Below, piece by piece: positions 1-64,000 of a DNA stretch of 64,000 nucleotides. The translations under genes were made by a program, and so were the position numbers. The stretch is taken from positions 7,006,001-7,070,000 of the forward strand of contig NZ_CP068595.1 in the NCBI RefSeq assembly GCF_016772475.1, read 5' to 3'. The notes under the pieces were generated by a model. It saw only the letters and a list, made by a program, of their open reading frames with translations. It did no database searches and was not told the origin of the DNA. The stretch comes from Paenibacillus sonchi (GTDB taxonomy: Bacteria; Bacillota; Bacilli; Paenibacillales; Paenibacillaceae). Numbering within the stretch: position 1 is the first letter of the stretch; each line of letters begins with the position of its first letter.

Positions 1-225
1 ACACAAGGACGAACAGGGAGCAAAAGACATAAATGATCCCCTCGGCCGCCATCATCGTATCCGCTGCTGTTCCGAGAATCATATCCCGCGAAATTGCCGG
101 ATGGTAGATAAACAGCGCACAGAGAAAAAAGACCATGACCGAAAAAGCGCTGCTGACGAAATATGCGGCATATTTCCGTTTGTTCCGTGCTACATTCCTA
201 TAAGCGAACTGCCGGAAGGTCATGG
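1..225 (-). CDS. BceB-like ABC transporter permease (5' part only)
   Basis: The N-terminal 75 codons of an FtsX/BceB-type permease; the gene runs off the left edge of the window. The ATG at 223-225 is preceded by a GGGAGG ribosome binding site inside the end of the ATPase gene, and the two genes overlap by 28 bases, as is usual for bceAB operons. The protein begins MTFRQFAYRNVARNKRKYAA, a basic cytoplasmic segment typical of this family, followed by a hydrophobic first membrane helix. In known systems the permease forms a complex with the BceS-type kinase and senses and handles cell-wall-active peptides such as bacitracin. Family assignment rests on the N-terminus and the adjacent ATPase; the ligand cannot be inferred. 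Confidence 0.85.
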
Positions 226-968
226 CCCCCGCCTCCCAGCAGCGACAGCATGTCGATGATGTTCTGGAAGAAGGCTGCTCTGCTGCTGCCCCGGTACATC
301 TCGCTGTGAAAGCGCCCGTCTTTGATAAAGATTACCCGGTGACAAAAGCTCGCAGCTACAGCGTCATGTGTGACCATAAGCACTGTCGTCCCTTCGGTGC
401 TATTCACTTCTGCAAGCAGGTTCATGACTTCGCCGGCGGCTTTCGAGTCCAGGCTTCCTGTAGGCTCATCCGCCAAAATCAGCGAAGGCCGGTGGATCAT
501 TGCCCGGGCGATGGCCACCCGCTGCATCTGTCCGCCGGAAATTTCGTTGGTCCGCTTATCCAAAAGAGCACGGATGCCGAGCCGGTCCGCCACCTCCCCA
601 AGCCGGTACTCCATTTCCTGCACTGTGAACCCGGCAAGCGTCAGCGGCAGCACAACATTCTCCTCCACGGTTAATGTGTCCAGCAGGTTGAAATGCTGGA
701 AGACAAACCCCAGCTCTTTACGGCGGAACAGTGCCCTGTCCTTGCGCCCCAGCCCCCTGGGGTCCCGGCCATTGATCATAACTTCGCCTGAGGTCGGTTC
801 ATCGATGGTGGCGATCACGTTGAGCAGTGTCGTTTTGCCGCTGCCCGAGGGTCCCATGATGCCCACGAATTCCCCTTTCTCCACAGCAAAGCGGATATGG
901 TTCAGGGCGTGAATCGAAACCTTGCCTTCATATATTTTGGATAAATTGTGGACGTCTAATATGGGCAA
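198..968 (-). CDS. BceA-like ABC transporter ATP-binding protein
   Basis: ATPase subunit (256 aa) of a Bce-type peptide antibiotic exporter/sensor. Walker A GPSGSGKTT is at residues 39-47, the ABC signature SGGQMQR begins near 144, and Walker B LILADEPTGSLD begins near 163, the normal order and spacing. The start appears to be TTG at 966-968, preceded by AAGGAGCGG. The gene overlaps the permease gene downstream and lies on the same strand as the BceRS-like pair at 3.0-4.7 kb, though two opposite-strand genes lie between them. Lantibiotic or lipid-II-cycle antibiotic resistance is the likely role; the substrate is unknown. Confidence 0.9.
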   Translation of the reverse strand: MPILDVHNLSKIYEGKVSIHALNHIRFAVEKGEFVGIMGPSGSGKTTLLNVIATIDEPTSGEVMINGRDPRGLGRKDRALFRRKELGFVFQHFNLLDTLTVEENVVLPLTLAGFTVQEMEYRLGEVADRLGIRALLDKRTNEISGGQMQRVAIARAMIHRPSLILADEPTGSLDSKAAGEVMNLLAEVNSTEGTTVLMVTHDAVAASFCHRVIFIKDGRFHSEMYRGSSRAAFFQNIIDMLSLLGGGGHDLPAVRL

Positions 969-1042
969 GTGCTTCCGCTCCTTCGTTTGCCTGGATTGCT
1001 TTTATTATATAAAACTGTAAACTGCAGCTGCCATTTCTGAAA

Positions 1043-1069
1043 CTTACAGCCACCTTACAGTATTGTAAG
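1043..1069. promoter_or_regulatory. Candidate response-regulator operator upstream of bceA-like gene
   Basis: CTTACAG occurs at 1043 and again at 1054 (11-bp spacing, one helical turn), and the second copy forms an inverted repeat CTTACA-GTAT-TGTAAG (1054-1069). Tandem sites one turn apart are typical of OmpR/PhoB-type regulators such as BceR. The site lies 75-100 bp upstream of the ATPase gene. The link to the regulator at 3996-4694 is inference. Confidence 0.45.
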
Positions 1070-1110
1070 CCGAAAATATCATGATCACGTTCAAGTGTCG
1101 AGGAAACAGG

Positions 1111-1139
1111 TTGACATCCCGCCGCAAAGCGCTTATATT
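1111..1139 (+). promoter_or_regulatory. SigA-type promoter of namA
   Basis: TTGACA (1111-1116), a 17-bp spacer and TATATT (1134-1139) give a near-consensus vegetative promoter, 45 bp upstream of the namA start codon. Confidence 0.75.
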
Positions 1140-1183
1140 ACATGCATGAGCATACATTTATTCTTTTGGAGGAGAGATTAATC

Positions 1184-2224
1184 ATGATGAAGGACCTATT
1201 CACCCCCTATGAGCTGCAGAATTTGAAGCTGAAGAACCGTGTCGTTATGCCTCCCATGTGCCAATACTCCGTTACCGATAAGGATGGCGTCGCCACGGAT
1301 TGGCACTACAATCACTATGTAAGCCGCGCGGTCGGCGGTACAGGACTCATTATTATAGAAATGACCGATGTCGATCCGGATGGACGGATTACCGATTATG
1401 ACCTTGGCATCTGGTCGGATGAGCACGTTCCAGCCCTGGCGAGAATCGTTGAGGCCTGCCACTTGTATGGCGCCAAGGTAGGCATCCAGATTGCCCACGC
1501 CGGACGTAAAGCCGAGGATGCTCCGCTGCCGGTGGCCCCTTCTGCCATTCCTTTTAGTGCCGAGTACAAAACCCCGCGTGAGCTGACCACTGAAGAAGTA
1601 AAGGCTATGGTTCAGAAATTCCAGGCTGGCGTCGAGCGGGCCGTTCAGGCCGGCTTCGATGTCATTGAGCTGCATGGAGCACACGGCTATCTGATCCACC
1701 AGTTCCATTCCCCTTTGACCAATAAACGGACAGATGAATATGGAAAGGACCTGACGCTGTTCGGCAGAGAAGTTATCCAGGCGGCCAAAAAAGTAATGCC
1801 GGAGGGAATGCCTCTAATTATGCGTATTTCCGCACAGGAATATGTGGAAGGCGGCTATGGCATCCGCGAGAGTCTGGAGATTGGCAGAGCCTATAAGGAA
1901 GCCGGAGCTGATATTTTTCATGTCAGCGCCGGCGGTGAAGGTGCTATTGCTGCTGAAGGCAAACCGGGAACTCACGCTGCCTATCAGGTTCCGCTGGCCC
2001 GTGCGTTCAAGCAGGAGCTGAATGTTCCGGTGATCGCTGTCGGACGCTTGGATGAGGCTGTGCTGGCTAACGCCGTTATCGGCAACGATGAGGCGGATCT
2101 GGTTGCTGTCGGCCGGGGCATGCTGAGAAATCCGTATTGGACGCTGGAAGCCGGTGTACAGCTGGGCAAAGACGCGGGTCTGCCGAAGCAGTATGAGCTT
2201 GGCTTCCCCCGTTCCCGGAGATAA
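1184..2224 (+). CDS. namA: NADPH dehydrogenase, old yellow enzyme family (NamA/YqjM type)
   Basis: FMN-dependent ene-reductase (346 aa) of the YqjM class, which reduces activated C=C bonds and nitro compounds with NADPH. The N-terminal LFTPYELQNLKLKNRVVMPP segment and the PPMCQYS motif carry the flavin-modulating cysteine seen in YqjM. IAHAGRK and the ELHGAHGYLIHQFHSP segment supply substrate- and flavin-binding histidines and arginines, and VGRGMLRNP near the C-terminus binds the FMN phosphate. The ATG at 1184 is chosen because GGAGGAGAG sits 7-8 bases upstream; an earlier ATG at 1142 lacks a site. A MarR-type gene follows on the same strand, as is common for stress-inducible reductases. Confidence 0.93.
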   Translation: MMKDLFTPYELQNLKLKNRVVMPPMCQYSVTDKDGVATDWHYNHYVSRAVGGTGLIIIEMTDVDPDGRITDYDLGIWSDEHVPALARIVEACHLYGAKVGIQIAHAGRKAEDAPLPVAPSAIPFSAEYKTPRELTTEEVKAMVQKFQAGVERAVQAGFDVIELHGAHGYLIHQFHSPLTNKRTDEYGKDLTLFGREVIQAAKKVMPEGMPLIMRISAQEYVEGGYGIRESLEIGRAYKEAGADIFHVSAGGEGAIAAEGKPGTHAAYQVPLARAFKQELNVPVIAVGRLDEAVLANAVIGNDEADLVAVGRGMLRNPYWTLEAGVQLGKDAGLPKQYELGFPRSRR

Positions 2225-2347
2225 GACTTACACCCGTAAGGTAAAGTTCTAAAGCCGTTTCTTATACAAAACGGGACCCGGGGTGTTATAATAGACAAAA
2301 ATTTATTAGTCATCCTTTGGCATACATCCGGGAGAGGAATGGTTTAG

Positions 2348-2791
2348 ATGAAAAATTCCCTTGAAGGCGGGCTGATCACCAGTTGGTTAAGCTTAACTCA
2401 TATACAAATGAAGGTCGCGGGTGAACTGGAAGCGAAATTGCAGGAGAACTTCGGATGGTCGCTCAACGAATTCTATCTGATGTACTTCCTGTCCGAAGCG
2501 CCGGAGAAAAAGCTGCGCCTGCAGCAGCTGGAGTCGATGGTCGGGCTCAGCCAGAGTGCCGTGTCCAGACTGGTCAGCCGCTTTGAAGCGAAGGGCTGCG
2601 GAGCGCTGCAGCGGACGACCTGCGATGACGACCGCAGGAGCATCTACACCTCTCTAACCCCTATCGGACAAGAAAAGCTGGACCGTGCACAGGTGACGGT
2701 GAACGAGGTGCTTTTTGAAGCTTTTCCCCGTACGGAGGTTAAAGAGCTGCTGGAGGATATGCTGAGGCTGAAGCCGCAGCAGCAACCCTAA
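2348..2791 (+). CDS. MarR family transcriptional regulator
   Basis: A 147-aa winged-helix regulator. LRLQQLESMVGLSQSAVSRL forms the helix-turn-helix at about residues 57-77, followed by the wing with the D-D-R-R signature and YTSLTPIGQEKL that mark MarR proteins. A TATAAT at 2286-2291 may be its own -10 box, and GAGAGG precedes the ATG. Position 124 bp after namA on the same strand suggests it controls that reductase or itself. The effector (phenolic or oxidant) is unknown. Confidence 0.88.
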   Translation: MKNSLEGGLITSWLSLTHIQMKVAGELEAKLQENFGWSLNEFYLMYFLSEAPEKKLRLQQLESMVGLSQSAVSRLVSRFEAKGCGALQRTTCDDDRRSIYTSLTPIGQEKLDRAQVTVNEVLFEAFPRTEVKELLEDMLRLKPQQQP

Positions 2792-2817
2792 GCAAGCCTT
2801 GAGGATTACCCTGAATC

Positions 2818-2860
2818 AGCCTGCCCCTTATCCCTTAAGGAGGCAGGTTATTTTGTTTCC
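2818..2860 (+). terminator. Rho-independent terminator between marR and bceS
   Basis: CCTGCC and GGCAGG arms, with an inner CTT/AAG pairing, are followed by a T-rich run (ttattttgttt). The hairpin lies 27 bp after the marR stop and can serve the convergent kinase gene only weakly. Confidence 0.6.
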
Positions 2861-3019
2861 CGCTGCGTTCCCGTGAACTTCAGACAGGCTGCCGTGCATA
2901 CTACAATAGAAAAGAACGCGGGGTGTATGCATGTTATTTTCAGTGATGCAGCTGTTGGGCGGTATTATTCTGTCATTGGGCTGGATTCCGTATGCAAGGA
3001 ATGTGAGTTTTTTCATGCC

Positions 3020-3994
3020 TCAAAAAATAATCCGCAACGCCGTCCCCTGCCCCACCTCAGAGGAAATTTCCACCTGATGTCCCAGCTTGCCGCAGATCTG
3101 CTTCACCAGATACAGGCCCATCCCTGTGGATTCCTGGAAGCTGCGGCCGTTGACCCCGGTAAAATAAGCATCGAACACACGCGGCAAATCGCCGGGCGGA
3201 ATCCCTACTCCCTCATCACGCACCTCCAGCACAGGTCTGCCCTGCTCCCCCGCGTATCCGTGAAAATGCACGAACCGTCCCTCCTCCACCGTATACCGCA
3301 GCGCATTGGTGATAAGCTGGGTCAGCACAAAAGACAGCCATTTCTCGTCCGAGGTAATGAACAGTCCGTTCTCTACCCTAATAGCCGGAAATACGCGTTT
3401 GCGGATAAACAGCCGTTTCTGCTCCGAGGTCACGCCCCGCACAATGGCTGCAAGCTCCAGCCGCTCGACATAAAAATCATGCTCAAAGGTATCCAGGCGG
3501 GCGGTGTAGAGGACGGTATCCAGCCCTTTTTTGAGCCGGTCCAGCTCATCCCCGATGGCCGTAAACGGAGGCCCGTCCTTGTCCTGGATGATGAGGTGGA
3601 TGACCGACAGCGGGGTCTTCATGCCATGCACCCACTGGTTAATAAAATGAATATGCTCCTCCAGCTTGTGGCGGTAGCTGTGCAGATCATTCTGGTACAG
3701 GCGGAACTGGTGGGCCAGGACGACGCGCAGGCTCTCCGCCAGCGGAGAGCTCTGGGCAGGTCCGCCGGAATCATCCAGTGTAGCGGGCAGATTCAGCAGC
3801 CGTTCGTAAAAGGAACGGTTGGAGAAATAGCGGTAGGCCAGATAAGCCAGCAGCAGACAGGTGCTGAGCAGGCCCGCATACAGGCTTACGTTCATTCCGC
3901 TGCCCCCGTCCAGCCGGTAGACCAGGGTGATCATTAGGAGCTGGGCCAGGTAGATTACAATGAGAGGCGTCTGTTCACGCAAAAACAGCTTCAT
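3020..3994 (-). CDS. BceS-like intramembrane-sensing histidine kinase
   Basis: A 324-aa kinase with two N-terminal transmembrane helices (about residues 10-27 and 35-53) and almost no extracellular loop, the hallmark of BceS-type kinases that take their signal from the cognate ABC transporter. The phospho-acceptor box is QWVHGMKTPLSVI. N-box QLITNALRYT, G1 DEGVGIPPGDLPRVFDAYF and G2 STGMGLYLVKQ are intact. A GGAGG lies before the ATG. The gene starts one base after the regulator stop, so the pair is cotranscribed. Its transporter partner is most likely the pair at 1-968. Confidence 0.92.
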   Translation of the reverse strand: MKLFLREQTPLIVIYLAQLLMITLVYRLDGGSGMNVSLYAGLLSTCLLLAYLAYRYFSNRSFYERLLNLPATLDDSGGPAQSSPLAESLRVVLAHQFRLYQNDLHSYRHKLEEHIHFINQWVHGMKTPLSVIHLIIQDKDGPPFTAIGDELDRLKKGLDTVLYTARLDTFEHDFYVERLELAAIVRGVTSEQKRLFIRKRVFPAIRVENGLFITSDEKWLSFVLTQLITNALRYTVEEGRFVHFHGYAGEQGRPVLEVRDEGVGIPPGDLPRVFDAYFTGVNGRSFQESTGMGLYLVKQICGKLGHQVEISSEVGQGTALRIIF

Positions 3995-3995
3995 G

Positions 3996-4694
3996 CTAGG
4001 CCTCCTCCCAGTTCTCGCACAGCCTGTAGCCTTGACCCCGGACGGTCTGGAGCCCGTCCGCGATATCCAGCGCCGCCAGCTTTTTGCGCACCCGGGTCAC
4101 GTACACATTCAGGGTGTTGTCATCGACAAAAGCCTGGTCATCCCAGATTTTCTCCAGCAGCCGGTCGCGGGTGACGACAGTGCCCGCTTTTTGCATCAGC
4201 TCGTCGAGAATTTTGGCTTCAGTGTGACTGAGGTCAATCTTCGCGCTGCCCCGCGACAGGACCAGACGTTCAACATCCAGCATCAGCCCCGCTACGGTCA
4301 GGCTGCGCTCCGTGCCTCCTCCGGCATAAGAGCCGTAGGCCCGGCGGAGATGGCTTTTGATTTTGGCGAGGGCAATCTCATAATCGAACGGCTTCGTGAT
4401 GTAATCATCGGCTCCATTTTCAAGCGCCATCACCTGATCCATTTTGCCCTCACGGGCAGAGATGAACAGGATCGGGCAGGTGGAGAGACCGCGGATTTGG
4501 CGGCACCAGTAATACCCGTCGAATTTCGGCAGATTCACATCCAGCAGCACCAGATGGGGGGCAAACGACTCGAACTCCGCCCGCACCGCTTCAAAATCGT
4601 GAACCGCCTGCGTCTCATACCCGAATTTATGTAAATAATCCTGAAGCAGCATTACCAGTCCACGGTCGTCTTCGATAATAAAAATTTTGAACAT
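3996..4694 (-). CDS. BceR-like OmpR-family response regulator
   Basis: A 232-aa response regulator. Receiver domain: IIEDD acidic pocket, phosphorylation site in LVLLDVNLPKFDG, conserved T/S in LFISAREG, and K in YITKPFDYEI. The C-terminal OmpR winged helix ends with TLNVYVTRVRKKL and VRGQGYRL. I place the start at 4694 because GGAGG lies six bases upstream; an in-frame extension to 4742 has no binding site. It probably activates the bceAB-like genes when transporter-bound kinase senses a cell-wall antibiotic. Confidence 0.92.
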   Translation of the reverse strand: MFKIFIIEDDRGLVMLLQDYLHKFGYETQAVHDFEAVRAEFESFAPHLVLLDVNLPKFDGYYWCRQIRGLSTCPILFISAREGKMDQVMALENGADDYITKPFDYEIALAKIKSHLRRAYGSYAGGGTERSLTVAGLMLDVERLVLSRGSAKIDLSHTEAKILDELMQKAGTVVTRDRLLEKIWDDQAFVDDNTLNVYVTRVRKKLAALDIADGLQTVRGQGYRLCENWEEA

Positions 4695-4810
4695 ATCAGG
4701 CCTCCGGTTTGCAGCATAAGCCCGTTTAGGGGTTTGCCCCATAATATATACAGTCCCTGGGTAGTAGTCAAATAAGGGGTATAGTTTTTACTATGATTTC
4801 TAGTATGATG

Positions 4811-4900
4811 GACTTAGTTGGGACTACGGAGAATGTTTGGACTTCCGGCCGCTGCCCCTCTGCAGATTTCTTGATTGTTACCGCTGTTCGCGGTGAAAAT
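4811..4900. mobile_element. Partial copy of the MITE-like dispersed repeat
   Basis: About 90 bp closely match the interior of the full elements at 28782-29008 and 53523-53741, including the shared stretch GAATGTTTGGACTTCCGGCC and the later CTGCAGATTTCTT. Both terminal inverted repeats are missing, so this is a decayed copy. The rest of the 4743-5037 gap holds the probable bceR promoter and nothing else recognisable. Confidence 0.7.
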
Positions 4901-5037
4901 TCTGCTGTACAAACTGCAATAGAACAGATCTCAAACATTAATACTTAGCAGCTTTAACCCTAACCCTTTCAATTTTTCACTGGATAGGCGGTAACCTTAC
5001 ACCGCCTTAATTCACTCACGTCAGGAGGCGCTTTAAG

Positions 5038-5772
5038 ATGAAACAGAACAAATACGATGACGCCGGCTTTTTTGCCAAATACAGCGCAATGCCCCGCTCC
5101 ACCGGGGGACTGGAGGCTGCCGGAGAATGGAGCACCTTCCGCTCCCTGCTTCCCGATTTACACGGTAAAAGAGTACTGGATCTCGGCTGCGGCTTCGGCT
5201 GGCATTGCCGGTATGCCCGTGAGCAGCTTGCGGAATCTGTGGTCGGCATCGACCTGTCCGAAAATATGCTGGAGCGGGCCAGGGCGATAACAGATGATCC
5301 CGGGATCGAATACCGCCGGGGAGCGATTGAGGATATCCGGTTCGCTGCGGGCGAATTTGATGTGGTAATCAGCTCACTCGCCATCCACTATGTCGAACGG
5401 TTCGATCTGCTCTGCCGCGAGGTTCAGCATTGCTTGCGGCCGGGCGGCAGCTTTGTGCTCTCCGTAGAGCATCCCATCTACACTGCGCTCGCCGCGCAGG
5501 ACTGGCACTACGGCCCGGATGGCGCGAAACTCCATTGGCCGCTGGACCATTATCATGATGAAGGCCCGCGCGAAGCCAGATTTCTTGAGGATGATGTGAT
5601 TAAATATCACCGCAATATAGCGACCTATCTCAATACGCTGATCACCTCCGGCTTCACAGTCACCAAGCTCTCCGAGCTTCAGCCGACCCCCGAGATGCTG
5701 GAGCAGAACGCCTCCTGGCATGAGGAACTGCGCCGCCCCATGTTCCTGCTGCTCTCGGCAGTGCGAAATTAG
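5038..5772 (+). CDS. Class I SAM-dependent methyltransferase
   Basis: A 244-aa Methyltransf_11-type enzyme. Motif I VLDLGCGFGWH (about residues 46-56) binds SAM, the acidic residue in VVGIDLSENML (motif II) contacts the ribose, and FDVVISSLAIHYV is motif IV. The C-terminal half (VEHPIY, PRYHRNIATYLNTLI-like segments) resembles small-molecule methyltransferases near biotin/ubiquinone-type enzymes. The substrate is unknown. GGAGG lies 9 bases upstream of the ATG. The gene is monocistronic and its stop abuts the 12-bp repeat array. Confidence 0.87.
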   Translation: MKQNKYDDAGFFAKYSAMPRSTGGLEAAGEWSTFRSLLPDLHGKRVLDLGCGFGWHCRYAREQLAESVVGIDLSENMLERARAITDDPGIEYRRGAIEDIRFAAGEFDVVISSLAIHYVERFDLLCREVQHCLRPGGSFVLSVEHPIYTALAAQDWHYGPDGAKLHWPLDHYHDEGPREARFLEDDVIKYHRNIATYLNTLITSGFTVTKLSELQPTPEMLEQNASWHEELRRPMFLLLSAVRN

Positions 5773-5786
5773 CAGCGCTGCGGATG

Positions 5787-6030
5787 TGTTGCAGTTGCTG
5801 GTGTAGTTGCAGGTATAGGTGGAGGCATAGTTGCAAATGCAGTTTGCAGACATAGTTGCAAGCGCAGTTGCAGACATAGTTGCAAGCGCAGTTGCAGACG
5901 TAGTTGCAGACGTAGTTGCAGACGTAGTTGCAGACGTAGTTGCAGATATAGTTGCAGACATAGTTGCAGACGTAGTTGCAGACGTAGTTGCAGACGTAGT
6001 TGCAGATATAGTTGCAGACATAGTTGCAGA
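5787..6030. repeat. 12-bp tandem repeat array
   Basis: About 20 units related to GTTGCAGACGTA, most regular from 5844 to 6029, with variants GACATA, GATATA and AGCGCA. A higher-order order is visible: a run of GACGTA units, then GATATA, then GACATA, occurring twice. Because the unit is four codons, all frames stay open: the plus strand reads (V/I)-A-D-V repeats and the minus strand N-Y-V-C repeats. A TTG at 5831 follows GGTGGAGG at 5-base spacing and would open an 88-codon frame, but nothing else supports translation. Confidence 0.85.
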
Positions 6031-6037
6031 GCACTGG

Positions 6038-6172
6038 CGCAGGCACAAAGCACCTGCGCCGTCCTTCAGCTTCACTGGACCGTGCTGCCGTCTTTGATTT
6101 CAGTCTAACGTTACCTTGAGAACGACTCCGATGAATCTACGGCAACTCCAAGTGGAAGAAGGGGAACTCATT
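6038..6172 (+). repeat. Composite intergenic repeat, copy A
   Basis: A GC-rich hairpin segment (GGCGCAGG/CCTGCGCC and CGCCGTCC...GGAC) is followed by ACCTTGAGAACGA, GTTGAATC-like and CAACTCCAAGTGGAAGAAGG segments. The same order occurs at 28285-28395, so the two copies are related. The remaining sequence up to 6278 shows nothing recognisable. Confidence 0.55.
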
Positions 6173-6278
6173 TGCCCTCAGTCGCCCACTTCTGGCCTAA
6201 TCAAAGGTATTTATACCTCTCCTTTCACCCAACTTCCCTTCGCCGCTTCAACTTCAATCAATCCCAATCCTGTTGGCC

Positions 6279-6328
6279 TTTACATCGCCCAATCAGAGTG
6301 CTATGATACGAACATGACGTTAACGTTA
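6279..6328 (+). promoter_or_regulatory. merR promoter with operator-like palindrome
   Basis: TTTACA (6279-6284), a 17-bp spacer and TATGAT (6302-6307) form a promoter. Immediately downstream is AACATGACGTTAACGTTA (6311-6328), whose core ACGTTAACGT is a perfect palindrome and recurs at 6759-6780. The position after the -10 box suggests autorepression. Confidence 0.6.
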
Positions 6329-6353
6329 TATTTTATCTTGAAAGGGGGAATTC

Positions 6354-6743
6354 ATGATGGACCGCATGCGCATCGGCGAGTTGACAGAGCGAGCAGGGGT
6401 TACCCAACGCACGGTCCGCTATTACGAGAGCATCGGACTGCTTCCTTCAGGCGAACGCGAAGGCAACGGTCATCACTACTACACGGAAGAGACGGTCGCC
6501 CGTCTGCGGAAGATTGATCAGTTGAAGAAGCTGGGCTTAAGCCTCGAGGAGATTCGGGACGTAATCGAGCTCTACTTCACGGACCCTAGCGGGGTGCAGC
6601 CGAAGCGGAAGGTTCTCGGCCTGCTGCGCCGGCATCTGGCAGACACGGACAAGAAGCTCGATGCACTGGGGCAGTTCCGAGACGATCTGCAATCCCACAT
6701 CGAACGCTTCGAACAGTGGCTCGAGACCAATGACCGGGCCTAA
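6354..6743 (+). CDS. MerR family transcriptional regulator
   Basis: A 129-aa MerR protein. The N-terminal winged helix is typical: RIGELTERAGVTQRTVRYYE followed by SIGLLPSGEREGNGHHYYTEE. A C-terminal helical coil (about residues 75-125) would form the antiparallel dimer; no metal-binding cysteines are present, so an organic effector or redox signal is more likely than a metal. AAAGGGGG precedes the ATG. It is followed at 66 bp by an NAD(P)-dependent dehydrogenase gene that carries the same palindrome upstream, making that gene its probable target. Confidence 0.9.
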   Translation: MMDRMRIGELTERAGVTQRTVRYYESIGLLPSGEREGNGHHYYTEETVARLRKIDQLKKLGLSLEEIRDVIELYFTDPSGVQPKRKVLGLLRRHLADTDKKLDALGQFRDDLQSHIERFEQWLETNDRA

Positions 6744-6758
6744 AATTTTTTTATTCAA

Positions 6759-6780
6759 AACATGACGTTAACGTAATGTT
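6759..6780 (+). promoter_or_regulatory. Second MerR operator-like palindrome
   Basis: AACATGACGTTAACGTAATGTT is palindromic apart from one symmetric pair and shares 15 bases with the site before merR. It lies 30 bp upstream of the dehydrogenase start. Confidence 0.6.
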
Positions 6781-6809
6781 TTTAATATTTTGAAGGAGGA
6801 ATTATATTA

Positions 6810-7634
6810 ATGAGCGAAAACATTGGATTTATCGGACTCGGCCTGCTCGGGCTGCCCATCGCAGCCAATCTGCTCCAAGCGCAGTACGCGCTGACCGTAT
6901 ATAACCGCACCGCGGACAAAGCAAAGCCGCTCGTTGCCCAAGGCGCGTTGCAGGCGGCCCGTCCCGCCGACGCCGTGACGGCTGGGGGCATCGTCGTCAC
7001 CTTGGTGTGGGACGATGAAGCACTGGAAAGCGTCGTCGGAAGCGAGGATTTCCTGGAGCGGCTCGGGCCGGGCGGCATTCACGTGTCGATGAGCACGGTG
7101 TCGCCGGATACTGGCAGGAAACTGGCGGACTTGCATGCGCGGTACGGCTCCGTTTATGTCGAGGCGCCAGTCTTCGGGCGGCCCGAGGCGGCGGCGGCCA
7201 AGCAGCTGTGGATTCCCGTAGCGGGCCCGCGGGAAGCGAAGGAGCGGGTACGGCCAGTGCTGGAGGCGTTGGGAGCCAGAGGGATTTTTGACTTCGGCGA
7301 AGAAGCCGGTACGGCCGTGCTGGTCAAGCTGATCGGTAACTTCCTCATCGTCTCCGCCGGACGCTCGCTGGAGGAAGCACTGGGAATGGCCGAGCACGGC
7401 GGGCTCGATTCCAAAGCGGTGGTCAACATGCTTACGAGCACGCTGTTTCCTGCCCCCATCTATCAATCCTATGGCAAAATGATCGCCGAGAAGACGGCAA
7501 ATATCTCCGAAAGCAAAATTCCGCAGAAGGATGTCGGCCTCTTTCTGGCGGCGGCGCACAACGCGCAGTTCCCCGCCCCGCTCGCCGGTCAGCTGCTTGA
7601 TATGCTGGAGGGCGGAGACCGGAGCAGACCATAG
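6810..7634 (+). CDS. NAD(P)-dependent dehydrogenase, 3-hydroxyisobutyrate dehydrogenase family
   Basis: A 274-aa beta-hydroxyacid dehydrogenase-type protein. The Rossmann motif GFIGLGLLGLPIAANLL is at the N-terminus, the substrate-site segment reads VSMSTVSPDTGRKLA (normally D-x-S-T), EAPVFGRPEAA follows, and the catalytic lysine lies in VLVKLIGNFL. The C-terminal helical domain includes PQKDVGLFLAAAH. The C-terminus is 10-20 residues shorter than most relatives, ending just after the last helix. GGAGGAATTATATTA precedes the ATG. Relatives include imine reductases, so the substrate cannot be fixed from sequence. MerR-type control is inferred from the shared palindrome. Confidence 0.87.
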   Translation: MSENIGFIGLGLLGLPIAANLLQAQYALTVYNRTADKAKPLVAQGALQAARPADAVTAGGIVVTLVWDDEALESVVGSEDFLERLGPGGIHVSMSTVSPDTGRKLADLHARYGSVYVEAPVFGRPEAAAAKQLWIPVAGPREAKERVRPVLEALGARGIFDFGEEAGTAVLVKLIGNFLIVSAGRSLEEALGMAEHGGLDSKAVVNMLTSTLFPAPIYQSYGKMIAEKTANISESKIPQKDVGLFLAAAHNAQFPAPLAGQLLDMLEGGDRSRP

Positions 7635-7659
7635 CTTGAACTGAGTCGCAAAATAAGAA

Positions 7660-7710
7660 GGGGCTGTCCCAAGGTCACGACAATGACCTGAGGGACAACC
7701 CCGTTTTTTT
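7660..7710 (+). terminator. Rho-independent terminator after the dehydrogenase
   Basis: GGGGCTGTCCC pairs with GGGACAACCCC, AGGTCA pairs with TGACCT inside it, and seven Ts follow. Confidence 0.9.
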
Positions 7711-7849
7711 CATTGTAAAACAAAATGAAACCGTTCTTTGGAAAATGGATGCGACGAGCAACCATCAGAAGGAGAGGAGGCTAATAAGGTGCAGACCGGA
7801 ACAGAGAATTAATTCATTGTCAGCTACAGCTGACACCAACGACCATTGG

Positions 7850-7990
7850 CTACTCACCGCCTAAAGCCTCTCTGGCCACAGTATGAACGGCCTCAGCCGG
7901 AATAATCCTTGGTACCCGTAAACAGTCAGTTGTCGGCGTCACGCAAAGCAGCCCAATAATAGAGCCGGATGCTGCACTCGGCGCAAAGCA
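7850..7990 (-). pseudogene. Possible gene remnant (C-terminal fragment, family unknown)
   Basis: A 47-codon minus-strand frame without a start reads as protein-like sequence (GSIIGLLCVTPTTD, then RVPRIIPAEAVHTVAREALG) and stops at 7850. It directly follows the stop of the AIM24-type gene. The A-E-A-V-H-T-V-A-R-E-A-L helix resembles an enzyme C-terminus, but I do not recognise the family. It could be chance. The rest of 7711-7849 holds nothing recognisable. Confidence 0.25.
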
Positions 7991-7991
7991 T

Positions 7992-8783
7992 TTACCTGCC
8001 GTCCAGCAGATTGCCCAGGCCGCCGAGAATGCTGCCTTCTTCCTTGCGGCCGGAATTGCCTGCAGCCGACAGAATGCGGTCCGCCATCCGGCTGAACGGC
8101 AGCGACTGTACCCATACCTTGCCAGGCCCGCGCAAGGTGGCGAAGAACAGGCCTTCGCCGCCGAACAGCGCGGTTTTTACGCCTTTTACAAACTCAATGT
8201 CGTAATCTACCGATGAAGTCATCGCCACGAGACAGCCGGTATCGAGCTTAATCGTCTCGCCGGGCTGCAGGGTACGCTCCATAATATAGCCGCCGGAGTG
8301 GACGAAGGAAAGTCCGTCCCCTTCAAGCTTTTGCATAATGAAGCCTTCACCGCCGAAGAAGCCCGCGCCCAGCTTGCGCTGGAATTCAATCCCGATCGAG
8401 ACGCCCTTGGCTGCACAGAGAAAAGAATCCTTCTGGCAGATGATTTTGCCGCCGTGCTGCTGAAGATCCAGGGGAATGATTTTGCCCGGATACGGGGCGG
8501 CGAAGGTTACACTTTTGCGGCCATAGGCTCCGCTGTGGGTGAAGACAGTCATGAACAGGCTCTCACCGGTCAGCAGGCGTTTGCCTGCGCCCATCAGCTT
8601 GCCCATCAGCCCGCCTCCGCGTGAGCCTGTGCCGTCGCCGAAGATTGTCTCCATGGAAATCTCCGGGTCCATCATCATGAAGCTGCCAGCCTCGGCAATC
8701 ACGCTCTCGCCCGGATCAAGCTGGACCTCGACACACTGAATTTCCTCACCCATAATCACGTAATCAATCTCATGTGCGCTCAA
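7992..8783 (-). CDS. TIGR00266/AIM24 family protein
   Basis: A 263-aa beta-sandwich protein of the AIM24/TIGR00266 family, conserved from bacteria to mitochondria without a settled biochemical role. Family features include VQLDPGESVIAEAGSFMMMD near the N-terminus, the glycine-rich FGDGTGSRGGGLMGKLMGAGKRLLTGESLFMTVF, and repeated F-G-G-E-G segments. The TTG at 8781-8783 is the likely start: it follows AGGAGG at 7 bases and yields the usual S-A-H-E-I-D-Y N-terminus, whereas the ATG at 8813 lies upstream of that site. The C-terminus ends in LGGLGNLLDGR. Confidence 0.85.
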   Translation of the reverse strand: MSAHEIDYVIMGEEIQCVEVQLDPGESVIAEAGSFMMMDPEISMETIFGDGTGSRGGGLMGKLMGAGKRLLTGESLFMTVFTHSGAYGRKSVTFAAPYPGKIIPLDLQQHGGKIICQKDSFLCAAKGVSIGIEFQRKLGAGFFGGEGFIMQKLEGDGLSFVHSGGYIMERTLQPGETIKLDTGCLVAMTSSVDYDIEFVKGVKTALFGGEGLFFATLRGPGKVWVQSLPFSRMADRILSAAGNSGRKEEGSILGGLGNLLDGR

Positions 8784-8940
8784 TAGTATTCCTCCTAAAT
8801 TTTTGGTGAGCACTGCTTCATCAGCTTATTCTCACTTTGCTATGTAATCCTATGTCTGTACAGCTGAGATATATACGCGTCCCGTTCTCCGCTGGTTTCA
8901 GGATGACTCCAAAAATATTTTCACACCAAAACCTGCTACA

Positions 8941-8976
8941 AAAAAGGCCAGCCCGTTGTTCATTTGGCTGACCTTT
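8941..8976 (-). terminator. Terminator downstream of yitT-like gene
   Basis: Read on the minus strand, AAAAGGTCAGCC and GGCTGGCC pair around a 12-base loop and a run of seven Ts follows. The plus-strand reading also ends in TTTT, so it may act in both directions. Confidence 0.8.
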
Positions 8977-9013
8977 TCGCTTATCCCTGAAACAGGGGCT
9001 GATTCTGAACTTG

Positions 9014-9685
9014 TCACATTACGGTGCCGTCGTGCGGCTTGCTTAGTGTGGGCTGAATGGTTGGTGCTTTGCCCAGCTTAGGTCTGCCAAGTGAGGTTGT
9101 AAACGTAATAACGTAGCCGGCTACGACTACTGCCATTACTGTGTACAGCGTTTCCTTGAGAGGCATGTAGAAAAGCGATAATGCCAGAACGATTACATCC
9201 ATCAGGATAAATACGGTTCCTACCTTAATCCCCTTCCATTCACTGATCAGCAGCGACAAAATGTCGTCACCGCCGCTTGCCCCGCCGCCGCGCAGGACCA
9301 TTCCTGCTCCTAGACCTGTCAGTACACCGGACAACAGCGCCGCGAGCGGCAGGTTATCCTGCAAATTGATCACCCATCCGGAATACCGTTCCATCAGACT
9401 GTAGAATACCGTGAAGGCTCCTACGGAGATGAAGGTGTTCAAGACGAACGCTCTCCCTTTGAAGATCATCGCAATTAAGAGTACTGGAATGTCTAAGATT
9501 AGAATTGTTAAAGAAGGCGAAATGCCTAGCACATATTTGCCAAGCAGCGATAAGCCTACGAATCCGCCCTCGGTCAAATGATTCTGATAATTAATGTGAT
9601 AATAAGTAAATGCAAGCAGCAATGTTCCAGACAAAATGACTGTGAGTCGTAGCGGCATTCCCATGCCACTGTCTTGTTTCCTCAT
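9014..9685 (-). CDS. YitT family membrane protein
   Basis: A 223-aa integral membrane protein with about five hydrophobic helices. The family-defining segment is TGLGAGMVLRGGGASGGDDILS, followed by the helix VFILMDVIVLALSLFYMPLKETLYTVMAVVVAGYV. It lacks the C-terminal DUF2179 domain of longer YitT proteins, so it belongs to the short YczE/YitT-like group. Function is unknown; transport is only a guess. The start ATG is preceded by GGGGAG, and a structured leader (9700-9805) lies directly upstream. Confidence 0.83.
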   Translation of the reverse strand: MRKQDSGMGMPLRLTVILSGTLLLAFTYYHINYQNHLTEGGFVGLSLLGKYVLGISPSLTILILDIPVLLIAMIFKGRAFVLNTFISVGAFTVFYSLMERYSGWVINLQDNLPLAALLSGVLTGLGAGMVLRGGGASGGDDILSLLISEWKGIKVGTVFILMDVIVLALSLFYMPLKETLYTVMAVVVAGYVITFTTSLGRPKLGKAPTIQPTLSKPHDGTVM

Positions 9686-9699
9686 ACAGGTCTCCCCTT

Positions 9700-9805
9700 A
9701 TCGTATATGGCGGCTTAGACATCTGCCAAGCCTCTACGACGGGTCTGACCGGAGGAAGTGTTACTCCTTCGCATACAATACTCCCTTCCCTCGCAGAGGC
9801 GGCTA
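9700..9805 (-). promoter_or_regulatory. Candidate structured 5' leader (possible metal riboswitch) of yitT-like gene
   Basis: On the minus strand, GCCTCTGCGA (9800-9791) pairs with TCGTAGAGGC (9739-9730) over ten base pairs. It encloses GGAAGGGAGTA, GAAGGAGTAACACTTCC and GGTCAGACC helices. A further hairpin GGCTT...TAAGCC follows just before the ribosome binding site. The closed multi-helix layout and GGGAGTA recall yybP-ykoY manganese elements, but I cannot confirm the consensus. Confidence 0.35.
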
Positions 9806-10024
9806 ACGTCAATAAACAACGATTCGCGCACTTTCTACAGGGAAGCTAAGTATAAGACAGATCATAACGTTTCCAAATCGTCCTTTGGGGAATCGTCCTT
9901 CGGGGACACATGGTATCCTGATCCTTTCTCTAATTTGATGTGTTCTGAATAGATTATACCACGCGGAAGTGCCTCTCTAAACACTTTTCCATTAAAAAGC
10001 ATAAAGAACACTGTAAATTTTCTG

Positions 10025-10525
10025 TCAACCCGGATTGCGCAGCAGACGGTTGACTGTCTCCCGCCGCACGCCAATCAGCTGCCCGATCTCCTCCTGTGTC
10101 AATAAATCCGTCAGCTCTGCGCCATGGGAATATTCAAGAAGCCAGCGTTTCAGCAAATCCAGCCGCTCTCCGGGAGTGCCGACCGTAAGGTGGTCCAGGC
10201 GGGTCTGCATGAAACGCACCTTCTCTTGAAGCAGCAAGGCGATCTCCATCACCTTATCCGGATCCTCGCGCAGCTCGCGGTACCATTCCGCTGCCGGGAC
10301 AAGCTCCACTTCACTTTTCATCATTGCTACAGCCGTTCCATGCGCCTCCTTCGGTGAAATGAGTGAATGATGGGGGACAGTCTCCCCGGGGTACAAGAGA
10401 TTGAATAGAACCATGTTCCCATTCTCATGCAGCCGGATTACCTTAAAGAGTCCGCTCTTCACCTGAAACAGATTCTGGCAGGCATCCCCTTGGCGGAACA
10501 GGACCTCTCCTTTGTGCAAAATCAT
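10025..10525 (-). CDS. Crp/Fnr family transcriptional regulator, short
   Basis: A 166-aa protein with an N-terminal cyclic-nucleotide-binding-like barrel (HKGEVLFRQGDACQNLFQVKSGLFKV) and a C-terminal helix-turn-helix (LTQEEIGQLIGVRRETVNRLL). AAAGGAGAG precedes the ATG, so the short N-terminus looks genuine. The C-terminus stops straight after the recognition helix, without the wing found in most Crp/Fnr proteins (usual length 210-230 aa). No Fnr-type iron-sulfur cysteine cluster is present. It could be a small functional variant or a truncated one. Confidence 0.78.
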   Translation of the reverse strand: MILHKGEVLFRQGDACQNLFQVKSGLFKVIRLHENGNMVLFNLLYPGETVPHHSLISPKEAHGTAVAMMKSEVELVPAAEWYRELREDPDKVMEIALLLQEKVRFMQTRLDHLTVGTPGERLDLLKRWLLEYSHGAELTDLLTQEEIGQLIGVRRETVNRLLRNPG

Positions 10526-10726
10526 CCCGCTCTCTCCTTTATATTCTCAGTATGTATTACTCTATTCTACAAAATGTAAAGAAACCCTGTACCAAATTGC
10601 AGGCAGGGCACGATTTAGTCAAATTTACCAGAAGTTGAGCCAAATTAAGCTAAACTTCACTCCTGCCCTTTTATTAGTTGTACGTCCGGCTTAATAGTGC
10701 GCTCTGCCGGTTCAATGCCGACTGGC

Positions 10727-11260
10727 CTATCCTTGCTGCTGCCGTTTCTCCAGCCAAGCCAGCAGTTCATCAGCACAATCCTCCGGCGGATGTTTGGCCG
10801 TGTACAGCGTAAGCTCGGGGCTGGCAGGAGCCTCATAAGGGTCGGAGATGCCGGTAAAAGAGGGAAGCTCGCCACGGCGGGCTTTGGCATATAAGCCTTT
10901 GACATCCCGTGCTTCGCAAATCTCCAGCGGACAATTCACATACACTTCTACGAATCCGGGCAGCTGCTGCCGGGCATAGCTGCGCATTTCGGCATAAGGA
11001 CTGATCAGCGAGATCACCGTTATCACACCATGCCGGTTCAGCAGTTCCGCAACATAGACCGCCCGGCGGATGTTCTCGAAGCGGTCTTCCCGGCTGAATC
11101 CGAGTCTGCGTCCGATGCTGCGCCGCAGCTCATCCCCGTCCAGCCATTCCACAGCCTGCCCGGCTGCCCGCAGCCTGTCTGTAACCAGTGCGGCAACCGT
11201 AGATTTGCCGGCCCCGGACAGCCCCGTGAGCCAGAGGGTAATTCCCCGTTTGACACTCAT
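10727..11260 (-). CDS. cysC: Adenylyl-sulfate kinase (APS kinase)
   Basis: A 177-aa CysC, which phosphorylates adenosine 5'-phosphosulfate to PAPS in the cytoplasm. The P-loop is GLSGAGKST (residues 13-21); WLDGDELRRSIG, LGFSREDRFENIRR and ISPYAEMRSYAR are the APS-binding motifs, and VYVNCPLEICEARDVKGLYAKAR is the lid. Length is close to normal (about 200 aa). It is the last gene of the STM4011-4015-type operon and overlaps the radical SAM gene upstream by four bases (ATGA), so it is translationally coupled to it. No ATP sulfurylase or reductase gene is nearby, so PAPS here may serve sulfation rather than assimilation. Confidence 0.93.
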   Translation of the reverse strand: MSVKRGITLWLTGLSGAGKSTVAALVTDRLRAAGQAVEWLDGDELRRSIGRRLGFSREDRFENIRRAVYVAELLNRHGVITVISLISPYAEMRSYARQQLPGFVEVYVNCPLEICEARDVKGLYAKARRGELPSFTGISDPYEAPASPELTLYTAKHPPEDCADELLAWLEKRQQQG

Positions 11261-12129
11261 TCTTTTCCCTCCCGTACCCCGCAGGGGATTCGTTCCAGCA
11301 GCCCGGCTCCGTACACCTGCTGCAGCTGCAGCTCAGGCATATGGATATAGCCGGTATAGCAGTCACAGACCTTCATGCGGCAGCTCCGTTCCGCCGATAA
11401 GCCTTCCAGCCCGTCCCGGTACAGGTTGCCGATAACTCTCCTGTCCTTATAGCAGCGTTTGACCTGGCCGGGACCTTGCACATAGAAGACACTGCTGCCT
11501 GCACCGCAGGCTTTGCCCAGGCTTTCGTAGTCCCTCGCATTGAGCATGAAATACGGATCTATGCTGCTGAGGAAGGCTATATCTTCTCCCGTATAGTAAT
11601 TGGGCTTATCCTTGTAGGCATTCACCCACAAATAGACTTCTTCCGGCAGGGCTGCACGAAGGGACGCTATGGCCTCAAAGCTGCTTCGAATCCCGACGCT
11701 GCCCACACTGAGTGGAATGCCCTGCTCATACACAGCCATACATTGAGCAAGAAACCGCTGCTCCGTGACCTGACCCGGATGGTAGGTTGCCCAGAAGGCG
11801 GCCTTGTGCGGGTTCAGCCGGGCAGTGAAATCAAGCCCGGCCGACAGATTGGTCTGAATGGCCACCTTGTCGATATGGTTCAGATTGGCGAGCGTGATCA
11901 TGGCCTCTTTGTACCAGCGGTGAATCAGCGCCTCGCCGTAAGGATTGAAGAAGATAGACAGGCGATGACCTTCGGCTCCCTGGGCGGAAGCCCAGCTTAC
12001 AAACGCCTCCAGCTCCTCGCGGTCCTTGGCAAGGCGCTCCGCACTGTCTCTGGTTTTGCCAAAGGGACAATAGGGGCAATCATAGTTGCAGGAGGTGAGT
12101 GCACCCCGGTAGTAAAGAACAGCTCTCAT
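11257..12129 (-). CDS. STM4011-family radical SAM protein
   Basis: A 290-aa radical SAM protein matching the STM4011 family of Salmonella, which has no assigned reaction. The cluster motif is CNYDCPYC (C14, C18, C21). Additional cysteines near the C-terminus (KACGAG, QVKRCYKDR, CRMKVCDC) could bind an auxiliary cluster or substrate, as in SPASM/Twitch-type enzymes. FFNPYGEALIHRWY and NLNHIDKVAIQTNLS fit the SAM barrel. It overlaps both neighbours by ATGA, the tightest coupling in the window. The reaction is unknown. Confidence 0.87.
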   Translation of the reverse strand: MRAVLYYRGALTSCNYDCPYCPFGKTRDSAERLAKDREELEAFVSWASAQGAEGHRLSIFFNPYGEALIHRWYKEAMITLANLNHIDKVAIQTNLSAGLDFTARLNPHKAAFWATYHPGQVTEQRFLAQCMAVYEQGIPLSVGSVGIRSSFEAIASLRAALPEEVYLWVNAYKDKPNYYTGEDIAFLSSIDPYFMLNARDYESLGKACGAGSSVFYVQGPGQVKRCYKDRRVIGNLYRDGLEGLSAERSCRMKVCDCYTGYIHMPELQLQQVYGAGLLERIPCGVREGKE

Positions 12130-13511
12130 GGCAAAACAAACCTTTCCATCTGTTCCCTGATTTCGCCTGAAATAAACCAGTCGCCGATTGAATCAGAGTA
12201 GCCGAGGCCTTCCGGGGTTAAGCGCAATCTGCCTTCTTCTTCCCTGCCCAGGCCGCTCTCCAGCAGCAGCCCCAGCTCCGGGTGATCCCTCCATAGAGAA
12301 GATCCAAACCGCCCGCTGTAGTCCGCCAGCTTCAGTCCTTCGCTGTGCAGAACCGCCTTCAGAATATACCGCCGCTTCTGCTCTTCCAGGCTTAGCACAA
12401 TGCCATAATCTGCCGTGTCGAAGCGTTCTGCCGCAACGTAATCGGCGATAATGCTCTCCGTTGCCTTGCGGCTGACCCCGTAACGGGACGCATAATGCAC
12501 ATTCCGGGTATAGGATCTGGCTCCGCAGCCCAAGCCCACCATTCCTTCCTCCTGGCAGCTGTAATCTATGATTGATTTGTGCGTTCCGGCGGTTGCCCTG
12601 GCAAAGCGGCGCATGGAATATTGAGTGTAGCCATGCTCTGCCAAAAGCTGTTGCGCAGCCTTATAACATTCATGACGGATGTCCGGCTGGCGCCGGATAT
12701 CCTCTGGCTTCACGATCGTATGATCACGCGTATACAGCGGATAAATAAAAATTTCCTCCGGCTCATGGTTAACCGCCTGCTCCAGGGAATACAGCCAGGA
12801 GTCTACAGTCTGACCCGGGAGACCGTAGATCAGATCCAGATTCAGAATAGGAAAATCATACAGCTTCAGCAGCTCCAGCGCCCGGTATACCTCATCGGGA
12901 TTCTGCGGGCGGTAAATGGCTGCCGACTCGGCAGCGACAAAGCTCTGGATGCCCATGCTGACCCGGTCCACGGTATGCTCCTTCAGGATATTCAGCTTTT
13001 CCTCTGTCAGCGTCTCGGGAGAGGTTTCTACCGAGATCGAGGCCGAGGCCGGGTCCAAACCCATGATATCCTCAGCAATCCGGAACAGCCTGCGGAGCTG
13101 TGCTGGAGCAAGCAAGCTCGGGGTGCCGCCCCCGATGGCGAACCTTGCAAACGGCTTGCCGCCGGTGAATGCTGCCCACTGCCTAGCCTGGCGCTCCAAG
13201 GCATCCACATACACGGTATGCACCTCCGCCCGCTTGTCAGGCAGGGTGAACAGGTTGCAGAAGCCGCAGCGCGCGCCGCAAAAGGGAATATGCATATACA
13301 GAAAAAAGCTCTCCGCAGGCTCCTCCCGCCAGAGCGGCTCCAGCGGAACCGGCGGATTAAGGTCGCGGTAAGCGGTTTTGTGCGGATAGGAATATAAATA
13401 ATTGCGGTAAGGATCAGCGGTAATGTGTTCTCTCCACTGCGTAACGTCCTCCGAAGGGAATGGTGTTCTTCCGTCATCGCGGAGATGCAGGGGAGGCTGT
13501 GTTGACGTCAT
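12126..13511 (-). CDS. STM4012-family radical SAM protein (HemN/HemW-like)
   Basis: A 461-aa radical SAM protein resembling coproporphyrinogen III oxidase-like enzymes. CGARCGFC supplies the cluster cysteines C78, C82 and C85; FAIGGGTPSLL, SVETSPETL, VSMGIQSF and LNLDLIYGLPGQT follow in HemN order, and GLGCGARSYT lies in the C-terminal half. It lacks a reason to be a haem gene here: no haem genes surround it, and the family travels with STM4011, STM4013 and STM4014. AAGGATGGAG precedes the ATG. The 37-bp gap to the hydrolase gene is the largest inside the operon. Confidence 0.87.
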   Translation of the reverse strand: MTSTQPPLHLRDDGRTPFPSEDVTQWREHITADPYRNYLYSYPHKTAYRDLNPPVPLEPLWREEPAESFFLYMHIPFCGARCGFCNLFTLPDKRAEVHTVYVDALERQARQWAAFTGGKPFARFAIGGGTPSLLAPAQLRRLFRIAEDIMGLDPASASISVETSPETLTEEKLNILKEHTVDRVSMGIQSFVAAESAAIYRPQNPDEVYRALELLKLYDFPILNLDLIYGLPGQTVDSWLYSLEQAVNHEPEEIFIYPLYTRDHTIVKPEDIRRQPDIRHECYKAAQQLLAEHGYTQYSMRRFARATAGTHKSIIDYSCQEEGMVGLGCGARSYTRNVHYASRYGVSRKATESIIADYVAAERFDTADYGIVLSLEEQKRRYILKAVLHSEGLKLADYSGRFGSSLWRDHPELGLLLESGLGREEEGRLRLTPEGLGYSDSIGDWFISGEIREQMERFVLP

Positions 13512-13547
13512 ACGGTCTCCATCCTTTCGGTAAAATCGGGTGAATGG

Positions 13548-14332
13548 CTATAGGAAAAACTCCCGGTAAGGGACATTCCACACGGTTTCATGCGCCAGCC
13601 TGTGTCCATGGTAGCCATCTTCGCCGAAAGCCTCGCCATGATCTGAGAAAGCCAGGCAAAAAACCGGATTGCCGCGTTCACGAAAGGCCTCGAACAGCCG
13701 GCCCAGCTCGCCGTCGACATAACGCAGCGCAGCGCGCTGGGTGTCTATGGAATCTTTGCGGGCACCCGGCACAAAATAGTGATTCGGCCCGTGGATCGCC
13801 GAGACATTCAGAAACAGGAACAGCCTCTGATCCAGCGGGATGTCCTTCAGCAGCTTCAGGGCATGGTTCACCTGATGTTCTGTGGACCGGGGGTTCGTGA
13901 CCCCGAACGTCATCCGCCAGTAGCTGTGCTGGAAATAGCCCGGCAGGACCCGGGCGAGCGGTACTTTTTTGCTGAAAAAATCACGCCCCCAATGCAAAGG
14001 GTCCGATAGCCGGCGGCGGCAAGCCCTGACACAACATCCGGCGTATCAAACAGCCAGGTGTCGGGATGGGTCTTCATCCCGGTGTTCCGCGAGTGGAACA
14101 GCCTCACATGCCGGGATTTGTCCGTGGTAGCCGGGGTAGGCAGAAAACCGCCGAAAAAGGCATGATGCGCGGCATAGGTGAAGCTGCCGGGGGTATGCCT
14201 TTTTTCCCAGGAACCGGTCCCGCACAGATTGGGGCAGTTCGCTTCCTCCAGAACCGCTGCATCATAGCGGAGCGTGTCGAGCGTAATCATCAGCAGATCG
14301 TGGCTGCCGACAACAGCATTCATGTCTGTCAT
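13548..14332 (-). pseudogene. STM4013/SEN3800-family hydrolase, sulfatase/alkaline-phosphatase fold, with frameshift
   Basis: Joined, the two frames give a protein of about 261 aa of the STM4013/SEN3800 type. The N-terminal part holds LLMITLDTLRYD, the metal-binding start of the sulfatase/alkaline-phosphatase superfamily, and the C-terminal part AFSDHGEAFGEDGYHGHR, the second metal site. The reading frame breaks at about 13970-13981, where the coding strand reads GTGATTTTTTCAGC; one base is missing relative to an expected V-G-F-F-S segment. The start ATG (14332) overlaps the STM4014 stop as ATGA and has AAGGAAGG upstream. An indel in the T run, sequencing error, or ribosomal slippage could each explain the break. 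Confidence 0.8.
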
Positions 14333-15573
14333 AAGTGTCCTTCCTTTATGAGTTGCTTCAGTTCCCATTCATAGGTGCCAAATCCTTGATACTCTACGTC
14401 ATAGAGCAGATCTCCAAAAGGATTGACATCCGCGGCATAGGTTAGTTGAGAGCCTGCGGATACCAGCACATCTATACCTGCAACCCTTGATCCGGGAAAA
14501 GCCGCCAGCGCCTGGACCGCCGTCTTCCGCACCTGTTCCTGAGTCTCCCCGGAAAGCCCGGCCGCTGCCGGGGACATCCGGCGGCTGCGCAGATGAAGAT
14601 TGGTGATCGGTGTGGTGCTTACCCGGGCAATGGAGTGGCAGGCTTCGCCCAGTACCACCAGCTGGCGGATGTCAAGTGAAGCACCTCCTGCACCTGTTTT
14701 GGGAATCCATTGCTCGGCATATGCCCCATGGCGGCAGAGCCAGTTGATCAATCCGGCAATCGTTCGGCTGTCGGTATAACGCCGCAGCTTGCCGGAATTA
14801 TAATAAATTGGGGGACGGGTAATATAATTCTCTACCCCCACGGTAGTCACCGCAATCTCTGCCCCTGTGGACGGGTTCACCTGGTAGGCAATGACACCGG
14901 AAGCAGCGGACCCGCAGGCCAGCTTAATAAAAACCCGGTGCATCCGCTGCCGGATCATCTGTTCACGGATGGAGCTGTAGTCTTCAAGTGTCTGCTCTGC
15001 GCTAAGCGGACGCGGAATTCTGACACCCGCAGCGGCCAGAAGCTGCTGGGTACGCCGTTTGTCGGTCATATCCGCAATATCCTGCGGATCATTCAGCCAC
15101 CGCGAATCCGGCAGAAGGAGAGCCGCGTCCTTCCGAAGCCTGGCCAGCAGGCGGCAGTAGCCGCGAAACCACTGCGAAGGATGATGCAGCACACCGGGCA
15201 TGTCCTGAAGCCTGCCGGCGGTTCTGCAGCTTAGCGGAAACGGATCAGGCCTCTGCCCAAAGGGATGCAGGGCATCACTGGAGTCTCCGGCATCCGGCGC
15301 TCCGAGCGTAATTAAGGCCCGCTCTACCTCAAAGCTGCCGCCTGGCGAGTCCAGCCGGAGCAGCGGCGCGGACGGTCCGGCGCAAGAGGCGGCTGTCCGC
15401 TGCGGGTACCCCTCCGCCTCCAGCAGCTCGGCCAGCGTCCGGCCAACCAGCAGGCCGGTATACGGCAGAATGACCGCCGGCGGCAGCTCCAGACGGCTTC
15501 TGGCCTGTTGAATTCCGCCAGTCCGCTTGTCGCCGGGAATGCCGATGACGATCAGCGGCCGGGTCTCCTTCAT
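14329..15573 (-). CDS. STM4014-family ATP-grasp-like protein
   Basis: A 414-aa protein of the STM4014 family. ATP-grasp features are visible: KRRTQQLLAAAGVRIPRPL (start of the ATP-binding domain), RVFIKLACGSAASGVIAY (nucleotide-binding lysine and glycine-rich turn), the acidic VAGIDVLV, and DVNPFGDLL (metal-binding N/D). ATP-grasp enzymes join a carboxylate to an amine or thiol through an acyl-phosphate; the substrate here is unknown. The start overlaps the STM4015 stop (TGATG) without its own Shine-Dalgarno, pointing to translational coupling; a GTG one codon earlier is equally possible. Confidence 0.82.
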   Translation of the reverse strand: MKETRPLIVIGIPGDKRTGGIQQARSRLELPPAVILPYTGLLVGRTLAELLEAEGYPQRTAASCAGPSAPLLRLDSPGGSFEVERALITLGAPDAGDSSDALHPFGQRPDPFPLSCRTAGRLQDMPGVLHHPSQWFRGYCRLLARLRKDAALLLPDSRWLNDPQDIADMTDKRRTQQLLAAAGVRIPRPLSAEQTLEDYSSIREQMIRQRMHRVFIKLACGSAASGVIAYQVNPSTGAEIAVTTVGVENYITRPPIYYNSGKLRRYTDSRTIAGLINWLCRHGAYAEQWIPKTGAGGASLDIRQLVVLGEACHSIARVSTTPITNLHLRSRRMSPAAAGLSGETQEQVRKTAVQALAAFPGSRVAGIDVLVSAGSQLTYAADVNPFGDLLYDVEYQGFGTYEWELKQLIKEGHL

Positions 15574-16419
15574 CACTCTGTAATAGAAGGGTACCGCCAG
15601 TCTTCGTCATCATCGGTGGTCTGGCGGTCGCTGACATCGGCAGGCAAGCCGCTGTCCTTCCAGCGCGCAAGCATTTCATCAGACATGTAGTGATGACTGA
15701 GGTTCAGCGCCTTCAAGCCTTTGATCCGCTCGCTGGCCAGAAGCACCTCCGCGCCTTCGTCACTAAGCGTTCCCAGGGATAAGTCTCAGTGTATCCAGCT
15801 GGTCCAGAATAGGGGCAGCAGCAACCGCTATGGCGATTTCATCCTGGATTTCGCTGTTTTTCAGGCCAAGGTATGTAAGCTTGGGGAATTTACCCGGCTC
15901 AATAAGCGGAATAAGATCTGCAAGGCTGCCGTCAAAACCATAATCCTCCACACCAAGGTACAGCTCCAGCTTGCGCAGATTTGGCAGCTCAGAAGCCGCG
16001 ATTTGGGCCAGAACGGCTTTGCCCAGTCCCCCCGTTATAATAATTAGTTCTTCCAGCTTGTCATGCTGCAGTTTACTCAGGCTCAGCTCGTTCCCGCCCT
16101 GAATGGTCAGCGATTGAAGCTCCGGGAAAGCCGGCAGCAGCGGAGAAAGATCACTTTGCGTAATCCACGAAATCTCACATTCCTCATAGCCCATCTCGCC
16201 GATGAACAGCTTGCGGAGCGCCGGGAAGCTGGCGCTGTGTTTCACGAGCGCTTCTACAACCTCCTCCGAGCTGTTCTCATATGCCTGGCCCCAGTCTCCG
16301 ATAACAAGGCTGCTCAGCGATGCAGCTTCGGGACTTGCGCTTAAGCTTTCAATCGCTGTTTCTATCCGCTGGCCATCCTCAAATTCATCGTACCCAATCG
16401 CAAGCTTTACTTCCGACAT
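15573..16419 (-). pseudogene. STM4015-family leucine-rich-repeat protein with frameshift
   Basis: Joined frames give about 281 aa. The body is a leucine-rich-repeat solenoid (repeated L-x-x-L-x-I/L patterns such as LRKLFIGEM, LQSLTIQGG, LRKLELYLG, LTYLGLKNSE). After QLDTL the frame is off by one extra base (about 15784-15789). The resumed frame reads DLSLGTLSDEGAEVLL, then LKALNLSHHYMSDEM, and ends with DDDEDWRYPSITE, the normal family C-terminus. It is the first gene of the operon, with GGGAGGG before the ATG. LRR proteins usually bind protein partners; a scaffold or substrate-recognition role is inference. Confidence 0.78.
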
Positions 16420-16756
16420 GAATAATCCCTCCCGGCAAATTTTGGCTATAAATCACCCTAACATCTTCGGGGACGGTTGGTCAAATGAATCCAAGTGCTG
16501 CCGGTGAAGCCGGCTCTGTCAAACCGGGAGACACTGGTTGTTAAGTACCTTTTCATTGAAAAGAGCATCTAGCTCCTTCTATTCCAGTCCGTGTATCGAA
16601 AAAGTAGAGAGAGAGTTTGAAACTTTAGTATAAGCTATGTTCTGTCCGGGCATTGTGCTGGTCACTGAGGTGAGATAATTGGGCGCAAACGGCACCTTCC
16701 CGCCTGAGCAGCAACCCGCGCAAAGAACGGTATTTCTGCAGTTGTTTCCAACACTT

Positions 16757-16888
16757 CTTTTACCTCTCATTCCACCCTGTAGCCCGAAAACACCATATTC
16801 AAAGGTACTTTTACCTCTCATTCCATCCTGTAGCTCAAATTCCACCCCGTAGCCCGAAAATGCCAAATTCGAAGGTAATTTTACCTCA
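16757..16888. repeat. Tandem intergenic repeat, about 51-bp period
   Basis: CTTTTACCTCTCATTCCA begins at 16757 and 16808, each followed by a CCTGTAGC segment; a third CACCCCGTAGCCCGAAAA segment ends the array. A 127-codon frame on the minus strand covers it but lacks a credible start site and protein-like composition. The gap 16420-16756 otherwise holds only the operon promoter region. Confidence 0.65.
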
Positions 16889-16984
16889 TTCACCAATATG
16901 CTCGTTGGTCGGGATGGTGTATAGGTAGTGTGTATGGGTAGAACGTGTTTCAAGCGTTTCATTAGCTGGCTTCGTCAGCTGTTT

Positions 16985-17174
16985 AGGTGGAAAAAGTATC
17001 ACTAATTTGCTTAGGCATTCAATAACCCGGCAAGCTAAGTGGAAAAAGGCACACTAATTCAGCCTATTTCACCCCAGGTAAGGGTATATCACCGAAATAA
17101 GTTCCCTTTTTCCACTTAATCCTCGCGATTGTTGATTTCAGAGGAATTTAAGTTCCCTTTTTCCACTTAGCTGG
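16985..17174. repeat. AAGTGGAAAAAG-core dispersed repeat cluster
   Basis: Four copies: two forward (about 16986 and 17038) and two inverted (CTTTTTCCACTTA at about 17110 and 17155). The forward and inverted copies could pair into a long hairpin. The same core recurs at 28376-28616 and 47774-47855. No ORF is supported here. Confidence 0.7.
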
Positions 17175-17296
17175 CCACCGGGATCGCCTAACAACGGCAT
17201 TTCCGCCGTTACTTCTACGTCTGGAGCGGAGAGACTCACTTCTTTCCCATAAAATCCCCCACAAAGTGGGACTTTTGCATGCAAGCTGATTCAGAT

Positions 17297-17427
17297 ACTT
17301 TGCGGAGGCCCTAATGTATGCTTTCTGATACTTTGCGGAGGCCCTAGTATGCTTTCTGACACTTTGCGGAGGCTCTAATGTATGCTTTCTGACACTTTGC
17401 GGGGCCTTAATGTATGCTTTCTGACAT
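17297..17427. repeat. Tandem repeat of about 32 bp, four units
   Basis: ACTTTGCGGAGGCCCTAATG occurs (with small changes) at 17297, 17330, 17361 and 17394, spaced 33, 31 and 33 bp, each followed by TATGCTTTCTGA. A diverged single copy lies at about 23701-23745. Units are contiguous without unique spacers, so this is not a CRISPR array. Confidence 0.75.
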
Positions 17428-17433
17428 GTTAAC

Positions 17434-17495
17434 AAAAAGGGCTGCCCTCACCCGCAGAATAAACTCTGCATAAAGATGACGATGGGCAGCCCCTT
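17434..17495 (-). terminator. Terminator of the fruRKA operon
   Basis: Read on the minus strand, GGGGCTGCCC pairs with GGGCAGCCC across a loop and is followed by TTTTTG, 16 bp after the fruA stop. Confidence 0.85.
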
Positions 17496-17510
17496 CAGAT
17501 TCGATTATAC

Positions 17511-19442
17511 TCAGCCGGTCTTGAGCGGCTTCTTCCAGAGGCCGAGTGTCAGACCGGAGATGACAGAGCCGATCAGCACGGCAAGGATGAACAGCAAGGC
17601 ATTGCTGGAGAGCGCAGCCACGAAGATACCGCCATGCGGTGCGGGAACGTTGAGATTCCACAGCTGGGTCAGGCCGCCTGCAACGGCTGAACCTATGATA
17701 CAGGAAGTCAGGACACGCAGCGGGTCGGCAGCGGCAAAGGGAATCGCCCCTTCGGTAATAAACGACAATCCCAGCACATAGTTGGTCAGGCCTGATTTGC
17801 GTTCCGTTTCGGTGAACTTATGCTTGAAGAACGTAGTAGCCAGTGCGATGGCCAGCGGAGGAACCATACCTCCGGCCATTACTGCCGCCATCATCAGTCC
17901 GTTGGTGTTGCCGCTGGAGGTAAATACGCCAATGGCAAACGTGTAAGCGGCTTTGTTGAACGGCCCTCCCATATCAATAGCCATCATTCCACCAAGAATC
18001 AATCCCAGCAGAACGGCGTTGCCGGTTCCCAGGTGGTTGAGTCCGTCGATCAGACCTTCATTAATCCAGCTGAACACCGGATCGAACAGGTAGAACATAA
18101 TCCCGCCGGTAATCAGCAGGCTGAATACGGGATAGAGCAGGATCGGCTTCAGTCCGTCCAGTGTCTTGGGCAGACCGGCAAACGTTTTGCGGAGCAGGAT
18201 AACCACATAACCGGCCAGGAATCCGGCAGCCAGACCGCCAAGGAAGCCGGCGTTGGAATTGAGGGCCATAAACCCGCCGACCATACCCGGCATCAGGGCC
18301 GGACGGTCACCGATGCTGAGCGCGATGAAGCCGGCCAGGATCGGAATGAGGAAGTGGAAGGCGCCATCGCCGCCGCCAATGGTCTGAAGCAGCTTGACGA
18401 TCGGATTATCCACACTCGCCACCTGTTCAATCAGGAAGGAGATCGCCAGCAGGATCCCGCCGCCGACTACGAACGGCAGCATATGCGATATGCCGTTCAT
18501 CAAATCTTTGTAGATTCTGCTGCCGATGCTGCCCGATTTGACTGCCGGAGCCTCATCGCCGCCGCGCCCTTCGCTGCGGTAGATCGGGGCTTCCCCCTTC
18601 ACCGCTTTGGTGATCAGCTCTTCAGGCTTGCGGATACCGTCACTTACCGGTCTTTGCAGCACCGGCTTGCCGGCGAAGCGGGCCATCTCCACATTTTTGT
18701 CCGCAGCGATGATTACGCCGCTGGCCCGGGCGATTTCGTCCGCGGTCAGCACATTCTGGGCGCCTTCTGAACCATTCGTCTCGACACGGATATTGACGCC
18801 CATTTCCTTGGCTTTTTTCTTCAATGCATCTTCCGCCATAAAGGTATGGGCAATCCCTGTGGGACAAGCAGTTACGGCAACGACGAAGCTCTGGGAGGCC
18901 GGGTTGCCCACAATCACACGTCCGGGTGCCTCCTGTTTGGTTCCGCCGGCGTTAGCTGCTTCCTCTGCCTTCGCCTTAGCTTCAGCTTCAGCCTGTTTGG
19001 CATCAAACAAAGCCACCACCTCATCCGGTGTCCCAGCATTCATCAATGCTTCGATGAAGTCGCTTTCAATAAGCAGCCTCGACAACGCAGCCAATGTGCG
19101 CATGTGCATATTTCCCGCTCCCTCAGGTGCGGCAATCATGAAGAACAGCTTTGCAGGCTCTTCGTCCAGAGAGGCAAAGTCTACGCCCGCTGCGCTTTTG
19201 GCAAAAACAACGGTCGGTTCGTTGACAGCTCTGGTTTTGGCATGCGGCATGGCGATTCCCCCGCCGATACCGGTGCTGGACTGCGCTTCGCGTTCCAGAA
19301 TCTTTTTCTTGAACAAAACGGGATCATTAATCCGGCCGCTCGCCGCAAGGCTGGCGATCAGTTCATCAATCGCCGCTTCCTTGGACACCGCCTGAAGATT
19401 CATGATCATCGTTTCTTTTACCAACAGATCAGTAATTTTCAT
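17511..19442 (-). CDS. fruA: PTS fructose transporter subunit IIABC
   Basis: A 643-aa fused fructose permease that takes up fructose as fructose 1-phosphate. Domain order is IIA (about 1-150; phosphorylated histidine in GGIAMPHAKT), a linker rich in A, E and K, IIB (about 168-270; phosphocysteine in VTACPTGIAHTFMAE), and IIC (about 300-640), with many helices and the GGPFNKAAYTFA and FITEGAIPFAAADP motifs. AAAGGGAG precedes the ATG. It lies 39 bp downstream of fruK, and the terminator follows, so it closes the operon. Length and all active residues look normal. Confidence 0.96.
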   Translation of the reverse strand: MKITDLLVKETMIMNLQAVSKEAAIDELIASLAASGRINDPVLFKKKILEREAQSSTGIGGGIAMPHAKTRAVNEPTVVFAKSAAGVDFASLDEEPAKLFFMIAAPEGAGNMHMRTLAALSRLLIESDFIEALMNAGTPDEVVALFDAKQAEAEAKAKAEEAANAGGTKQEAPGRVIVGNPASQSFVVAVTACPTGIAHTFMAEDALKKKAKEMGVNIRVETNGSEGAQNVLTADEIARASGVIIAADKNVEMARFAGKPVLQRPVSDGIRKPEELITKAVKGEAPIYRSEGRGGDEAPAVKSGSIGSRIYKDLMNGISHMLPFVVGGGILLAISFLIEQVASVDNPIVKLLQTIGGGDGAFHFLIPILAGFIALSIGDRPALMPGMVGGFMALNSNAGFLGGLAAGFLAGYVVILLRKTFAGLPKTLDGLKPILLYPVFSLLITGGIMFYLFDPVFSWINEGLIDGLNHLGTGNAVLLGLILGGMMAIDMGGPFNKAAYTFAIGVFTSSGNTNGLMMAAVMAGGMVPPLAIALATTFFKHKFTETERKSGLTNYVLGLSFITEGAIPFAAADPLRVLTSCIIGSAVAGGLTQLWNLNVPAPHGGIFVAALSSNALLFILAVLIGSVISGLTLGLWKKPLKTG

Positions 19443-19481
19443 TACAATCCACTCCCTTTAATCACAAGTGTGCTGCTTGAC

Positions 19482-20393
19482 TTATAGCTGTTCAATCTGA
19501 ATCTGGTTCTTAAGCTGCCCGATAAGCGCTCTGTCCGCGAGGTCATCCGAGAAGGCCGTTGCACTGCCTGAAGCCACGCCTGTTCGGAAGGCCTCCAGCA
19601 CATCACCCGTAAGAGACAGTGTACCGACGAATCCGGCAATCATGGAGTCCCCCGCTCCTACCGAGTTCTTCACCTGACCCTTCGGTGCATTGGCATAGTA
19701 CACACCCTGATCCGAAATGAAAAGCGCACCCTCACCTGCCATAGACACCAGAACATATCGCGCACCTGATTCCATCAATCTGCGGCCGTAGGTAATAATC
19801 TCATCTCTGGAGCCGATGCTCACACCGAACAGCTCTGCCAGCTCATGATGATTGGGCTTTACCAGCAGCGGCTCCTGAGCCAGCGCATCCTTCAAGGCCT
19901 GACCTGTTGTGTCGATTACAAACTCAGCCTTTTTGCTTTTGCATTCCGCAATCAGCCTGCTGTAGAAGCTTCCGCCCAGCGAAGGCGGAGCGCTTCCCGA
20001 CAAAACCAGAATATCTCCGGCCTGCAGCGCTTCAAGCTTAGCCAGTAAAGCTTCCGCCTCCTCCTCGCGGATCACAGGTCCGGTTCCGTTAATTTCCGTT
20101 TCCTCAGCAGCCTTCAGCTTGATGTTAATCCGGGTGTCCTCGGCTACCGTTACGAAGTCACTGGAGATTTGCTCTTCATCCAGCCATTGCCCGATATATC
20201 TTCCGGTAAAGCCCCCCAGGAAGCCTGTTGCCGTATTGCGTACTCCAAGCTGGTTCAGCACACGGGAGACATTGATTCCTTTGCCACCGGGGAGCTTGAG
20301 ATCGCGTTGCATCCGGTTTAAACCGCCGAGCGTCAAATCTTCAACTTCCACGATATAATCGATGGAAGGATTAAGCGTTACAGTATAGATCAT
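19482..20393 (-). CDS. fruK: 1-phosphofructokinase
   Basis: A 303-aa PfkB-family kinase that converts fructose 1-phosphate to fructose 1,6-bisphosphate. MIYTVTLNPSIDYIVEV and LPGGKGINVSRVLNQLG are the N-terminal PfkB signatures, and SVGAGDSMIAGFVG near residue 250 holds the catalytic aspartate and anion hole. LVKPNHHELAELFG separates fructose 1-phosphate kinases from ribokinases. AGAGGGATAACC precedes the ATG. It sits between fruR and fruA in the standard order. Confidence 0.96.
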   Translation of the reverse strand: MIYTVTLNPSIDYIVEVEDLTLGGLNRMQRDLKLPGGKGINVSRVLNQLGVRNTATGFLGGFTGRYIGQWLDEEQISSDFVTVAEDTRINIKLKAAEETEINGTGPVIREEEAEALLAKLEALQAGDILVLSGSAPPSLGGSFYSRLIAECKSKKAEFVIDTTGQALKDALAQEPLLVKPNHHELAELFGVSIGSRDEIITYGRRLMESGARYVLVSMAGEGALFISDQGVYYANAPKGQVKNSVGAGDSMIAGFVGTLSLTGDVLEAFRTGVASGSATAFSDDLADRALIGQLKNQIQIEQL

Positions 20394-20425
20394 GGTTATC
20401 CCTCTTTATTGTGGTATTCTGGCCC

Positions 20426-21187
20426 TCACACCAAGGTATAGTCGAGGTCCAGGCCTTCCAGCCCGCGAATGAAGCCTTCAGGTGCCCCTGTATCCAGAAT
20501 GCAGTGATCGATTTCCTGCAGGTCAGCCACTTTGCAAAAAGACACCTGGCCGATCTTGCTGTGGTCAGCCAGCAGGACAGCCTGCTTGGCGACAGAAATC
20601 ATTTTGCGTTTGGTAGCGGCTTCCAGCATATTCGGTGTGGTGATGCCTTCATGTATATCCAGCCCGTTCGTCCCGATAAAAGCTTTGTCTACCCGGACCA
20701 TTTCCAGCGAACGCTCCGTCATCGGTCCGACAAAAGCAAGTGTATCCGGCCGCAGCATCCCTCCGGTGATTGAAACCTCGATATTGCGGCAATCCTTGAG
20801 CTCATTTAACGCAATCATGGAATTGGTGATGACCTTAAGGTTCGAGAACGTCTTCAATGCTCTGGCGATCTGCAGTGTTGTGGTTCCTCCATCCAGGAGG
20901 ATGGCGTCGCCTTCCTGAATCATCTCCACAGCCTTGCGGGCGATCCGCTGCTTCTCTTCAAGAAACCGGTCGGCTTTGTCCGGAAACGCCGCTTCAAAAT
21001 TCACACTCTGCAGCGAAACCGCTCCGCCGTGCGTGCGTTTCAGCAGCCGCGCTTCTTCAAGCTCCTTCAAATCACGGCGGACGGTGGATTCAGACACGCC
21101 CAGATCCTGGCTAAGCTCCTGTACGGACGCCCGGGTATGCCTTTCGACAAACTGGACGATGCTCCTTTTGCGTTCTTCTTCAAACAT
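20426..21187 (-). CDS. fruR: DeoR-family fructose operon repressor
   Basis: A 253-aa DeoR-type regulator. The N-terminal winged helix reads QELSQDLGVSESTVRRDLKE followed by LLKRTHGGAV. The C-terminal sugar-phosphate-binding domain holds LLDGGTTTLQIARAL, VITNSMIALNEL and VGPMTERSLEMVRVDKAFIG; the ligand is probably fructose 1-phosphate. I place the start at ATG 21187, which has AAGGAG at eight bases; a GTG three codons upstream overlaps that site. It is the first gene of the operon and likely autoregulated through TGATCA sites upstream. Confidence 0.92.
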   Translation of the reverse strand: MFEEERKRSIVQFVERHTRASVQELSQDLGVSESTVRRDLKELEEARLLKRTHGGAVSLQSVNFEAAFPDKADRFLEEKQRIARKAVEMIQEGDAILLDGGTTTLQIARALKTFSNLKVITNSMIALNELKDCRNIEVSITGGMLRPDTLAFVGPMTERSLEMVRVDKAFIGTNGLDIHEGITTPNMLEAATKRKMISVAKQAVLLADHSKIGQVSFCKVADLQEIDHCILDTGAPEGFIRGLEGLDLDYTLV

Positions 21188-21248
21188 GGCGCCCACTCCT
21201 TGTGAACAGCGCAGAATAGGAAAACTACGGTTATGCTATCTATGAATC

Positions 21249-21298
21249 GATGATCAAAATGATCAAATTCACGCTTACTTTGTGATCATTATTGATCG
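21249..21298 (-). promoter_or_regulatory. TGATCA-containing operator cluster upstream of fruR
   Basis: TGATCA occurs at 21251 and 21260 and inside TGTGATCATTATTGATCG (21281-21298): four TGATC-based half sites within 50 bp, 60 to 110 bp upstream of fruR. Repeated half sites fit a DeoR oligomer. The rest of 21300-21595 is AT-rich, with three GCTCATTT repeats (about 21452-21482). Confidence 0.55.
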
Positions 21299-21595
21299 TT
21301 TATGCTCATTTATGATTGTAACAGCGTTTACATCTGGTGTAAAGTGATTTTTCTTTGGCTTATTTTCTCTTCACGCAGCACAAATATACCCTGCCCCCCA
21401 AGGTTTGTTTGTCCGGCGCAATGAACCCCTTTTTTATGCAAAATATCAGGCTGCTCATTTCCGCTCATTTTTGCTCATTTCCCGTCCGGCTGTTTAGAAA
21501 AGCACTGCTCAGAAATATCCTCTCATTCGCCTATTCCTCCCGGCGCTGTTAGACATATTTTATATTACATATGGGAAAAAGCAGGTGAACAGGAG

Positions 21596-21937
21596 ATGGC
21601 CTATAAAAACAATAACTTTAGATCCAGTAATAACGGGAATGGCGGCAATAAGAGCAATAGCACTAAGGACAGCAGCAGCACCCTCCCCGAAACCGAGGAA
21701 CTGGATGCGGAAGACTATGCCATTATTGCAGCCGGACTGACAGCACTGGGCGACATCTTCGCCTTCTTATCTCTCGTGAAAGCCAAGCAGGTAACCAAAG
21801 AAACCGGGGGCCAGGCCGGCATAGATCCGCTTCTGTTCATACGATCGAGAAAAATAAAGCAGCGAAACGGAAAAACCGTCCACTGCTTTGATCTTCAGTT
21901 CATATGTGCTCAGGGAGAGGCTGGCGGAATGGCGTGA
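21596..21937 (+). CDS. Small hypothetical protein, Asn/Ser-rich N-terminus
   Basis: AGGAG precedes the ATG. The first 30 residues are rich in N, G and S; then an acidic stretch (TEELDAEDYAIIAAGLTALGDI) leads into an amphipathic helix (FAFLSLVKAKQVTKETGG). The downstream part, including a hairpin at about 21855-21884, reads less like protein and overlaps the YflT-like gene on the other strand, so the true end may lie earlier, perhaps hidden by a base error near 21830-21860. I do not recognise a function. Confidence 0.55.
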   Translation: MAYKNNNFRSSNNGNGGNKSNSTKDSSSTLPETEELDAEDYAIIAAGLTALGDIFAFLSLVKAKQVTKETGGQAGIDPLLFIRSRKIKQRNGKTVHCFDLQFICAQGEAGGMA

Positions 21938-22383
21938 TGCTGTTCAAACAAAGTGCTTATCGCTTGCTGGTTCTGCTTTTCCTCCAGGGTTACCATGACA
22001 ATAATATGTTCCTTGCCGACATGGCGGGCGTAGATTTTCGCATCCTCCTGCGGAATTCCGATACTGATCAGGCTGACGGGAAGACCATCCCCTTCCAGAT
22101 CCGCCCCCGCCAGCTTCCGGGCTGCCGGACCGGCCGCTACAGCTGTATCAGGCAGCATTTCCAGCCCGACTCCCAGCGCTTTGGCGGTTCCGAACAAGCC
22201 TTCATTCCCCTCGCCGGATTCTGTCCGGCCAATCCCCGTGTCGTGGCTGATCATCTTCAGCGTATTCTTTTGTTTCGTCACCACCGAGATCTGCTTCGGT
22301 TTGATTCCCTGTTCCCGGACAGCCTCAATCGCCAATGCAGCGTCGCTCGGATGTTCAAAAATCCCCACCACCAGTATCGTCAT
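21910..22383 (-). CDS. YflT-like general stress protein (GSP17M domain)
   Basis: A 157-aa cytoplasmic protein resembling the heat-induced stress protein YflT. It begins with a ferredoxin-like fold (MTILVVGIFEHPSDAALAIEAVREQGIKPKQISVVTK). It continues with a glycine-rich helical segment (GLFGTAKALGVGLEMLPDTAVAAGPAARKLAG) and a second beta-alpha unit (GIPQEDAKIYARHVGKEHIIVMV). AGGAGGAATGAG precedes the ATG. Members are SigB-type general stress proteins in Bacillus; the molecular role is unknown. Confidence 0.75.
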   Translation of the reverse strand: MTILVVGIFEHPSDAALAIEAVREQGIKPKQISVVTKQKNTLKMISHDTGIGRTESGEGNEGLFGTAKALGVGLEMLPDTAVAAGPAARKLAGADLEGDGLPVSLISIGIPQEDAKIYARHVGKEHIIVMVTLEEKQNQQAISTLFEQHHAIPPASP

Positions 22384-22547
22384 CTCTCATTCCTCCTGTT
22401 AAAGCGATATTAACCTCAGCTTCCCGCTGCTAACCAGAGTAATTACAAGTTCCAGACAAGCGATACCCTGAATCATTCTACCGGAATTCGGTTATAAAGA
22501 TAGAATCGATACATATTGCTATAATTGAGAGATCAGGGGGTGCCGCT

Positions 22548-23647
22548 ATGCTGCAAAGCAAGTATTTTAGGACATGTCTGGCCATTATCGCTTTTTTAAC
22601 AATTCTGTATCTGGGCTCCAAAGTCGTTTTTCTGATCGCACCATTGGTAGCTATCTTCAATCTGCTGCTTGTGCCGATGATGCTGTCAGGCTTTATGTAT
22701 TATTTGTTGCGTCCGCTCGTCAATTTCCTGGAGAGCAAGAAACTGAACCGCATGCTGTCCATTCTGCTGATCTATGTCGTGTTCATCGGATTGTTTGTCC
22801 TCTTCTGGGTGCTCGTCTGGCCAACGCTGCGCGAGCAAATCCAGAATTTTATCGACAATACTCCTTATCTTGTAGAGGGGATTCAGGAACAGTTCAATAA
22901 GCTGCAAAGCGACCCTTACTTTTCCCGCTTCTTCAAGGGGGATGCCGATCTGTCAGCACGAATATCGGGTTACTTGAGCGATGCCATCACCTGGGTGACC
23001 AATTCCATGTCCAATCTGATCGGTGTGGTATCAAGCATTGTAGTGGTCATTGCTACTCTGCCTATTATTCTCTACTACATGCTGAAGGATGGACATAAGC
23101 TCTCCCCATTCTGCTCAGCCTGGTGCCAAGAAAGTACCGCAAGGAAGGACAGGACATGCTGCAGGATATCGACAGTGCACTCAGCGGATTCATTGTTACA
23201 AGAGTGCTGCTGAACGTGGTGCTGGGGGCCATGCTCTATGTGGGCTTCCTGATTATCGGGCTTCCTTATTCCCTGATGCTTGCCATCATTTCTATCCCGC
23301 TTAATTTCATTCCGTATGTCGGCTCTCTGCTGGCTGCTGTTCCCGTTGTGATCGTGGGCTTTATTGAATCCCCTACGATGGCGATCTGGTCGGTGGTGGT
23401 TATAATCATCGCCCAGCAGATCCAGGATAATGTGCTTTCCCCGATTATTTACGGAAAATCGCTGGATGTGCATCCGCTGACCACTGTAGTGCTGGTGCTG
23501 GTGGGGGGCGATTTCTACGGGATCATCGGCGTGTTAATCGCGCTTCCGGTCTATATGATCCTCAAAATCATTTTCCTGCGGATTTACGAGATTATCATTG
23601 CTGAGCGTGTGGAAGAGGTTTCGGTTGTCAAGGAAGAGCAGCTTTGA
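22548..23647 (+). pseudogene. AI-2E family transporter (YdbI/PerM-like), with frameshift
   Basis: Joined frames give about 366 aa, the normal size. The N-terminal frame has three or four transmembrane helices and the extracellular helical region (REQIQNFIDNTPYLVEGIQEQFNKL), ending at ILYYMLKDGHKLSP. The second frame resumes with LLSLVPRKYRKEGQDMLQDI and continues through helices with the family motifs FIPYVGSLLAAVP and DNVLSPIIYGKSL. The break is a one-base loss between 23104 and 23112 (CCCCATTCTG). Relatives export autoinducer-2 or other small solutes; the substrate is unknown. GGGGGTG lies before the ATG. A sequencing error is more likely than true loss. Confidence 0.83.
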
Positions 23648-23754
23648 CCCGGGCCAGCCAGGTTTATTCTTACCAAAATAACCCCGCGACCGGAGCCTTT
23701 GGCATGGAAGCTGATTCAGTTCCTCTGCGGAGACCCTAAATTTTCTGGCAGGCT

Positions 23755-23796
23755 AAAAAGACGCAAGCCTCTCTCACGGAGAAGCCTGCGTCTTTT
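23755..23796. terminator. Bidirectional terminator
   Basis: AAAAGACGCA...TGCGTCTTTT with an inner GCCTCTC/GAGAAGC pairing sits between two converging genes and ends in T runs on both strands. Confidence 0.9.
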
Positions 23797-23810
23797 GGTG
23801 CTGGAACCGT

Positions 23811-24215
23811 TCAGCCCCGGAGGGAACGTACTACAAAGACATGGCTGCTTTTCAGCAGATTCTGTCCATCCTTCAGCGTAACGGAGCCCTTGGTATGAGA
23901 AGTAATTGTTGTATTGTAAGCAATCAGCTGATCGCCCTTCCAGACGGTTACTGCCGATTTGAAATAGATCGCATTGTCGAACTGCTGGCGTTCTCTCATG
24001 ACGTATCCGACCGCATGCAGCGTCGGGGCCAGGGCTCTCTCCTTGGGGGCCAGAGCCTTGATGAATACAATGTCACGAAAAGGCACCGTGATTTCCTGAT
24101 GGCCAATTACTGCCACCGAAGCCGCCGGGTCCCATTTGCGCAGAACACCCTTCATGATCGTGTAGGGTTCTTCGCCGCAGTACATAATAACGGGCCTGCC
24201 TACCCAATGCTTCAT
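23811..24215 (-). CDS. Hypothetical protein
   Basis: A 134-aa soluble protein starting MKHWVGRPVIMYCGEEPYT, with GGGGGTGGGG before the ATG. It appears mostly beta-stranded (VSVAVIG-, ITVPFRDIVFIKAL-, TTITSHTKGSVTLKDGQ-like segments) and ends near the terminator. No transmembrane helix or signal peptide is present. It starts 31 bp after the ung stop, so the two are probably cotranscribed. I do not recognise the family. Confidence 0.7.
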   Translation of the reverse strand: MKHWVGRPVIMYCGEEPYTIMKGVLRKWDPAASVAVIGHQEITVPFRDIVFIKALAPKERALAPTLHAVGYVMRERQQFDNAIYFKSAVTVWKGDQLIAYNTTITSHTKGSVTLKDGQNLLKSSHVFVVRSLRG

Positions 24216-24246
24216 GGCCCCACCCCCTTTGCTGTGTCTGAGCTGA

Positions 24247-24915
24247 CTATATATTCGGTATGGACCAATCTATTCCCTGTAAGCCATGCGACTCCAGATA
24301 CTGGTTGGCCCGGGAAAACGGCCGGCTGCCCAGAAACCCCCTGTGCGCCGAGAATGGGCTGGGATGCGGAGACTGGATCACCAGGTGGCGGCTGCGGTCG
24401 ACGTAGGCCCCTTTTTGCTGGGCATGGCTGCCCCACAGGATAAAAACCAGAGGCTCCTTCCGCTCATTCAGCTTTTCCATCACCGCATCGGTGAAAGTCT
24501 CCCAGCCCAGCCCTTTATGGGAGTTCGGCTGGCCTTCCCGGACGGTCAGTACAGCATTAAGCAGCAGAACCCCTTCCTCCGCCCAATGCAGCAGCGAGCC
24601 GTGGTTCGGAATAGAAACACCCATGTCATCATGCAGTTCTGTGTAGATATTGCGCAGGGAAGGCGGTATCCGCACTCCCGGTTTGACCGAGAAGCTGAGT
24701 CCATGTGCCTGTCCTGCTCCATGATAGGGGTCCTGCCCCAGAATAACTACCCGTGTGCTGTTGTATGGCGTCAGCTTAAGTGCCGAAAACAGTTCCTCCT
24801 TGGGCGGGTAGACCGTGTATTGCTTGTACTCCCGTGCCAGCGCATAACGCAGCTCCTGAAAATAGGACTTCTGCGTTTCTTCCTGCAGGATCTCATCCCA
24901 ATCGTTGCCAAACAT
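24247..24915 (-). CDS. ung: Uracil-DNA glycosylase
   Basis: A 222-aa family-1 UDG that removes uracil from DNA in base excision repair. The catalytic aspartate lies in VVILGQDPYHG; GLSFSV, the uracil-binding GVLLLNAVLTV, and the DNA-intercalation loop HPSPFSAHRGF are all intact. I start at ATG 24915, which follows AAGGAGAACGGAG; an upstream in-frame ATG (24951) has no site and would add a non-homologous 12 residues. Length matches other Bacillota Ung proteins. Confidence 0.96.
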   Translation of the reverse strand: MFGNDWDEILQEETQKSYFQELRYALAREYKQYTVYPPKEELFSALKLTPYNSTRVVILGQDPYHGAGQAHGLSFSVKPGVRIPPSLRNIYTELHDDMGVSIPNHGSLLHWAEEGVLLLNAVLTVREGQPNSHKGLGWETFTDAVMEKLNERKEPLVFILWGSHAQQKGAYVDRSRHLVIQSPHPSPFSAHRGFLGSRPFSRANQYLESHGLQGIDWSIPNI

Positions 24916-24994
24916 CTCCGTTCTCCTTCCGCTCCCATGCGTGTTATTCATTCATTACCTGTTATTACCCAAAATATAGCCGGCTCCCGGCAGA

Positions 24995-25657
24995 TTATTT
25001 ACGCCCGTAATCCGCCTTGATCTCTCCCCATTCCCTGGTTTGCCACTTCAGGATTTTGTTGGTATATGTATTCGTCTGCAGCCAGCGTTCCGCGCGGTCA
25101 ATCAGCGTCCAGATTTCCTCTGTGGAAGCATCGCGCGGCAGTGTGGTGGCCACCTTCTTCTGCTTGACCCATTTCATGGCATTCACGGAATCGCTGTAGA
25201 TCGTCCGGCTGCTGCCCTCTTTCTTCAGCAGGGCCAGCGCGTGGACAATCGCCAGGAACTCGCCAAGATTATTGGTGCCTTTGGAAATAGGTCCGCAGGA
25301 AAAAATAATGTCTCCGGTCTGCGTATCCACACCCTTATATTCCACAGGCCCGGGGTTGCCCCGCGTCCCCACATCCACGGAAATGCTGTCATACTCAATC
25401 TCTGCCGGGGCTGCTTCGGCTGTGCTGCGCTTATAGGAGCTTGCCGGTTTGCTTTTGCCAGCTCCGGCTGCGGCTGCTCCGCTTCCCCAATTGCCCTTCC
25501 AGCCAGCTTTGTAGGCGGCATCCGCTGCGGCCCTGGATTCATAGGATTTATATTTTGCACCCGTATAATGATCCGTCTGTGCCTGGCATTCCGCCCATGT
25601 TCCGTATACACCGGGCTTTTTGCCTTCCCAGACCACATAAAATTTCTGCTTAGCCAT
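24995..25657 (-). CDS. Viroplasmin-domain ribonuclease H family protein
   Basis: A 220-aa protein with an N-terminal viroplasmin/RNase H hybrid-binding domain (KFYVVWEGKKPGVYGTWAECQAQTDHYTGAKYKSYES, residues 4-40). A low-complexity A/G/S linker follows, then a C-terminal RNase HI domain (ISVDVGTRGNPGPVEY, NNLGEFLAIVHAL, TIYSDSVNAMKWV) that keeps the catalytic D-E-D set. It degrades RNA in RNA-DNA hybrids. GGGGGGAG precedes the ATG at 25657; the longer frame upstream has no site. Confidence 0.9.
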   Translation of the reverse strand: MAKQKFYVVWEGKKPGVYGTWAECQAQTDHYTGAKYKSYESRAAADAAYKAGWKGNWGSGAAAAGAGKSKPASSYKRSTAEAAPAEIEYDSISVDVGTRGNPGPVEYKGVDTQTGDIIFSCGPISKGTNNLGEFLAIVHALALLKKEGSSRTIYSDSVNAMKWVKQKKVATTLPRDASTEEIWTLIDRAERWLQTNTYTNKILKWQTREWGEIKADYGRK

Positions 25658-25809
25658 TGTGTACTCCCCCTTCCTCCCGCAATTGCAGCTCAAAAGAATA
25701 TTGTAATCCAAACAGCGGCGAGTTTGAAGTCCAAAATAACGAAGCCTGAAGCCGCAGCATATCCGGCGGATAATAACCCGGCTTGGGGTTCATAATATCC
25801 CCATGGAAA

Positions 25810-26385
25810 TTAGTCCAGCACCGCAAGTGTAGTATCGACAATTCTCTGCAGCTTGCTCCGGTCCGGGTTGATTTTGACCATGACCCGAAGCCCTACCAGC
25901 GCATTATGCAGGAATACCGCAAGGTCAGCCGCCCGGTGATGTTCAGCGATTTCTCCGCTCGCCTGCCCGCGGGTTACCAATTGCTCCAGCAGCCGCTCCG
26001 CATCGAGAAACGCATCGTTTACCCTGGAGATGGTCTCCGGGTCGTGATTGGCCAGTTCAACAGCCGAGTTCACAAGCAGACAGCCTGCGGGGTCCGTGTC
26101 CTGCTTATGGATGATCATATCGAACAGCCGGCGGATGGCTTCTTTGGCGGAATCCACGCCTTCTACGCGCCCTTCCATTCTGCTGGCGGTCATCTCTGCA
26201 AAACGTTCCATGGATTTTATATATAAAGAATGCTTGTCACCAAAAGTATCGTACATGCTCCGCTTGTGAATGCCCATACCGGCAACCAGATCCTGCATCG
26301 AGGTTTTCTCATAGCCCTGCTGCCAAAAAACATTCATCGCCTTGCCCAGCACGTTGTCGACATCAAATTCTTTGCTTCTAGCCAT
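25810..26385 (-). CDS. TetR/AcrR family transcriptional regulator
   Basis: A 191-aa TetR-type repressor. The DNA-binding domain reads FDVDNVLGKAMNVFWQQGYE followed by KTSMQDLVAGMGIHKRSMYD; the all-helical C-terminal domain has TetR_C features (MIIHKQDTDPAGCLLVNSAVELANHDPE). The ATG at 26385 follows GAAAGGGG. It is divergent from a lipoprotein gene with a palindrome between them, so it probably controls that gene and itself. Relatives often control detoxification genes. Confidence 0.9.
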   Translation of the reverse strand: MARSKEFDVDNVLGKAMNVFWQQGYEKTSMQDLVAGMGIHKRSMYDTFGDKHSLYIKSMERFAEMTASRMEGRVEGVDSAKEAIRRLFDMIIHKQDTDPAGCLLVNSAVELANHDPETISRVNDAFLDAERLLEQLVTRGQASGEIAEHHRAADLAVFLHNALVGLRVMVKINPDRSKLQRIVDTTLAVLD

Positions 26386-26416
26386 GATCATGCCCCTTTC
26401 TGCTTTTATTTTATCA

Positions 26417-26436
26417 TTTATAGAACGTTCGGTAAA
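26417..26436. promoter_or_regulatory. TetR-type operator candidate
   Basis: TTTATAGAACGTTCGGTAAA has symmetric arms TTTA..GAACGTTC..TAAA and lies in the 76-bp gap between the divergent TetR and lipoprotein genes, where it would block both promoters. Confidence 0.65.
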
Positions 26437-26461
26437 TATTAACCAGAGGGAGGACATTCAC

Positions 26462-27025
26462 ATGAAAAAGCTTGCAGTCTTAGCGGCGATATTCGTTCTG
26501 ACCCTGCTTGTCGGATGCGGAAGCTCAGCTAACAACAATAACACGGCAGGCACAAATACGCCGGCAAGCAACGGGAACACCGGCACTGCCACCGCTGCAC
26601 CAGATGCTGTAACCTCGGCTTCCGTGGTTGACAACGGCGAGGATTTCAAAAAAGCGATCAGCAAGGAAGGCACCTGGATTGCCGCCACACTGAAGGATCT
26701 GAGCTTTACAGAGGATCTCGTCGTCGAAGGAGAATTCAGCAACAAAGGTAAACCGGCACGCAAAATCGCGCTGTACACGCAAGATGCGGATCACAATATC
26801 ACCAACTCTTTTAGACTGACGGCTCCCAAAATTACGATCAAAAGTGAAAATACCCAGATCCAAGGCGGCACTTTTGTTGGTGATGTCTATGTGGAAGCGA
26901 ACGGCTTCAAAGTGGTGAATGCCACCATTGAGGGCAATGTCTATTTCTCCGATGATAAATACCAGGCTACCTACAGTGCTTCGGACCAGGGGAAAGTAAC
27001 CGGCGTAACCGAGGTCAAAAAATAA
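26462..27025 (+). CDS. Secreted lipoprotein, divergent from TetR gene
   Basis: A 187-aa protein with a lipoprotein signal peptide (MKKLAVLAAIFVLTLLVGC, lipobox LVGC) and an N/T/A/G-rich linker. A beta-rich domain follows (TLKDLSFTEDLVVEGEF, ITIKSENTQIQGGTFVGDVYVEANGFKVVNATIEGNVYF) that reads like a short right-handed beta-helix of the polymer-forming/bactofilin-like kind. It is anchored outside the membrane. GGGAGGAC precedes the ATG. The function is unknown. Confidence 0.82.
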   Translation: MKKLAVLAAIFVLTLLVGCGSSANNNNTAGTNTPASNGNTGTATAAPDAVTSASVVDNGEDFKKAISKEGTWIAATLKDLSFTEDLVVEGEFSNKGKPARKIALYTQDADHNITNSFRLTAPKITIKSENTQIQGGTFVGDVYVEANGFKVVNATIEGNVYFSDDKYQATYSASDQGKVTGVTEVKK

Positions 27026-27033
27026 TTACAACG

Positions 27034-27088
27034 CCACCGCGAAGGTGCTTCCTCATGGCTTAACTGCCGGGGGAGCACCTTCGCGGTT
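27034..27088 (+). terminator. Hairpin after the lipoprotein gene
   Basis: ACCGCGAAGGTGCT pairs with AGCACCTTCGCGGT over 14 bp. No T run follows on the plus strand, so it may be an inefficient terminator. Nothing else is recognisable up to 27275. Confidence 0.6.
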
Positions 27089-27293
27089 ATGGGAGCTAAC
27101 CAATTTACAAAGCTTCAACAATTATAGCCAGTATCTCTGCTCCATCCATACAAATTTGTGAATTTCCGGGTGTCTTTATGCTGTGAGAATGGATGTTGTT
27201 GGAAATCAAAATGTTTAGGAACAGGGGATTGCGTTTAAGTTAGGGCGGTAGGATACACACTTCTGCTGAAGCGCTAAGGAGGATGACTATTCA

Positions 27294-28196
27294 ATGTTCC
27301 AACGCATGGATGAGATCATGATCGAGATTCCCGATGTCGAGAAGCCGGACCCTAATGCCGCAGCCGCCGTACAAGAACTGCTCGGAGGAAAATTCGGCGA
27401 GATGTCCACACTTAACAATTATCTCTATCAATCTTTTAACTTCCGTTCCAAAGACAAGCTGAAGCCCTTCTACGATCTGGTAATGAGTATAACGGCCGAA
27501 GAGCTGGGCCACGTCGAGCTGGTATCGCATGCGGTAAATAAATGCCTCAGAGGCTCGACAGCGTACAAGCAACCAGACTCTACCCCGCTGGATGCCGTAA
27601 AAGATGCCCGTCTGTCCTATCACTTCCTGGCCGGAGCCCAGGGGGCGATGCCGTTCGATTCCATGGGCAATCCATGGACCGGGGCCAACGTATTCAACAG
27701 CGGCAACCTGGTGGAGGATCTGCTGCATAACTTCTTCCTGGAATGCGGAGCAAGAACACACAAAATGAAGGTCTATGAAATGACCGATCATCCGGCTGCG
27801 CGTGCGGTAGTCGGTTTCCTGCTCGTCCGCGGCGGAGTCCATGTGGTGGCCTATGCCAAAGCGCTGGAGATTGCAACGGGCGTCAACGTAACCAAGCTCG
27901 TGCCCGTCCCTTCCCTCAGCAACAAGTCATTTACCGAAGCTGCCAAATATGAAGAAAAAGGGGTGCACACCAAGCTGTACACTTGGAGCGACAAAGATTT
28001 TAGCTCCATTGGCCAGATCTGGAAGGGCACCCATCCTGAAGACGGCCTTCCGCTGGAGGTGATTCAGGGAGTGCCCGAAGGCGTGCCTATCCCTGAAGCG
28101 CCAGAATCCAAGGAAGAGTTCGCACCGGGCATTTCCGCTGACGAATTCAAGGAAATTGCCAAACGCCTCAAGATGGCGGGGAATATACATGATTAG
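27294..28196 (+). CDS. Manganese catalase
   Basis: A 300-aa dimanganese catalase (YdbD/KatN type) that dismutates hydrogen peroxide. The four-helix bundle carries the metal ligands: E in GGKFGEMSTLNNYLYQSFNF, E and H in TAEELGHVELVSHAV, E in NFFLECGARTHK, and H in GGVHVVAYAKAL. The C-terminal tail (residues 245-300) with P-E repeats is typical of the Bacillota forms. AAGGAGGATG precedes the ATG. It is monocistronic. In Bacillus the homologue is a general stress protein. Confidence 0.95.
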   Translation: MFQRMDEIMIEIPDVEKPDPNAAAAVQELLGGKFGEMSTLNNYLYQSFNFRSKDKLKPFYDLVMSITAEELGHVELVSHAVNKCLRGSTAYKQPDSTPLDAVKDARLSYHFLAGAQGAMPFDSMGNPWTGANVFNSGNLVEDLLHNFFLECGARTHKMKVYEMTDHPAARAVVGFLLVRGGVHVVAYAKALEIATGVNVTKLVPVPSLSNKSFTEAAKYEEKGVHTKLYTWSDKDFSSIGQIWKGTHPEDGLPLEVIQGVPEGVPIPEAPESKEEFAPGISADEFKEIAKRLKMAGNIHD

Positions 28197-28284
28197 GCGG
28201 GCATGAGTCTAACGGTTAGTCTGATATGGGCTAGCAGAAGCAGCCTCGCAATTGATTAAAAGAACGGCACTTGTCCAGCTAGTA

Positions 28285-28395
28285 GAAACGGTTGCGCCGT
28301 CCTCCCGGGACAGCGCAGCCCGTCTTGGTCTTAGCTTTACCTGGAGAACGATTTCCCGTGAATCCTACAGCAACTCTTTAAGTGGAAAAAGGGAC
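28285..28395 (+). repeat. Composite intergenic repeat, copy B
   Basis: ACGGTTGCGCCGTCC and GGACAGCGCAGCCCGT form a hairpin, followed by TTTACCTGGAGAACGA, GTGAATCCTACAGCAACTC and TTTAAGTGGAAAAAGGGACA. Copy A at 6038-6172 has the same order. The hairpin part also matches 29013-29055 and 47647-47683. Confidence 0.6.
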
Positions 28396-28616
28396 ACTAA
28401 TTTGCTGGAGTACCCTATCCTCGGGCAGATGAAGTGGCACTAATTTACTGGAGTACCCTATCCTCGGGCAGATGAAGTGGAAAAAGGGACACTAATTCAG
28501 CTCATTTCGCCATTTTTCAAGAAAAGTAGCCCAATTAGATTTACTTTTTCCACTTAAATCTCAAGATTACTTAATTTTCGGAAAAATAAGTTCCCTTTTT
28601 CCAACTAGTACCTGCG
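28376..28616. repeat. AAGTGGAAAAAG-core dispersed repeat cluster
   Basis: Forward copies of AAGTGGAAAAAGGGACACTAAT occur near 28380 and 28470, with a shortened one near 28432. Inverted copies lie near 28540 and 28590. A 52-bp segment (TGGAGTACCCTATCCTCGGG and flanks) is duplicated between the forward copies. The pattern of facing copies is the same as at 16985-17174. Confidence 0.7.
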
Positions 28617-28781
28617 AAGATGCATGTAAGCAAGTGTTAGTTGGAATTAGGATATTTAGACCGCCCCCTCAGAACTCAGCCTTCGCCGCCCCAACAACAG
28701 TATTTCTGCCGTTGCTTGTTACAAATTCATAAATAAGGGGGTAAGCTTTGCTTCCCTAAAGCATATAAATTCTTATCTTTC

Positions 28782-29008
28782 TATATAGAGTGAACTTAAG
28801 ATATTTACATTAGGGACTTCGTCGGGACTCCGGTGAATGTTTGGACTTCCGGCCGCTGCCCTTCTGCAGATTTCTTGATTATTCCCGCACTTCGCGGTGG
28901 AAATCCGCAGACAAAGGCGGACGCATTCGCTCCGTAAGTATCCAAACTTCCCCTCCACCCTTTTCCCTTTTGTTCGTTTTTCAAGTTCGCTTTATTTCGC
29001 TTTATATA
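28782..29008. mobile_element. MITE-like element, full copy 1 (227 bp)
   Basis: Terminal inverted repeats TATATAGAGTGAACTT (left) and AAGTTCGCTTTATATA (right) match at 14 of 16 positions. The interior is nearly identical to 53523-53741, including GAATGTTTGGACTTCCGGCC and CGCATTCGCTCCGTAAGTAT. There is no transposase; any ORFs inside are short and lack start sites. The right arm carries a small internal duplication (TTCGCTTTAT twice). Confidence 0.75.
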
Positions 29009-29012
29009 GTAG

Positions 29013-29055
29013 AAACGGCTGCGCCGTCCTTAACTGGACAGCGCAGCCGTTTTGG
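29013..29055 (-). terminator. GGCTGCGCC hairpin terminator
   Basis: AAACGGCTGCGC...GCGCAGCCGTTTT, with an inner GTCC/GGAC pair, lies 48 bp after the lipoprotein stop and reads into a T run on the plus strand. It belongs to a hairpin family repeated at 28285 and 47647. Confidence 0.65.
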
Positions 29056-29102
29056 GTTAAGGCAGCGGAACCCTGCAGTTTCCGCCCACCGAGCATTTCC
29101 GA

Positions 29103-29661
29103 TTATTCATATCCGCCAACCGCTTCAGGAAGCGCCTGATATTCGGGCTTGCTCTGGACCAGCTTCACAATCTTATTCCGCAGTTCTTTGAGCTTCTTGG
29201 CATCCGGAGTGGTTTGGCAGTACTCTTCGCTCCAATGTAATGCCTTCTGCCCGCCATTGACCTGAATGATCCAGTATTCTTCGTCATAGGGGATCTGCCT
29301 GCAGCTTTTGTCCGCCATCTCCAGCTCCATACCACCCAGTACATTCATCTCAAGCATCTGCTGGTAAATCCCGCTCTTTTCAGCATCCGTCAGCCTGAGC
29401 TTTGCTGCAGCTGAACCCTTGGAAATCAAATCCTTCGTTACTGTACCCTTGAAGGTGTTGATCTCATTCTTAGCTGTTATCCCATAACGCACAGAAAATG
29501 GCAAAATCCTCCGGTATCTGTTCCGGCATAATAACAGCCTCCGCAGGCGGTTCAGCCTCCCGGGCGGGAGCAGAATGTTCTGTATCTTCACAGCCGGCAA
29601 CTAAAATCACCAAAAACGGCAGCAGCATAACCGGATAAACCAGCAGTCTGTTCACGGTCAA
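29103..29661 (-). pseudogene. Lipoprotein with frameshift
   Basis: Joined frames give about 185 aa. The first frame has a lipoprotein signal peptide (LLVYPVMLLPFLVILVAGC) and a P/E/A-rich linker. The second covers a soluble domain (FKGTVTKDLISKGSAAAKLRLTDAEKSGIYQQM, IPYDEEYWIIQVNGG). The break is one extra base near 29495-29498, in an A run on the plus strand. Function unknown. Its start overlaps the end of the acetyltransferase gene upstream by four bases, so the two are an operon. Confidence 0.72.
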
Positions 29662-30002
29662 CCCTTCCCGCTTGGCTTTAGAATCGAGTAGACATTCGTA
29701 TCATAGGATACGCCGCCCTGCACCATGTAGCCTCTCAGAAGCCCTTCCTGCTTAAAGCCCAGCTTCGCCAGCAGCCCGGCCGAGGCTTCGTTCGCAGTAA
29801 ATACTACAGCGCCAATACGGTTCAGGTCCAACACCTCAAAGCCGTAAGCAATGACGCTGGATGCCGCCTCTGCCGCGTATCCCTTGCGCCAATGCCAGGG
29901 CTGCAGCTCGTAGCCAAGCTCTGCACGCTTGTGCTTTGGCGACCAGGCGTTGAAGCCAATGGTAAGTCTTGCCGTTTCCAGACAAGGGAACATTCTAACC
30001 AA
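29658..30002 (-). CDS. GNAT-family N-acetyltransferase, internally shortened (RimJ/RimL type)
   Basis: A 114-aa protein. The acetyl-CoA-binding half is intact: RAELGYELQPWHWRKGYAAEAASSVIAYGF, LNRIGAVVFTANEASAGLLAKLGFKQEG. The N-terminus MFPCLETARLT normally leads into about 60 residues of substrate-binding region before IGFNAWSPKHKRAELGYEL, and that stretch is absent here. The usual length is 170-185 aa, so an in-frame deletion is likely and activity is doubtful. Confidence 0.75.
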   Translation of the reverse strand: MVRMFPCLETARLTIGFNAWSPKHKRAELGYELQPWHWRKGYAAEAASSVIAYGFEVLDLNRIGAVVFTANEASAGLLAKLGFKQEGLLRGYMVQGGVSYDTNVYSILKPSGKG

Positions 30003-30049
30003 CTCCTTCTAGATTCGCAGCATAGCGGGGCAGCGGAGTCTATTCGTAA

Positions 30050-31177
30050 TCATAGCTCCAAGTCTCCTTTGCGCTGCGGCTTTAGTATAAGCACTGCAGA
30101 TGCGGCTTCCCGGCCGTTCACCAGCAGGGTGATCTTATGTTCCCCCGCATAATGGCGGCGGGTGGTCAGATCCGCCCAGCGGTGGGTCCGTTTTCCGGTT
30201 AGCCGGGTGCCTCCCGGAACCGTTTTATCCGAGAGCAGGAACAGCTTGCGCGAGGTTTTGCCCCCGGCTTTTACAAAATCAATTCCGTATTCTATACGTA
30301 TACGGGCCTCCTTCCCCTCGCGGACGGCAAGGGCATAGGCCAGCTCACAGCTCCCGCCTATTGGCAGTTCCGCAGGCTCCACAGACAGGACGGCGCTGAC
30401 GGCAAGCGGGGATTCATCCTTCTGGCCTGCATAACCAAAAAGTGCCATAATTTCAGGGTTCGCTTTGCGGATCAGCGTGCGGCAGCCATGCCGCACGATC
30501 CAGTCCGTGTGCGCATTCACGCCCTTCCAGCGCCGGACAATATCAATCACGACACCGGGGTGATCCTTGGCGATGTCATTGAGATTGTTCGCCACACTCT
30601 TGCGCACATATAGCGAAGAGTCTGCCTTCAGCTGCTCCAGCACCGGGAGCACCGGCGACGGGTCACGCTTGAACATGGGCAGCGCCTGGCCCCAGGGAAG
30701 GCGGGGCCGGCTGCCCTCGCTCGACAGCCGCCGCACATGCTCGTCCGGGTGCTGTGACCAGCGCAGCATCTGCGCCATCATCCGCTGCGGGTCCCGCAGC
30801 AGAAACGGCCGGACGGCAAATTCTGCCGACGATTTGGGCGTGAAGCGTTCCAGCGCCGACATCGACAGCTCCCAGTGCTCTTCGCTTCCTCCGAACACTT
30901 CAACGAAATCGGGGAAGATCAGGTATGGGAAGCCTACGCATTCTTTATCTATCGCAAACAGAATTTCCAGAGCATCCTCATACCGCCGGGGCAAAAATGT
31001 TCCCAGCGTCTCCGTAATCCGCCGCATCCGGCCCTTTAGCTCCAGTTCCTCCCAAGGCTCCTTCATCGCCGCAGTGACGAAACCCTCAGTATCAAACCCG
31101 CTATATACCGACTGCAGCTTCGTGCCGAAGCTGCGCAGAAATCCCTCATTGTACATTGCTTTTAACGGTTCCGCCAT
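30050..31177 (-). CDS. DNA alkylation repair protein, AlkC-like (HEAT repeat)
   Basis: A 375-aa protein resembling AlkC-type glycosylases of Bacillus, which remove alkylated bases using a HEAT-repeat fold. Recognisable segments are MLRWSQHPDEHVRRLSSEGSRPRLPWG, VRKSVANNLNDIAKDHP and RWKGVNAHTDWIVRHGCRTLIRK. The C-terminal 100 residues form an Ig-like domain (SCELAYALAVREGKEARIRIEYGIDF) often seen in this group. I start at ATG 31177, which follows GGAGGAG; the longer upstream frame has no site and is not homologous. Substrate specificity is uncertain. Confidence 0.83.
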   Translation of the reverse strand: MAEPLKAMYNEGFLRSFGTKLQSVYSGFDTEGFVTAAMKEPWEELELKGRMRRITETLGTFLPRRYEDALEILFAIDKECVGFPYLIFPDFVEVFGGSEEHWELSMSALERFTPKSSAEFAVRPFLLRDPQRMMAQMLRWSQHPDEHVRRLSSEGSRPRLPWGQALPMFKRDPSPVLPVLEQLKADSSLYVRKSVANNLNDIAKDHPGVVIDIVRRWKGVNAHTDWIVRHGCRTLIRKANPEIMALFGYAGQKDESPLAVSAVLSVEPAELPIGGSCELAYALAVREGKEARIRIEYGIDFVKAGGKTSRKLFLLSDKTVPGGTRLTGKRTHRWADLTTRRHYAGEHKITLLVNGREAASAVLILKPQRKGDLEL

Positions 31178-31386
31178 TTCTGTCTCCTCCTGCCGGTTAC
31201 TGCCTGTGCAGTGTATTGCACTTCTGGTTACAAGTGTAGCCAGAACAGCGTAACATAAGTAACCGGACAGCTGAATGTCATATTTGGTCCGCAGGTGATT
31301 AAAGGCATCCCGGCACCTCTTTCCCCAATTTATAACCAATCCCATTTGTGAATGGACCTCCAGATTCCAGCCTTCAACTGGCGGTG

Positions 31387-32064
31387 TTACATCATAGCAG
31401 CCTGTGAATAATCAGTTCCAGCAATCGCAACGGTACCGCTTTTCAAATCCACAATGCGGCTTCGTGTGTCAGCATGTGAAATGTACAGCGGTTGCCCGTT
31501 TGCCATTATACAGTAGGATATAGGGATGGACACCCCGCAGTTCCGGTAGGAGCCGTCGGCATGGCTGGTTCCAATGATGGAGCATTGGTATTTCACAGCG
31601 ATCCGCGCTGCCTCCTCCGTCCACAAGGCGAACTGTTCTTCACTGAACATTCCCACTCCAATCGGATGGGCGATGAAATCCAGGGTTCCAGCATGCCCTT
31701 CCAGCCCGTTCAACCCCTGCAAAATCTCCACACACAGCAGATAACCCATCCTGATAGCACCTGCCTCAATTACGGAAGGAGCATACAGCTCTCCTTGCAT
31801 CGGTGACTTTGCCCGTTCCAATACAATCTCTCCGTCCGGACCGATCACCAGCGCTCTGTCTTGGCCGTTATCATTTTTGTAGCTGGTAATCATCAGCTTC
31901 CTATACTGCCCGGCAAGACTGCGGAGAGTCTGCACACTGCCGGTATCGGCTACATACCCTTCAGGGTAGAGCACTGCATCGCAATATTCGGACCACTGCT
32001 TAAGTTCTTGTTGCATCCTCAATAACCCTGACTCGTGGTTGGGTTGGGAGACCAGCAATCTCAT
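31387..32064 (-). CDS. Carbon-nitrogen hydrolase family protein
   Basis: A 225-aa nitrilase-superfamily protein. The catalytic glutamate is in VLYPEGYVAD and the nucleophilic cysteine in MGYLLCVEILQG. A lysine is expected between them, in the region of ERAKSPMQGELY. It is shorter than usual (about 260-280 aa), mostly at the N-terminus. GGAGGAATCCC precedes the ATG at 32064. An amidase role on a small substrate is likely; the substrate cannot be named. Confidence 0.72.
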   Translation of the reverse strand: MRLLVSQPNHESGLLRMQQELKQWSEYCDAVLYPEGYVADTGSVQTLRSLAGQYRKLMITSYKNDNGQDRALVIGPDGEIVLERAKSPMQGELYAPSVIEAGAIRMGYLLCVEILQGLNGLEGHAGTLDFIAHPIGVGMFSEEQFALWTEEAARIAVKYQCSIIGTSHADGSYRNCGVSIPISYCIMANGQPLYISHADTRSRIVDLKSGTVAIAGTDYSQAAMM

Positions 32065-32291
32065 TGGGATTCCTCCATACATTTACTTTCTGCCGCCTAA
32101 AATTCTTCAATTCAGCAGCGCTTCTATTTGTGCAAAATAAGTATAATCCGCCTTTGTCTGCAACAGGAAAGCGTCATTTTCACATATTTTGCAAATTAAA
32201 TCTTGTTTTCAAAATGCAATGCCTGTCGTATTATAGATAAAAAGCTTTTGTAGACACCCGCGCTAAAGCGAACAACGGAGGAATGTCAGCC

Positions 32292-32510
32292 ATGCCGCAG
32301 ACACTTGTCAAAAATGTTGATTTTTTTGTCGCCGCCCTATCGCAGACCTATGTGTCAGCGCTGCAGCTCGACCCGGACGGAATGTATTCCCAGGTGGGCA
32401 TCGGAATCGTCGAGAAATTTGCTGAAGACTATGTACGGCTCAAAAGGTTCGACGGCAGCGTCTCCCATTACGACCGGGAAATCACGAAATTCCAGCATAA
32501 CAAAGCCTAA
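32292..32510 (+). CDS. Small hypothetical protein
   Basis: A 72-aa protein starting MPQTLVKNVDFFVAALSQTY; GGAGG lies ten bases before ATG 32292 (an ATG at 32283 is too close to it). It is soluble, with an alpha-helical start and a basic end (DREITKFQHNKA). No family recognised. Confidence 0.6.
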   Translation: MPQTLVKNVDFFVAALSQTYVSALQLDPDGMYSQVGIGIVEKFAEDYVRLKRFDGSVSHYDREITKFQHNKA

Positions 32511-32713
32511 TTCATCCCTAATTACATTCCGCTTTGAGTATAATTTCCCTGCTTACTCCAGATAAAAGGCTGCCAGCCCTTAGCATTACGGCACAGCCTT
32601 GACACCTTTCTCCCCTGCATGGTGGTTCAGTTCCGCCCATTTGGTTAATCGTTACATAAGATGGGCATTATGGACATATCCTGACTTTTGCAGGGCAGAA
32701 AGGAATGAGAGGC

Positions 32714-32923
32714 ATGAGCGACAAAGCGGATTTCAGAGACGAACGAACCCCCGGATTCAGTCAGATTCCTGATGCCAGCATCAGGCCTGGACAGACCGCA
32801 TCTACGGACAAGCTGGACGATATCGTCGGAGGTATTATGGATAATGTGCAGGAAACCCTGACCGGCGATTCCCCTAAGAACTCCGGCAAGAATCCGGCCG
32901 GGGAGAAAACCGGCGACAAGTAA
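32714..32923 (+). CDS. Small hydrophilic hypothetical protein
   Basis: A 69-aa protein starting MSDKADFRDERTPGFSQIPD, rich in D, K, G and P, likely disordered. AAAGGA lies about ten bases upstream; an in-frame ATG at 32705 is nearer to it. No family recognised. Confidence 0.5.
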   Translation: MSDKADFRDERTPGFSQIPDASIRPGQTASTDKLDDIVGGIMDNVQETLTGDSPKNSGKNPAGEKTGDK

Positions 32924-33314
32924 AAAACATTCGAAAAGGGACTTGGGCCATTCTATCCTGAAATAACGATGTCCGATTCATACGACATGGTTATGGAAGC
33001 CTCGAATTTGGCGAAGCCGAATTGAGGGCCTTCTCCGAAATTTCATCGTCTGAAGTGCTGCCAATGGGCGGCATGAATATCTGTTGTATTTTGTACAGCA
33101 GATCATCCCTAAATAGTCCGAAAAACTGGATCTATTGCACTCTGTACAGGCAGAATCCTGTGTAAAGAGTGCTTTAGGCCAGAATTCCAGAAATCAATTG
33201 CAGAAAATACAATAGAATGCTATTTTTCACAGAAAACTGGCTATTCTGCTGCACAAAATGCAATCAACCTGCACGAGTTCACAAGCATAGCAAAAAAGCC
33301 GTACCCATATACAG

Positions 33315-33351
33315 ACCTACCAGCCATACCAGGCGCGGGTAGGTTTTTTTG
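33315..33351 (+). terminator. Orphan Rho-independent terminator
   Basis: ACCTACC pairs with GGTAGGT, followed by seven or more Ts. No protein gene ends within 390 bp upstream on this strand. Confidence 0.7.
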
Positions 33352-33523
33352 TGCTATAAGAAAGCGCCTCCAGAGGTGTCCGGTCCCATTGTGCCAAAGA
33401 AGACGCAGAAGCTTGAACGCTTTCAAAATTGTTCCATAATCATGCGTTCTCCTTCACACTCATTGCCCCGACACCGGCAAGCAAAAAATTATAAAGCCGG
33501 AGGCAGCATTCCGCCACAAAATT

Positions 33524-33537
33524 TTAACGTGTGCAAT
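33524..33537. promoter_or_regulatory. Motif shared by the lacI and uxaB promoters, site 1
   Basis: TTAACGTGTGCAAT, 78 bp before the LacI-type gene, matches TTCACGTGTGCATT at 34802-34815 before uxaB at 12 of 14 positions. The second site lies about 37 bp before the uxaB start. This suggests a common regulator site. Confidence 0.45.
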
Positions 33538-33614
33538 CTAATAATTCCTTGACTTGATATTGCCGAGGCCGTAAACTGAAATCGTTAACAATTCTATTTT
33601 TCCGGAGAGATATT

Positions 33615-34619
33615 ATGATCACCATCAAAGACATTGCACGTGTCGCCGGCGTCTCCCATACCACCGTTTCCCGGGCGCTGAACGGCAGCCCGCTGATCAA
33701 GAAGGTCACCCGGGACAAAATAGAAAAAATCGCTGCAGAAATGAATTACGTCCCCAATTACAGCGCCAAGAGCCTGGTGACCAAAAGATCCTTCACCATT
33801 GGCCTGTTTTTTTCCAGCATTGAGCAAGGGACCTCGGCCAGCTTCCTGGTGGATGCCATCAAGGGAATCAGCCACATCCTGGATGAGAACTTCAACCTGA
33901 CGGTCAACGGTATTGACGGCGTTCATAACTTTGGCAACATTCAGCCGCAGCGTTTTGACGGCATTCTGGTCATGAGCCAGAGCGACGAGGACAATGCCTT
34001 CATCTATCATGTAAAGAAGATGGGCATTCCACTGGTCGTGCTGAACCGCCAGCTTGAAGACCCCGGCATTATGAACGTGGTGGCAAATGACCGCGAAGGC
34101 GTGAAGGAAGCCATCGATTATGCCGTCCGCCAGGGACACCGGAAACTCGCTATTATCGAAGGCAAACCCGGCTTCAAGTCTTCGAGCGAGCGCAAGCAGG
34201 GTTTCATGGACAGCCTGATTGCCCATCGCCTTCCGCTGAACTCCGGTTATTTTGCGGCAGGTGATTACAGCATTGAGAGCGGTTATGCGGCTATGGCTGC
34301 CCTGCTCCAGCTGGAAGATCCGCCGACAGCCGTATTCTGCTCCAATGACGACATGGCAATTGGCGCGATGAATGCCTGCTACGCCCACAAGGCCGATGTT
34401 CCGGGGCAGATTTCCCTGCTTGGATTCGATGATATCATGTTCTCCCGGTATACGAATCCCGCCTTGACCACGGTCCGCAAACCGATAACAGAAATCAGCG
34501 AGCTTGGCACCAAAATGCTGGTCCAGCTGCTTCAGCAGCCGGAGGCCAAACCCCAGCAGCTGTTCGTGAACACATCGTTAGTCATACGCCAGACGGTAGC
34601 TGAATTACAGCAGCAATGA
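33615..34619 (+). CDS. LacI family transcriptional regulator of the uronate operon
   Basis: A 334-aa LacI-type regulator. HTH: TIKDIARVAGVSHTTVSRALNG; hinge helix NYVPNYSAKSLVTKR; periplasmic-binding-like domain with VAGLL-type strands (TIGLFF, GILVMSQ, TAVFCSNDDMAIGAM, ISLLGFDDIMFSRYTNPALTTVRKP). The gene directly precedes uxaB-uxaA-uxaC on the same strand, so it is the likely sensor of a hexuronate intermediate such as tagaturonate. GGAGAGAT precedes the ATG. Confidence 0.92.
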   Translation: MITIKDIARVAGVSHTTVSRALNGSPLIKKVTRDKIEKIAAEMNYVPNYSAKSLVTKRSFTIGLFFSSIEQGTSASFLVDAIKGISHILDENFNLTVNGIDGVHNFGNIQPQRFDGILVMSQSDEDNAFIYHVKKMGIPLVVLNRQLEDPGIMNVVANDREGVKEAIDYAVRQGHRKLAIIEGKPGFKSSSERKQGFMDSLIAHRLPLNSGYFAAGDYSIESGYAAMAALLQLEDPPTAVFCSNDDMAIGAMNACYAHKADVPGQISLLGFDDIMFSRYTNPALTTVRKPITEISELGTKMLVQLLQQPEAKPQQLFVNTSLVIRQTVAELQQQ

Positions 34620-34801
34620 ATCCGGCAAGTAGAAACGGGTACCGTCCTTTCCTTTTTAGGAGCCTATGCTTCTGAAGCCGCGATACAGAGTATCGCTTTC
34701 AGATACCCGTTTCAGCGAGAAATAGAAGGAACATTTATAGTGTGAAGCATATTAATTCTTATATTTTTAAAAAAAGAGCCTCTCTTTTTTTAAATAAAAT
34801 G

Positions 34802-34815
34802 TTCACGTGTGCATT
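34802..34815 (+). promoter_or_regulatory. Motif shared by the lacI and uxaB promoters, site 2
   Basis: TTCACGTGTGCATT upstream of uxaB, related to 33524-33537. The rest of the 34620-34801 gap contains a long imperfect hairpin (GAAACGGGTA.../...TACCCGTTTC, about 34631-34713) that probably ends the regulator transcript. Confidence 0.45.
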
Positions 34816-34851
34816 ATTCCAATACCTTATAAAAGGAGATTATTGAACCTT

Positions 34852-36273
34852 ATGACACAGCGTTTATCCAGAACCACTCAGCCCGGCCTGCCGCAATATC
34901 CAGAACGGATGATTCAATTTGGGGAAGGCAATTTCATGCGTGCCTTCGTAGACTGGCAGCTGCAGCAGATGAACCAACAAGGCCTGTTCAACGGAAGTGC
35001 GGCGGTCGTCGTGCCGATCGGCCAGGGACTCGGCGGCCTGATGGCCGAGCAGGATAATCTCTACACGGTGCTGCTGAACGGCATCATGCAGGAGCAGCCA
35101 GTCAATTCGCGCGAGATCATCACCAGTGTCAGCCGGGTGATCAACCCCTACAGCGACTATGAAGCGTATCTGGCCCTGGCCGAAAATGATGAGCTGGAGT
35201 TTATCACCTCCAATACGACCGAAGCAGGCATCGCCTATCAGCCGGAAGACCGTTTGGAGGATGCGCCTCCCTCAAGCTTTCCTGCCAAGCTGACCGCCCT
35301 TCTCTACAGACGGTTTGAGCTGGGCAAAAAAGGTTTCGTCATCATCCCCTGTGAGCTGATTGACCGCAATGGGGAAAAGCTGAAGGAAATTGTGCAGCAA
35401 TACGCCGCAGCATGGAACCTGGGTGAAGCGTTCCTGCAGTGGCTGGATGCTGAGAACACCTTCTGCTGCAGTCTGGTTGACCGGATTGTTCCGGGTTATC
35501 CGCGCGACAAGGCCGCTGAGCTGGAAGCGGAGCTGGGCTACCTCGACAAGCTGATGGTAACCGCAGAGCCGTTCCTGTTCTGGGTCATTGAAGGTCCCGC
35601 GTGGCTGTCCGAGCGGCTTCCGCTAGCGAAAGCCGGACTTAACGTAGTCGTTACGGGTGACATGACCCTCTACCGCGAGCGCAAGGTTCATCTGCTGAAT
35701 GGGCCGCATACGGCCATGGTTCCCCTCGCCATGATGGCAGGGCTCGAAACCGTGGAGGATGTGATGAACGATGAAACGTTCTACCGCTTTGTGCGCAGGC
35801 TTTTGGATGAAGAACTGATTCCGGTGCTGGATCTGCCGCAAGAAGAGCTTCTCTCTTACGCGGACGCTGTGCTGGAGCGCTTCAAAAACCCGTTCATCCG
35901 CCACGAGCTGGCCTCGATTTCACTGAACAGCATCTCCAAGTTTAAAACACGGCTTCTCCCTGTGCTCCTCCGGTATCAGCAGGAACGCGGCCAACTGCCG
36001 CCGCTGATTACACTGGCTTTTGCCGCGCTGCTGCTTAGCTACCGGGGTGACCGCGTGAAGCGTCAGGACAGTGCCGAGGTGCTGGCGGTTTTTGATCAGG
36101 CCTGGAGCCAGCCTTCCACCTTCGCTGCTTCAATTCTTAGAGAAGTCAGCCTGTGGGGCCGGGATCTGACACAGGTGCCGGGTCTTGCTGAAGCTGTTGA
36201 CGCCCGGCTGCGCCAGCTCCAAAGCTCCGGCAGCCGTGCCGCACTACAGCAGTTGGTCCGTTCAGAAGTTTAA
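34852..36273 (+). CDS. uxaB: Tagaturonate reductase (altronate oxidoreductase)
   Basis: A 473-aa polyol dehydrogenase-family enzyme interconverting tagaturonate and altronate with NADH, in galacturonate catabolism. PERMIQFGEGNFMRAFVDWQL is the N-terminal nucleotide-binding part, GKKGFVIIPCELIDRNGEKL is typical of UxaB, and KVHLLNGPHTAMVPLAMMAG contains catalytic residues of the mannitol dehydrogenase family. I give the ATG at 34852; a TTG three codons earlier (34843) is closer to AAGGAG and is also possible. It is the first enzyme gene of the uxa operon. Confidence 0.94.
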   Translation: MTQRLSRTTQPGLPQYPERMIQFGEGNFMRAFVDWQLQQMNQQGLFNGSAAVVVPIGQGLGGLMAEQDNLYTVLLNGIMQEQPVNSREIITSVSRVINPYSDYEAYLALAENDELEFITSNTTEAGIAYQPEDRLEDAPPSSFPAKLTALLYRRFELGKKGFVIIPCELIDRNGEKLKEIVQQYAAAWNLGEAFLQWLDAENTFCCSLVDRIVPGYPRDKAAELEAELGYLDKLMVTAEPFLFWVIEGPAWLSERLPLAKAGLNVVVTGDMTLYRERKVHLLNGPHTAMVPLAMMAGLETVEDVMNDETFYRFVRRLLDEELIPVLDLPQEELLSYADAVLERFKNPFIRHELASISLNSISKFKTRLLPVLLRYQQERGQLPPLITLAFAALLLSYRGDRVKRQDSAEVLAVFDQAWSQPSTFAASILREVSLWGRDLTQVPGLAEAVDARLRQLQSSGSRAALQQLVRSEV

Positions 36274-36300
36274 TTCATCATTTTTTATAGGAGGGACAGC

Positions 36301-37787
36301 ATGAAACGATTAATGAAAATGAATCCCCGGGATACAGTAGCCGTCGCGCTGCGTCCGATTGCCTCCGGTGAAGTACTCTCCTTTGAAGGGCTTAGTCTCA
36401 CAGCCGCCCAGGATATTCCTCAGGGCCATAAAATCGCCTTAACCGGCTTCGCCGAGGGCGATGTCATTACCAAATACGGATACCCTATCGGGCATGCGGT
36501 GGGGAGATCCGGGCGGGTGACTGGATTCATACGCATAACATCAAAACCAATCTGTCCGGAGAAGAAGAATATGAATATCTTCCCGACCTGCATCCGGTCA
36601 CCTATCCGAAACGCGGCCTGACCTTCCAGGGCTACCGCAGGGCGAACGGCAAGGTTGGCATCCGCAACGATCTGTTCATCATCCCTACAGTTGGCTGTGT
36701 GAACGGCATTGCCGAGCAGATGCTGCAGGAGTTCAAGGCAGAGCACCCCGACCTGGGCGGTTTCGACAACTTCACTGTGCTTAAGCACCCTTACGGCTGC
36801 TCGCAGCTCGGCGACGACCACCGCATGACCCGCAGTATCCTGCTGGATGCCGTAAACCACCCCAACGCCGGGGGCGTGCTTGTCTTCGGCCTGGGCTGCG
36901 AGAATAATATCGTCTCCGAATTCCGCAGCATGCTGGGCGACTACGACGGGAGCCGGGTCAAATTCCTAGTCGCCCAGGAGGTGGGCGATGAGGTGGAAGC
37001 CGGTCTGGCCCTGCTTGAAGAGCTGTACGAGGCCGCAAAAGATGATGTCCGCGAGCCCGTTCCGCTCAGCGAGCTGAACATCGGGCTGAAATGCGGCGGC
37101 TCCGATGGATTCTCCGGCATTACTGCGAATCCGCTGCTGGGCGCTTTTTCCGACTTCATTATCTCCCAAGGCGGAACCTCCGTGCTGACCGAGGTCCCAG
37201 AAATGTTCGGAGCGGAGAAGATGCTCATGGCACGTGCGGAGAACCGTGAGGTCTTTGAAGACATCGTTTCCCTGATCAATAACTTCAAGCAGTATTTCCT
37301 CTCATATGGTGAACCGGTGTACGAGAATCCTTCTCCCGGCAACAAGGCCGGAGGAATCAGCACGCTCGAAGACAAATCGCTGGGTTGTACGCAAAAAGCC
37401 GGCAGCTCGCCCGTTGTGGATGTGCTGGATTACGGGGTGAAGCTGCGCCGCAAAGGTCTCAGTCTCCTGCAAGCCCCGGGCAATGACCTGGTGGCGGCCT
37501 CCGCCCTCGCCGCTTCGGATTGCCAGCTTGTGCTTTTTACAACCGGCCGGGGAACACCGTTCGGCAGCTTTGTGCCTACGGTCAAGGTGGCGACCAACAA
37601 TGACCTTTTTGCCAAAAAGGGCCACTGGATGGACTTCAATGCCGGACCGCTGCTGGAGCGTCCGATGGCCGATGTGCTGGAGGAATTTATCGCCTACATT
37701 ATCGGTGTGGCCAGCGGCCAAAAAACACGCAACGAGCAGAACGAAGTGCGTGAGCTGGCGATTTTCAAAACCGGAGTTACGCTCTAA
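36301..37787 (+). pseudogene. uxaA: Altronate dehydratase, with frameshift
   Basis: Joined frames give about 495 aa, the normal UxaA length. The first frame covers the SAF domain (MKMNPRDTVAVALRPIASGE to ITKYGYPIGHAV). The second resumes with HTHNIKTNLSGEEEYEYLP, GYRRANGKVGIRNDLFIIPT and VGCVNGIAEQML, then the catalytic domain (GGSDGFSGITANPLLG). One base is lost at about 36498-36515. UxaA dehydrates altronate to 2-keto-3-deoxygluconate with an Fe-S-type metal site. GGAGGGAC precedes the ATG. It lies between intact uxaB and uxaC, so a real inactivation would break a pathway otherwise kept. Confidence 0.9.
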
Positions 37788-37820
37788 TCCTAATCCAATC
37801 CAAGCAAAGGGAGAATTGCA

Positions 37821-39245
37821 ATGTTTTTAAATGACGATTTTCTGTTGACCAGCGAAACGGCGCGCCTGCTCTTTCATAATCATGCCAAAACCATGCCGAT
37901 CATCGATTACCATTGCCACCTCGACCCGAAGGAAATCTATGAAGACAAGGCCTTCCGCAACCTGACTGAAGCCTGGCTGGCCGGGGATCATTACAAATGG
38001 CGGCTGATGCGGGCCAACGGGATTCCGGAATCCCATATCACCGGAGAGGCTTCGGATTATGACAAATTCCTGGCCTGGGCCCGTACGCTCCCCAAGGCTG
38101 TCGGCAATCCGCTGTACAGCTGGACCCACCTGGAACTGCGCCGGTTCTTCGGGATTAACGAGACGCTGAATGTGGCTTCCGCCCCTGCCATCTGGGAGGA
38201 AGTGAACCGCAAGCTTGCGGAGCCTGCGTACACCCGGCGGAGCCTGATCCGGAATTCCAAGGTTAAAACCGTCTGCACCACCGATGATCCGTCGGATTCC
38301 CTGGAATATCACCGGCTGCTGAAGGCGTCGGAGCAGGACTTTCAGGTCTTCCCGACCTTCCGCCCCGATAAGGCGCTTAATATCGATGCCGATGGCTTCA
38401 CCCCTTGGCTGACCCGGCTGGGGGAAGCTGCCGGAGTACCTGTAACCACGTATGCTGCGCTGGTTGAAGCCTTGCGGAGCCGTGTGGATTTTTTCCATCA
38501 GAACGGCTGCCGGCTGTCCGACCATGCGCTGGATGTGCTGCGTTATCAGGCGGCTGGCGAAGCTTCACAGCTGGAGCGGATTTTCACCAAACGTCTGGGA
38601 GGCGCGGTGTTGTCGCCGGAAGAGATTACAGTCTACCGGACAGAGCTGCTGTCGGAGCTGATTGGAATGTATCATGATAAAAACTGGACCATGCAGCTGC
38701 ACCTGCACGCCTTCCGCAACAATAATACGCCGATGTTCCGGCGGCTGGGCCCGGATACCGGCTACGACGGAATTAACGACCTGTCTTTGGCTGAGGCGCT
38801 CTCGCAGCTGCTGGACCGGGCCGAATGCGGCAAAGGATTGCCGAAGACCATCCTCTATTCACTGAATCCGGGGGATTACCCTGCCCTGCTTGCGCTGATG
38901 GGCTGCTATCAAAAGGATACCGCAGGCAAGCTTCAGCTCGGCTCCGGCTGGTGGTATAACGATACCCGCGACGGGATGCGCCGCCAGCTGACCCTGCTGG
39001 CCGACAACAGCCTGCTGGGCAATTTTGTCGGCATGCTCACCGACTCGCGCAGCTTCCTCTCGTATACACGCCACGAGTATTTCCGGCGCGTGCTTTGTGA
39101 GCTGCTGGGCGAATTGGCCGAGCGCGGGGAAGCACCGGACGATCCGGCTCTGCTCGGACAGTTGGTCGAGGATATCGCCTACAACAATGCCGCCGGCTAC
39201 TTCGGCTTTGAAGACCGCAGCGCAGCCAAGCTGCAGCACAGGTAG
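37821..39245 (+). CDS. uxaC: Glucuronate isomerase
   Basis: A 474-aa uronate isomerase that converts glucuronate to fructuronate and galacturonate to tagaturonate. It belongs to the amidohydrolase-like superfamily: MPIIDYHCHLDPKEI gives the H-x-H metal site, GDHYKWRLMRANGI is family-specific, CTTDDPSDSLEYH, and MQLHLHAFRNNNTPMF and WWYNDTRDGMRRQ complete the active site. AAAGGGAG precedes the ATG. It closes the uxaBAC set; the downstream genes are co-oriented within 70 bp. Confidence 0.95.
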   Translation: MFLNDDFLLTSETARLLFHNHAKTMPIIDYHCHLDPKEIYEDKAFRNLTEAWLAGDHYKWRLMRANGIPESHITGEASDYDKFLAWARTLPKAVGNPLYSWTHLELRRFFGINETLNVASAPAIWEEVNRKLAEPAYTRRSLIRNSKVKTVCTTDDPSDSLEYHRLLKASEQDFQVFPTFRPDKALNIDADGFTPWLTRLGEAAGVPVTTYAALVEALRSRVDFFHQNGCRLSDHALDVLRYQAAGEASQLERIFTKRLGGAVLSPEEITVYRTELLSELIGMYHDKNWTMQLHLHAFRNNNTPMFRRLGPDTGYDGINDLSLAEALSQLLDRAECGKGLPKTILYSLNPGDYPALLALMGCYQKDTAGKLQLGSGWWYNDTRDGMRRQLTLLADNSLLGNFVGMLTDSRSFLSYTRHEYFRRVLCELLGELAERGEAPDDPALLGQLVEDIAYNNAAGYFGFEDRSAAKLQHR

Positions 39246-39313
39246 ACAGAAGCGGGTACGCCGTCCATTTGAAGATAACCAAAGACGCAAAGCATCAGGA
39301 AAGGAAGTATATT

Positions 39314-40036
39314 ATGCCTACGCTGTATATTGCCGGTGACTCCACCGCTGCCCAGAAAGGCGGAGGCGAAAAGCCGATGGCCGGCTGGGGTGAATTCCTT
39401 CAGGAGCATTTCAGCCCTAAGATTGCCGTAGACAACCGGGCGGTTAACGGTCGCAGCACCCGCTCCTTCCTGGCGGAAGGACGGCTTGAAGATATCGGCA
39501 AGGACTTCCGGTGCGGCGACTACCTGCTGATCCAGTTTGGACACAATGACCAGAAGGTAGAGGACCCAGCCCGTTATACCGACCCCGCTGCGGAGTACCG
39601 CCGGAATCTGCTCACGTTCATCGAATTCGCCCGCAGCCGCGGCGGATACCCTGTTCTGCTGACTTCGGTCAGCCGCCGCCGGTTCACTGCAGGCGGCGAA
39701 CCTGACCCGCTCGCGGTCGGGCTGTACCCGGAAGCGGTGCGCGAGACCGCAGCGCAGACCGGCACGCCGCTGCTTGATATTTTTGCCTCCTCCCAGCAGT
39801 TGTACCGCGAGCTGGGAGTAGACGGCTCGCGGCAGCTGTTCATGCATCTGCCCGCAGGCGGGCATCCCAATTATCCGCAGGGCATCACGGATGACACGCA
39901 TTTCTGCAAACAAGGCGCCGCCCGCGTGGCTGAACTGGTCGTGGAGGCGATCCCGCAGTCGGCAGAGCTGGCTGCCCTGCATGCACACTTGCGGGAGCCA
40001 GGGTTTAGAGCCGCAGAGAGCCTGCCGGCAACATAG
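39314..40036 (+). CDS. Rhamnogalacturonan acetylesterase-like SGNH hydrolase
   Basis: A 240-aa cytoplasmic SGNH/GDSL esterase of the RhgT/YesY type. The four blocks are visible: YIAGDSTAA (catalytic serine), VNGRSTRSF (glycine), QFGHNDQK (asparagine) and DDTHFCKQGA (aspartate and histidine). No signal peptide, so it probably deacetylates imported pectin oligosaccharides. AAAGGAAG precedes ATG 39314. Position right after uxaC supports a pectin role. Confidence 0.9.
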   Translation: MPTLYIAGDSTAAQKGGGEKPMAGWGEFLQEHFSPKIAVDNRAVNGRSTRSFLAEGRLEDIGKDFRCGDYLLIQFGHNDQKVEDPARYTDPAAEYRRNLLTFIEFARSRGGYPVLLTSVSRRRFTAGGEPDPLAVGLYPEAVRETAAQTGTPLLDIFASSQQLYRELGVDGSRQLFMHLPAGGHPNYPQGITDDTHFCKQGAARVAELVVEAIPQSAELAALHAHLREPGFRAAESLPAT

Positions 40037-40088
40037 GCTCCCGTGGACTCCGCGATACCTTCAAACGCCGCAAAAGGAGGCTTTTACC

Positions 40089-40931
40089 ATGACTGCCCCG
40101 CTTCATTTAGGTGTACGCGCCCATGACTTTGGACGGCTGCCTTTGCCGGAGCTGACCACCAAGCTTAACATGTATCGTTTTTCGCATATTCAGCTCGCTG
40201 TACATAAATCCTTTCCCGAAAGTGTCCCTGCGCTGGCTGCATTAAGCCCGGGAACCGCTGCATATTTTGGCGAAGCCTTCCGCCAGGCAGGAGTCCGCAT
40301 TGCCGTGCTCGGCTGCTATGTAAATATCGTCGATCCTGATCCCGCCAAAAGAAAGGCGGCTTTGAACGCATTCAGCACCCATCTTCGCCTGGCCCGCGAT
40401 TTTGGCGCCAGCCTGGTCGGTACTGAAACGGGCAGTGTAGGCAACGGCTATACCCCGGAAAATTTTACGGAGGAAGCCTTCCAGCAGGTTGTGGTCTCAG
40501 TACAAGCTATGGTGGCAGAAGCGGAGCGATTCGGCGTAACGGTAGGCATTGAAGCAGGGATCAATCACCCGCTACATACCGCACAGCTGGCACACCGGCT
40601 GCTCTCGCTGATCCCCTCCAATAATCTGCAGATTATTCTCGACTGTGCAAATCTAATGACCGCAGACAATTACCGGCAGCAGGATGCCGTGATTGGGGAA
40701 GCGCTGGAGCTGCTAGGGGACCGGATTGCTGTCCTGCACCTGAAGGACTTCACGGTCAATGACGGGCAGATCGGGATTGTGCCTGTCGGCCAAGGGCTGC
40801 TTCACTTTGCTCCGCTGCTCCAATACATGAAATATAAGCGGCCGCATATTCAGGGCATTCTGGAGAGTACCCCCGAGGACTATATGCAGGGCAGCATCGA
40901 TTTTCTGCAGCGGCTGTATGATGAAGTCTGA
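40089..40931 (+). CDS. Sugar phosphate isomerase/epimerase, xylose isomerase-like TIM barrel
   Basis: A 280-aa AP-endonuclease-2/IolE-like barrel. Metal-ligand segments include GIEAGINHPLHT, ILDCANLM and VLHLKDFTV, with ILESTPEDYMQGS near the end. AAAAGGAGG precedes ATG 40089. It is the last gene of the pectin-sugar cluster. Its substrate is unknown. Confidence 0.85.
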   Translation: MTAPLHLGVRAHDFGRLPLPELTTKLNMYRFSHIQLAVHKSFPESVPALAALSPGTAAYFGEAFRQAGVRIAVLGCYVNIVDPDPAKRKAALNAFSTHLRLARDFGASLVGTETGSVGNGYTPENFTEEAFQQVVVSVQAMVAEAERFGVTVGIEAGINHPLHTAQLAHRLLSLIPSNNLQIILDCANLMTADNYRQQDAVIGEALELLGDRIAVLHLKDFTVNDGQIGIVPVGQGLLHFAPLLQYMKYKRPHIQGILESTPEDYMQGSIDFLQRLYDEV

Positions 40932-41031
40932 CCTGCTGCAGGAAACTGGGGGCAGAAAGAAGCGATAGTTAAAAAACTGTGCCGCAGACCGCGCGAACCA
41001 ACCCCGATTCACTGCGCCTAAGCGGCATAAC

Positions 41032-41077
41032 AAACGGGCATCCCCTCACCTGCCGTGAGAATGGAATGCCCGTTGTT
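41032..41077. terminator. Hairpin between converging genes
   Basis: AACGGGCAT...ATGCCCGTT with an inner CAC/GTG pair separates the sugar cluster from the mannosidase gene. T-runs are short on both sides. Confidence 0.65.
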
Positions 41078-41117
41078 CATGCCTGTACCTAATTCTGCCG
41101 GCTTCTATGCTCCATAC

Positions 41118-44100
41118 CTAACCGGAGAATTTCACAATATAGGTACTGATTTCATACGGCTTGACTTCACAGGTAACCGCCCCGCCGGGCTTAACTTCAC
41201 CCACCGGCCGTTCCATCAGGTCACATTCCTGCCAGGAATGGACCGGATAATCACTGCTGAGCGTTACGATGCTGCGGGAGCCTGTATACTCATGCAGGCG
41301 GACGATGAAGCCTTCGCCATTTTCCGCCATTTTGAGAGCGTCAACGGCAATGCTGCCGCAGTCCGTCTTGATCAGCGATCTGCCGGCCCCGGCAGAATAA
41401 CCGCCCTTGACCACACGCAGCGGATTATTCAGTGACCAAGCTTCCTGAACCGTGTTTGCTGCTACCCAGTCGCCTTTATGCGGCAGCAGGGCATAGGTGA
41501 ACCGGTGCTCCCCCTGGTCCGCCTGCCAGTCAGGTTCTGTGGCCGACTTGATCAGTGACAGCCGCATCACATGATCCTTGATGTCATAGCCGTATTTGCA
41601 ATCATTCAGCAGACTGACGCCATAGCCCCGCTCGGACAGATCGGCCCACTGATGGCCGACACTTTCGAACCGCGCATAATCCCAGCTTGTATTCCAGTGC
41701 GTCGGCCGCTTCACGTTCCCGAACTGGATGTCATAGGTAGCCTCTGTAGCCCGCACCGCTACCGGAAAAGCGGTCTTCAGCAGCTGATGCTGCTCATGCC
41801 AGTCGGCCAGCGTCTCAAAGTCAATCCGGGCGCTTCTGCTGTACACCTTGACCTTCTGGACAATGGAGGAGTCCATATACTGCCATGTGAATTCCAGCAC
41901 CGCCGCAAGCGCGCCGCATTCCGTCAGCTTTACCGAGCGCAGGTCAGTGATTTCTCTCTTTTTTCCTGATAAAACAGGTCAATATCCCAGGCATCGTACA
42001 TCTTCGGCTTATCCTCAAAAACCTGAAGCACGTTGCCGTTCTCGCCCGGAGCCAGCACCTCCCGCTGTTCCCGGCGGTCATAAATACGGCTCAGCTGCCC
42101 CGCATCGTTCCATTCCAGCACATAAAACGGTGTCGTAAGCCGGGAATCCTCCCATTCGAACGGAACCGGGGCGCCGGGTGTTAAGGAGTTGCCTTCCCGC
42201 GCCCCAATCTTGCCTGCGGCAGAACCGGCAGAATCAGCAGAACCCGCTGAATCCGCCTGAACCGCAAATGCTGCCGCAGTTCCGGCCTTTATGACTGTGC
42301 TGCCCAGCATCGGAACCGCCGGGACCTCGATCAGCCACTCCCCGCCAACACGCTGGGAAGATAACTGCCGGCTGTCCGCAGTGGTCCACACCATATCCTC
42401 ACCTGCTGCTTCATAAGGAATAGCTGCCAGCTCTGTCCGCTCGTAGAAAGCTCCATTGAAGACTGTGTATTCAGTCTCACGCCGGAAACCGGCCCCTTCA
42501 GCCAACTGTTCGGCCTGCTCTTCTGCCAGCCCTTCTATCAGCTCTTCGGCCCGCCCTTCTGCCAGCTCTGCAGCCGCTGCCTCCGCCGCCGCGCTGCCGA
42601 TCCGCTCCGCTTCCGCATATTCCAGTCTTGAATCCTCGTACACCTCGCGGATGGAGGAGCCAGGAATAATATCGTGGAACTGGTTGCGGAGGATGGTGTG
42701 CCAGCCTTCCAGCAGGAGCTGTGCCGGATAGCTGCTGAAGCTGCCCTTTTCCACAGCCAGGAGGACCTGCAGCCACTCCGCTTCACGGTACAGCAGCTCC
42801 AGCTTCCGGTTCATCCGCTTGTTGTAGGCCTGGCTGGTATACGTTCCCCGGTGGAACTCCAGGTACAACTCCCCGTCCCAGGTATGAACATACTGGTCAG
42901 TGCTGCGGACCGCCTCATTCAGGCGTTCAAAATACTCATCCGCCCGCCCCGTCCGGACCGCGGGAATCCCGGGCATCTTGTCAAGGCGCCGGCGCATTTC
43001 CAGCATTTCGCGGTTGACGCCTCCGCCGCCATCACCATATCCGTAGGAGAGCAGCAGCTCACGGTTCAGATTCTTATCCCGGTACTGATCCCAGATGCCC
43101 TGAACGGAGAAGGCTTCAATCAGGCCGTTGTAGGTATAATACCAGGCGCCGGAGCCAGGCCCTTCAGGCGTGGTGATAAAATGGGTCAGCACTTCACTGC
43201 CGTCAATGCCTCTCCAGCGAAACGTGTCATGCGGCATACGGTTATACTGGCTCCAGCTGATCTTGGTGGTCATGAACGTATCAATGCCTGATTTACGCAA
43301 AATCTGCGGCAGCGCCCAGCTGTAGCCAAAGACATCGGGGAGCCATAAATATTTGCAGTCCACGCCGAATTCCTCCCGGAAAAACTTGGTTCCGTACAAG
43401 ATCTGGCGCACCAGCGATTCCCCGCTGGTCAGATTGCAGTCCGCCTCCAGCCACATTGCACCTCCGGCTTCCCAGCGGCCTTCTTCCACCCGCTTGCGGA
43501 TTTCGGCATAGATTTCCGGGTAATCCTCTTTGATGTAAGCATACAGCTGCGGCTGGGTCTGCAAAAATATATATTCCGGGTACTGCTTCATCAGCCGAAG
43601 CACTGTGGAGAAGGAGCGGGCCGCTTTTTCCCGTGTATGGGTAAGCCGCCACAGCCAGGCAACATCGATATGGGTATGGCCGATTGCGGTTATGGTTACC
43701 GGAGGCTTCGCCTCAAGCAGCGCCAGCTGCTCCAGCAGCAGCGATTCAGCCTCCCGGACGGAATGGTAAAAGCCTGCGCTGCCCGGTTTCGACCAGTCCA
43801 GCTTGTTGAATGCCCGGTTGAGCGCCATCAGCAGCTCCTGCTTCTCCGGCTGCTGGTCTGCAAGCTGCTTGCAGGTGGACAGCACAGCACGGCCTGTATA
43901 ATACAAATTATCCGCCGCCTCATCCAGCCAGGCCAGCTCTGACCGCATAATCCGGTGCTCCTGGGGAACCGGACGGCCCCCGCCCTCCAGTCCTGACCAC
44001 AAGCGGAAGGTGAAGTCCAGCGCGCGGCCCGCCGCATCCTCCTCCAGAAAAACCTCCTGGTGGTTGGAATCCACCCCCTGATAAGGCTTGCCGTCAAGAT

Positions 44101-44410
44101 ACAGCAGCGACTCAAAGCCGCTGTTGTTGCCCCCGCCGGTCCGGCCGAAGTCAAAAAGCCCGACCACGCGTTTCCCCTTCCACTCCGCAGGCACTTCTAT
44201 GGTGTTATGCAGCCAGAGGTACGCATCCCGGCCGGTCCAGTAATCCCCCAGCTGAAGCCTTGTATCTCCTTCGAGCTGCGGAGGGTACTTCCCGTTCGCT
44301 CCATCCTTATCCTCTACTGCCAGCCAGTCATTCAGCTTGACAACATCACGGTAACGATACCCTTCCAGTTCACGCAGCCGCGCCCCCAGCTTTTCCTCCG
44401 TCCAAAACAT
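41118..44410 (-). pseudogene. Alpha-mannosidase, GH38, with frameshift
   Basis: Joined frames give about 1097 aa. The N-terminal frame (to about residue 820) contains the GH38 catalytic domain: TAIGHTHIDVAWLWRLTHTREK (zinc ligands), MWLEADCNLTSGESLVRQILYG and LWLPDVFGYSWALPQI (nucleophile aspartate). Downstream are the middle helical domain, an A/E-rich coiled region (GSAAAEAAAAELAEGRAEEL) and the start of the beta domain. The second frame resumes with EITDLRSVKLTECG and ends in KPYEISTYIVKF. The break is a one-base loss in a run of six As (coding strand; 41959-41964). It probably trims N-glycans or mannosides intracellularly. AAAAGGAGG precedes the ATG. Confidence 0.88.
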
Positions 44411-44426
44411 TTGCTTTTCCTCCTTT

Positions 44427-44442
44427 TATAACACGTGTTATA
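44427..44442 (-). promoter_or_regulatory. LacI-type operator, site 1 (mannosidase gene)
   Basis: TATAACACGTGTTATA is a perfect 16-bp palindrome, 17 bp upstream of the mannosidase start codon, inside the 49-bp gap after the LacI gene. Confidence 0.75.
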
Positions 44443-44459
44443 TCCCGAAAAAAGCACGC

Positions 44460-45499
44460 TTACGCGCTTTCTCCCGCCCTTAAAACCGCGGGCAGCCATA
44501 TTTTCCCGGCCGCTTCCGGTGCTGCTCCGCCTTCAATCTGCTTGAGCACACATCTTACTGCCTCTTCTCCCATACCCACATAGGGAATTTCAACACAGCT
44601 TAATGCCGGCAGGCTCAGACGGTGGCCCTGGATCGTGTTGTCCGCCGCCATCACCCGCAGCTCTTCGCCGATGCGCAGGCCCAGCTTATGGGCGGCCCGG
44701 TACAAATCCGGGACCCCGCTGGACCAGTTCACCAGCAGCGGCGGCGGCGGCTTGCTGATATCCGCCAGCTTCAGGAGCCATTCCTCCCAGTCCACCCGCC
44801 CTTCCCGCTCGGGAAGGCGGAAGAAAAGGGATTCATGCCCCGTTCGCTGCACCAGCGGATATAGGCGTCCCGGCGTGTCCGCTCCGCCCAGCTCCGGATG
44901 CTGCCATGATACACCTCAGCATATAGCGGAGTCTGGAGCTGCGGAGTTCCCGGCCGCAGCAAATAATCCAGAGCCAGTTCCACGCTGCCCTTGTAGTCGG
45001 CCAGCACAGAGCATACCCCCTCCGTCTCGGCATAGCCCTCCACGGATACATACGGAACCCCCGCCTCGCTGACCTTGGCGGCCCATGCTTCATCGCGGTA
45101 GCTGGTATTATCCAGCGTCACGATGCCGTCGATTTTCCGCTGGTGGTAGAGGTCCACCAGCTCACTCCTGGCTTCGCCGTCCGGCCGGTGGCCCGGCGAG
45201 CAGAGCAGAATGTGATAGCCGTGCGCCTCACATTCCCGCTGCATGCCCTCCAGCAGCCGCATGAACAGCGGGTGCCGTGTGTCGCCGAACGCGGCCAGAC
45301 TCATGGTGCGGCCCGTCTTCATGCTTCGCGCCTGGGCGTCCACATGGTAGTTCAGCTCACGGATCGCGGCCAGCACGTTCTCCCGCGTCTCCCCGCTGAC
45401 GCCGATGCCCGGCGTGCCATTCAGCACAGCAGAGACTACGCTGCGGGATACACCGGCCAGCTTGGCAACATCGTGGCTGGTCACTCTTTTTTTGTCCAT
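44460..45499 (-). pseudogene. LacI family regulator of the mannosidase gene, with frameshift
   Basis: Joined frames give about 346 aa. The HTH is TSHDVAKLAGVSRSVVSAVLNG; the core domain has SLAAFGDTRHPLFMRLLEGM, RKIDGIVTLDN and VPYVSVEGYAETEG. The second frame carries VMAADNTIQGHRLSLPALSCVEIPYVGMGEEAV, the usual C-terminal half. A T is missing from the coding-strand T run near 44824-44827 (CCCTTTTCTTCC). The start ATG (45499) follows GAGGTG. Perfect palindromes before this gene and before the mannosidase indicate autoregulated local control by mannose or oligomannoside. Confidence 0.85.
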
Positions 45500-45518
45500 A
45501 TCAGCACCTCGGCAAAAG

Positions 45519-45534
45519 TATAACACGTGTTATT
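45519..45534 (-). promoter_or_regulatory. LacI-type operator, site 2 (lacI gene)
   Basis: TATAACACGTGTTATT matches site 1 except for the last base and lies 20 bp before the LacI start codon. Confidence 0.75.
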
Positions 45535-45663
45535 TTTGTTGTATACCTTTTTATGGAAATGAAGGCTCCGGTCTATTCAGCCCTTTCTACTTGTTATGGA
45601 TACCCTATCATGGGTACAATTAATTAATAGCAGGTGTCATCATACAAAGGATAGGTGAAACAA

Positions 45664-47598
45664 ATGCAGAATTTCGGATTCGCAAGAGTCGCTGCCGCAT
45701 CCCCTGAACTGCGGGTTGCCGACTGCGAGTATAATGCAGCACAAATTATGGATGTAATCGGACAAGCGGATGAGAAGCAGGTGGAATACCTGGTGCTGCC
45801 GGAGCTGTCTATTACCGGTTATAGCTGCGCAGATTTATTCCTGCAGCCGGTGCTGCAGGAAGCCGCACTGGCAGCCTTGCAGAAGATCACCGCCGCTACC
45901 AAAGGGCGGAATCTCATCGTCATTGCCGGTCTGCCCATTTCGATAAAAAGCAGGCTGTTTAACTGCGCTGCCGTATTGCAGCAGGGTAAAATTCTGGGTC
46001 TTGTAGTGAAGACCTGCATTCCCGGCTATAGTGAGTTCTATGAGCCCCGCTGGTTCGCCGGAGCCGAAGAGCTGGAGATATCAGAGCTGCGGATTGGTGA
46101 AACGGCTGTGCCGGTCGGCAATGATCTGATCTTCACGAGTGAAGGCAGCGGCATCTCCTTCGGTGTGGAAATCTGCGAGGATCTCTGGGTTCCGGTTCCT
46201 CCGAGCAGCCTGCTCGCCCAGGCCGGAGCTGTCCTGCTGTTCAACCCCTCGGCCAGCAACGAGCTGGTAGGCAAAGCGGATTACCGCCGCCAGCTGGTCA
46301 CCAGCCAATCCGCCTCCTGCGTGGCAGGTTATGTCTACGCCGGCTGCAATACCGGCGAATCGACAACGGATGTCGTGTTCGGCGGCCACTCGCTGATCGC
46401 CGAGAACGGGCAGATGCTCGCGGAATCCGAACGCTTCACCCATGAGAGCCGCATCATCATCGCTGATATCGATGTGCCGAGAATCCAGTATTCCCGCACG
46501 GTAATGGGCACCTTCCGGGCCGGCAAGGGCGGCCGCAACTACCGTGAGGTGCTCTATGCGGCACCGGGCGCCCTGCTTGAAGGACGGGAGCTGGTCCGCA
46601 GCATCGCCGTGAACCCGTTCGTTCCCGGCAATCCGCAGCAGCGCGACGACCGCTGCCGGGAGATTCTCTCCATCCAGACCTCCGGCCTGATGAAGCGCAT
46701 CCGCCACATCGGCACCAGGCAGGCGGTGATCGGTATCTCCGGCGGCCTGGATTCCACGCTGGCGCTGCTCGTCGCCGTGCGGGCGATGGAGCTGCTCGGC
46801 CGTCCGGCCAGCGATGTGCTGGCGGTCACCATGCCGGGCTTCGGCACGACGAACCGCACCTACGACAACGCCGTCGGCCTGATCAAGGCGCTCGGCGCTT
46901 CGCTTAAGGTCGTGGACATCAAAGCCGCCTGCCTGCAGCATTTCGAGGATATCGGCCATGACAAGGATGTTCACGATCTGACCTATGAGAACGTTCAGGC
47001 CCGGGAACGCACGCAGATCCTGATGGATCTGGCCAACAAGAATGGCGGCATTGTGATCGGCACCGGCGATCTGTCGGAGCTTGCCCTTGGATGGTGTACC
47101 TATAACGGTGACCATATGTCTATGTACAGTGTCAACTCGGGGATTCCGAAGACGCTTATTCAATATGTCGTCGCCTGGTATGCCGATCACGAGGCCGACG
47201 AGACTGTGAACAAGCTGCTCTATGACATCATCGACACGGGAATCAGCCCCGAGCTTCTGCCGCCGTCCGCTACAGGCGAGATTGTCCAGCTTACCGAGAA
47301 TATCCTCGGACCTTATGTAGTGCATGATTTCTTCCTGTACTACATGCTGCGGACAGGCGCTTCTCCCGCAAAAATGTTCTACCTTGCCCGGCATGCTTTT
47401 GGCGACGCCTACCCTAAGGAGCAGCTGGTGAGCTGGCTCCGGGTATTCGTGACCCGCTTCTTCACCCAGCAGTTCAAGCGCTCCTGCCTCCCGGACGGAC
47501 CGAAGGTCGGAACGGTCAGCCTCTCGCCGCGCGGAGACTGGCGTATGCCGAGCGATGCTTCTGCAGCGCTTTGGCTGCGTGAGGTCGAGCAGCTGTAA
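45664..47598 (+). CDS. nadE: Glutamine-dependent NAD(+) synthase
   Basis: A 644-aa fused NAD synthase. The N-terminal glutaminase (nitrilase) domain has E in YLVLPELSITGYSC, K in GLVVKTCIPGYSEF, and C in GVEICEDLWVP. The C-terminal synthetase domain has the P-loop IGISGGLDSTLALLV, TMPGFGTTNRTYDNA and IGTGDLSELALGWCTYNGDHMSMY. It makes NAD from deamido-NAD, ATP and glutamine; length fits the long type. I start at ATG 45664, after AAAGGATAGG; a GTG at 45655 overlaps that site. Confidence 0.96.
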   Translation: MQNFGFARVAAASPELRVADCEYNAAQIMDVIGQADEKQVEYLVLPELSITGYSCADLFLQPVLQEAALAALQKITAATKGRNLIVIAGLPISIKSRLFNCAAVLQQGKILGLVVKTCIPGYSEFYEPRWFAGAEELEISELRIGETAVPVGNDLIFTSEGSGISFGVEICEDLWVPVPPSSLLAQAGAVLLFNPSASNELVGKADYRRQLVTSQSASCVAGYVYAGCNTGESTTDVVFGGHSLIAENGQMLAESERFTHESRIIIADIDVPRIQYSRTVMGTFRAGKGGRNYREVLYAAPGALLEGRELVRSIAVNPFVPGNPQQRDDRCREILSIQTSGLMKRIRHIGTRQAVIGISGGLDSTLALLVAVRAMELLGRPASDVLAVTMPGFGTTNRTYDNAVGLIKALGASLKVVDIKAACLQHFEDIGHDKDVHDLTYENVQARERTQILMDLANKNGGIVIGTGDLSELALGWCTYNGDHMSMYSVNSGIPKTLIQYVVAWYADHEADETVNKLLYDIIDTGISPELLPPSATGEIVQLTENILGPYVVHDFFLYYMLRTGASPAKMFYLARHAFGDAYPKEQLVSWLRVFVTRFFTQQFKRSCLPDGPKVGTVSLSPRGDWRMPSDASAALWLREVEQL

Positions 47599-47646
47599 TC
47601 TTCAGCCCAGCCGCGGGATCACTAGAAAGTGCAGAACACAAACAGC

Positions 47647-47683
47647 AACGGCTGCGCCGTCCAATAAGGACAGCGCAGCCGTT
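47647..47683 (+). terminator. GGCTGCGCC hairpin after nadE
   Basis: AACGGCTGCGC...GCGCAGCCGTT with inner GTCC/GGAC, about 50 bp after the nadE stop. No strong T run follows. Same family as 28285 and 29013. Confidence 0.65.
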
Positions 47684-47773
47684 GTGATGTAGTATGACTT
47701 TTGGATCGAGCCTCACTGGGACAGACGCCTTATTCAGGAATCCCGATGTGGACTTGGAGCATCGTAGGGAATC

Positions 47774-47855
47774 AAGTGGAAAAAGTGAACTTAATCCAAG
47801 ACATCCGGCACCCAAACCATCGTTAGTTGGAAAAAGTACACTTAATCCGGCTGAT
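47774..47855. repeat. AAGTGGAAAAAG-core repeat, two direct copies
   Basis: AAGTGGAAAAAGTGAACTTAATCC (about 47775) and AGTTGGAAAAAGTACACTTAATCC (about 47826). The remaining 47856-48063 holds nothing recognisable. Confidence 0.65.
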
Positions 47856-48063
47856 TCGTGCCAGTACAGATAAATCTCCCTAAATTAGGTATACAAATTC
47901 CCACTAACACTGGCACAGGACGCTCTTACAGAAGATTTAGGTGGACTAATTCCACTTCACTCACCTACAGCGTTCCTTATCCGAACCTATTCATCAACAA
48001 TCAACCTTTGCTCTTCTTAACAGGAGTAGGTTCAAAACAAAATCCTCCAGTTCCCTTCCAACG

Positions 48064-48516
48064 TTACCTCTGTTTTTCGCGGACCGGATACTCATAGACG
48101 TTGTTCAGCACAAGCACCTGGTCGCTGCCGAGCGGGGTATGAACCGTTACCGTCTCACCGGGCTCAGCCAGAAGCAGCGCCCTGCCCATAGGAGAGCAGA
48201 GTGAGATCGAGAACTCATCCAGACTGGATTCGCCGGGTATCACAATACGATACGCATCCGTCAGCGTTTCCGGGCCGATCCTCAGCGAAATCCAGGAGCC
48301 GATCAGCACCGCAGAGCGTGTAAGCTCATCGCCGGCTCCGGTCAAAATACGCTGCACACATGCCTGATACCTCTCAATCAAAGCACGGATCTCCGCACGG
48401 TCCGCAGGTGATTCCGTTGCCGTCCGTTCCAGAATGCCATAGGTATTCTCATCAAGATATACAAGCTGGCGCACCAGTTCCTCACGCAGGGAATCCGTAA
48501 TCAGACTATGGTTCAT
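48064..48516 (-). CDS. GreA/GreB-like elongation factor family protein
   Basis: A 150-aa protein whose C-terminal domain has the FKBP-like Gre fold (GSWISLRIG, YRIVIPGESS, ISLCSPMGRALLLAEPGETVTV, VLNNVYEYP). The N-terminal helical part is shorter and less charged than in true GreA, which is about 158 aa, and the acidic tip is hard to see, so it may be a Gre-like (Rnk/GreA-C) factor rather than a cleavage factor. GGCGGGTG lies before ATG 48516; a GTG four codons upstream is possible. Confidence 0.72.
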   Translation of the reverse strand: MNHSLITDSLREELVRQLVYLDENTYGILERTATESPADRAEIRALIERYQACVQRILTGAGDELTRSAVLIGSWISLRIGPETLTDAYRIVIPGESSLDEFSISLCSPMGRALLLAEPGETVTVHTPLGSDQVLVLNNVYEYPVREKQR

Positions 48517-48695
48517 AGTAGATTTCACCCGCCTTCTTCATCCGGTCTTGCTCGAAAACCTGCACTTGTCCTCTCATTTCGCTCATTCCTTCCGTATAGT
48601 AAAATAGATCCCGCTATGGGGATCTATCTATAACATATCATCTTTTGTCAGAAATACAAGGCCCATCCGCCTTTACCACCGCTGCCGCCTATTGA

Positions 48696-49601
48696 TTACC
48701 GTTTACCGGCTTCTGCTCTGCTGTACATATTCAGCTCCTGCAGCCGGATCAGCACCTTGCCGAAGCGTCCTCCCTGCTGAACCTGCACCTTGCCGTCAGG
48801 ATAAGTGCGGTGCACATATTCCGTAACGGTCCGGCGGGCCGCCTCATCTGCGGGCAGCTTATGATGCTTCAGCAGCATCAGCGTCTCCTCGACCGCCTCC
48901 TCGCTGGAGAGCTCGGTGGTTTTCATCTCGCGAGTGATCAGCGACTCAAACGAATAGCCCTTCAGATAGAGCAAGTGAGTCAAATAAGCCATATCCGAGC
49001 TTTTCGCAGGTAATGCCTGCCCGTTCAGCAAAGGAAGCACCTCATTCAGCAGACTGAACTCTCTGCCTCCTGCATTCAGGCTGATGTAGCAGTACTTGCG
49101 CGCACAGCTAAGCACACTCTCCACACTCTCCCAATCAACCACCACCGGAGACATGGACGCAAAGACAAGATCGAAGGCGCCCTTCCAGCCTTTGGCGTCA
49201 AGATCCACATGTTCGAACAAATCATGCACCAGCTCCACCTGCCCCGGACCGAACCTGGCGGTATTCTCTATGAACAGCCCGGCTAATGGATGGTTCGGCT
49301 CCACTGCGGTAACCTTCGCCCCTCTATCGGCAAAAGGGACCGTGAACCCGCCCGAAGCCGCGCCCACATCCAATACAGACAGTCCTTCAAAGTCGACCCC
49401 CTGGCCTTCAAGCCAGCCGATAATCCGCTCGCTTCTGCGTCTTCCCCCTTCACTGAACACTTCCTCATTAAACGACTTCGCTTTATGGTCAAAGGCGCGT
49501 GCCATGTCCATTCCCGACTGCTTGAACCTGTTGCCCATCGCTGCCGGGTCCTCCTTCCAGGCCTTTTCCCATACATCGGCACTAAATAAATCGTTTATCA
49601 T
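48696..49601 (-). CDS. Class I SAM-dependent methyltransferase
   Basis: A 301-aa protein with SAM motif I VLDVGAASGGFTVPFAD (about residues 76-92), motif II VTAVEPNHP and FDLVFASMSPVVVDW (post-I motif). The N-terminal MINDLFSADVWEKAWKEDP and C-terminal PDGKVQVQQGGRFGKVL parts are typical of a Bacillota group sometimes labelled YtxB-like or UbiE-like. Substrate unknown. GGGATGAG precedes the ATG. It precedes the Rrf2 gene in coordinates but lies after it in transcription. Confidence 0.85.
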   Translation of the reverse strand: MINDLFSADVWEKAWKEDPAAMGNRFKQSGMDMARAFDHKAKSFNEEVFSEGGRRRSERIIGWLEGQGVDFEGLSVLDVGAASGGFTVPFADRGAKVTAVEPNHPLAGLFIENTARFGPGQVELVHDLFEHVDLDAKGWKGAFDLVFASMSPVVVDWESVESVLSCARKYCYISLNAGGREFSLLNEVLPLLNGQALPAKSSDMAYLTHLLYLKGYSFESLITREMKTTELSSEEAVEETLMLLKHHKLPADEAARRTVTEYVHRTYPDGKVQVQQGGRFGKVLIRLQELNMYSRAEAGKR

Positions 49602-49698
49602 TACAGCTCATCCCTTCCCGGATTTAATAATTTTCAAGCTTTTGCAGATTTAAAAGACTGTCTATATCTATAATCATGCCGCCAAAAACGGCGGATGA

Positions 49699-50097
49699 TC
49701 AGTCCACCGTTATTTTTTCGGCAAGCTCGGACATCTTCTTGTTCTGCAGATACTGCTCCATCTGCCGCTCCGCTTCGACCATCTCCTGCTGAATCGGACA
49801 CTTGCTGGAGTGGTTGAGCGTACAATCGAACAACGATGCCGTGCCTTCAATGGCATGAATGATGTCCAGAAAAGAAATCTCTTCCTGCCTGCGCTTCAGC
49901 CGGTATCCGCCGTTCGCACCGGATGCGGACTCGATGAGATCCGCCTTCACCAGCTTGGTCAGGATCTTCGACAGATATGTGGGAGATACCCCCTGCCGTT
50001 CCGCCAGCTGCTGTACGCCTATAGGCTTGTTCGGCGCAGCAGCCACCAGATAGAGCATGGTGTGCAGCGCATAGTTGGTTGCCTTTGAATACTTCAT
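49699..50097 (-). CDS. Rrf2 family transcriptional regulator
   Basis: A 132-aa Rrf2 protein. The HTH reads IGVQQLAERQGVSPTYLSKILTKLVKADLIES, with the wing GANGGYRLKRRQEEISFLDII. Two cysteines (FDCTLNHSSKC) occupy positions used for Fe-S or redox sensing in other Rrf2 proteins (IscR/NsrR have three). The methyltransferase gene lies 97 bp downstream on the same strand and is the probable target. The start at 50097 gives the canonical MKYSKATNYALH N-terminus. Confidence 0.88.
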   Translation of the reverse strand: MKYSKATNYALHTMLYLVAAAPNKPIGVQQLAERQGVSPTYLSKILTKLVKADLIESASGANGGYRLKRRQEEISFLDIIHAIEGTASLFDCTLNHSSKCPIQQEMVEAERQMEQYLQNKKMSELAEKITVD

Positions 50098-50298
50098 GAA
50101 CATCCACCTCAATCAAAGACTTTATTAATCTATAATAGCGCTAAAGAAAGCAAAAAGCAAACGGAGACTTAAACAGCCGCCCGCTGCCGGAATCCGTCTG
50201 CTTCCTTCTTCGTTATCCCCGGTTCATTGCGAGCCCATTCTTATAAGAAAACTTATACTCCCCGGAGCCCAGTATTACTTTTACCTCATGCACCCGTT

Positions 50299-50820
50299 CT
50301 ATTTCTGCAGTTCGGCATCCTTTTGCTGGAGCAGATCGGCGTATTCCGCTTTATATTGCTCCAGCTTGTCCTTCAGGTCGCCACTGTCAGGGTCTGCCTT
50401 CAGCTTGCTGCTTGTGGACAGAATGTTGTCGACAACGGCATCTATCTTGCTGTCAATCGCTTTGATCTTGCCTTTGGTCACGGCTGCTGCGGAGTCTGGT
50501 GTCAGCGTGGGCACCGGGCCCATTGTAATGCCTGCATTCCTATCGGCCAGCGATGGCAGAGTCGCCGCCTCTTTCTCGTCCAGACTGATGGTTTTGCCTG
50601 ATAGGGAAACCTTATATCCTGCCAGCTCCCCGATTGCCCGGACCGGTGCATAGCTTTTGCCGTCAATTACAATGGCCGGGACCGCCAGTTTCTTGCCGTA
50701 CACGTTTACGGTGTATTCTGCTTGAATTGTCTTGCCTACTAGACTCGTAGAAGCCCCGATCGCCTGAGTGCCTATCATCAATACCGCACCGGCCAGGAAG
50801 CCGGCAGCAAGCTTTTTCAT
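50299..50820 (-). CDS. Secreted stalk-domain protein (copper amine oxidase N-terminal-like)
   Basis: A 173-aa exported protein. Signal peptide MKKLAAGFLAGAVLMIGTQAIGA; then one copper-amine-oxidase-N-like stalk domain (VNVYGKKLAVPAIVIDGKSYAPVRAIGELAGYKVSLSGKTISL). A long helical, K/D/L-rich C-terminus follows (KIKAIDSKIDAVVDNILSTSSKL, DKLEQYKAEYADLLQQKDAELQK), probably a coiled coil. The stalk domain is common in Paenibacillus surface proteins, but no copper amine oxidase catalytic domain is present. GGGGAG precedes the ATG. Confidence 0.85.
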   Translation of the reverse strand: MKKLAAGFLAGAVLMIGTQAIGASTSLVGKTIQAEYTVNVYGKKLAVPAIVIDGKSYAPVRAIGELAGYKVSLSGKTISLDEKEAATLPSLADRNAGITMGPVPTLTPDSAAAVTKGKIKAIDSKIDAVVDNILSTSSKLKADPDSGDLKDKLEQYKAEYADLLQQKDAELQK

Positions 50821-51019
50821 AAGAAGTTCACTCCCCGTAAAATACTATACTTCCTAGTTTACCATTTTACGGCGATAGATAGCGAGCTTGCTGCAAACTG
50901 TACTTTTCCAGCTTTTTATATCAAATTTTAGCGAAATCATGTCAGCTTTTCTGCAAAAGAGTATGGTATAGTCAGAACAGCGGGACGCAATCAAGAAATT
51001 AAAAGAAAGGTGTGAACGT

Positions 51020-51244
51020 ATGACAAACGATCAGAAGCTGTATTACGGCAAAAATATCACGGTGAAGTTCCAGCCAGAAAAATGCATTCACTCCGGTGTT
51101 TGTGTGAAAGGTTTGCCTGCGGTTTTTAATGTTAGCAGACGTCCTTGGGTTGAGCCCGATGCCGATGCCGCTGAGGCCATTGCCCGGCATATCGACAAAT
51201 GCCCGAGCGGCGCGCTCAAATACGAGATTCTTGACCAGGAATAA
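51020..51244 (+). CDS. YjdI-type mono-cluster iron-sulfur protein
   Basis: A 74-aa protein of the divergent 4Fe-4S (YjdI) family: EKCIHSGVCVKGLP supplies two cysteines at C-x5-C and HIDKCPSGAL a third, fewer than a classic ferredoxin. GAAAGGTGTG precedes the ATG. The acetyltransferase-like YjdJ gene follows 25 bp downstream, as is usual for the pair. Electron-transfer role inferred, partner unknown. Confidence 0.88.
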   Translation: MTNDQKLYYGKNITVKFQPEKCIHSGVCVKGLPAVFNVSRRPWVEPDADAAEAIARHIDKCPSGALKYEILDQE

Positions 51245-51268
51245 TAGCATACAGAAAGAGGTGTCACA

Positions 51269-51550
51269 ATGCACAATGTAGTTCACGATAAAGACAACAA
51301 GCGGTTTCTGATCCGGGATCAGGACTCCATCGCTGCTGAAATGACTTATGTAACCTCAACAGCCAGCCTTTATATTATCGATCATACCTTCGTAAACACC
51401 GCTTACCGCGGACAAGGGCTTGGAGACCTGCTTGTTGAAGCGATGGTGGAATACGCAAGGGAGAATGGGATCAAGATTTTGCCCTTATGCCCTTTTGCCA
51501 AAGGCAGATTCCAGCAGCGTGCCGAACTTGGAGATGTCCTTCATCAATAA
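51269..51550 (+). CDS. YjdJ-type GNAT acetyltransferase
   Basis: A 93-aa compact GNAT domain. FVNTAYRGQGLGDLLVEAMVEYARENGIKILPLCPFAK is the acetyl-CoA-binding region (R-G-x-G-x-G/L) and ends in DVLHQ. It forms an operon with the iron-sulfur protein. Acceptor unknown. AGAGGTGTCAC precedes the ATG. Confidence 0.85.
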   Translation: MHNVVHDKDNKRFLIRDQDSIAAEMTYVTSTASLYIIDHTFVNTAYRGQGLGDLLVEAMVEYARENGIKILPLCPFAKGRFQQRAELGDVLHQ

Positions 51551-51580
51551 TTGCAGCCCTGCCCATCGGCTATTCATCAG

Positions 51581-52504
51581 CTATTCTTTTACCGCGCCGA
51601 TCATCACGCCCTGATTGAAGTATTTCTGCACAAAAGGATATACACACATGATCGGCACTGTAGCTACAATAATGACGGAGTAGCGCATCATATTCGCCAG
51701 CCGCAGCGCGATTTGCGCCGCTTCGCCCGTTCCCATGCCGGACTGCATCTGATTGGTAATCAGAATATTGCGGAGGATCAGCTGCAGCGGATACATGTCC
51801 GGGTTCTTGAGGTAGATCAAGGCGTTGAAATACGAGTTCCAGTATCCGACGGCAATCCACAAGCCCAGCACGGCAACAATCGCTTTGGACAGCGGCAGCA
51901 CAACCCGGGCAAAGTAGCGGAGGTTGCCGCAGCCGTCGATCTGAGCCGCCTCCCATAAATCCCCGGGAATACTCGTCTGAAAAAAAGTCCGGGCGACAAT
52001 AATGTTGTAGACCCCCACAGAAAAGGGCAGCACCATCACCAGGAAGGTGTCATACAGCTGGAAGTCGCGGATCGTCAGGAAGGTGGGAATCAGCCCGCCG
52101 TTAAAAAACATCGTAAAGATGAAATACAGCGAGATATACTTGCGGCCTGTCAGGTCTTTGCGGGACAGCGCATAGGCTGCCGAGATGTTTACGGCCAGAC
52201 CGATCACCGTTCCGATGACCGTGTACAGAATGGTATTCCGGTAACCGGTCCAGATGTTGTCATGGCGCAGCAGCTCTTTGTAGCCGTCGAGGGTGAAGCC
52301 TTTGGGGAACAGCCAGACCTGTCCTCCCGCTACAGCAGACGGATCACTGAACGAAGCGATGACAATAAAAAACAGCGGATAGATCAGAATCAGCAGAAAC
52401 ACCGCTGCAATAACATACATAATGAACTCCATAACCGTATCCGAGGTGCGGCTATTTTTTATTTTTCCTGTTTTCTCCTGAGCCGCAGGCTGTAGTACTC
52501 CCAT
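51581..52504 (-). CDS. Carbohydrate ABC transporter permease (LplC/YtcP type)
   Basis: A 307-aa permease with six predicted helices. The EAA-like loop is LWEAAQIDGCGNLRYFARVVLPLSKAI, and NPDMYPLQLILRNILI and the C-terminal FVQKYFNQGVMIGAVKE are signature segments of the LplC group. It lies 16 bp downstream of the partner permease; with the solute-binding protein at 54538-56142 it makes an importer for a polysaccharide breakdown product. No ATPase gene is present; such importers usually use MsmX elsewhere in the genome. GGGGAG precedes the ATG. Confidence 0.92.
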   Translation of the reverse strand: MGVLQPAAQEKTGKIKNSRTSDTVMEFIMYVIAAVFLLILIYPLFFIVIASFSDPSAVAGGQVWLFPKGFTLDGYKELLRHDNIWTGYRNTILYTVIGTVIGLAVNISAAYALSRKDLTGRKYISLYFIFTMFFNGGLIPTFLTIRDFQLYDTFLVMVLPFSVGVYNIIVARTFFQTSIPGDLWEAAQIDGCGNLRYFARVVLPLSKAIVAVLGLWIAVGYWNSYFNALIYLKNPDMYPLQLILRNILITNQMQSGMGTGEAAQIALRLANMMRYSVIIVATVPIMCVYPFVQKYFNQGVMIGAVKE

Positions 52505-52520
52505 GATGCTGCTCCCCTTT

Positions 52521-53444
52521 CTACCACAAGCTGTTTTCGCTGAGTTTTTTGGAAATCTGGTTGACCATAATGAGCAGGATGAAATTAATGACCGTATTGA
52601 ACAGGTTGATGGCTGAGGAGAAGCTGTACTGGCTGCTGAGCAGCCCGATTTTGTAGACGTAGGTGGACAGAATTTCGCTTGAGGTGGCGTTCAGGTCATT
52701 CTGCATCAGATAGACCTTCTCGAAGCCGACGCCCAGCAGGCCGCCGACGCGCAGGATCAGCAGGGTGATGGCTGTAGGCATCAGCATCGGAATATCGATG
52801 TAGCGGACCTTGTGCCAGCGGCTGGCCCCGTCCACAGTAGCAGCCTCATACAAGCTCGGGTCCACCGCCGACAGCGCCGCGATGAAGATAATGCTGTCCC
52901 AGCCGACATGCTGCCACACATCGGACCAGACATACACACTGCTGAACCACCCGGCTGAACCCATGAGATCCGGGGCCTCTTTGCCGAACAGACTGTACAG
53001 ATTGCCGACAAGGCCGGTACTTGGGGAGAGCAATATCATCATGAGGCCGACCATAACCACTGTGGAAATGAAATGCGGCATATAGGATACGGTCTGAAAA
53101 AAACGTCTGAACCGGTTCGGGCGCATCTGATTGACCATCAGCGCCAGCATGACCGGAATCGGGAAAGTAATCAGACTGTACACGCTGATGATCAGCGTAT
53201 TCTTGATCGTGGACGAAAATTGATAGGAATGAAAAAACTTCTCGAAATACTTGAAGCCCGCCCACGGGCTGTCCGTGATTCCGAGCGCCGGACTATAATC
53301 CTTGAAGGCAATAAGCACCCCGTACATCGGCTTATACGCGAATAATAACGTGAGAACCGCCGCAGGAAAAAGCAGCGCATACAGCCCCCAGTTCCGTTTG
53401 ATCTGTCCCCAGGTCCGACCTGGACGGCGATGACCGGATTTCAT
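52521..53444 (-). CDS. Carbohydrate ABC transporter permease (LplB/YteP type)
   Basis: A 307-aa permease. N-terminal basic region, six helices, EAA-like loop SLYEAATVDGASRWHKVRYIDIPMLMPT, and FEKVYLMQNDLNATSSEILSTYVYKIGL near the end, typical of the LplB/YteP group. TAGGAGGGG precedes the ATG. It should follow the solute-binding protein gene directly, but a 1.1-kb segment lies in between. Confidence 0.92.
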   Translation of the reverse strand: MKSGHRRPGRTWGQIKRNWGLYALLFPAAVLTLLFAYKPMYGVLIAFKDYSPALGITDSPWAGFKYFEKFFHSYQFSSTIKNTLIISVYSLITFPIPVMLALMVNQMRPNRFRRFFQTVSYMPHFISTVVMVGLMMILLSPSTGLVGNLYSLFGKEAPDLMGSAGWFSSVYVWSDVWQHVGWDSIIFIAALSAVDPSLYEAATVDGASRWHKVRYIDIPMLMPTAITLLILRVGGLLGVGFEKVYLMQNDLNATSSEILSTYVYKIGLLSSQYSFSSAINLFNTVINFILLIMVNQISKKLSENSLW

Positions 53445-53522
53445 GAAACCCCTCCTAAAAGTGTTGTGAGCTTAGCTTCTTTGGCTGCATTTCGTGCAAA
53501 ACTGGCTTCGAAAAGCATTAGT

Positions 53523-53741
53523 TATATAGAGTGAACTTAAGAGCTTTACATAAGAGACTTCGTCGGGACTACGGTGAATGTTTGGACTTCCGGCCGCTGC
53601 CCATCTGCAGATTTCTTAATTGTATACCGCTCTTCGCGGTGGAAATCCGCAGACAAAGGCGGACGCATTCGCTCCGTAAGTATCCAAACTTCCCCTCCAC
53701 CCCTTTTCCCTTTTGTTAGTTTTTCAAGTTCGCTTTATATA
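53523..53741. mobile_element. MITE-like element, full copy 2 (219 bp)
   Basis: TATATAGAGTGAACTT and AAGTTCGCTTTATATA form the ends, as in copy 1, and the interior differs from it by only a few bases. It lies in the 1.1-kb segment between the solute-binding protein and permease genes. A TA target preference is suggested by the TA-rich ends, but no clean duplication is visible. Confidence 0.75.
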
Positions 53742-53947
53742 GTTTTGTGAGCCTAAGCCTCTCTGTTCCCTCAGTATATCGTCCCGTCTTCATGCCCGGC
53801 GGACCTTTTAGAGGTCTTAACCGGACTTTCCGCGCCGCCTTTCCCGGGATAAGGAGAAGCGCTTCCGCAGCTCCGGCAGGCTATACTATATCCGGACTTT
53901 CACTGACGTTATCCGGATGTTGCGTTCAACTACACAGTGCCAAGATG

Positions 53948-53956
53948 TGGTATAAT
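53948..53956 (+). promoter_or_regulatory. Extended -10 promoter of the MORN-like gene
   Basis: TGGTATAAT (TG-n-TATAAT), with no good -35 element, 30 bp upstream of the GTG start. Confidence 0.5.
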
Positions 53957-53986
53957 CCAGAAAAAGCTGATTATCGGAGGTAGGTC

Positions 53987-54268
53987 GTGGAAAACGAAAA
54001 ATGTGACTTGATACACCCAAACGGCGTCAAGGAAAAAAAGCTGGAAGTGATTGATGGCTGCACGATCAAGTACCACGCAAACGGAAAAACAATATGGTCT
54101 AAGGGAAAAATGATGGATGATAAGCCAGACGGCTATTGGGAATGGTATCGTCCAGATGGAACAATAAAGCGTTCAGGGTATTTTGACATGGGCGTGCCTG
54201 TTGGTGAATGGGTCACCTATGACAGCAAAGGCAATAAACACAAAACGACCACTCGTGATAAGGATTAA
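53987..54268 (+). CDS. MORN-repeat (YwqK-like) small protein
   Basis: A 93-aa protein from a GTG start behind GGAGGTAGG. It has two or three MORN-variant units: IKYHANGKTIWSKGKM, DGYWEWYRPDGTIKRSGYF and VGEWVTYDSKGN. Proteins of this type are called YwqK-family antitoxins in databases, though the role is poorly supported. It is more A/T-rich than neighbours, lies on the opposite strand inside an ABC transporter operon, and sits next to a MITE, so it is likely acquired. No partner toxin gene is visible beside it. Confidence 0.75.
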   Translation: MENEKCDLIHPNGVKEKKLEVIDGCTIKYHANGKTIWSKGKMMDDKPDGYWEWYRPDGTIKRSGYFDMGVPVGEWVTYDSKGNKHKTTTRDKD

Positions 54269-54289
54269 AATAACAGGGTAGAATCTCTT

Positions 54290-54499
54290 TCAACAGAATA
54301 GGCACCAGGCATAGAAATGCCGTCCTGCAGGAAGCTGCGGGACGGCATTTCTTGTAACAAGATGCAAGACCTCTTCTGAATTCCTCTTCACCTTGCGGGA
54401 GAGCTCCTCCCTGACATACGGATGGCCGGACAATACCCGGGAGACCGTGGAGATCGAAACTCCAGCTCTCCGGGCTACTTTTTTCATCGTAACCGTCAT
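54290..54499 (-). pseudogene. LacI-type regulator fragment (DNA-binding domain only)
   Basis: A 69-codon frame starting 39 bp after the solute-binding protein stop, with GAGGAGG before the ATG. Residues 1-40 ([33 protein letters not shown]) are a clear LacI helix-turn-helix; after that the sequence stops resembling a regulator and terminates. The effector domain is missing, so the gene is truncated, probably by the event that brought in the segment beside it. Confidence 0.7.
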
Positions 54500-54537
54500 C
54501 TTAACCTCCTCTGCAGAGCTCCGCCTGCCCTTGAAGG

Positions 54538-56142
54538 TTATTTAACATTCATATACCGGGCATAAGCGTCGGTGCGGATTTGGAGCAGCTTTTCCAGGCC
54601 CATATCGTTCAGCTTCTTCACATAAGCATCCCAGCCTTCATCAATCCCGCCTTTGGTAATAAACTGGGCACGCATCGTAGTCACATAGCTGTCGATGTCC
54701 GTGGTCAGGGTTGGCAGCTCCTGGAATTCCCCGGAGGTGTACATCACGTTAGGGAACGGCGTGGTCACGTAGTCGCTGCCCAGCTTATCCAGCTGCAGCT
54801 TCAATCCGTCGCCGCTGCTTTGGCTCAGCACAATATTCTTCTCAAAGGACGGGCTTACATATTTCGGCCCGAAATCACGCAGCGACTGGTCCCAGTACCA
54901 GGCATCCGCACTCGTTCCCGCCGGCGGGTCCATCAGCGTGTAAGTGCTGTCGTCATTCTTTTTGAGCACCGTTCCGATAGCCCCCCAGAAATTCTGGATG
55001 CTGGCTTCATTGGTATAGAACTGGTCGGCCCAGCGGGCGGCGACTTCCGGATTTTTGCAGGAGGTGGTAATCAGCAGCTCGTTGCGGGCGAGATTCATCC
55101 CGATGGGGTTGCCGATGGTATAGCGTTTGCCGTCCGGTCCGGCCACAGGCGGAATGGTTTCATACTGTTCGCTCCATTTGCCGAATACGGCGTCCGGCGT
55201 CCATTGGTACGAGAGGCCTACGATCGGCGCGTCAGGATTCTGGAACTTGGCCGAGATCATCGTCGCGTCCTGGGTGAACAGCTCTTTATCCAGCAGGCCC
55301 TCGCTGTATAATTTGTTCTCCCATTTCAGGCCTTCCTTGTACTCTTCGGAAGTAGGGTAATATACAGCTTTACCGTCCTTAACCAGCATATTGTTGCTGT
55401 TGAGATCAGTGATGCCGAACGGGCTGATGAGGTCATTGCTGACTTCGATATACGGAATTTCATCCGCCTTGCCGTTTCCGTTCGGGTCTTTTTCCTTGAA
55501 GGCCTTCATCACATTGTACAGATCATCCAAGGTGTCCGGCGTCTTCAGGCCAAGCTTGTCGAGCCAGGCCTTGTTGATGACCGGCTGGCGGGAGCTTTTC
55601 GGGCGGGAAGGAAGTCTGGTCGGCAGAGAGTAAATCTTTCCGTCAGGGAAGGTGCTGATTTTTTTCATCTCCGGCGTTTCTTCCATCGCGGCTTTCAGGT
55701 TAGGCATATACTGATCGATATACTCATCCAGCGGACGGAAATAGCTTAAGTTGTTGACGATATCGGAATCGGAAAAGGTCTGGTCGCCCACTACCACATC
55801 CGGCAGCGTGCCGCTGGCCAGCAGTATGGACTTCTGTTCCGCCCAGTCGTTGGAGGACATGACCTGCCAATCAATTTTGACATTCGTATTCTTCTCCAGG
55901 TCCTTCAGCCACTGGTTCTGGGTGAAGGTATCCCCCATGCTTCCCCAACGCACAGTCAGCACCTTCAGGGTGACCGGTTCGTTGACGATCGGCAGGCCTT
56001 CTTTGTTGAAATCACCGGTATCCGCCGGAGTGTCCGCTTTCTCCTTATTGCCGCTGCAGCCGGCCATTCCCATAACCATTACGGCCGACAGAAGCAGCAG
56101 CGGCCATTTCTTGGCTAATCTGCTTTTGCTGTGTGTACCCAT
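54538..56142 (-). CDS. Extracellular solute-binding protein (LplA/YtcQ type)
   Basis: A 534-aa lipoprotein. Signal peptide with lipobox MAGC (about residue 28), then a family-1 solute-binding fold ([77 protein letters not shown]). Binds an oligosaccharide outside the membrane for the permeases at 51581-53444. GGGGGATTAC precedes the ATG. The sensor pair at 56389-59803, divergent from it, probably activates it. Confidence 0.93.
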
Positions 56143-56388
56143 TCTGTAATCCCCCGTTTCATTGGTTGCATCCGCTTTACACCTCTAATGATAGCTTGCC
56201 GCGTCTTTGCATTCCGGACCCATTGGCGGCAGTATCCGGACCTCTGCATCCGCTTACATTAATTTGAAGATTCTACCGTAATTTCAGATGTGCAGGTATG
56301 ACGGTATTCAGACTTTCGCTTGCAGTTTCCGGACTTTGTCAGGGAATGCCGGGAATAGTGCATGTAATTTCCCCCGGGAGGTCTTATA

Positions 56389-58179
56389 ATGGCTTTGTTA
56401 GCCATACAACCGCTTTCATCTAATGAACGCGCAGGAAAGGACGCGGCATGTAAGACTATGATCAAACGAAAAGCAGGCAGCAAACCGTATCCCATCCGCC
56501 ATTATGTACGAATCATGATCCTGGTCTCGTTCGCCGTACTGGTGCTGGACCTTGCCATCAGCCTGGCCTCCATTTCCATTGTGAAGCAGCAGTCCACACG
56601 GTATTTGCAGGATACAGCCAAGCTGTACATCGACCGCATCAACCATGATTTTGCCTATATTAATCATTATATGGGCTGGACGCTGGCGAACGATGAAACC
56701 CTGAATATGATGAATGCCTATGAACCGGACAGCAGCGAGTTCCTGAAATCGAACAGTAATCTGTACAAACGGTTTTCCGAGCTGCAGAAGAATTACGGGC
56801 AGGAATACAACTTCTTTTTTTATTTGAAAAATCAGTCTTTCTTTCTGAACTGCGCACCGATCAGCGTCACCTACACGGATTATCTGGAGCTGAAGAAGCT
56901 GATCTATTCCTATATAGAAGATAAGGATGTGTATGCGGAGTTTTATTCCCGGTGGACGCCTATCCTGGTCAACGGAAAATACTATATTATCAACATCGTC
57001 CCGTATTACAACCGCTATCTGATCGGTCTGATCTCCGCCGACAATCTGATCCGCCCTTTGCGGCAGATTAACCTGGGGGCCAACGGCTATGCCTCCCTTG
57101 TGGATGAGAACGGCACCCGTATTTCAAGTCCCCTATCGGGCAGCGGGAAGCTGGTGCAGCAGGAGCAGGGCTGGCCGGGCCTCTTTCGGTCCCGCACGAC
57201 GATCAGCAGTGAATTTTCCAATACTACGTTCAGCGCGGACATGGTCATTCAATTCGGAGCCTTCGAGAAAATCATGATCGCCCAATTGCTGATTATGCTC
57301 CTGTTCTTCATCGTGACCTCCACCCTCTGCGCCGTAATGCTATTCTTCAATAAAAGAGTGCTGGGTCCGATCCAGAACTTCTCGGAGAATCTGGCGCACA
57401 TGAATGAGGACGGTCAGCCGGCCGGCTTCAAAAGCAGTAAAATCATCGAGCTGGAGCAGGCAAACGACCAGTTCAAGGACCTGGTGGAGCAGGTCAAAAC
57501 CTTCAAAATCGCCATCTATGAGCAGGAGCTGGAGAAACAGCGCATTCAGCTGGACTATATGAAGCAGCAGATCAAACCTCATTTTTTCCTGAACTGCCTG
57601 ACCAGCATCTACAGTATGGCCCAGATCCAAATGTACGAAGAAATCGAGAATATGGCCATGTCGACCTCCAAATACTTCCGCTATACGTTTCAGAACGGCG
57701 GGAACTTTGTCCGGCTGGAGGATGAGATCGAGCATGTCCGCATTTATCTTGAAATCCAGCGCAGCCGGTACCGGGATGCCTTCAGACATCATATCGTGCA
57801 GGACGAAACAGCGAAAGATGTGCATATCCCCCCGCTGGTGCTGCAGACTTTTATTGAGAACTCCGTCAAATATGCAATTTCCCGGGACCCTGAAGTCCAG
57901 ATCAGACTGACGGTTACCCGGCGTGAATCCGAAGAGGAACAGGTGACGGTGATCCAGATCTCGGACAACGGACCCGGCTTTGCCCCCGAGGTACTTGAGA
58001 AGCTGGTGCGGGGCCAGCCCCTGGATCAGAGCAAAGGAACGCACATCGGCATTATGAATACGCTTAAACGGCTGGAATACCTGTATTATAAAAAAGCGGC
58101 GGTTCACTTCTCCAATATAGAGGGCGGCGGCGCTTCTGTCATCATAACCCTTCCGGATCTTCCGAATACTTCAACATGA
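56389..58179 (+). CDS. YesM-type sensor histidine kinase
   Basis: A 596-aa kinase. Two transmembrane helices (about residues 40-63 and 300-325) flank an extracellular sensor domain; HAMP linker VLGPIQNFSENLAHM; His_kinase with QQIKPHFFLNCLTSIYSMAQ (phospho-accepting histidine) and ATPase domain with VLQTFIENSVKYAI, ISDNGPGFAP and GTHIGIMNTLKRLEYLY. GGGAGG precedes ATG 56389; a second ATG at 56458 is possible. Such kinases sense extracellular sugars for LplABC-type importers. Confidence 0.93.
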   Translation: MALLAIQPLSSNERAGKDAACKTMIKRKAGSKPYPIRHYVRIMILVSFAVLVLDLAISLASISIVKQQSTRYLQDTAKLYIDRINHDFAYINHYMGWTLANDETLNMMNAYEPDSSEFLKSNSNLYKRFSELQKNYGQEYNFFFYLKNQSFFLNCAPISVTYTDYLELKKLIYSYIEDKDVYAEFYSRWTPILVNGKYYIINIVPYYNRYLIGLISADNLIRPLRQINLGANGYASLVDENGTRISSPLSGSGKLVQQEQGWPGLFRSRTTISSEFSNTTFSADMVIQFGAFEKIMIAQLLIMLLFFIVTSTLCAVMLFFNKRVLGPIQNFSENLAHMNEDGQPAGFKSSKIIELEQANDQFKDLVEQVKTFKIAIYEQELEKQRIQLDYMKQQIKPHFFLNCLTSIYSMAQIQMYEEIENMAMSTSKYFRYTFQNGGNFVRLEDEIEHVRIYLEIQRSRYRDAFRHHIVQDETAKDVHIPPLVLQTFIENSVKYAISRDPEVQIRLTVTRRESEEEQVTVIQISDNGPGFAPEVLEKLVRGQPLDQSKGTHIGIMNTLKRLEYLYYKKAAVHFSNIEGGGASVIITLPDLPNTST

Positions 58180-58193
58180 ATGGAGAATTTCCT

Positions 58194-59803
58194 ATGAACG
58201 TATTGCTGGTCGATGACGACTATTATGTAGTGGCGGCTCTGCAAAAGAAAATGGACTGGACAGCACTGGGTATCGAAGCCGTATATACGGCCAACAATGT
58301 CGCCCAGGCCCGGGAAATTGTGGAGAACCACTCCGTGCAGATTCTAATCTCGGACATTGAAATGCCGCAGGGCAGCGGATTATCGCTCCTGGCCTGGATC
58401 CGGGACAACGATTATCCGGTTCAGACCATTCTCCTGACCAATTATGCCGACTTCAATTACGCGCAAAAAGCCATCGAGCTGCAAAGCTTCGAATATTTTC
58501 TCAAGCCGATTGAATTTGACAAGCTGATGCTTATTATCCAAAAAGCGGTTGCGCGCGCCAAGGAGCAGCAGCATAACGAAAAAGCCATTCAAGAGGGCTA
58601 TTATTGGCAAAAGAACCAGTCGAAAAATCTGGAGCATTTCTGGCGCAGAATGGTGAGCGGAAGCAGCTCTTCCCCATCAGGCCGTCGGCAATCACCTATG
58701 CCATCAAGGAGCAGAATCTCGCCTATCATATGGACGATACCCTTCAGCCGCTGTTGTTCAATGTCTTTCCCTTCAATGGCAGTATGGGCAAGGAAGAGAA
58801 GGATCTGTTCGATTTCGCCCTGCTTAACATTCTGTATGAGCTGTTCCGGCATCCCGGCTTCGGAATCGAGAGCATTCTGGAGATTAAGGATTATCACTGG
58901 ATCGCCATCCTGAAATGGAATGAGATTCCGGATACCGGTACGCTTGAGGAAATCTGCGCCTCCCTGATCCAGAAAACGAACCCTTATCTCAAATGCGATG
59001 TCTGCTGCAATATTGGCCTGCACGGCGAACTGGGCGGGATCGGCACGGTCCTGAAAAGCCTGACCCGAATGGATGAAGAAATCACACGCTGCCGGAATCA
59101 TACTTATACGGTAGAGATGTACCAGAAGCAGAGTAAAGCCGCGTACATCCCCCCGGATCTGGCCCATCTGGAGGAGCTGCTGAACCGGAACAGGCTGGCC
59201 GCTTTTCTGGAGGAAGTGAGCCGTTATCTGAAGGGACTGCTGGTCAACCGGACCGTCGACACCTCCATCCTCAGCCTGTTCCGGCTGGATATTGTGCAGC
59301 TCGTCTATTCTTTTCTCAAAATGAAGGGCATTCAGGTCCATAAATTATACAGCGGCAAGGTGAATGACCGCCTGCAGCTGCATTCCCTGACTTCTATCGA
59401 GGACATGGAGGAATACCTGGAATACCTGGTGAACACCGCTATGAAATACCGCGATCTTACCGCACAGCCCAAATCGGTGGCCGAAGAGATCAAGCAATAC
59501 ATCCATGCGCATTACGGAGATGAGCTGACGCGGAATGATCTGGCGGAGATCGTCTATCTGAATCCCGATTATCTGGCCCGGCTGTTCAAGAAGGAGACTG
59601 GCGTGGCCTTGGGCAGCTATGTGATTCAAGTCCGGATCGCCGCCGCCAGGCAATTGCTGGAGACCACCCGGCTGTCCGTGTACACCATTGCGAACAAGGT
59701 GGGCTACACCAACTACTCCTACTTCTCCAAGCTGTTCAAGCAAGAAGTGGGCCTGTCGCCCAATGAGTATAAAAAAGAGCAGCATGATCAGCCTGCAATG
59801 TGA
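58194..59803 (+). pseudogene. YesN-type response regulator with AraC domain, frameshift
   Basis: Joined frames give about 536 aa. The receiver domain (VLLVDDDYYVVAALQKKMDW, LISDIEMPQGSGLSLL, YFLKPIEF) is in the first frame, which ends at EHFWRRMVSG. The second frame resumes with KQLFPIRPSAITYAIKEQN, runs through the linker and ends in two AraC helix-turn-helix units (ELTRNDLAEIVYLNPDYLARLFKKETG; LSVYTIANKVGYTNYSYFSKLFKQEVG). One A is missing in GGAAGCAGC near 58659-58662. The start ATG at 58194 follows GGAG. It is the partner of the YesM-type kinase. Confidence 0.9.
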
Positions 59804-59910
59804 TGCTTCCGTAAATTGAATAGTTTGTAAGGGTGCTTGTCACAAAATGGATATCGAGAAACGTTATATAGATGTTATATAGATATTGTCCGAAGAGGAG
59901 TGAGTGAACA

Positions 59911-60849
59911 ATGAACATTACCAGATCCAAGACTATGAAAAAAATGATTGCCGTAACCACATTGTCGGCCACGCTGGGAATTGCAATGATGGGCGGCGAA
60001 TATGCTCCACCAGTGAATGCTGCGGCAGCCAGTACGGCTACAAATGTTAGCAGTGTTTTCAAAATCAGCGACAGTCCGACGCTGAAAGATGTATTGCAGC
60101 AAGGCTTATCCAGCGCACCTAAGCAGGCGGTTACACATGATGGCGTGACGTTGATCTTAACTGATCTTATCTATGACGGCAACGAACTTGTGATGGGCAT
60201 CCGGCAGGAAGGCGGCATTGTGAAGAAAGATAAAAATATCCTTGACAGCGACAAGTTGGACATTTCCGCAAACGGGAAAAAAATGTATTACGATACGTCC
60301 GTTAGCAGTCTGCCGGAAGACCCGGACGCAGCTTTGATTAGTCTGTCAAAAGGAGCCGTCAAGCAACAAATTCCGGATGAATTTCAGCTGACGCTGAAAG
60401 CTTATGTCAGGGAAGTTGAGGAGCCGTTCATCTTCACCATTCCTGTGAAAAAGATCGCCAGCCTCATAAACATAACACCGGGCACTACCAAAAAGAGCGG
60501 CAAATTCAGCTATACCGTAACCTCCTTTCAGATGACGCCGTTAACGATGCAGCTTCAAATAAGCTATAAGGGTGAGTTTCCCGCCGCAGTCAAAAAACAT
60601 CACAAGCTGTTATATGACCTTGTAGATGAAAAAGGAAATGTATTCTCACCAAACGGCAGTGACATTCAGCCTCCAAAGACAGGGAAGGATGAACAGAACT
60701 ACGGTTCTTTTGCAACTGTCCCCCAATCCATAACGATTAAACCTTTTATATATAAATTGGATGCTAAAGGCCAATTATTTAAGGACACCACAGGAAAGTG
60801 GGCAAAGTCTTATTTTAAGGATTTGGAATTGAAGATATATCAACGTTAA
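59911..60849 (+). CDS. Secreted DUF4179/DUF5643-like protein
   Basis: A 312-aa protein. N-terminal signal-like hydrophobic segment (MKKMIAVTTLSATLGIAMMGG), then conserved regions typical of DUF4179-type proteins (TVTHDGVTLILTDLIYDGNELVMGIRQE; YVREVEEPFIFTIPVKK; FQMTPLTMQLQISYKGEF). Related proteins are ECF sigma factor-associated anti-sigma-like or surface proteins, but no sigma gene is adjacent here. GAGGAGTGAG precedes the ATG. Function unknown. Confidence 0.75.
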   Translation: MNITRSKTMKKMIAVTTLSATLGIAMMGGEYAPPVNAAAASTATNVSSVFKISDSPTLKDVLQQGLSSAPKQAVTHDGVTLILTDLIYDGNELVMGIRQEGGIVKKDKNILDSDKLDISANGKKMYYDTSVSSLPEDPDAALISLSKGAVKQQIPDEFQLTLKAYVREVEEPFIFTIPVKKIASLINITPGTTKKSGKFSYTVTSFQMTPLTMQLQISYKGEFPAAVKKHHKLLYDLVDEKGNVFSPNGSDIQPPKTGKDEQNYGSFATVPQSITIKPFIYKLDAKGQLFKDTTGKWAKSYFKDLELKIYQR

Positions 60850-60868
60850 CGTTAGCAAACACGCAATC

Positions 60869-60905
60869 AGACGCCCGGGATTCGCTCCCCGGGCGTCTTT
60901 TTTTG
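60869..60905 (+). terminator. Rho-independent terminator
   Basis: AGACGCCCGGG and CCCGGGCGTCT form an 11-bp stem with a 6-8 base loop and seven Ts, 20 bp after the stop of the DUF4179-like gene. Confidence 0.93.
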
Positions 60906-60984
60906 AAAAACAATCAGAATATATTGTAAAACGATAAATTTTATGCTAAATTCAATGTAACAATAATTAAACGAGGTGCATTTT

Positions 60985-61467
60985 ATGGAACGGGGAACAA
61001 CACTTTTTTTAAAGGCAGCTGTGATTCTTATGGGCATTCCGGTTCTTGCTTTGTGTATATTTGCGGTGCCTGAGATCGCGGAATTTGCAGCCGAATTGTA
61101 TCCGGATATGTCTTTTATTAAATATCTGGTTTTTATCGATTTGTATGCGTCGGCGCTCCCCTTTTACATCGCGCTGTATCAAGCCTTTAGACTGTTAGGC
61201 TATATTGACAGGAACAAAGCTTTTTCCGAATTATCTGTGCGGGTCCTTAAAAATATAAAATACTGTGCCATCGTCATCAGCGGCTTGTATGTGGCAGGCC
61301 TGCCCCTCTTCTATCTCATGGCGGAGAAGGACGATGCTCCGGGCATCATCGTCATCGGTTTGGTCATCATTTTCGCCTCCCTGGTAATTGCCGTTTTTGC
61401 TGCTGTTCTCCAGAAGCTATTACAAGAGGCCATCGAACTAAAATTAGAAAATGACTTAACAGTCTGA
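60985..61467 (+). CDS. DUF2975 family membrane protein
   Basis: A 160-aa protein with four transmembrane helices (LFLKAAVILMGIPVLALCIF; FYIALYQAFRLLGYI; NIKYCAIVISGLYVAGLPLFYLM; GIIVIGLVIIFASLVIAVF). GYIDRNKAFSELSVRVLKNIKYC is the DUF2975 signature. GAGGTG precedes ATG 60985. An XRE gene follows 10 bp downstream, the usual pairing for this family. Function unknown. Confidence 0.85.
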   Translation: MERGTTLFLKAAVILMGIPVLALCIFAVPEIAEFAAELYPDMSFIKYLVFIDLYASALPFYIALYQAFRLLGYIDRNKAFSELSVRVLKNIKYCAIVISGLYVAGLPLFYLMAEKDDAPGIIVIGLVIIFASLVIAVFAAVLQKLLQEAIELKLENDLTV

Positions 61468-61477
61468 GGTGAAGACC

Positions 61478-61693
61478 ATGGCGATTATAATCAATATTGA
61501 TGTAATGCTGGCTAAGCGAAAAATGAGTGTCACCGAGCTGTCCGAGAGGGTTGGCATCACGATGGCTAATCTTTCAATTCTTAAAAACGGCAAGGCAAAA
61601 GCAGTTCGTTTATCCACGTTAGAGGCAATTTGCAAGGCTCTGGAATGCCAGCCTGGAGATATACTGGAATACAGAAGCGACGAAGAAACTTAA
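61478..61693 (+). CDS. XRE-family (YozG-like) transcriptional regulator
   Basis: A 71-aa single-domain HTH protein: INIDVMLAKRKMSVTELSERVGITMANLSILKNGKAKAVRLSTLEAICKALECQPGDILEY. It belongs to the YozG group that accompanies DUF2975 membrane proteins; the pair may form a small sensory or defence module. GAGGTGAAG precedes ATG 61478. Confidence 0.9.
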   Translation: MAIIINIDVMLAKRKMSVTELSERVGITMANLSILKNGKAKAVRLSTLEAICKALECQPGDILEYRSDEET

Positions 61694-61738
61694 AGCTTAA
61701 CAAGCGGACATATGCTAACAGGGCACAATGGCTTACAA

Positions 61739-61796
61739 AAAACAGCGGCAGCTTCGGACTTTATATTTTGTCCATGGCTGCCGCTGTTTCTTTTGT
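61739..61796 (+). terminator. Terminator between the XRE and GH30 genes
   Basis: AAACAGCGGCAGC pairs with GCTGCCGCTGTTT, inner GGAC/GTCC, then CTTTTG. It lies between converging genes and can serve both. Confidence 0.85.
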
Positions 61797-61803
61797 GCTC
61801 AGA

Positions 61804-63153
61804 TCAGTCTACTCCATTGGGGTGTTTCTTCACCTGAAGTGACACAGCACTTTTGGGTGCCATGCTGAAGGTCAGCAGCTCCTCTCCCGGCAATCTCACC
61901 GCCACGATTTCAAGCTTTTCCCCGTCGTTGAACAGGACTGCTCCCACCGATCCGTCCAGGTTGCGGAAGGCAGCGGAAGTAACTGCGGGATGAGTAGAAT
62001 GGGACTCCAGCCGCAAGGCCTTGGGCCGGATGACTTTGCTGAAATGAGCCAGCGCGTAGTAGTCAAGCGTATACGTTAGCTCCCGGGTCTGCTGGTCGAT
62101 CCGGACAATACCACGGCAGGTGCTTCTGCCGAAGCCCGGCACCGCCGGCCCGTTCTGCTCATCCAATGCCATATTCCACAGGACAAACGATTTGCTGTGA
62201 TTGCGCAGAATCTCTATCCCTGTGCGGATCACATTGGAGAAGGCCTGTTCAAAAGGCGGAATCCATTCGCCGCCGGAGCCTTCGGTGAAATGCACTTCTT
62301 TATCTTCAAAAACCAACTTCACCCGGGACTGCGCCGAAGCCGTGCCGCCATACCAGTGCCAGGCGACCCCGTCCACCGCTTCTCCGGCAGCCGCAAGCAC
62401 GGCGAGCGGATAATCCGGCCGGTCCCAGTTGTGGTCATAGCAGAGAATTTTGGCGTTGATCTTATGCTTTACAAACGCAGGCTTCAGGTGCTCCCGAACA
62501 AAAATGGCCTGCTCTTCCGGCAGCATAAGCATCCCCGGATAATGATGCGGTTCGAACAGCGGCTCATTCTGCGGAGTGACGGCATAAACAGGAAGCCCGT
62601 GCTCGGCGTACGCCTGAATGTATCTGACAAAATAACCGGCATACACTCCGTAATATTCCGGCTTCAGCCTGCCTGTGATCATCGACCCGCTGGTCTTCAT
62701 CCAGCCCGGCGTGCTCCAGGGCGAAGCCATCAGCTTAACCGCCGGATTCAGCGCCACCGCCTGCTGCAGCAGCGGAATGATGTCCTCTTCATCATGGGCG
62801 ACAGAGAACCGGTTCAGTTCCATATCGGTTTCCCCTTCAGAGAGATCATTATAGCTGTACACCGTTCTGGCGTAATCCGAGGCGCCCATCGGATTGCGCA
62901 AGACGGATAAGCCAATTCCGGCTGCCGGATCGAACAGCCTCTTCATCAGCTCCGTCCTTTGCTCCGGGCTCAGCACCCGGTTGATCAGATACGCCGCCGA
63001 ATCGGTAAAGGAAGCCCCAAAGCCATCCATCTCCTGGTAGGTCTGACTTTCATCAATGGTAACGGTGACGGTCGCCTGCTCTGAAGCACCTACTTTCTGT
63101 TGTTCAGGCGGCTGCTTGATGAACAGCTCGTTTTCGCCTGTGGACCTGTACAT
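61804..63153 (-). CDS. GH30 glycoside hydrolase (glucosylceramidase-like)
   Basis: A 449-aa cytoplasmic GH30 enzyme. YQEMDGFGASFTDSAAYLI is the N-terminal strand; the acid/base glutamate is in VTPQNEPLFEPHHYPGM and the nucleophile in VHFTEGSGGEW, with LWNMALDEQNGP after it. The C-terminal beta domain ends in VSLQVKKHPNGVD. No signal peptide. Relatives act on beta-glucosides, beta-xylosides or beta-fucosides; the exact substrate is open. ATG 63153 follows CAGGAG at six bases; a TTG at 63168 behind GGGGAGGGG is an equal alternative. A solute-binding protein gene lies 38 bp upstream. Confidence 0.92.
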   Translation of the reverse strand: MYRSTGENELFIKQPPEQQKVGASEQATVTVTIDESQTYQEMDGFGASFTDSAAYLINRVLSPEQRTELMKRLFDPAAGIGLSVLRNPMGASDYARTVYSYNDLSEGETDMELNRFSVAHDEEDIIPLLQQAVALNPAVKLMASPWSTPGWMKTSGSMITGRLKPEYYGVYAGYFVRYIQAYAEHGLPVYAVTPQNEPLFEPHHYPGMLMLPEEQAIFVREHLKPAFVKHKINAKILCYDHNWDRPDYPLAVLAAAGEAVDGVAWHWYGGTASAQSRVKLVFEDKEVHFTEGSGGEWIPPFEQAFSNVIRTGIEILRNHSKSFVLWNMALDEQNGPAVPGFGRSTCRGIVRIDQQTRELTYTLDYYALAHFSKVIRPKALRLESHSTHPAVTSAAFRNLDGSVGAVLFNDGEKLEIVAVRLPGEELLTFSMAPKSAVSLQVKKHPNGVD

Positions 63154-63191
63154 GATAAGCTCCTGCAATGTGGTTCCCCTCCCCGCCTGGT

Positions 63192-64000
63192 TTACTTCAG
63201 CCCCAGCTTTTCCTTGTTCTTCTTCATCTTCTCCGTGCGGATTTCTACAATTTTATCCCAGTTGTTATTATCCAGGAAGGTTTTGTAGTCGGCCAGGAGG
63301 CTGTCAAAGCTTGCATCATCCTTGGAGCGGAGCATACTGACCATGGTTGTGTTCCACTTGGTGTTGATAGCGCTCAGGGCCCGTGCTTCCGGTGTACCCT
63401 GGTCCGGATTGATGTTCTCCAGAATAAAATGCGGCTTCAGCTTGCCTTTGCCCCATTCCTGCATCTGCTTGATGGATTCGGGAAAGGCGTCTTCACTCAG
63501 GGCTTTGTCGCGGTCATGCCCGAAGAACATGAATTCGCCCAGCCGGTAATCCTTTTTGAATTTGTCAGCATTGTTTAATTGCAGATCCTTCACCGCAGGC
63601 AGCAGCTCTACCTTGCCGTTCGCGTTGACCTGGTAGGTTTCGCCTTCAATACCGTAGTTCATCAGCTTCTGGCCTTCGTCACTGAGCAGGTAGGTGAAGA
63701 TCTGCATGGCCTTGGCCGGGTCTTTGCATTTCTTGGTAATGAAGCTGATCATCCAGCCGGTAATTCCGGACTGGTTCAGCGTTGGCGCATGGCCCACTGT
63801 GCTCTGCGGCCCGTCGATGGCAATATACTCCTTGCCGGGATTCGCACTCATGTAGATCTGCAGATTGCCGCCCTGCTGAGGCGTTCCGTCAAGCAGCATG
63901 GTGGCGTATTTGCCGGATTTGACCTTTTCTTCAAAAGCCGTTCCGTCATCGGCAAAGCTGTCATCGCTGATTGCGCCGTCTCTATACACGGCATTTATCG
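63192..64000 (-). CDS. Extracellular solute-binding protein (3' part only)
   Basis: The C-terminal 269 codons of a large solute-binding protein with a DUF3502 C-terminal domain; the start lies beyond the right edge. Visible segments: INAVYRDGAISDDSFADDG, GTPQQGGNLQIYMSANPGKEYIAIDGP, GITGWMISFITKKCKDPAKAMQIFTYLLSDEGQ, and a DUF3502-type C-terminus (SAINTKWNTTMVSML, LDNNNWDKIVEIRTEKMKKNKEKLGLK). Such proteins capture oligosaccharides for LplB/LplC importers, presumably upstream in the same operon. The following GH30 gene would process the sugar. Confidence 0.9.
   Translation of the reverse strand, partial: INAVYRDGAISDDSFADDGTAFEEKVKSGKYATMLLDGTPQQGGNLQIYMSANPGKEYIAIDGPQSTVGHAPTLNQSGITGWMISFITKKCKDPAKAMQIFTYLLSDEGQKLMNYGIEGETYQVNANGKVELLPAVKDLQLNNADKFKKDYRLGEFMFFGHDRDKALSEDAFPESIKQMQEWGKGKLKPHFILENINPDQGTPEARALSAINTKWNTTMVSMLRSKDDASFDSLLADYKTFLDNNNWDKIVEIRTEKMKKNKEKLGLK

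Follow-up and report, generated by a model that had tools for sequence, protein, structure and literature searches.

Enzymes of the RimK and LysX/ArgX families ligate amino acids onto the C-terminus of a protein. The LysW carrier system of lysine and arginine biosynthesis pairs such a RimK-family ATP-grasp ligase (LysX/ArgX) with a protein partner whose C-terminal Glu is invariant and receives the amino acid covalently on its gamma-carboxyl. The small LysW protein contains cysteines, binds zinc, and carries the EDWGE motif, and its gene neighbors are a kinase, a reductase, and an aminotransferase. RimK acts on the C-terminus of ribosomal protein S6 (RpsF), and we know of no radical SAM enzymes in that system. 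Graspetides and radical SAM RiPPs (mycofactocin, sporulation killing factor) employ ATP-grasp and SPASM/twitch radical SAM enzymes on a ribosomal product, and graspetide precursors are short peptides. In the pearlin (PEARL) pathways, for example those of 3-thiaglutamate and 3-thiahomoleucine, a ribosomal scaffold is described as receiving an amino acid at its C-terminus, where the added residue is remodeled, in one case by a radical SAM enzyme (PMC9303977).

The STM4015–STM4011 gene run shares features with each of these systems. We analyzed it in a 64,000-nucleotide stretch of the Paenibacillus sonchi genome (the window) and in related loci. As in the LysW system, a putative carrier ending in Glu is encoded beside a RimK/LysX-type ATP-grasp protein, STM4014, and the window tail EDWRYPSITE is acidic, aromatic, and Glu-ending like EDWGE. 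In contrast to LysW, STM4015 is a leucine-rich repeat (LRR) protein without the small zinc-binding fold or the EDWGE sequence (its consensus tail is RYVAVGE or WRYPSITE), and it neighbors radical SAM and phosphatase-fold proteins. STM4014 is close to RimK by fold and profile, but the RimK substrate is a ribosomal protein, unlike STM4015. The pearlin scaffold is a peptide loaded in a tRNA-dependent manner, whereas the scaffold proposed here is an LRR protein served by an ATP-grasp enzyme; no Pfam family of LanB-like tRNA-dependent ligases was found among the ten ORFs at 9014–16962. The enzyme types resemble those of the graspetides and radical SAM RiPPs, but what is conserved here is a C-terminal tail borne by a large folded protein, and no short precursor was found among ORFs of at least 45 aa.

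The gene run and its conservation

Table 1. Features of the gene run in the window, with the matches on which each assignment rests.
Feature	Position	Strand	Basis
STM4015-family LRR protein	15573..16419	-	NF038076, 276 bits (cut-off 275) on the shortened first frame; frame change near 15.78 kb; second piece found
STM4015 C-terminal tail codons (W-R-Y-P-S-I-T-E-stop)	15573..15599	-	Pattern search; single match in the window genome (G000)
STM4014-family ATP-grasp ligase, RimK/LysX-like (414 aa)	14329..15573	-	NF038074, 393 bits (cut-off 175); profile search; AlphaFold2 fold comparison
STM4013/SEN3800 alkaline-phosphatase/sulfatase-fold hydrolase	13548..14332	-	NF038075 in two pieces, 214 + 165 bits (cut-off 250); frame change near 13.98 kb
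STM4012-family radical SAM protein, HemN/NocN-like	12126..13511	-	NF006067, 583 bits (cut-off 380)
STM4011-family radical SAM protein, C-terminal Cys-rich (SPASM/twitch-like) part	11257..12129	-	NF038073, 390 bits (cut-off 200); invariant Cys
APS kinase (CysC)	10727..11260	-	PF01583, 196 bits; TIGR00455, 213 bits; sixth gene of the run

The five families named in the initial annotation were all matched by NCBIfam models, and the tight spacing it described was confirmed. STM4015 and STM4014 share 1 nt, STM4014 and STM4013 overlap by 4 nt, STM4013 and STM4012 are separated by a 36-bp gap, and STM4012 and STM4011 overlap by 4 nt. The count of five genes for the range 10727–16419 did not hold, since the APS kinase gene, which overlaps STM4011 by 4 nt, makes six. 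Neither STM4015 nor STM4013 is a single open frame in the window; a single frame change interrupts each gene, and STM4013 stays below the NCBIfam cut-off because of its split. Both genes are open in all 13 close-relative loci (L013–L025), where STM4015 has 281–283 aa. Assembly indels are a plausible cause, since 6 of the 45 ORFs of a neighbor genome (G028) with a match in the window, including STM4015 and STM4013, are frame-split in the window. Real decay in the window genome is a possible alternative.

The initial annotation had inferred a conserved order in distant bacteria and a small dedicated pathway. Locus comparison bore out the former: all five families occur together in 72 of 90 non-Paenibacillus loci and in 14 of 15 Paenibacillus loci, and STM4015 directly precedes STM4014 in 88 of the 89 loci having both. 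Of the remaining loci, several run into the end of a contig, and in three (L053, L061, and L066) the STM4015–STM4014 pair lies elsewhere on the contig. The pathway view is supported by the conservation of the set across about 13 phyla (assigned from record titles) and by its distribution among 60 genomes: STM4011 exceeded the cut-off in 15, and the identical 15 had STM4014 over the cut-off together with a STM4015 match of any score. STM4011 homologues are numerous (2,280 in one search). No functional report on the families or on the gene combination was found in the open-access literature, and two mentions there were single table entries. Neither outcome that the initial annotation had named as refuting its view, a published function or a lack of co-occurrence, was thus obtained.

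The C-terminal tail of STM4015

The conserved C-terminal Glu tail of STM4015 is a new observation. Its common form is R-Y-V-A-V-G/S-E, followed immediately by the stop codon; in the window it reads WRYPSITE, preceded by ED. Of 117 complete copies, 114 have Glu as their last residue; when the set is thinned at 50% body identity, the figure is 43 of 45. The protein mostly has about 280 residues or more, and the positions ahead of the terminal Glu vary (RYVAVGE, RYPSITE, NAMYTE, QGDYE). Within-locus paralogues had at least four of seven tail residues in common in 27 of 36 pairs, at a body identity of 37–72%; each of the nine remaining pairs involves one odd paralogue (in L045, L084, or L090).

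At the DNA level, the strict pattern (R/S)YVAV(G/S/A/T/R)E-stop was matched once each in 9 of 40 genomes, as compared with 1 of 40 for the reversed control. Five of these matches lie at the 3' end of a STM4015 match, and the other four were outside the comparison. The pattern WRYPS(I/L)TE-stop yielded one match each in 24 of 61 genomes of the genus and none in the control; 15 were located at the 3' end of a STM4015 match, and the other nine genomes were outside the STM4015 search.

The tail is predicted to be ordered, and in the fold comparison PDB 2ra8 aligned through to the end of STM4015. This Bacteroides protein (Q64V53_BACFR) is named 'uncharacterized protein', and no paper naming the entry was found in the open-access literature. 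Two Bacteroidota copies of STM4015 carry an extra N-terminal stretch resembling a WGR domain. With a Glu tail fixed at its C-terminus and a RimK/LysX-type ligase next to it, STM4015 itself bears the hallmark of a substrate.

Partner enzymes and accessory genes

The ATP-grasp ligation and radical modification suggested initially fit the families. For STM4014, RimK and LysX/ArgX were closest by profile and by predicted fold among the matches listed, and the graspetide ligase PsnB was among the nearer folds. The AlphaFold2 model had a pLDDT of 90.7. The RimK family model TIGR00768 scored 27.6 bits, below its cut-off of 143.4, with a similar predicted fold. STM4012 matched the PDB profiles of 1olt (E 4e-58) and NocN (9p2u, E 5e-36). 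STM4011 matched SkfB (6efn, E 2e-4) over its C-terminal part, and this was its only PDB profile match at E 0.01. Eight Cys residues are invariant in 14 STM4011 sequences: C20, C24, and C27, forming CX3CX2C, and C211, C229, C253, C258, and C260. The combination of this cluster motif with conserved C-terminal cysteines is that of SPASM/twitch enzymes; the SPASM Pfam model gave a weak match (18.3 bits against a cut-off of 21.5) in a single member and none in the window protein. A scan of nine proteins against the PADLOC models (2023 library) matched no anti-phage system. It gave a single partial match, in which PDC-M51A scored 43 bits against the radical SAM region of STM4012, and a defense role was set aside on this result.

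The hydrolysis assigned to STM4013 in the initial annotation is a guess. The Sulfatase Pfam model scored 40 bits on the second piece of the window protein. The nucleophile motif of formylglycine sulfatases is C/S-x-P-x-R; no conserved motif of this kind was found in 21 aligned STM4013 proteins, which have an invariant F-T-x3-H (F63, T64, H68) where the nucleophile is expected.

LRR-based recognition of a separate small-ORF peptide had also been envisaged, and this part found no support. We compared ORFs of at least 45 aa from 105 loci all against all (E 1e-5), after removing those overlapping core genes by at least 40%. Besides the five, no family occurred in more than 26 of the 90 non-Paenibacillus loci, and a graspetide-type pathway was set aside; no short-precursor family common to most loci was seen among these ORFs. 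DUF6745 and a small partner (about 98–118 aa where the start is clear) occur in 26 loci, always both, and a HAD hydrolase occurs in 17; no locus contains both DUF6745 and HAD (hypergeometric probability 0.0015, kinship ignored). Aside from these and one heterogeneous 26-locus component, no family exceeded 10 of the 90 loci. DUF6745 is also present elsewhere in genomes, and a search of 40 genomes around that of the window did not find it (the search gave no signal of any kind). We treated it as accessory, not core.

The APS kinase was found in 15 of 15 same-genus genomes with the set versus 4 of 22 without it (37 genomes; Fisher p 5e-7, kinship ignored). It adjoins STM4011 in 12 of the 14 compared and lies elsewhere in G001 and G007; G023 was outside the comparison. 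A Paenibacillus plasmid locus (L027) has no APS kinase listed. The copy in the run is the only one found in the window genome. It may simply be the housekeeping copy, because the association ignores kinship and ATP sulfurylase is encoded elsewhere in the genome, away from the set.

A putative carrier protein and competing readings

The families, their order, the tail, the STM4015–STM4014 pairing, and the fold resemblance are observed; the reactions, the amine, and the product are putative. On this basis, we give about an even chance to STM4015 being a covalent protein substrate or carrier, with STM4014 acting on its terminal Glu and the radical SAM and phosphatase-fold enzymes, along with swappable accessories, elaborating or releasing the product. 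The LRR body would be held by the enzymes, and the tail would present the terminal glutamate (…D-W-R-Y-P-S-I-T-E-COOH in the window) to STM4014. STM4012 and STM4011 might then rebuild the attached unit or adjacent tail residues, STM4012, as an enzyme of the HemN/NocN type, through a decarboxylation-type reaction or the transfer of a methyl(ene) group, and STM4011, whose auxiliary-cluster region resembles the one in SkfB, through oxidation or the formation of cross-links. As a guess, STM4013 could contribute phosphoryl chemistry or release, together with HAD, APS kinase, or the DUF6745 pair where present.

The same conserved tail, with its aromatic residue and terminal Glu, could instead be the precursor of the product. 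The radical SAM enzymes would modify or cross-link Arg/Trp, Tyr, and Glu, STM4014 would form an amide in the tail, and a peptidase would release a cofactor or small peptide, much as in the pathways to mycofactocin and PQQ, leaving the LRR body as a very large leader. The SkfB-like part of STM4011 and the PsnB-like fold of STM4014 agree with such a role, and RiPP precursors are the substrates of many SPASM/twitch enzymes (PMC9012708). However, no peptidase was identified, the components of the ORF comparison (partly annotated) held no further family in more than 10 of the 90 non-Paenibacillus loci, STM4015 is far from the size of graspetide precursors, and the residues ahead of Glu vary. We regard this role as unlikely.

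LRR folds usually bind partners, and STM4015 might be a subunit for recognition or regulation that acts non-covalently. Its tail would then cap the fold or dock onto STM4014, and the pathway would have a small molecule or a different protein as its target. The predicted order of the tail, the 2ra8 alignment, and the WGR-like stretch point this way, but the end of the chain at Glu in nearly all copies and the retention of the tail by divergent paralogue bodies would be left unexplained; we hold a purely recognitive role to be rather unlikely. Anaerobic maturation of a sulfatase-fold STM4013 by STM4011 is very improbable. The two genes are neighbors, STM4011 is Cys-rich at its C-terminus, and one homologue (P0045) is named 'sulfatase maturation enzyme' in its source, but the F-T-x3-H site of STM4013 and the SkfB match of STM4011 speak against it, and the assignment was set aside.

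If the carrier role is correct, it may extend further: tentatively, a folded LRR protein would serve as the covalent carrier of a radical-SAM-built small molecule on its C-terminal glutamate, with the LRR body as docking platform and the kinase and phosphatase accessories swappable. This would be a third protein-carrier logic besides the LysW-type carriers and the pearlin scaffold peptides, present in some 13 phyla, and it would place a large folded carrier among the few ribosomal scaffolds on which amino-acid-derived products are made. For five widespread families that so far have locus-number names only, the tail offers a falsifiable starting point by proposing a modified protein, the residue concerned, and the enzyme responsible. 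If the carrier role holds, many environmental bacteria would be predicted to make a new metabolite or to carry a new protein modification.

Gene run and frame changes

The first five genes of the run had been listed correctly in the initial annotation, which left out the APS kinase gene although its coordinates covered it. Neighbouring genes overlap by 1–4 nt, with a 36-bp gap as the sole exception, and the named STM4011 homologues closest to the window's protein come from Paenibacillus. The Crp/Fnr-family regulator gene that comes after the APS kinase occupies the matching position in four close-relative loci (L013, L015, L016, and L019).

Features of the run and of related loci; the six genes of the run are listed in transcription order
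Feature	Location	Strand	Description
STM4015	window	minus	LRR protein; first
STM4014	window	minus	ATP-grasp; second
STM4013	window	minus	alkaline-phosphatase/sulfatase fold; third
STM4012	window	minus	radical SAM; fourth
STM4011	window	minus	radical SAM; fifth
APS kinase	window	minus	sixth
STM4015 tail codons	window 15573-15599		WRYPSITE-stop
Crp/Fnr-family regulator	window 10025-10525	minus	downstream of APS kinase
Direct repeats	window 16756-17426		upstream of STM4015; several short families, among them a 21-nt repeat with two identical copies (17098, 17149) and a 49-nt repeat whose three copies are spaced by 31-33 nt
STM4011 fused to Cof-type HAD domain	L034:8965-10527		Bacteroides finegoldii plasmid
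STM4015 with extra N-terminal stretch	L055:11054-12175; L107:10858-11967		Saprospiraceae
DUF6745 protein and small partner	L029:9878-11175		98-aa partner; motifs GHSHR...HEEH...QREY

STM4015 and STM4013 each carry one frame change in the window, and both genes are open in all 13 close-relative loci (L013-L025). Comparison with the closest genome, G028 (94-98% identity across aligned blocks), showed that 6 of 45 matched ORFs of at least 150 aa, both of these genes among them, are split across frames in the window. This makes sequencing or assembly indels the likely cause, in an assembly that looks indel-prone; the rival explanation is real decay of the two genes.

Co-occurrence, gene order, and accessory genes

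The five families form a system. In a set of 60 genomes that contains the window's own, the same 15 had STM4011 and STM4014 above the cut-off and STM4015 at any match level. STM4015 exceeded the cut-off in 14 of these, the fifteenth being the window's frame-split copy; weak matches elsewhere were found for STM4011 in one genome (G013) and for STM4014 in 25. A scan of contigs, with one genome per species, confirmed at least 538 relatives, the best 80 of which were taken forward. Across all 105 loci analysed (several genera represented more than once), the complete set was present in 14 of 15 Paenibacillus loci and 72 of 90 others. Several of the remaining 18 end at contig edges, and in three loci (L053, L061, and L066) the STM4015-STM4014 pair lies elsewhere on the same contig. 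The shared genomes and the sets outside Paenibacillus uphold the initial idea of a dedicated pathway. Open-access literature searches on the gene combination, on the names of the families, and on the PDB entry yielded no functional report.

STM4014 directly follows STM4015 in 88 of 89 loci having both; in the exception (L049) it is a fragment at the stretch end. This pair and STM4013-4012-4011 are separately moving blocks, for example in Myxococcus, Akkermansia, and Pirellulaceae records. In the plasmid survey (11 of 13 matching records examined), the order from STM4015 down to STM4011 was found in Paenibacillus, Methylobacterium, Deinococcus, Streptomyces, and Salmonella, and two unannotated actinobacterial records contained all five as ORFs. 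The B. finegoldii plasmid yielded no STM4012, and its STM4013 is reduced to a fragment of 77 aa.

The accessory genes vary. APS kinase accompanies the set in Paenibacillus, and in Salmonella and Bacteroides STM4011 has a Cof-type HAD as its neighbour or fusion partner. Among the 90 non-Paenibacillus loci, 17 contain a HAD hydrolase, 26 have the DUF6745 pair adjoining the set, and none has both. No Pfam match was obtained for the two small partners scanned.

Predicted chemistry of the enzymes

STM4011 combines CX3CX2C with five invariant C-terminal cysteines (C211, C229, C253, C258, and C260). Its only PDB profile match at E 0.01 was the C-terminal part of SkfB (2e-4), an entry named sporulation killing factor maturation protein. 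STM4012 matched HemN at E 4e-58 and NocN, a methyltransferase, at E 5e-36. Many of the PDB profile matches of STM4013, which mostly cover its C-terminal part, were to sulfatases. Even so, because its alignment retains an invariant F-T-x3-H, a D-H-G motif, and a subsequent invariant His, STM4013 may perform phospho- rather than formylglycine-sulfatase chemistry.

Conserved C-terminal tail of STM4015

The new observation of this analysis is the short conserved STM4015 tail, which comes after a variable acidic linker and has almost nothing beyond it. After exclusion of pieces running off contigs, the last seven positions of 103 non-Paenibacillus copies gave R85 Y72 V53 A70 V76 G47 E100. All 14 Paenibacillus copies end in Glu, for a total of 114 of 117; the remaining three comprise a single paralogue from each of L045 and L084 and the copy in L076, which possibly ends in a different reading frame. 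Terminal Glu persisted after thinning to below 50% (43 of 45) and below 40% body identity (14 of 15). Within loci, 27 of 36 paralogue pairs, with bodies 37-72% identical, share at least four of the last seven residues; each of the other nine involves the odd paralogue of L045, L084, or L090. A tail expression, composed after the tails had been inspected, matched 98 of 117 STM4015 copies and had no match among the remaining 11,159 ORFs of these loci. The window's own pattern occurs once in its genome. The two Saprospiraceae proteins carry an N-terminal addition that resembles a WGR domain.

Fifteen further stretches were hand-picked from genomes searched for STM4015 matches. Three (L186-L188) contained tailed STM4015 together with STM4014. 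Of five STM4015-type copies located apart from the main set, in stretches lacking STM4014, three kept a tail of the same kind (L182, L183, and L184), one ended in Gly (L181), and one had no tail (L185). The tail was absent from six ORFs with weak family matches, and nothing was found in L194.

Information at the last position reached 4.1 bits in STM4015, compared with 2.1 in STM4012 and 0.8-1.1 in STM4011, STM4013, and STM4014. DUF6745 and its partner also have anchored C-termini, at 3.8 and 4.3 bits respectively over 26 sequences of each, so either a compact domain can mimic the tail picture or both proteins are also acted on. The tail may be a structural element, as expected if STM4015 were a non-covalent subunit: it was predicted with high confidence in the L046 model, and the solved family member 2ra8, which may have been in the predictor's training data, aligns up to the final residue of that model. 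We consider this subunit role rather improbable, and a tail serving as peptide precursor slightly more so. STM4015 was initially proposed to act in recognition; given its conserved terminal-Glu tail, we revise this role to that of a putative covalent substrate, to which we give about an even chance.
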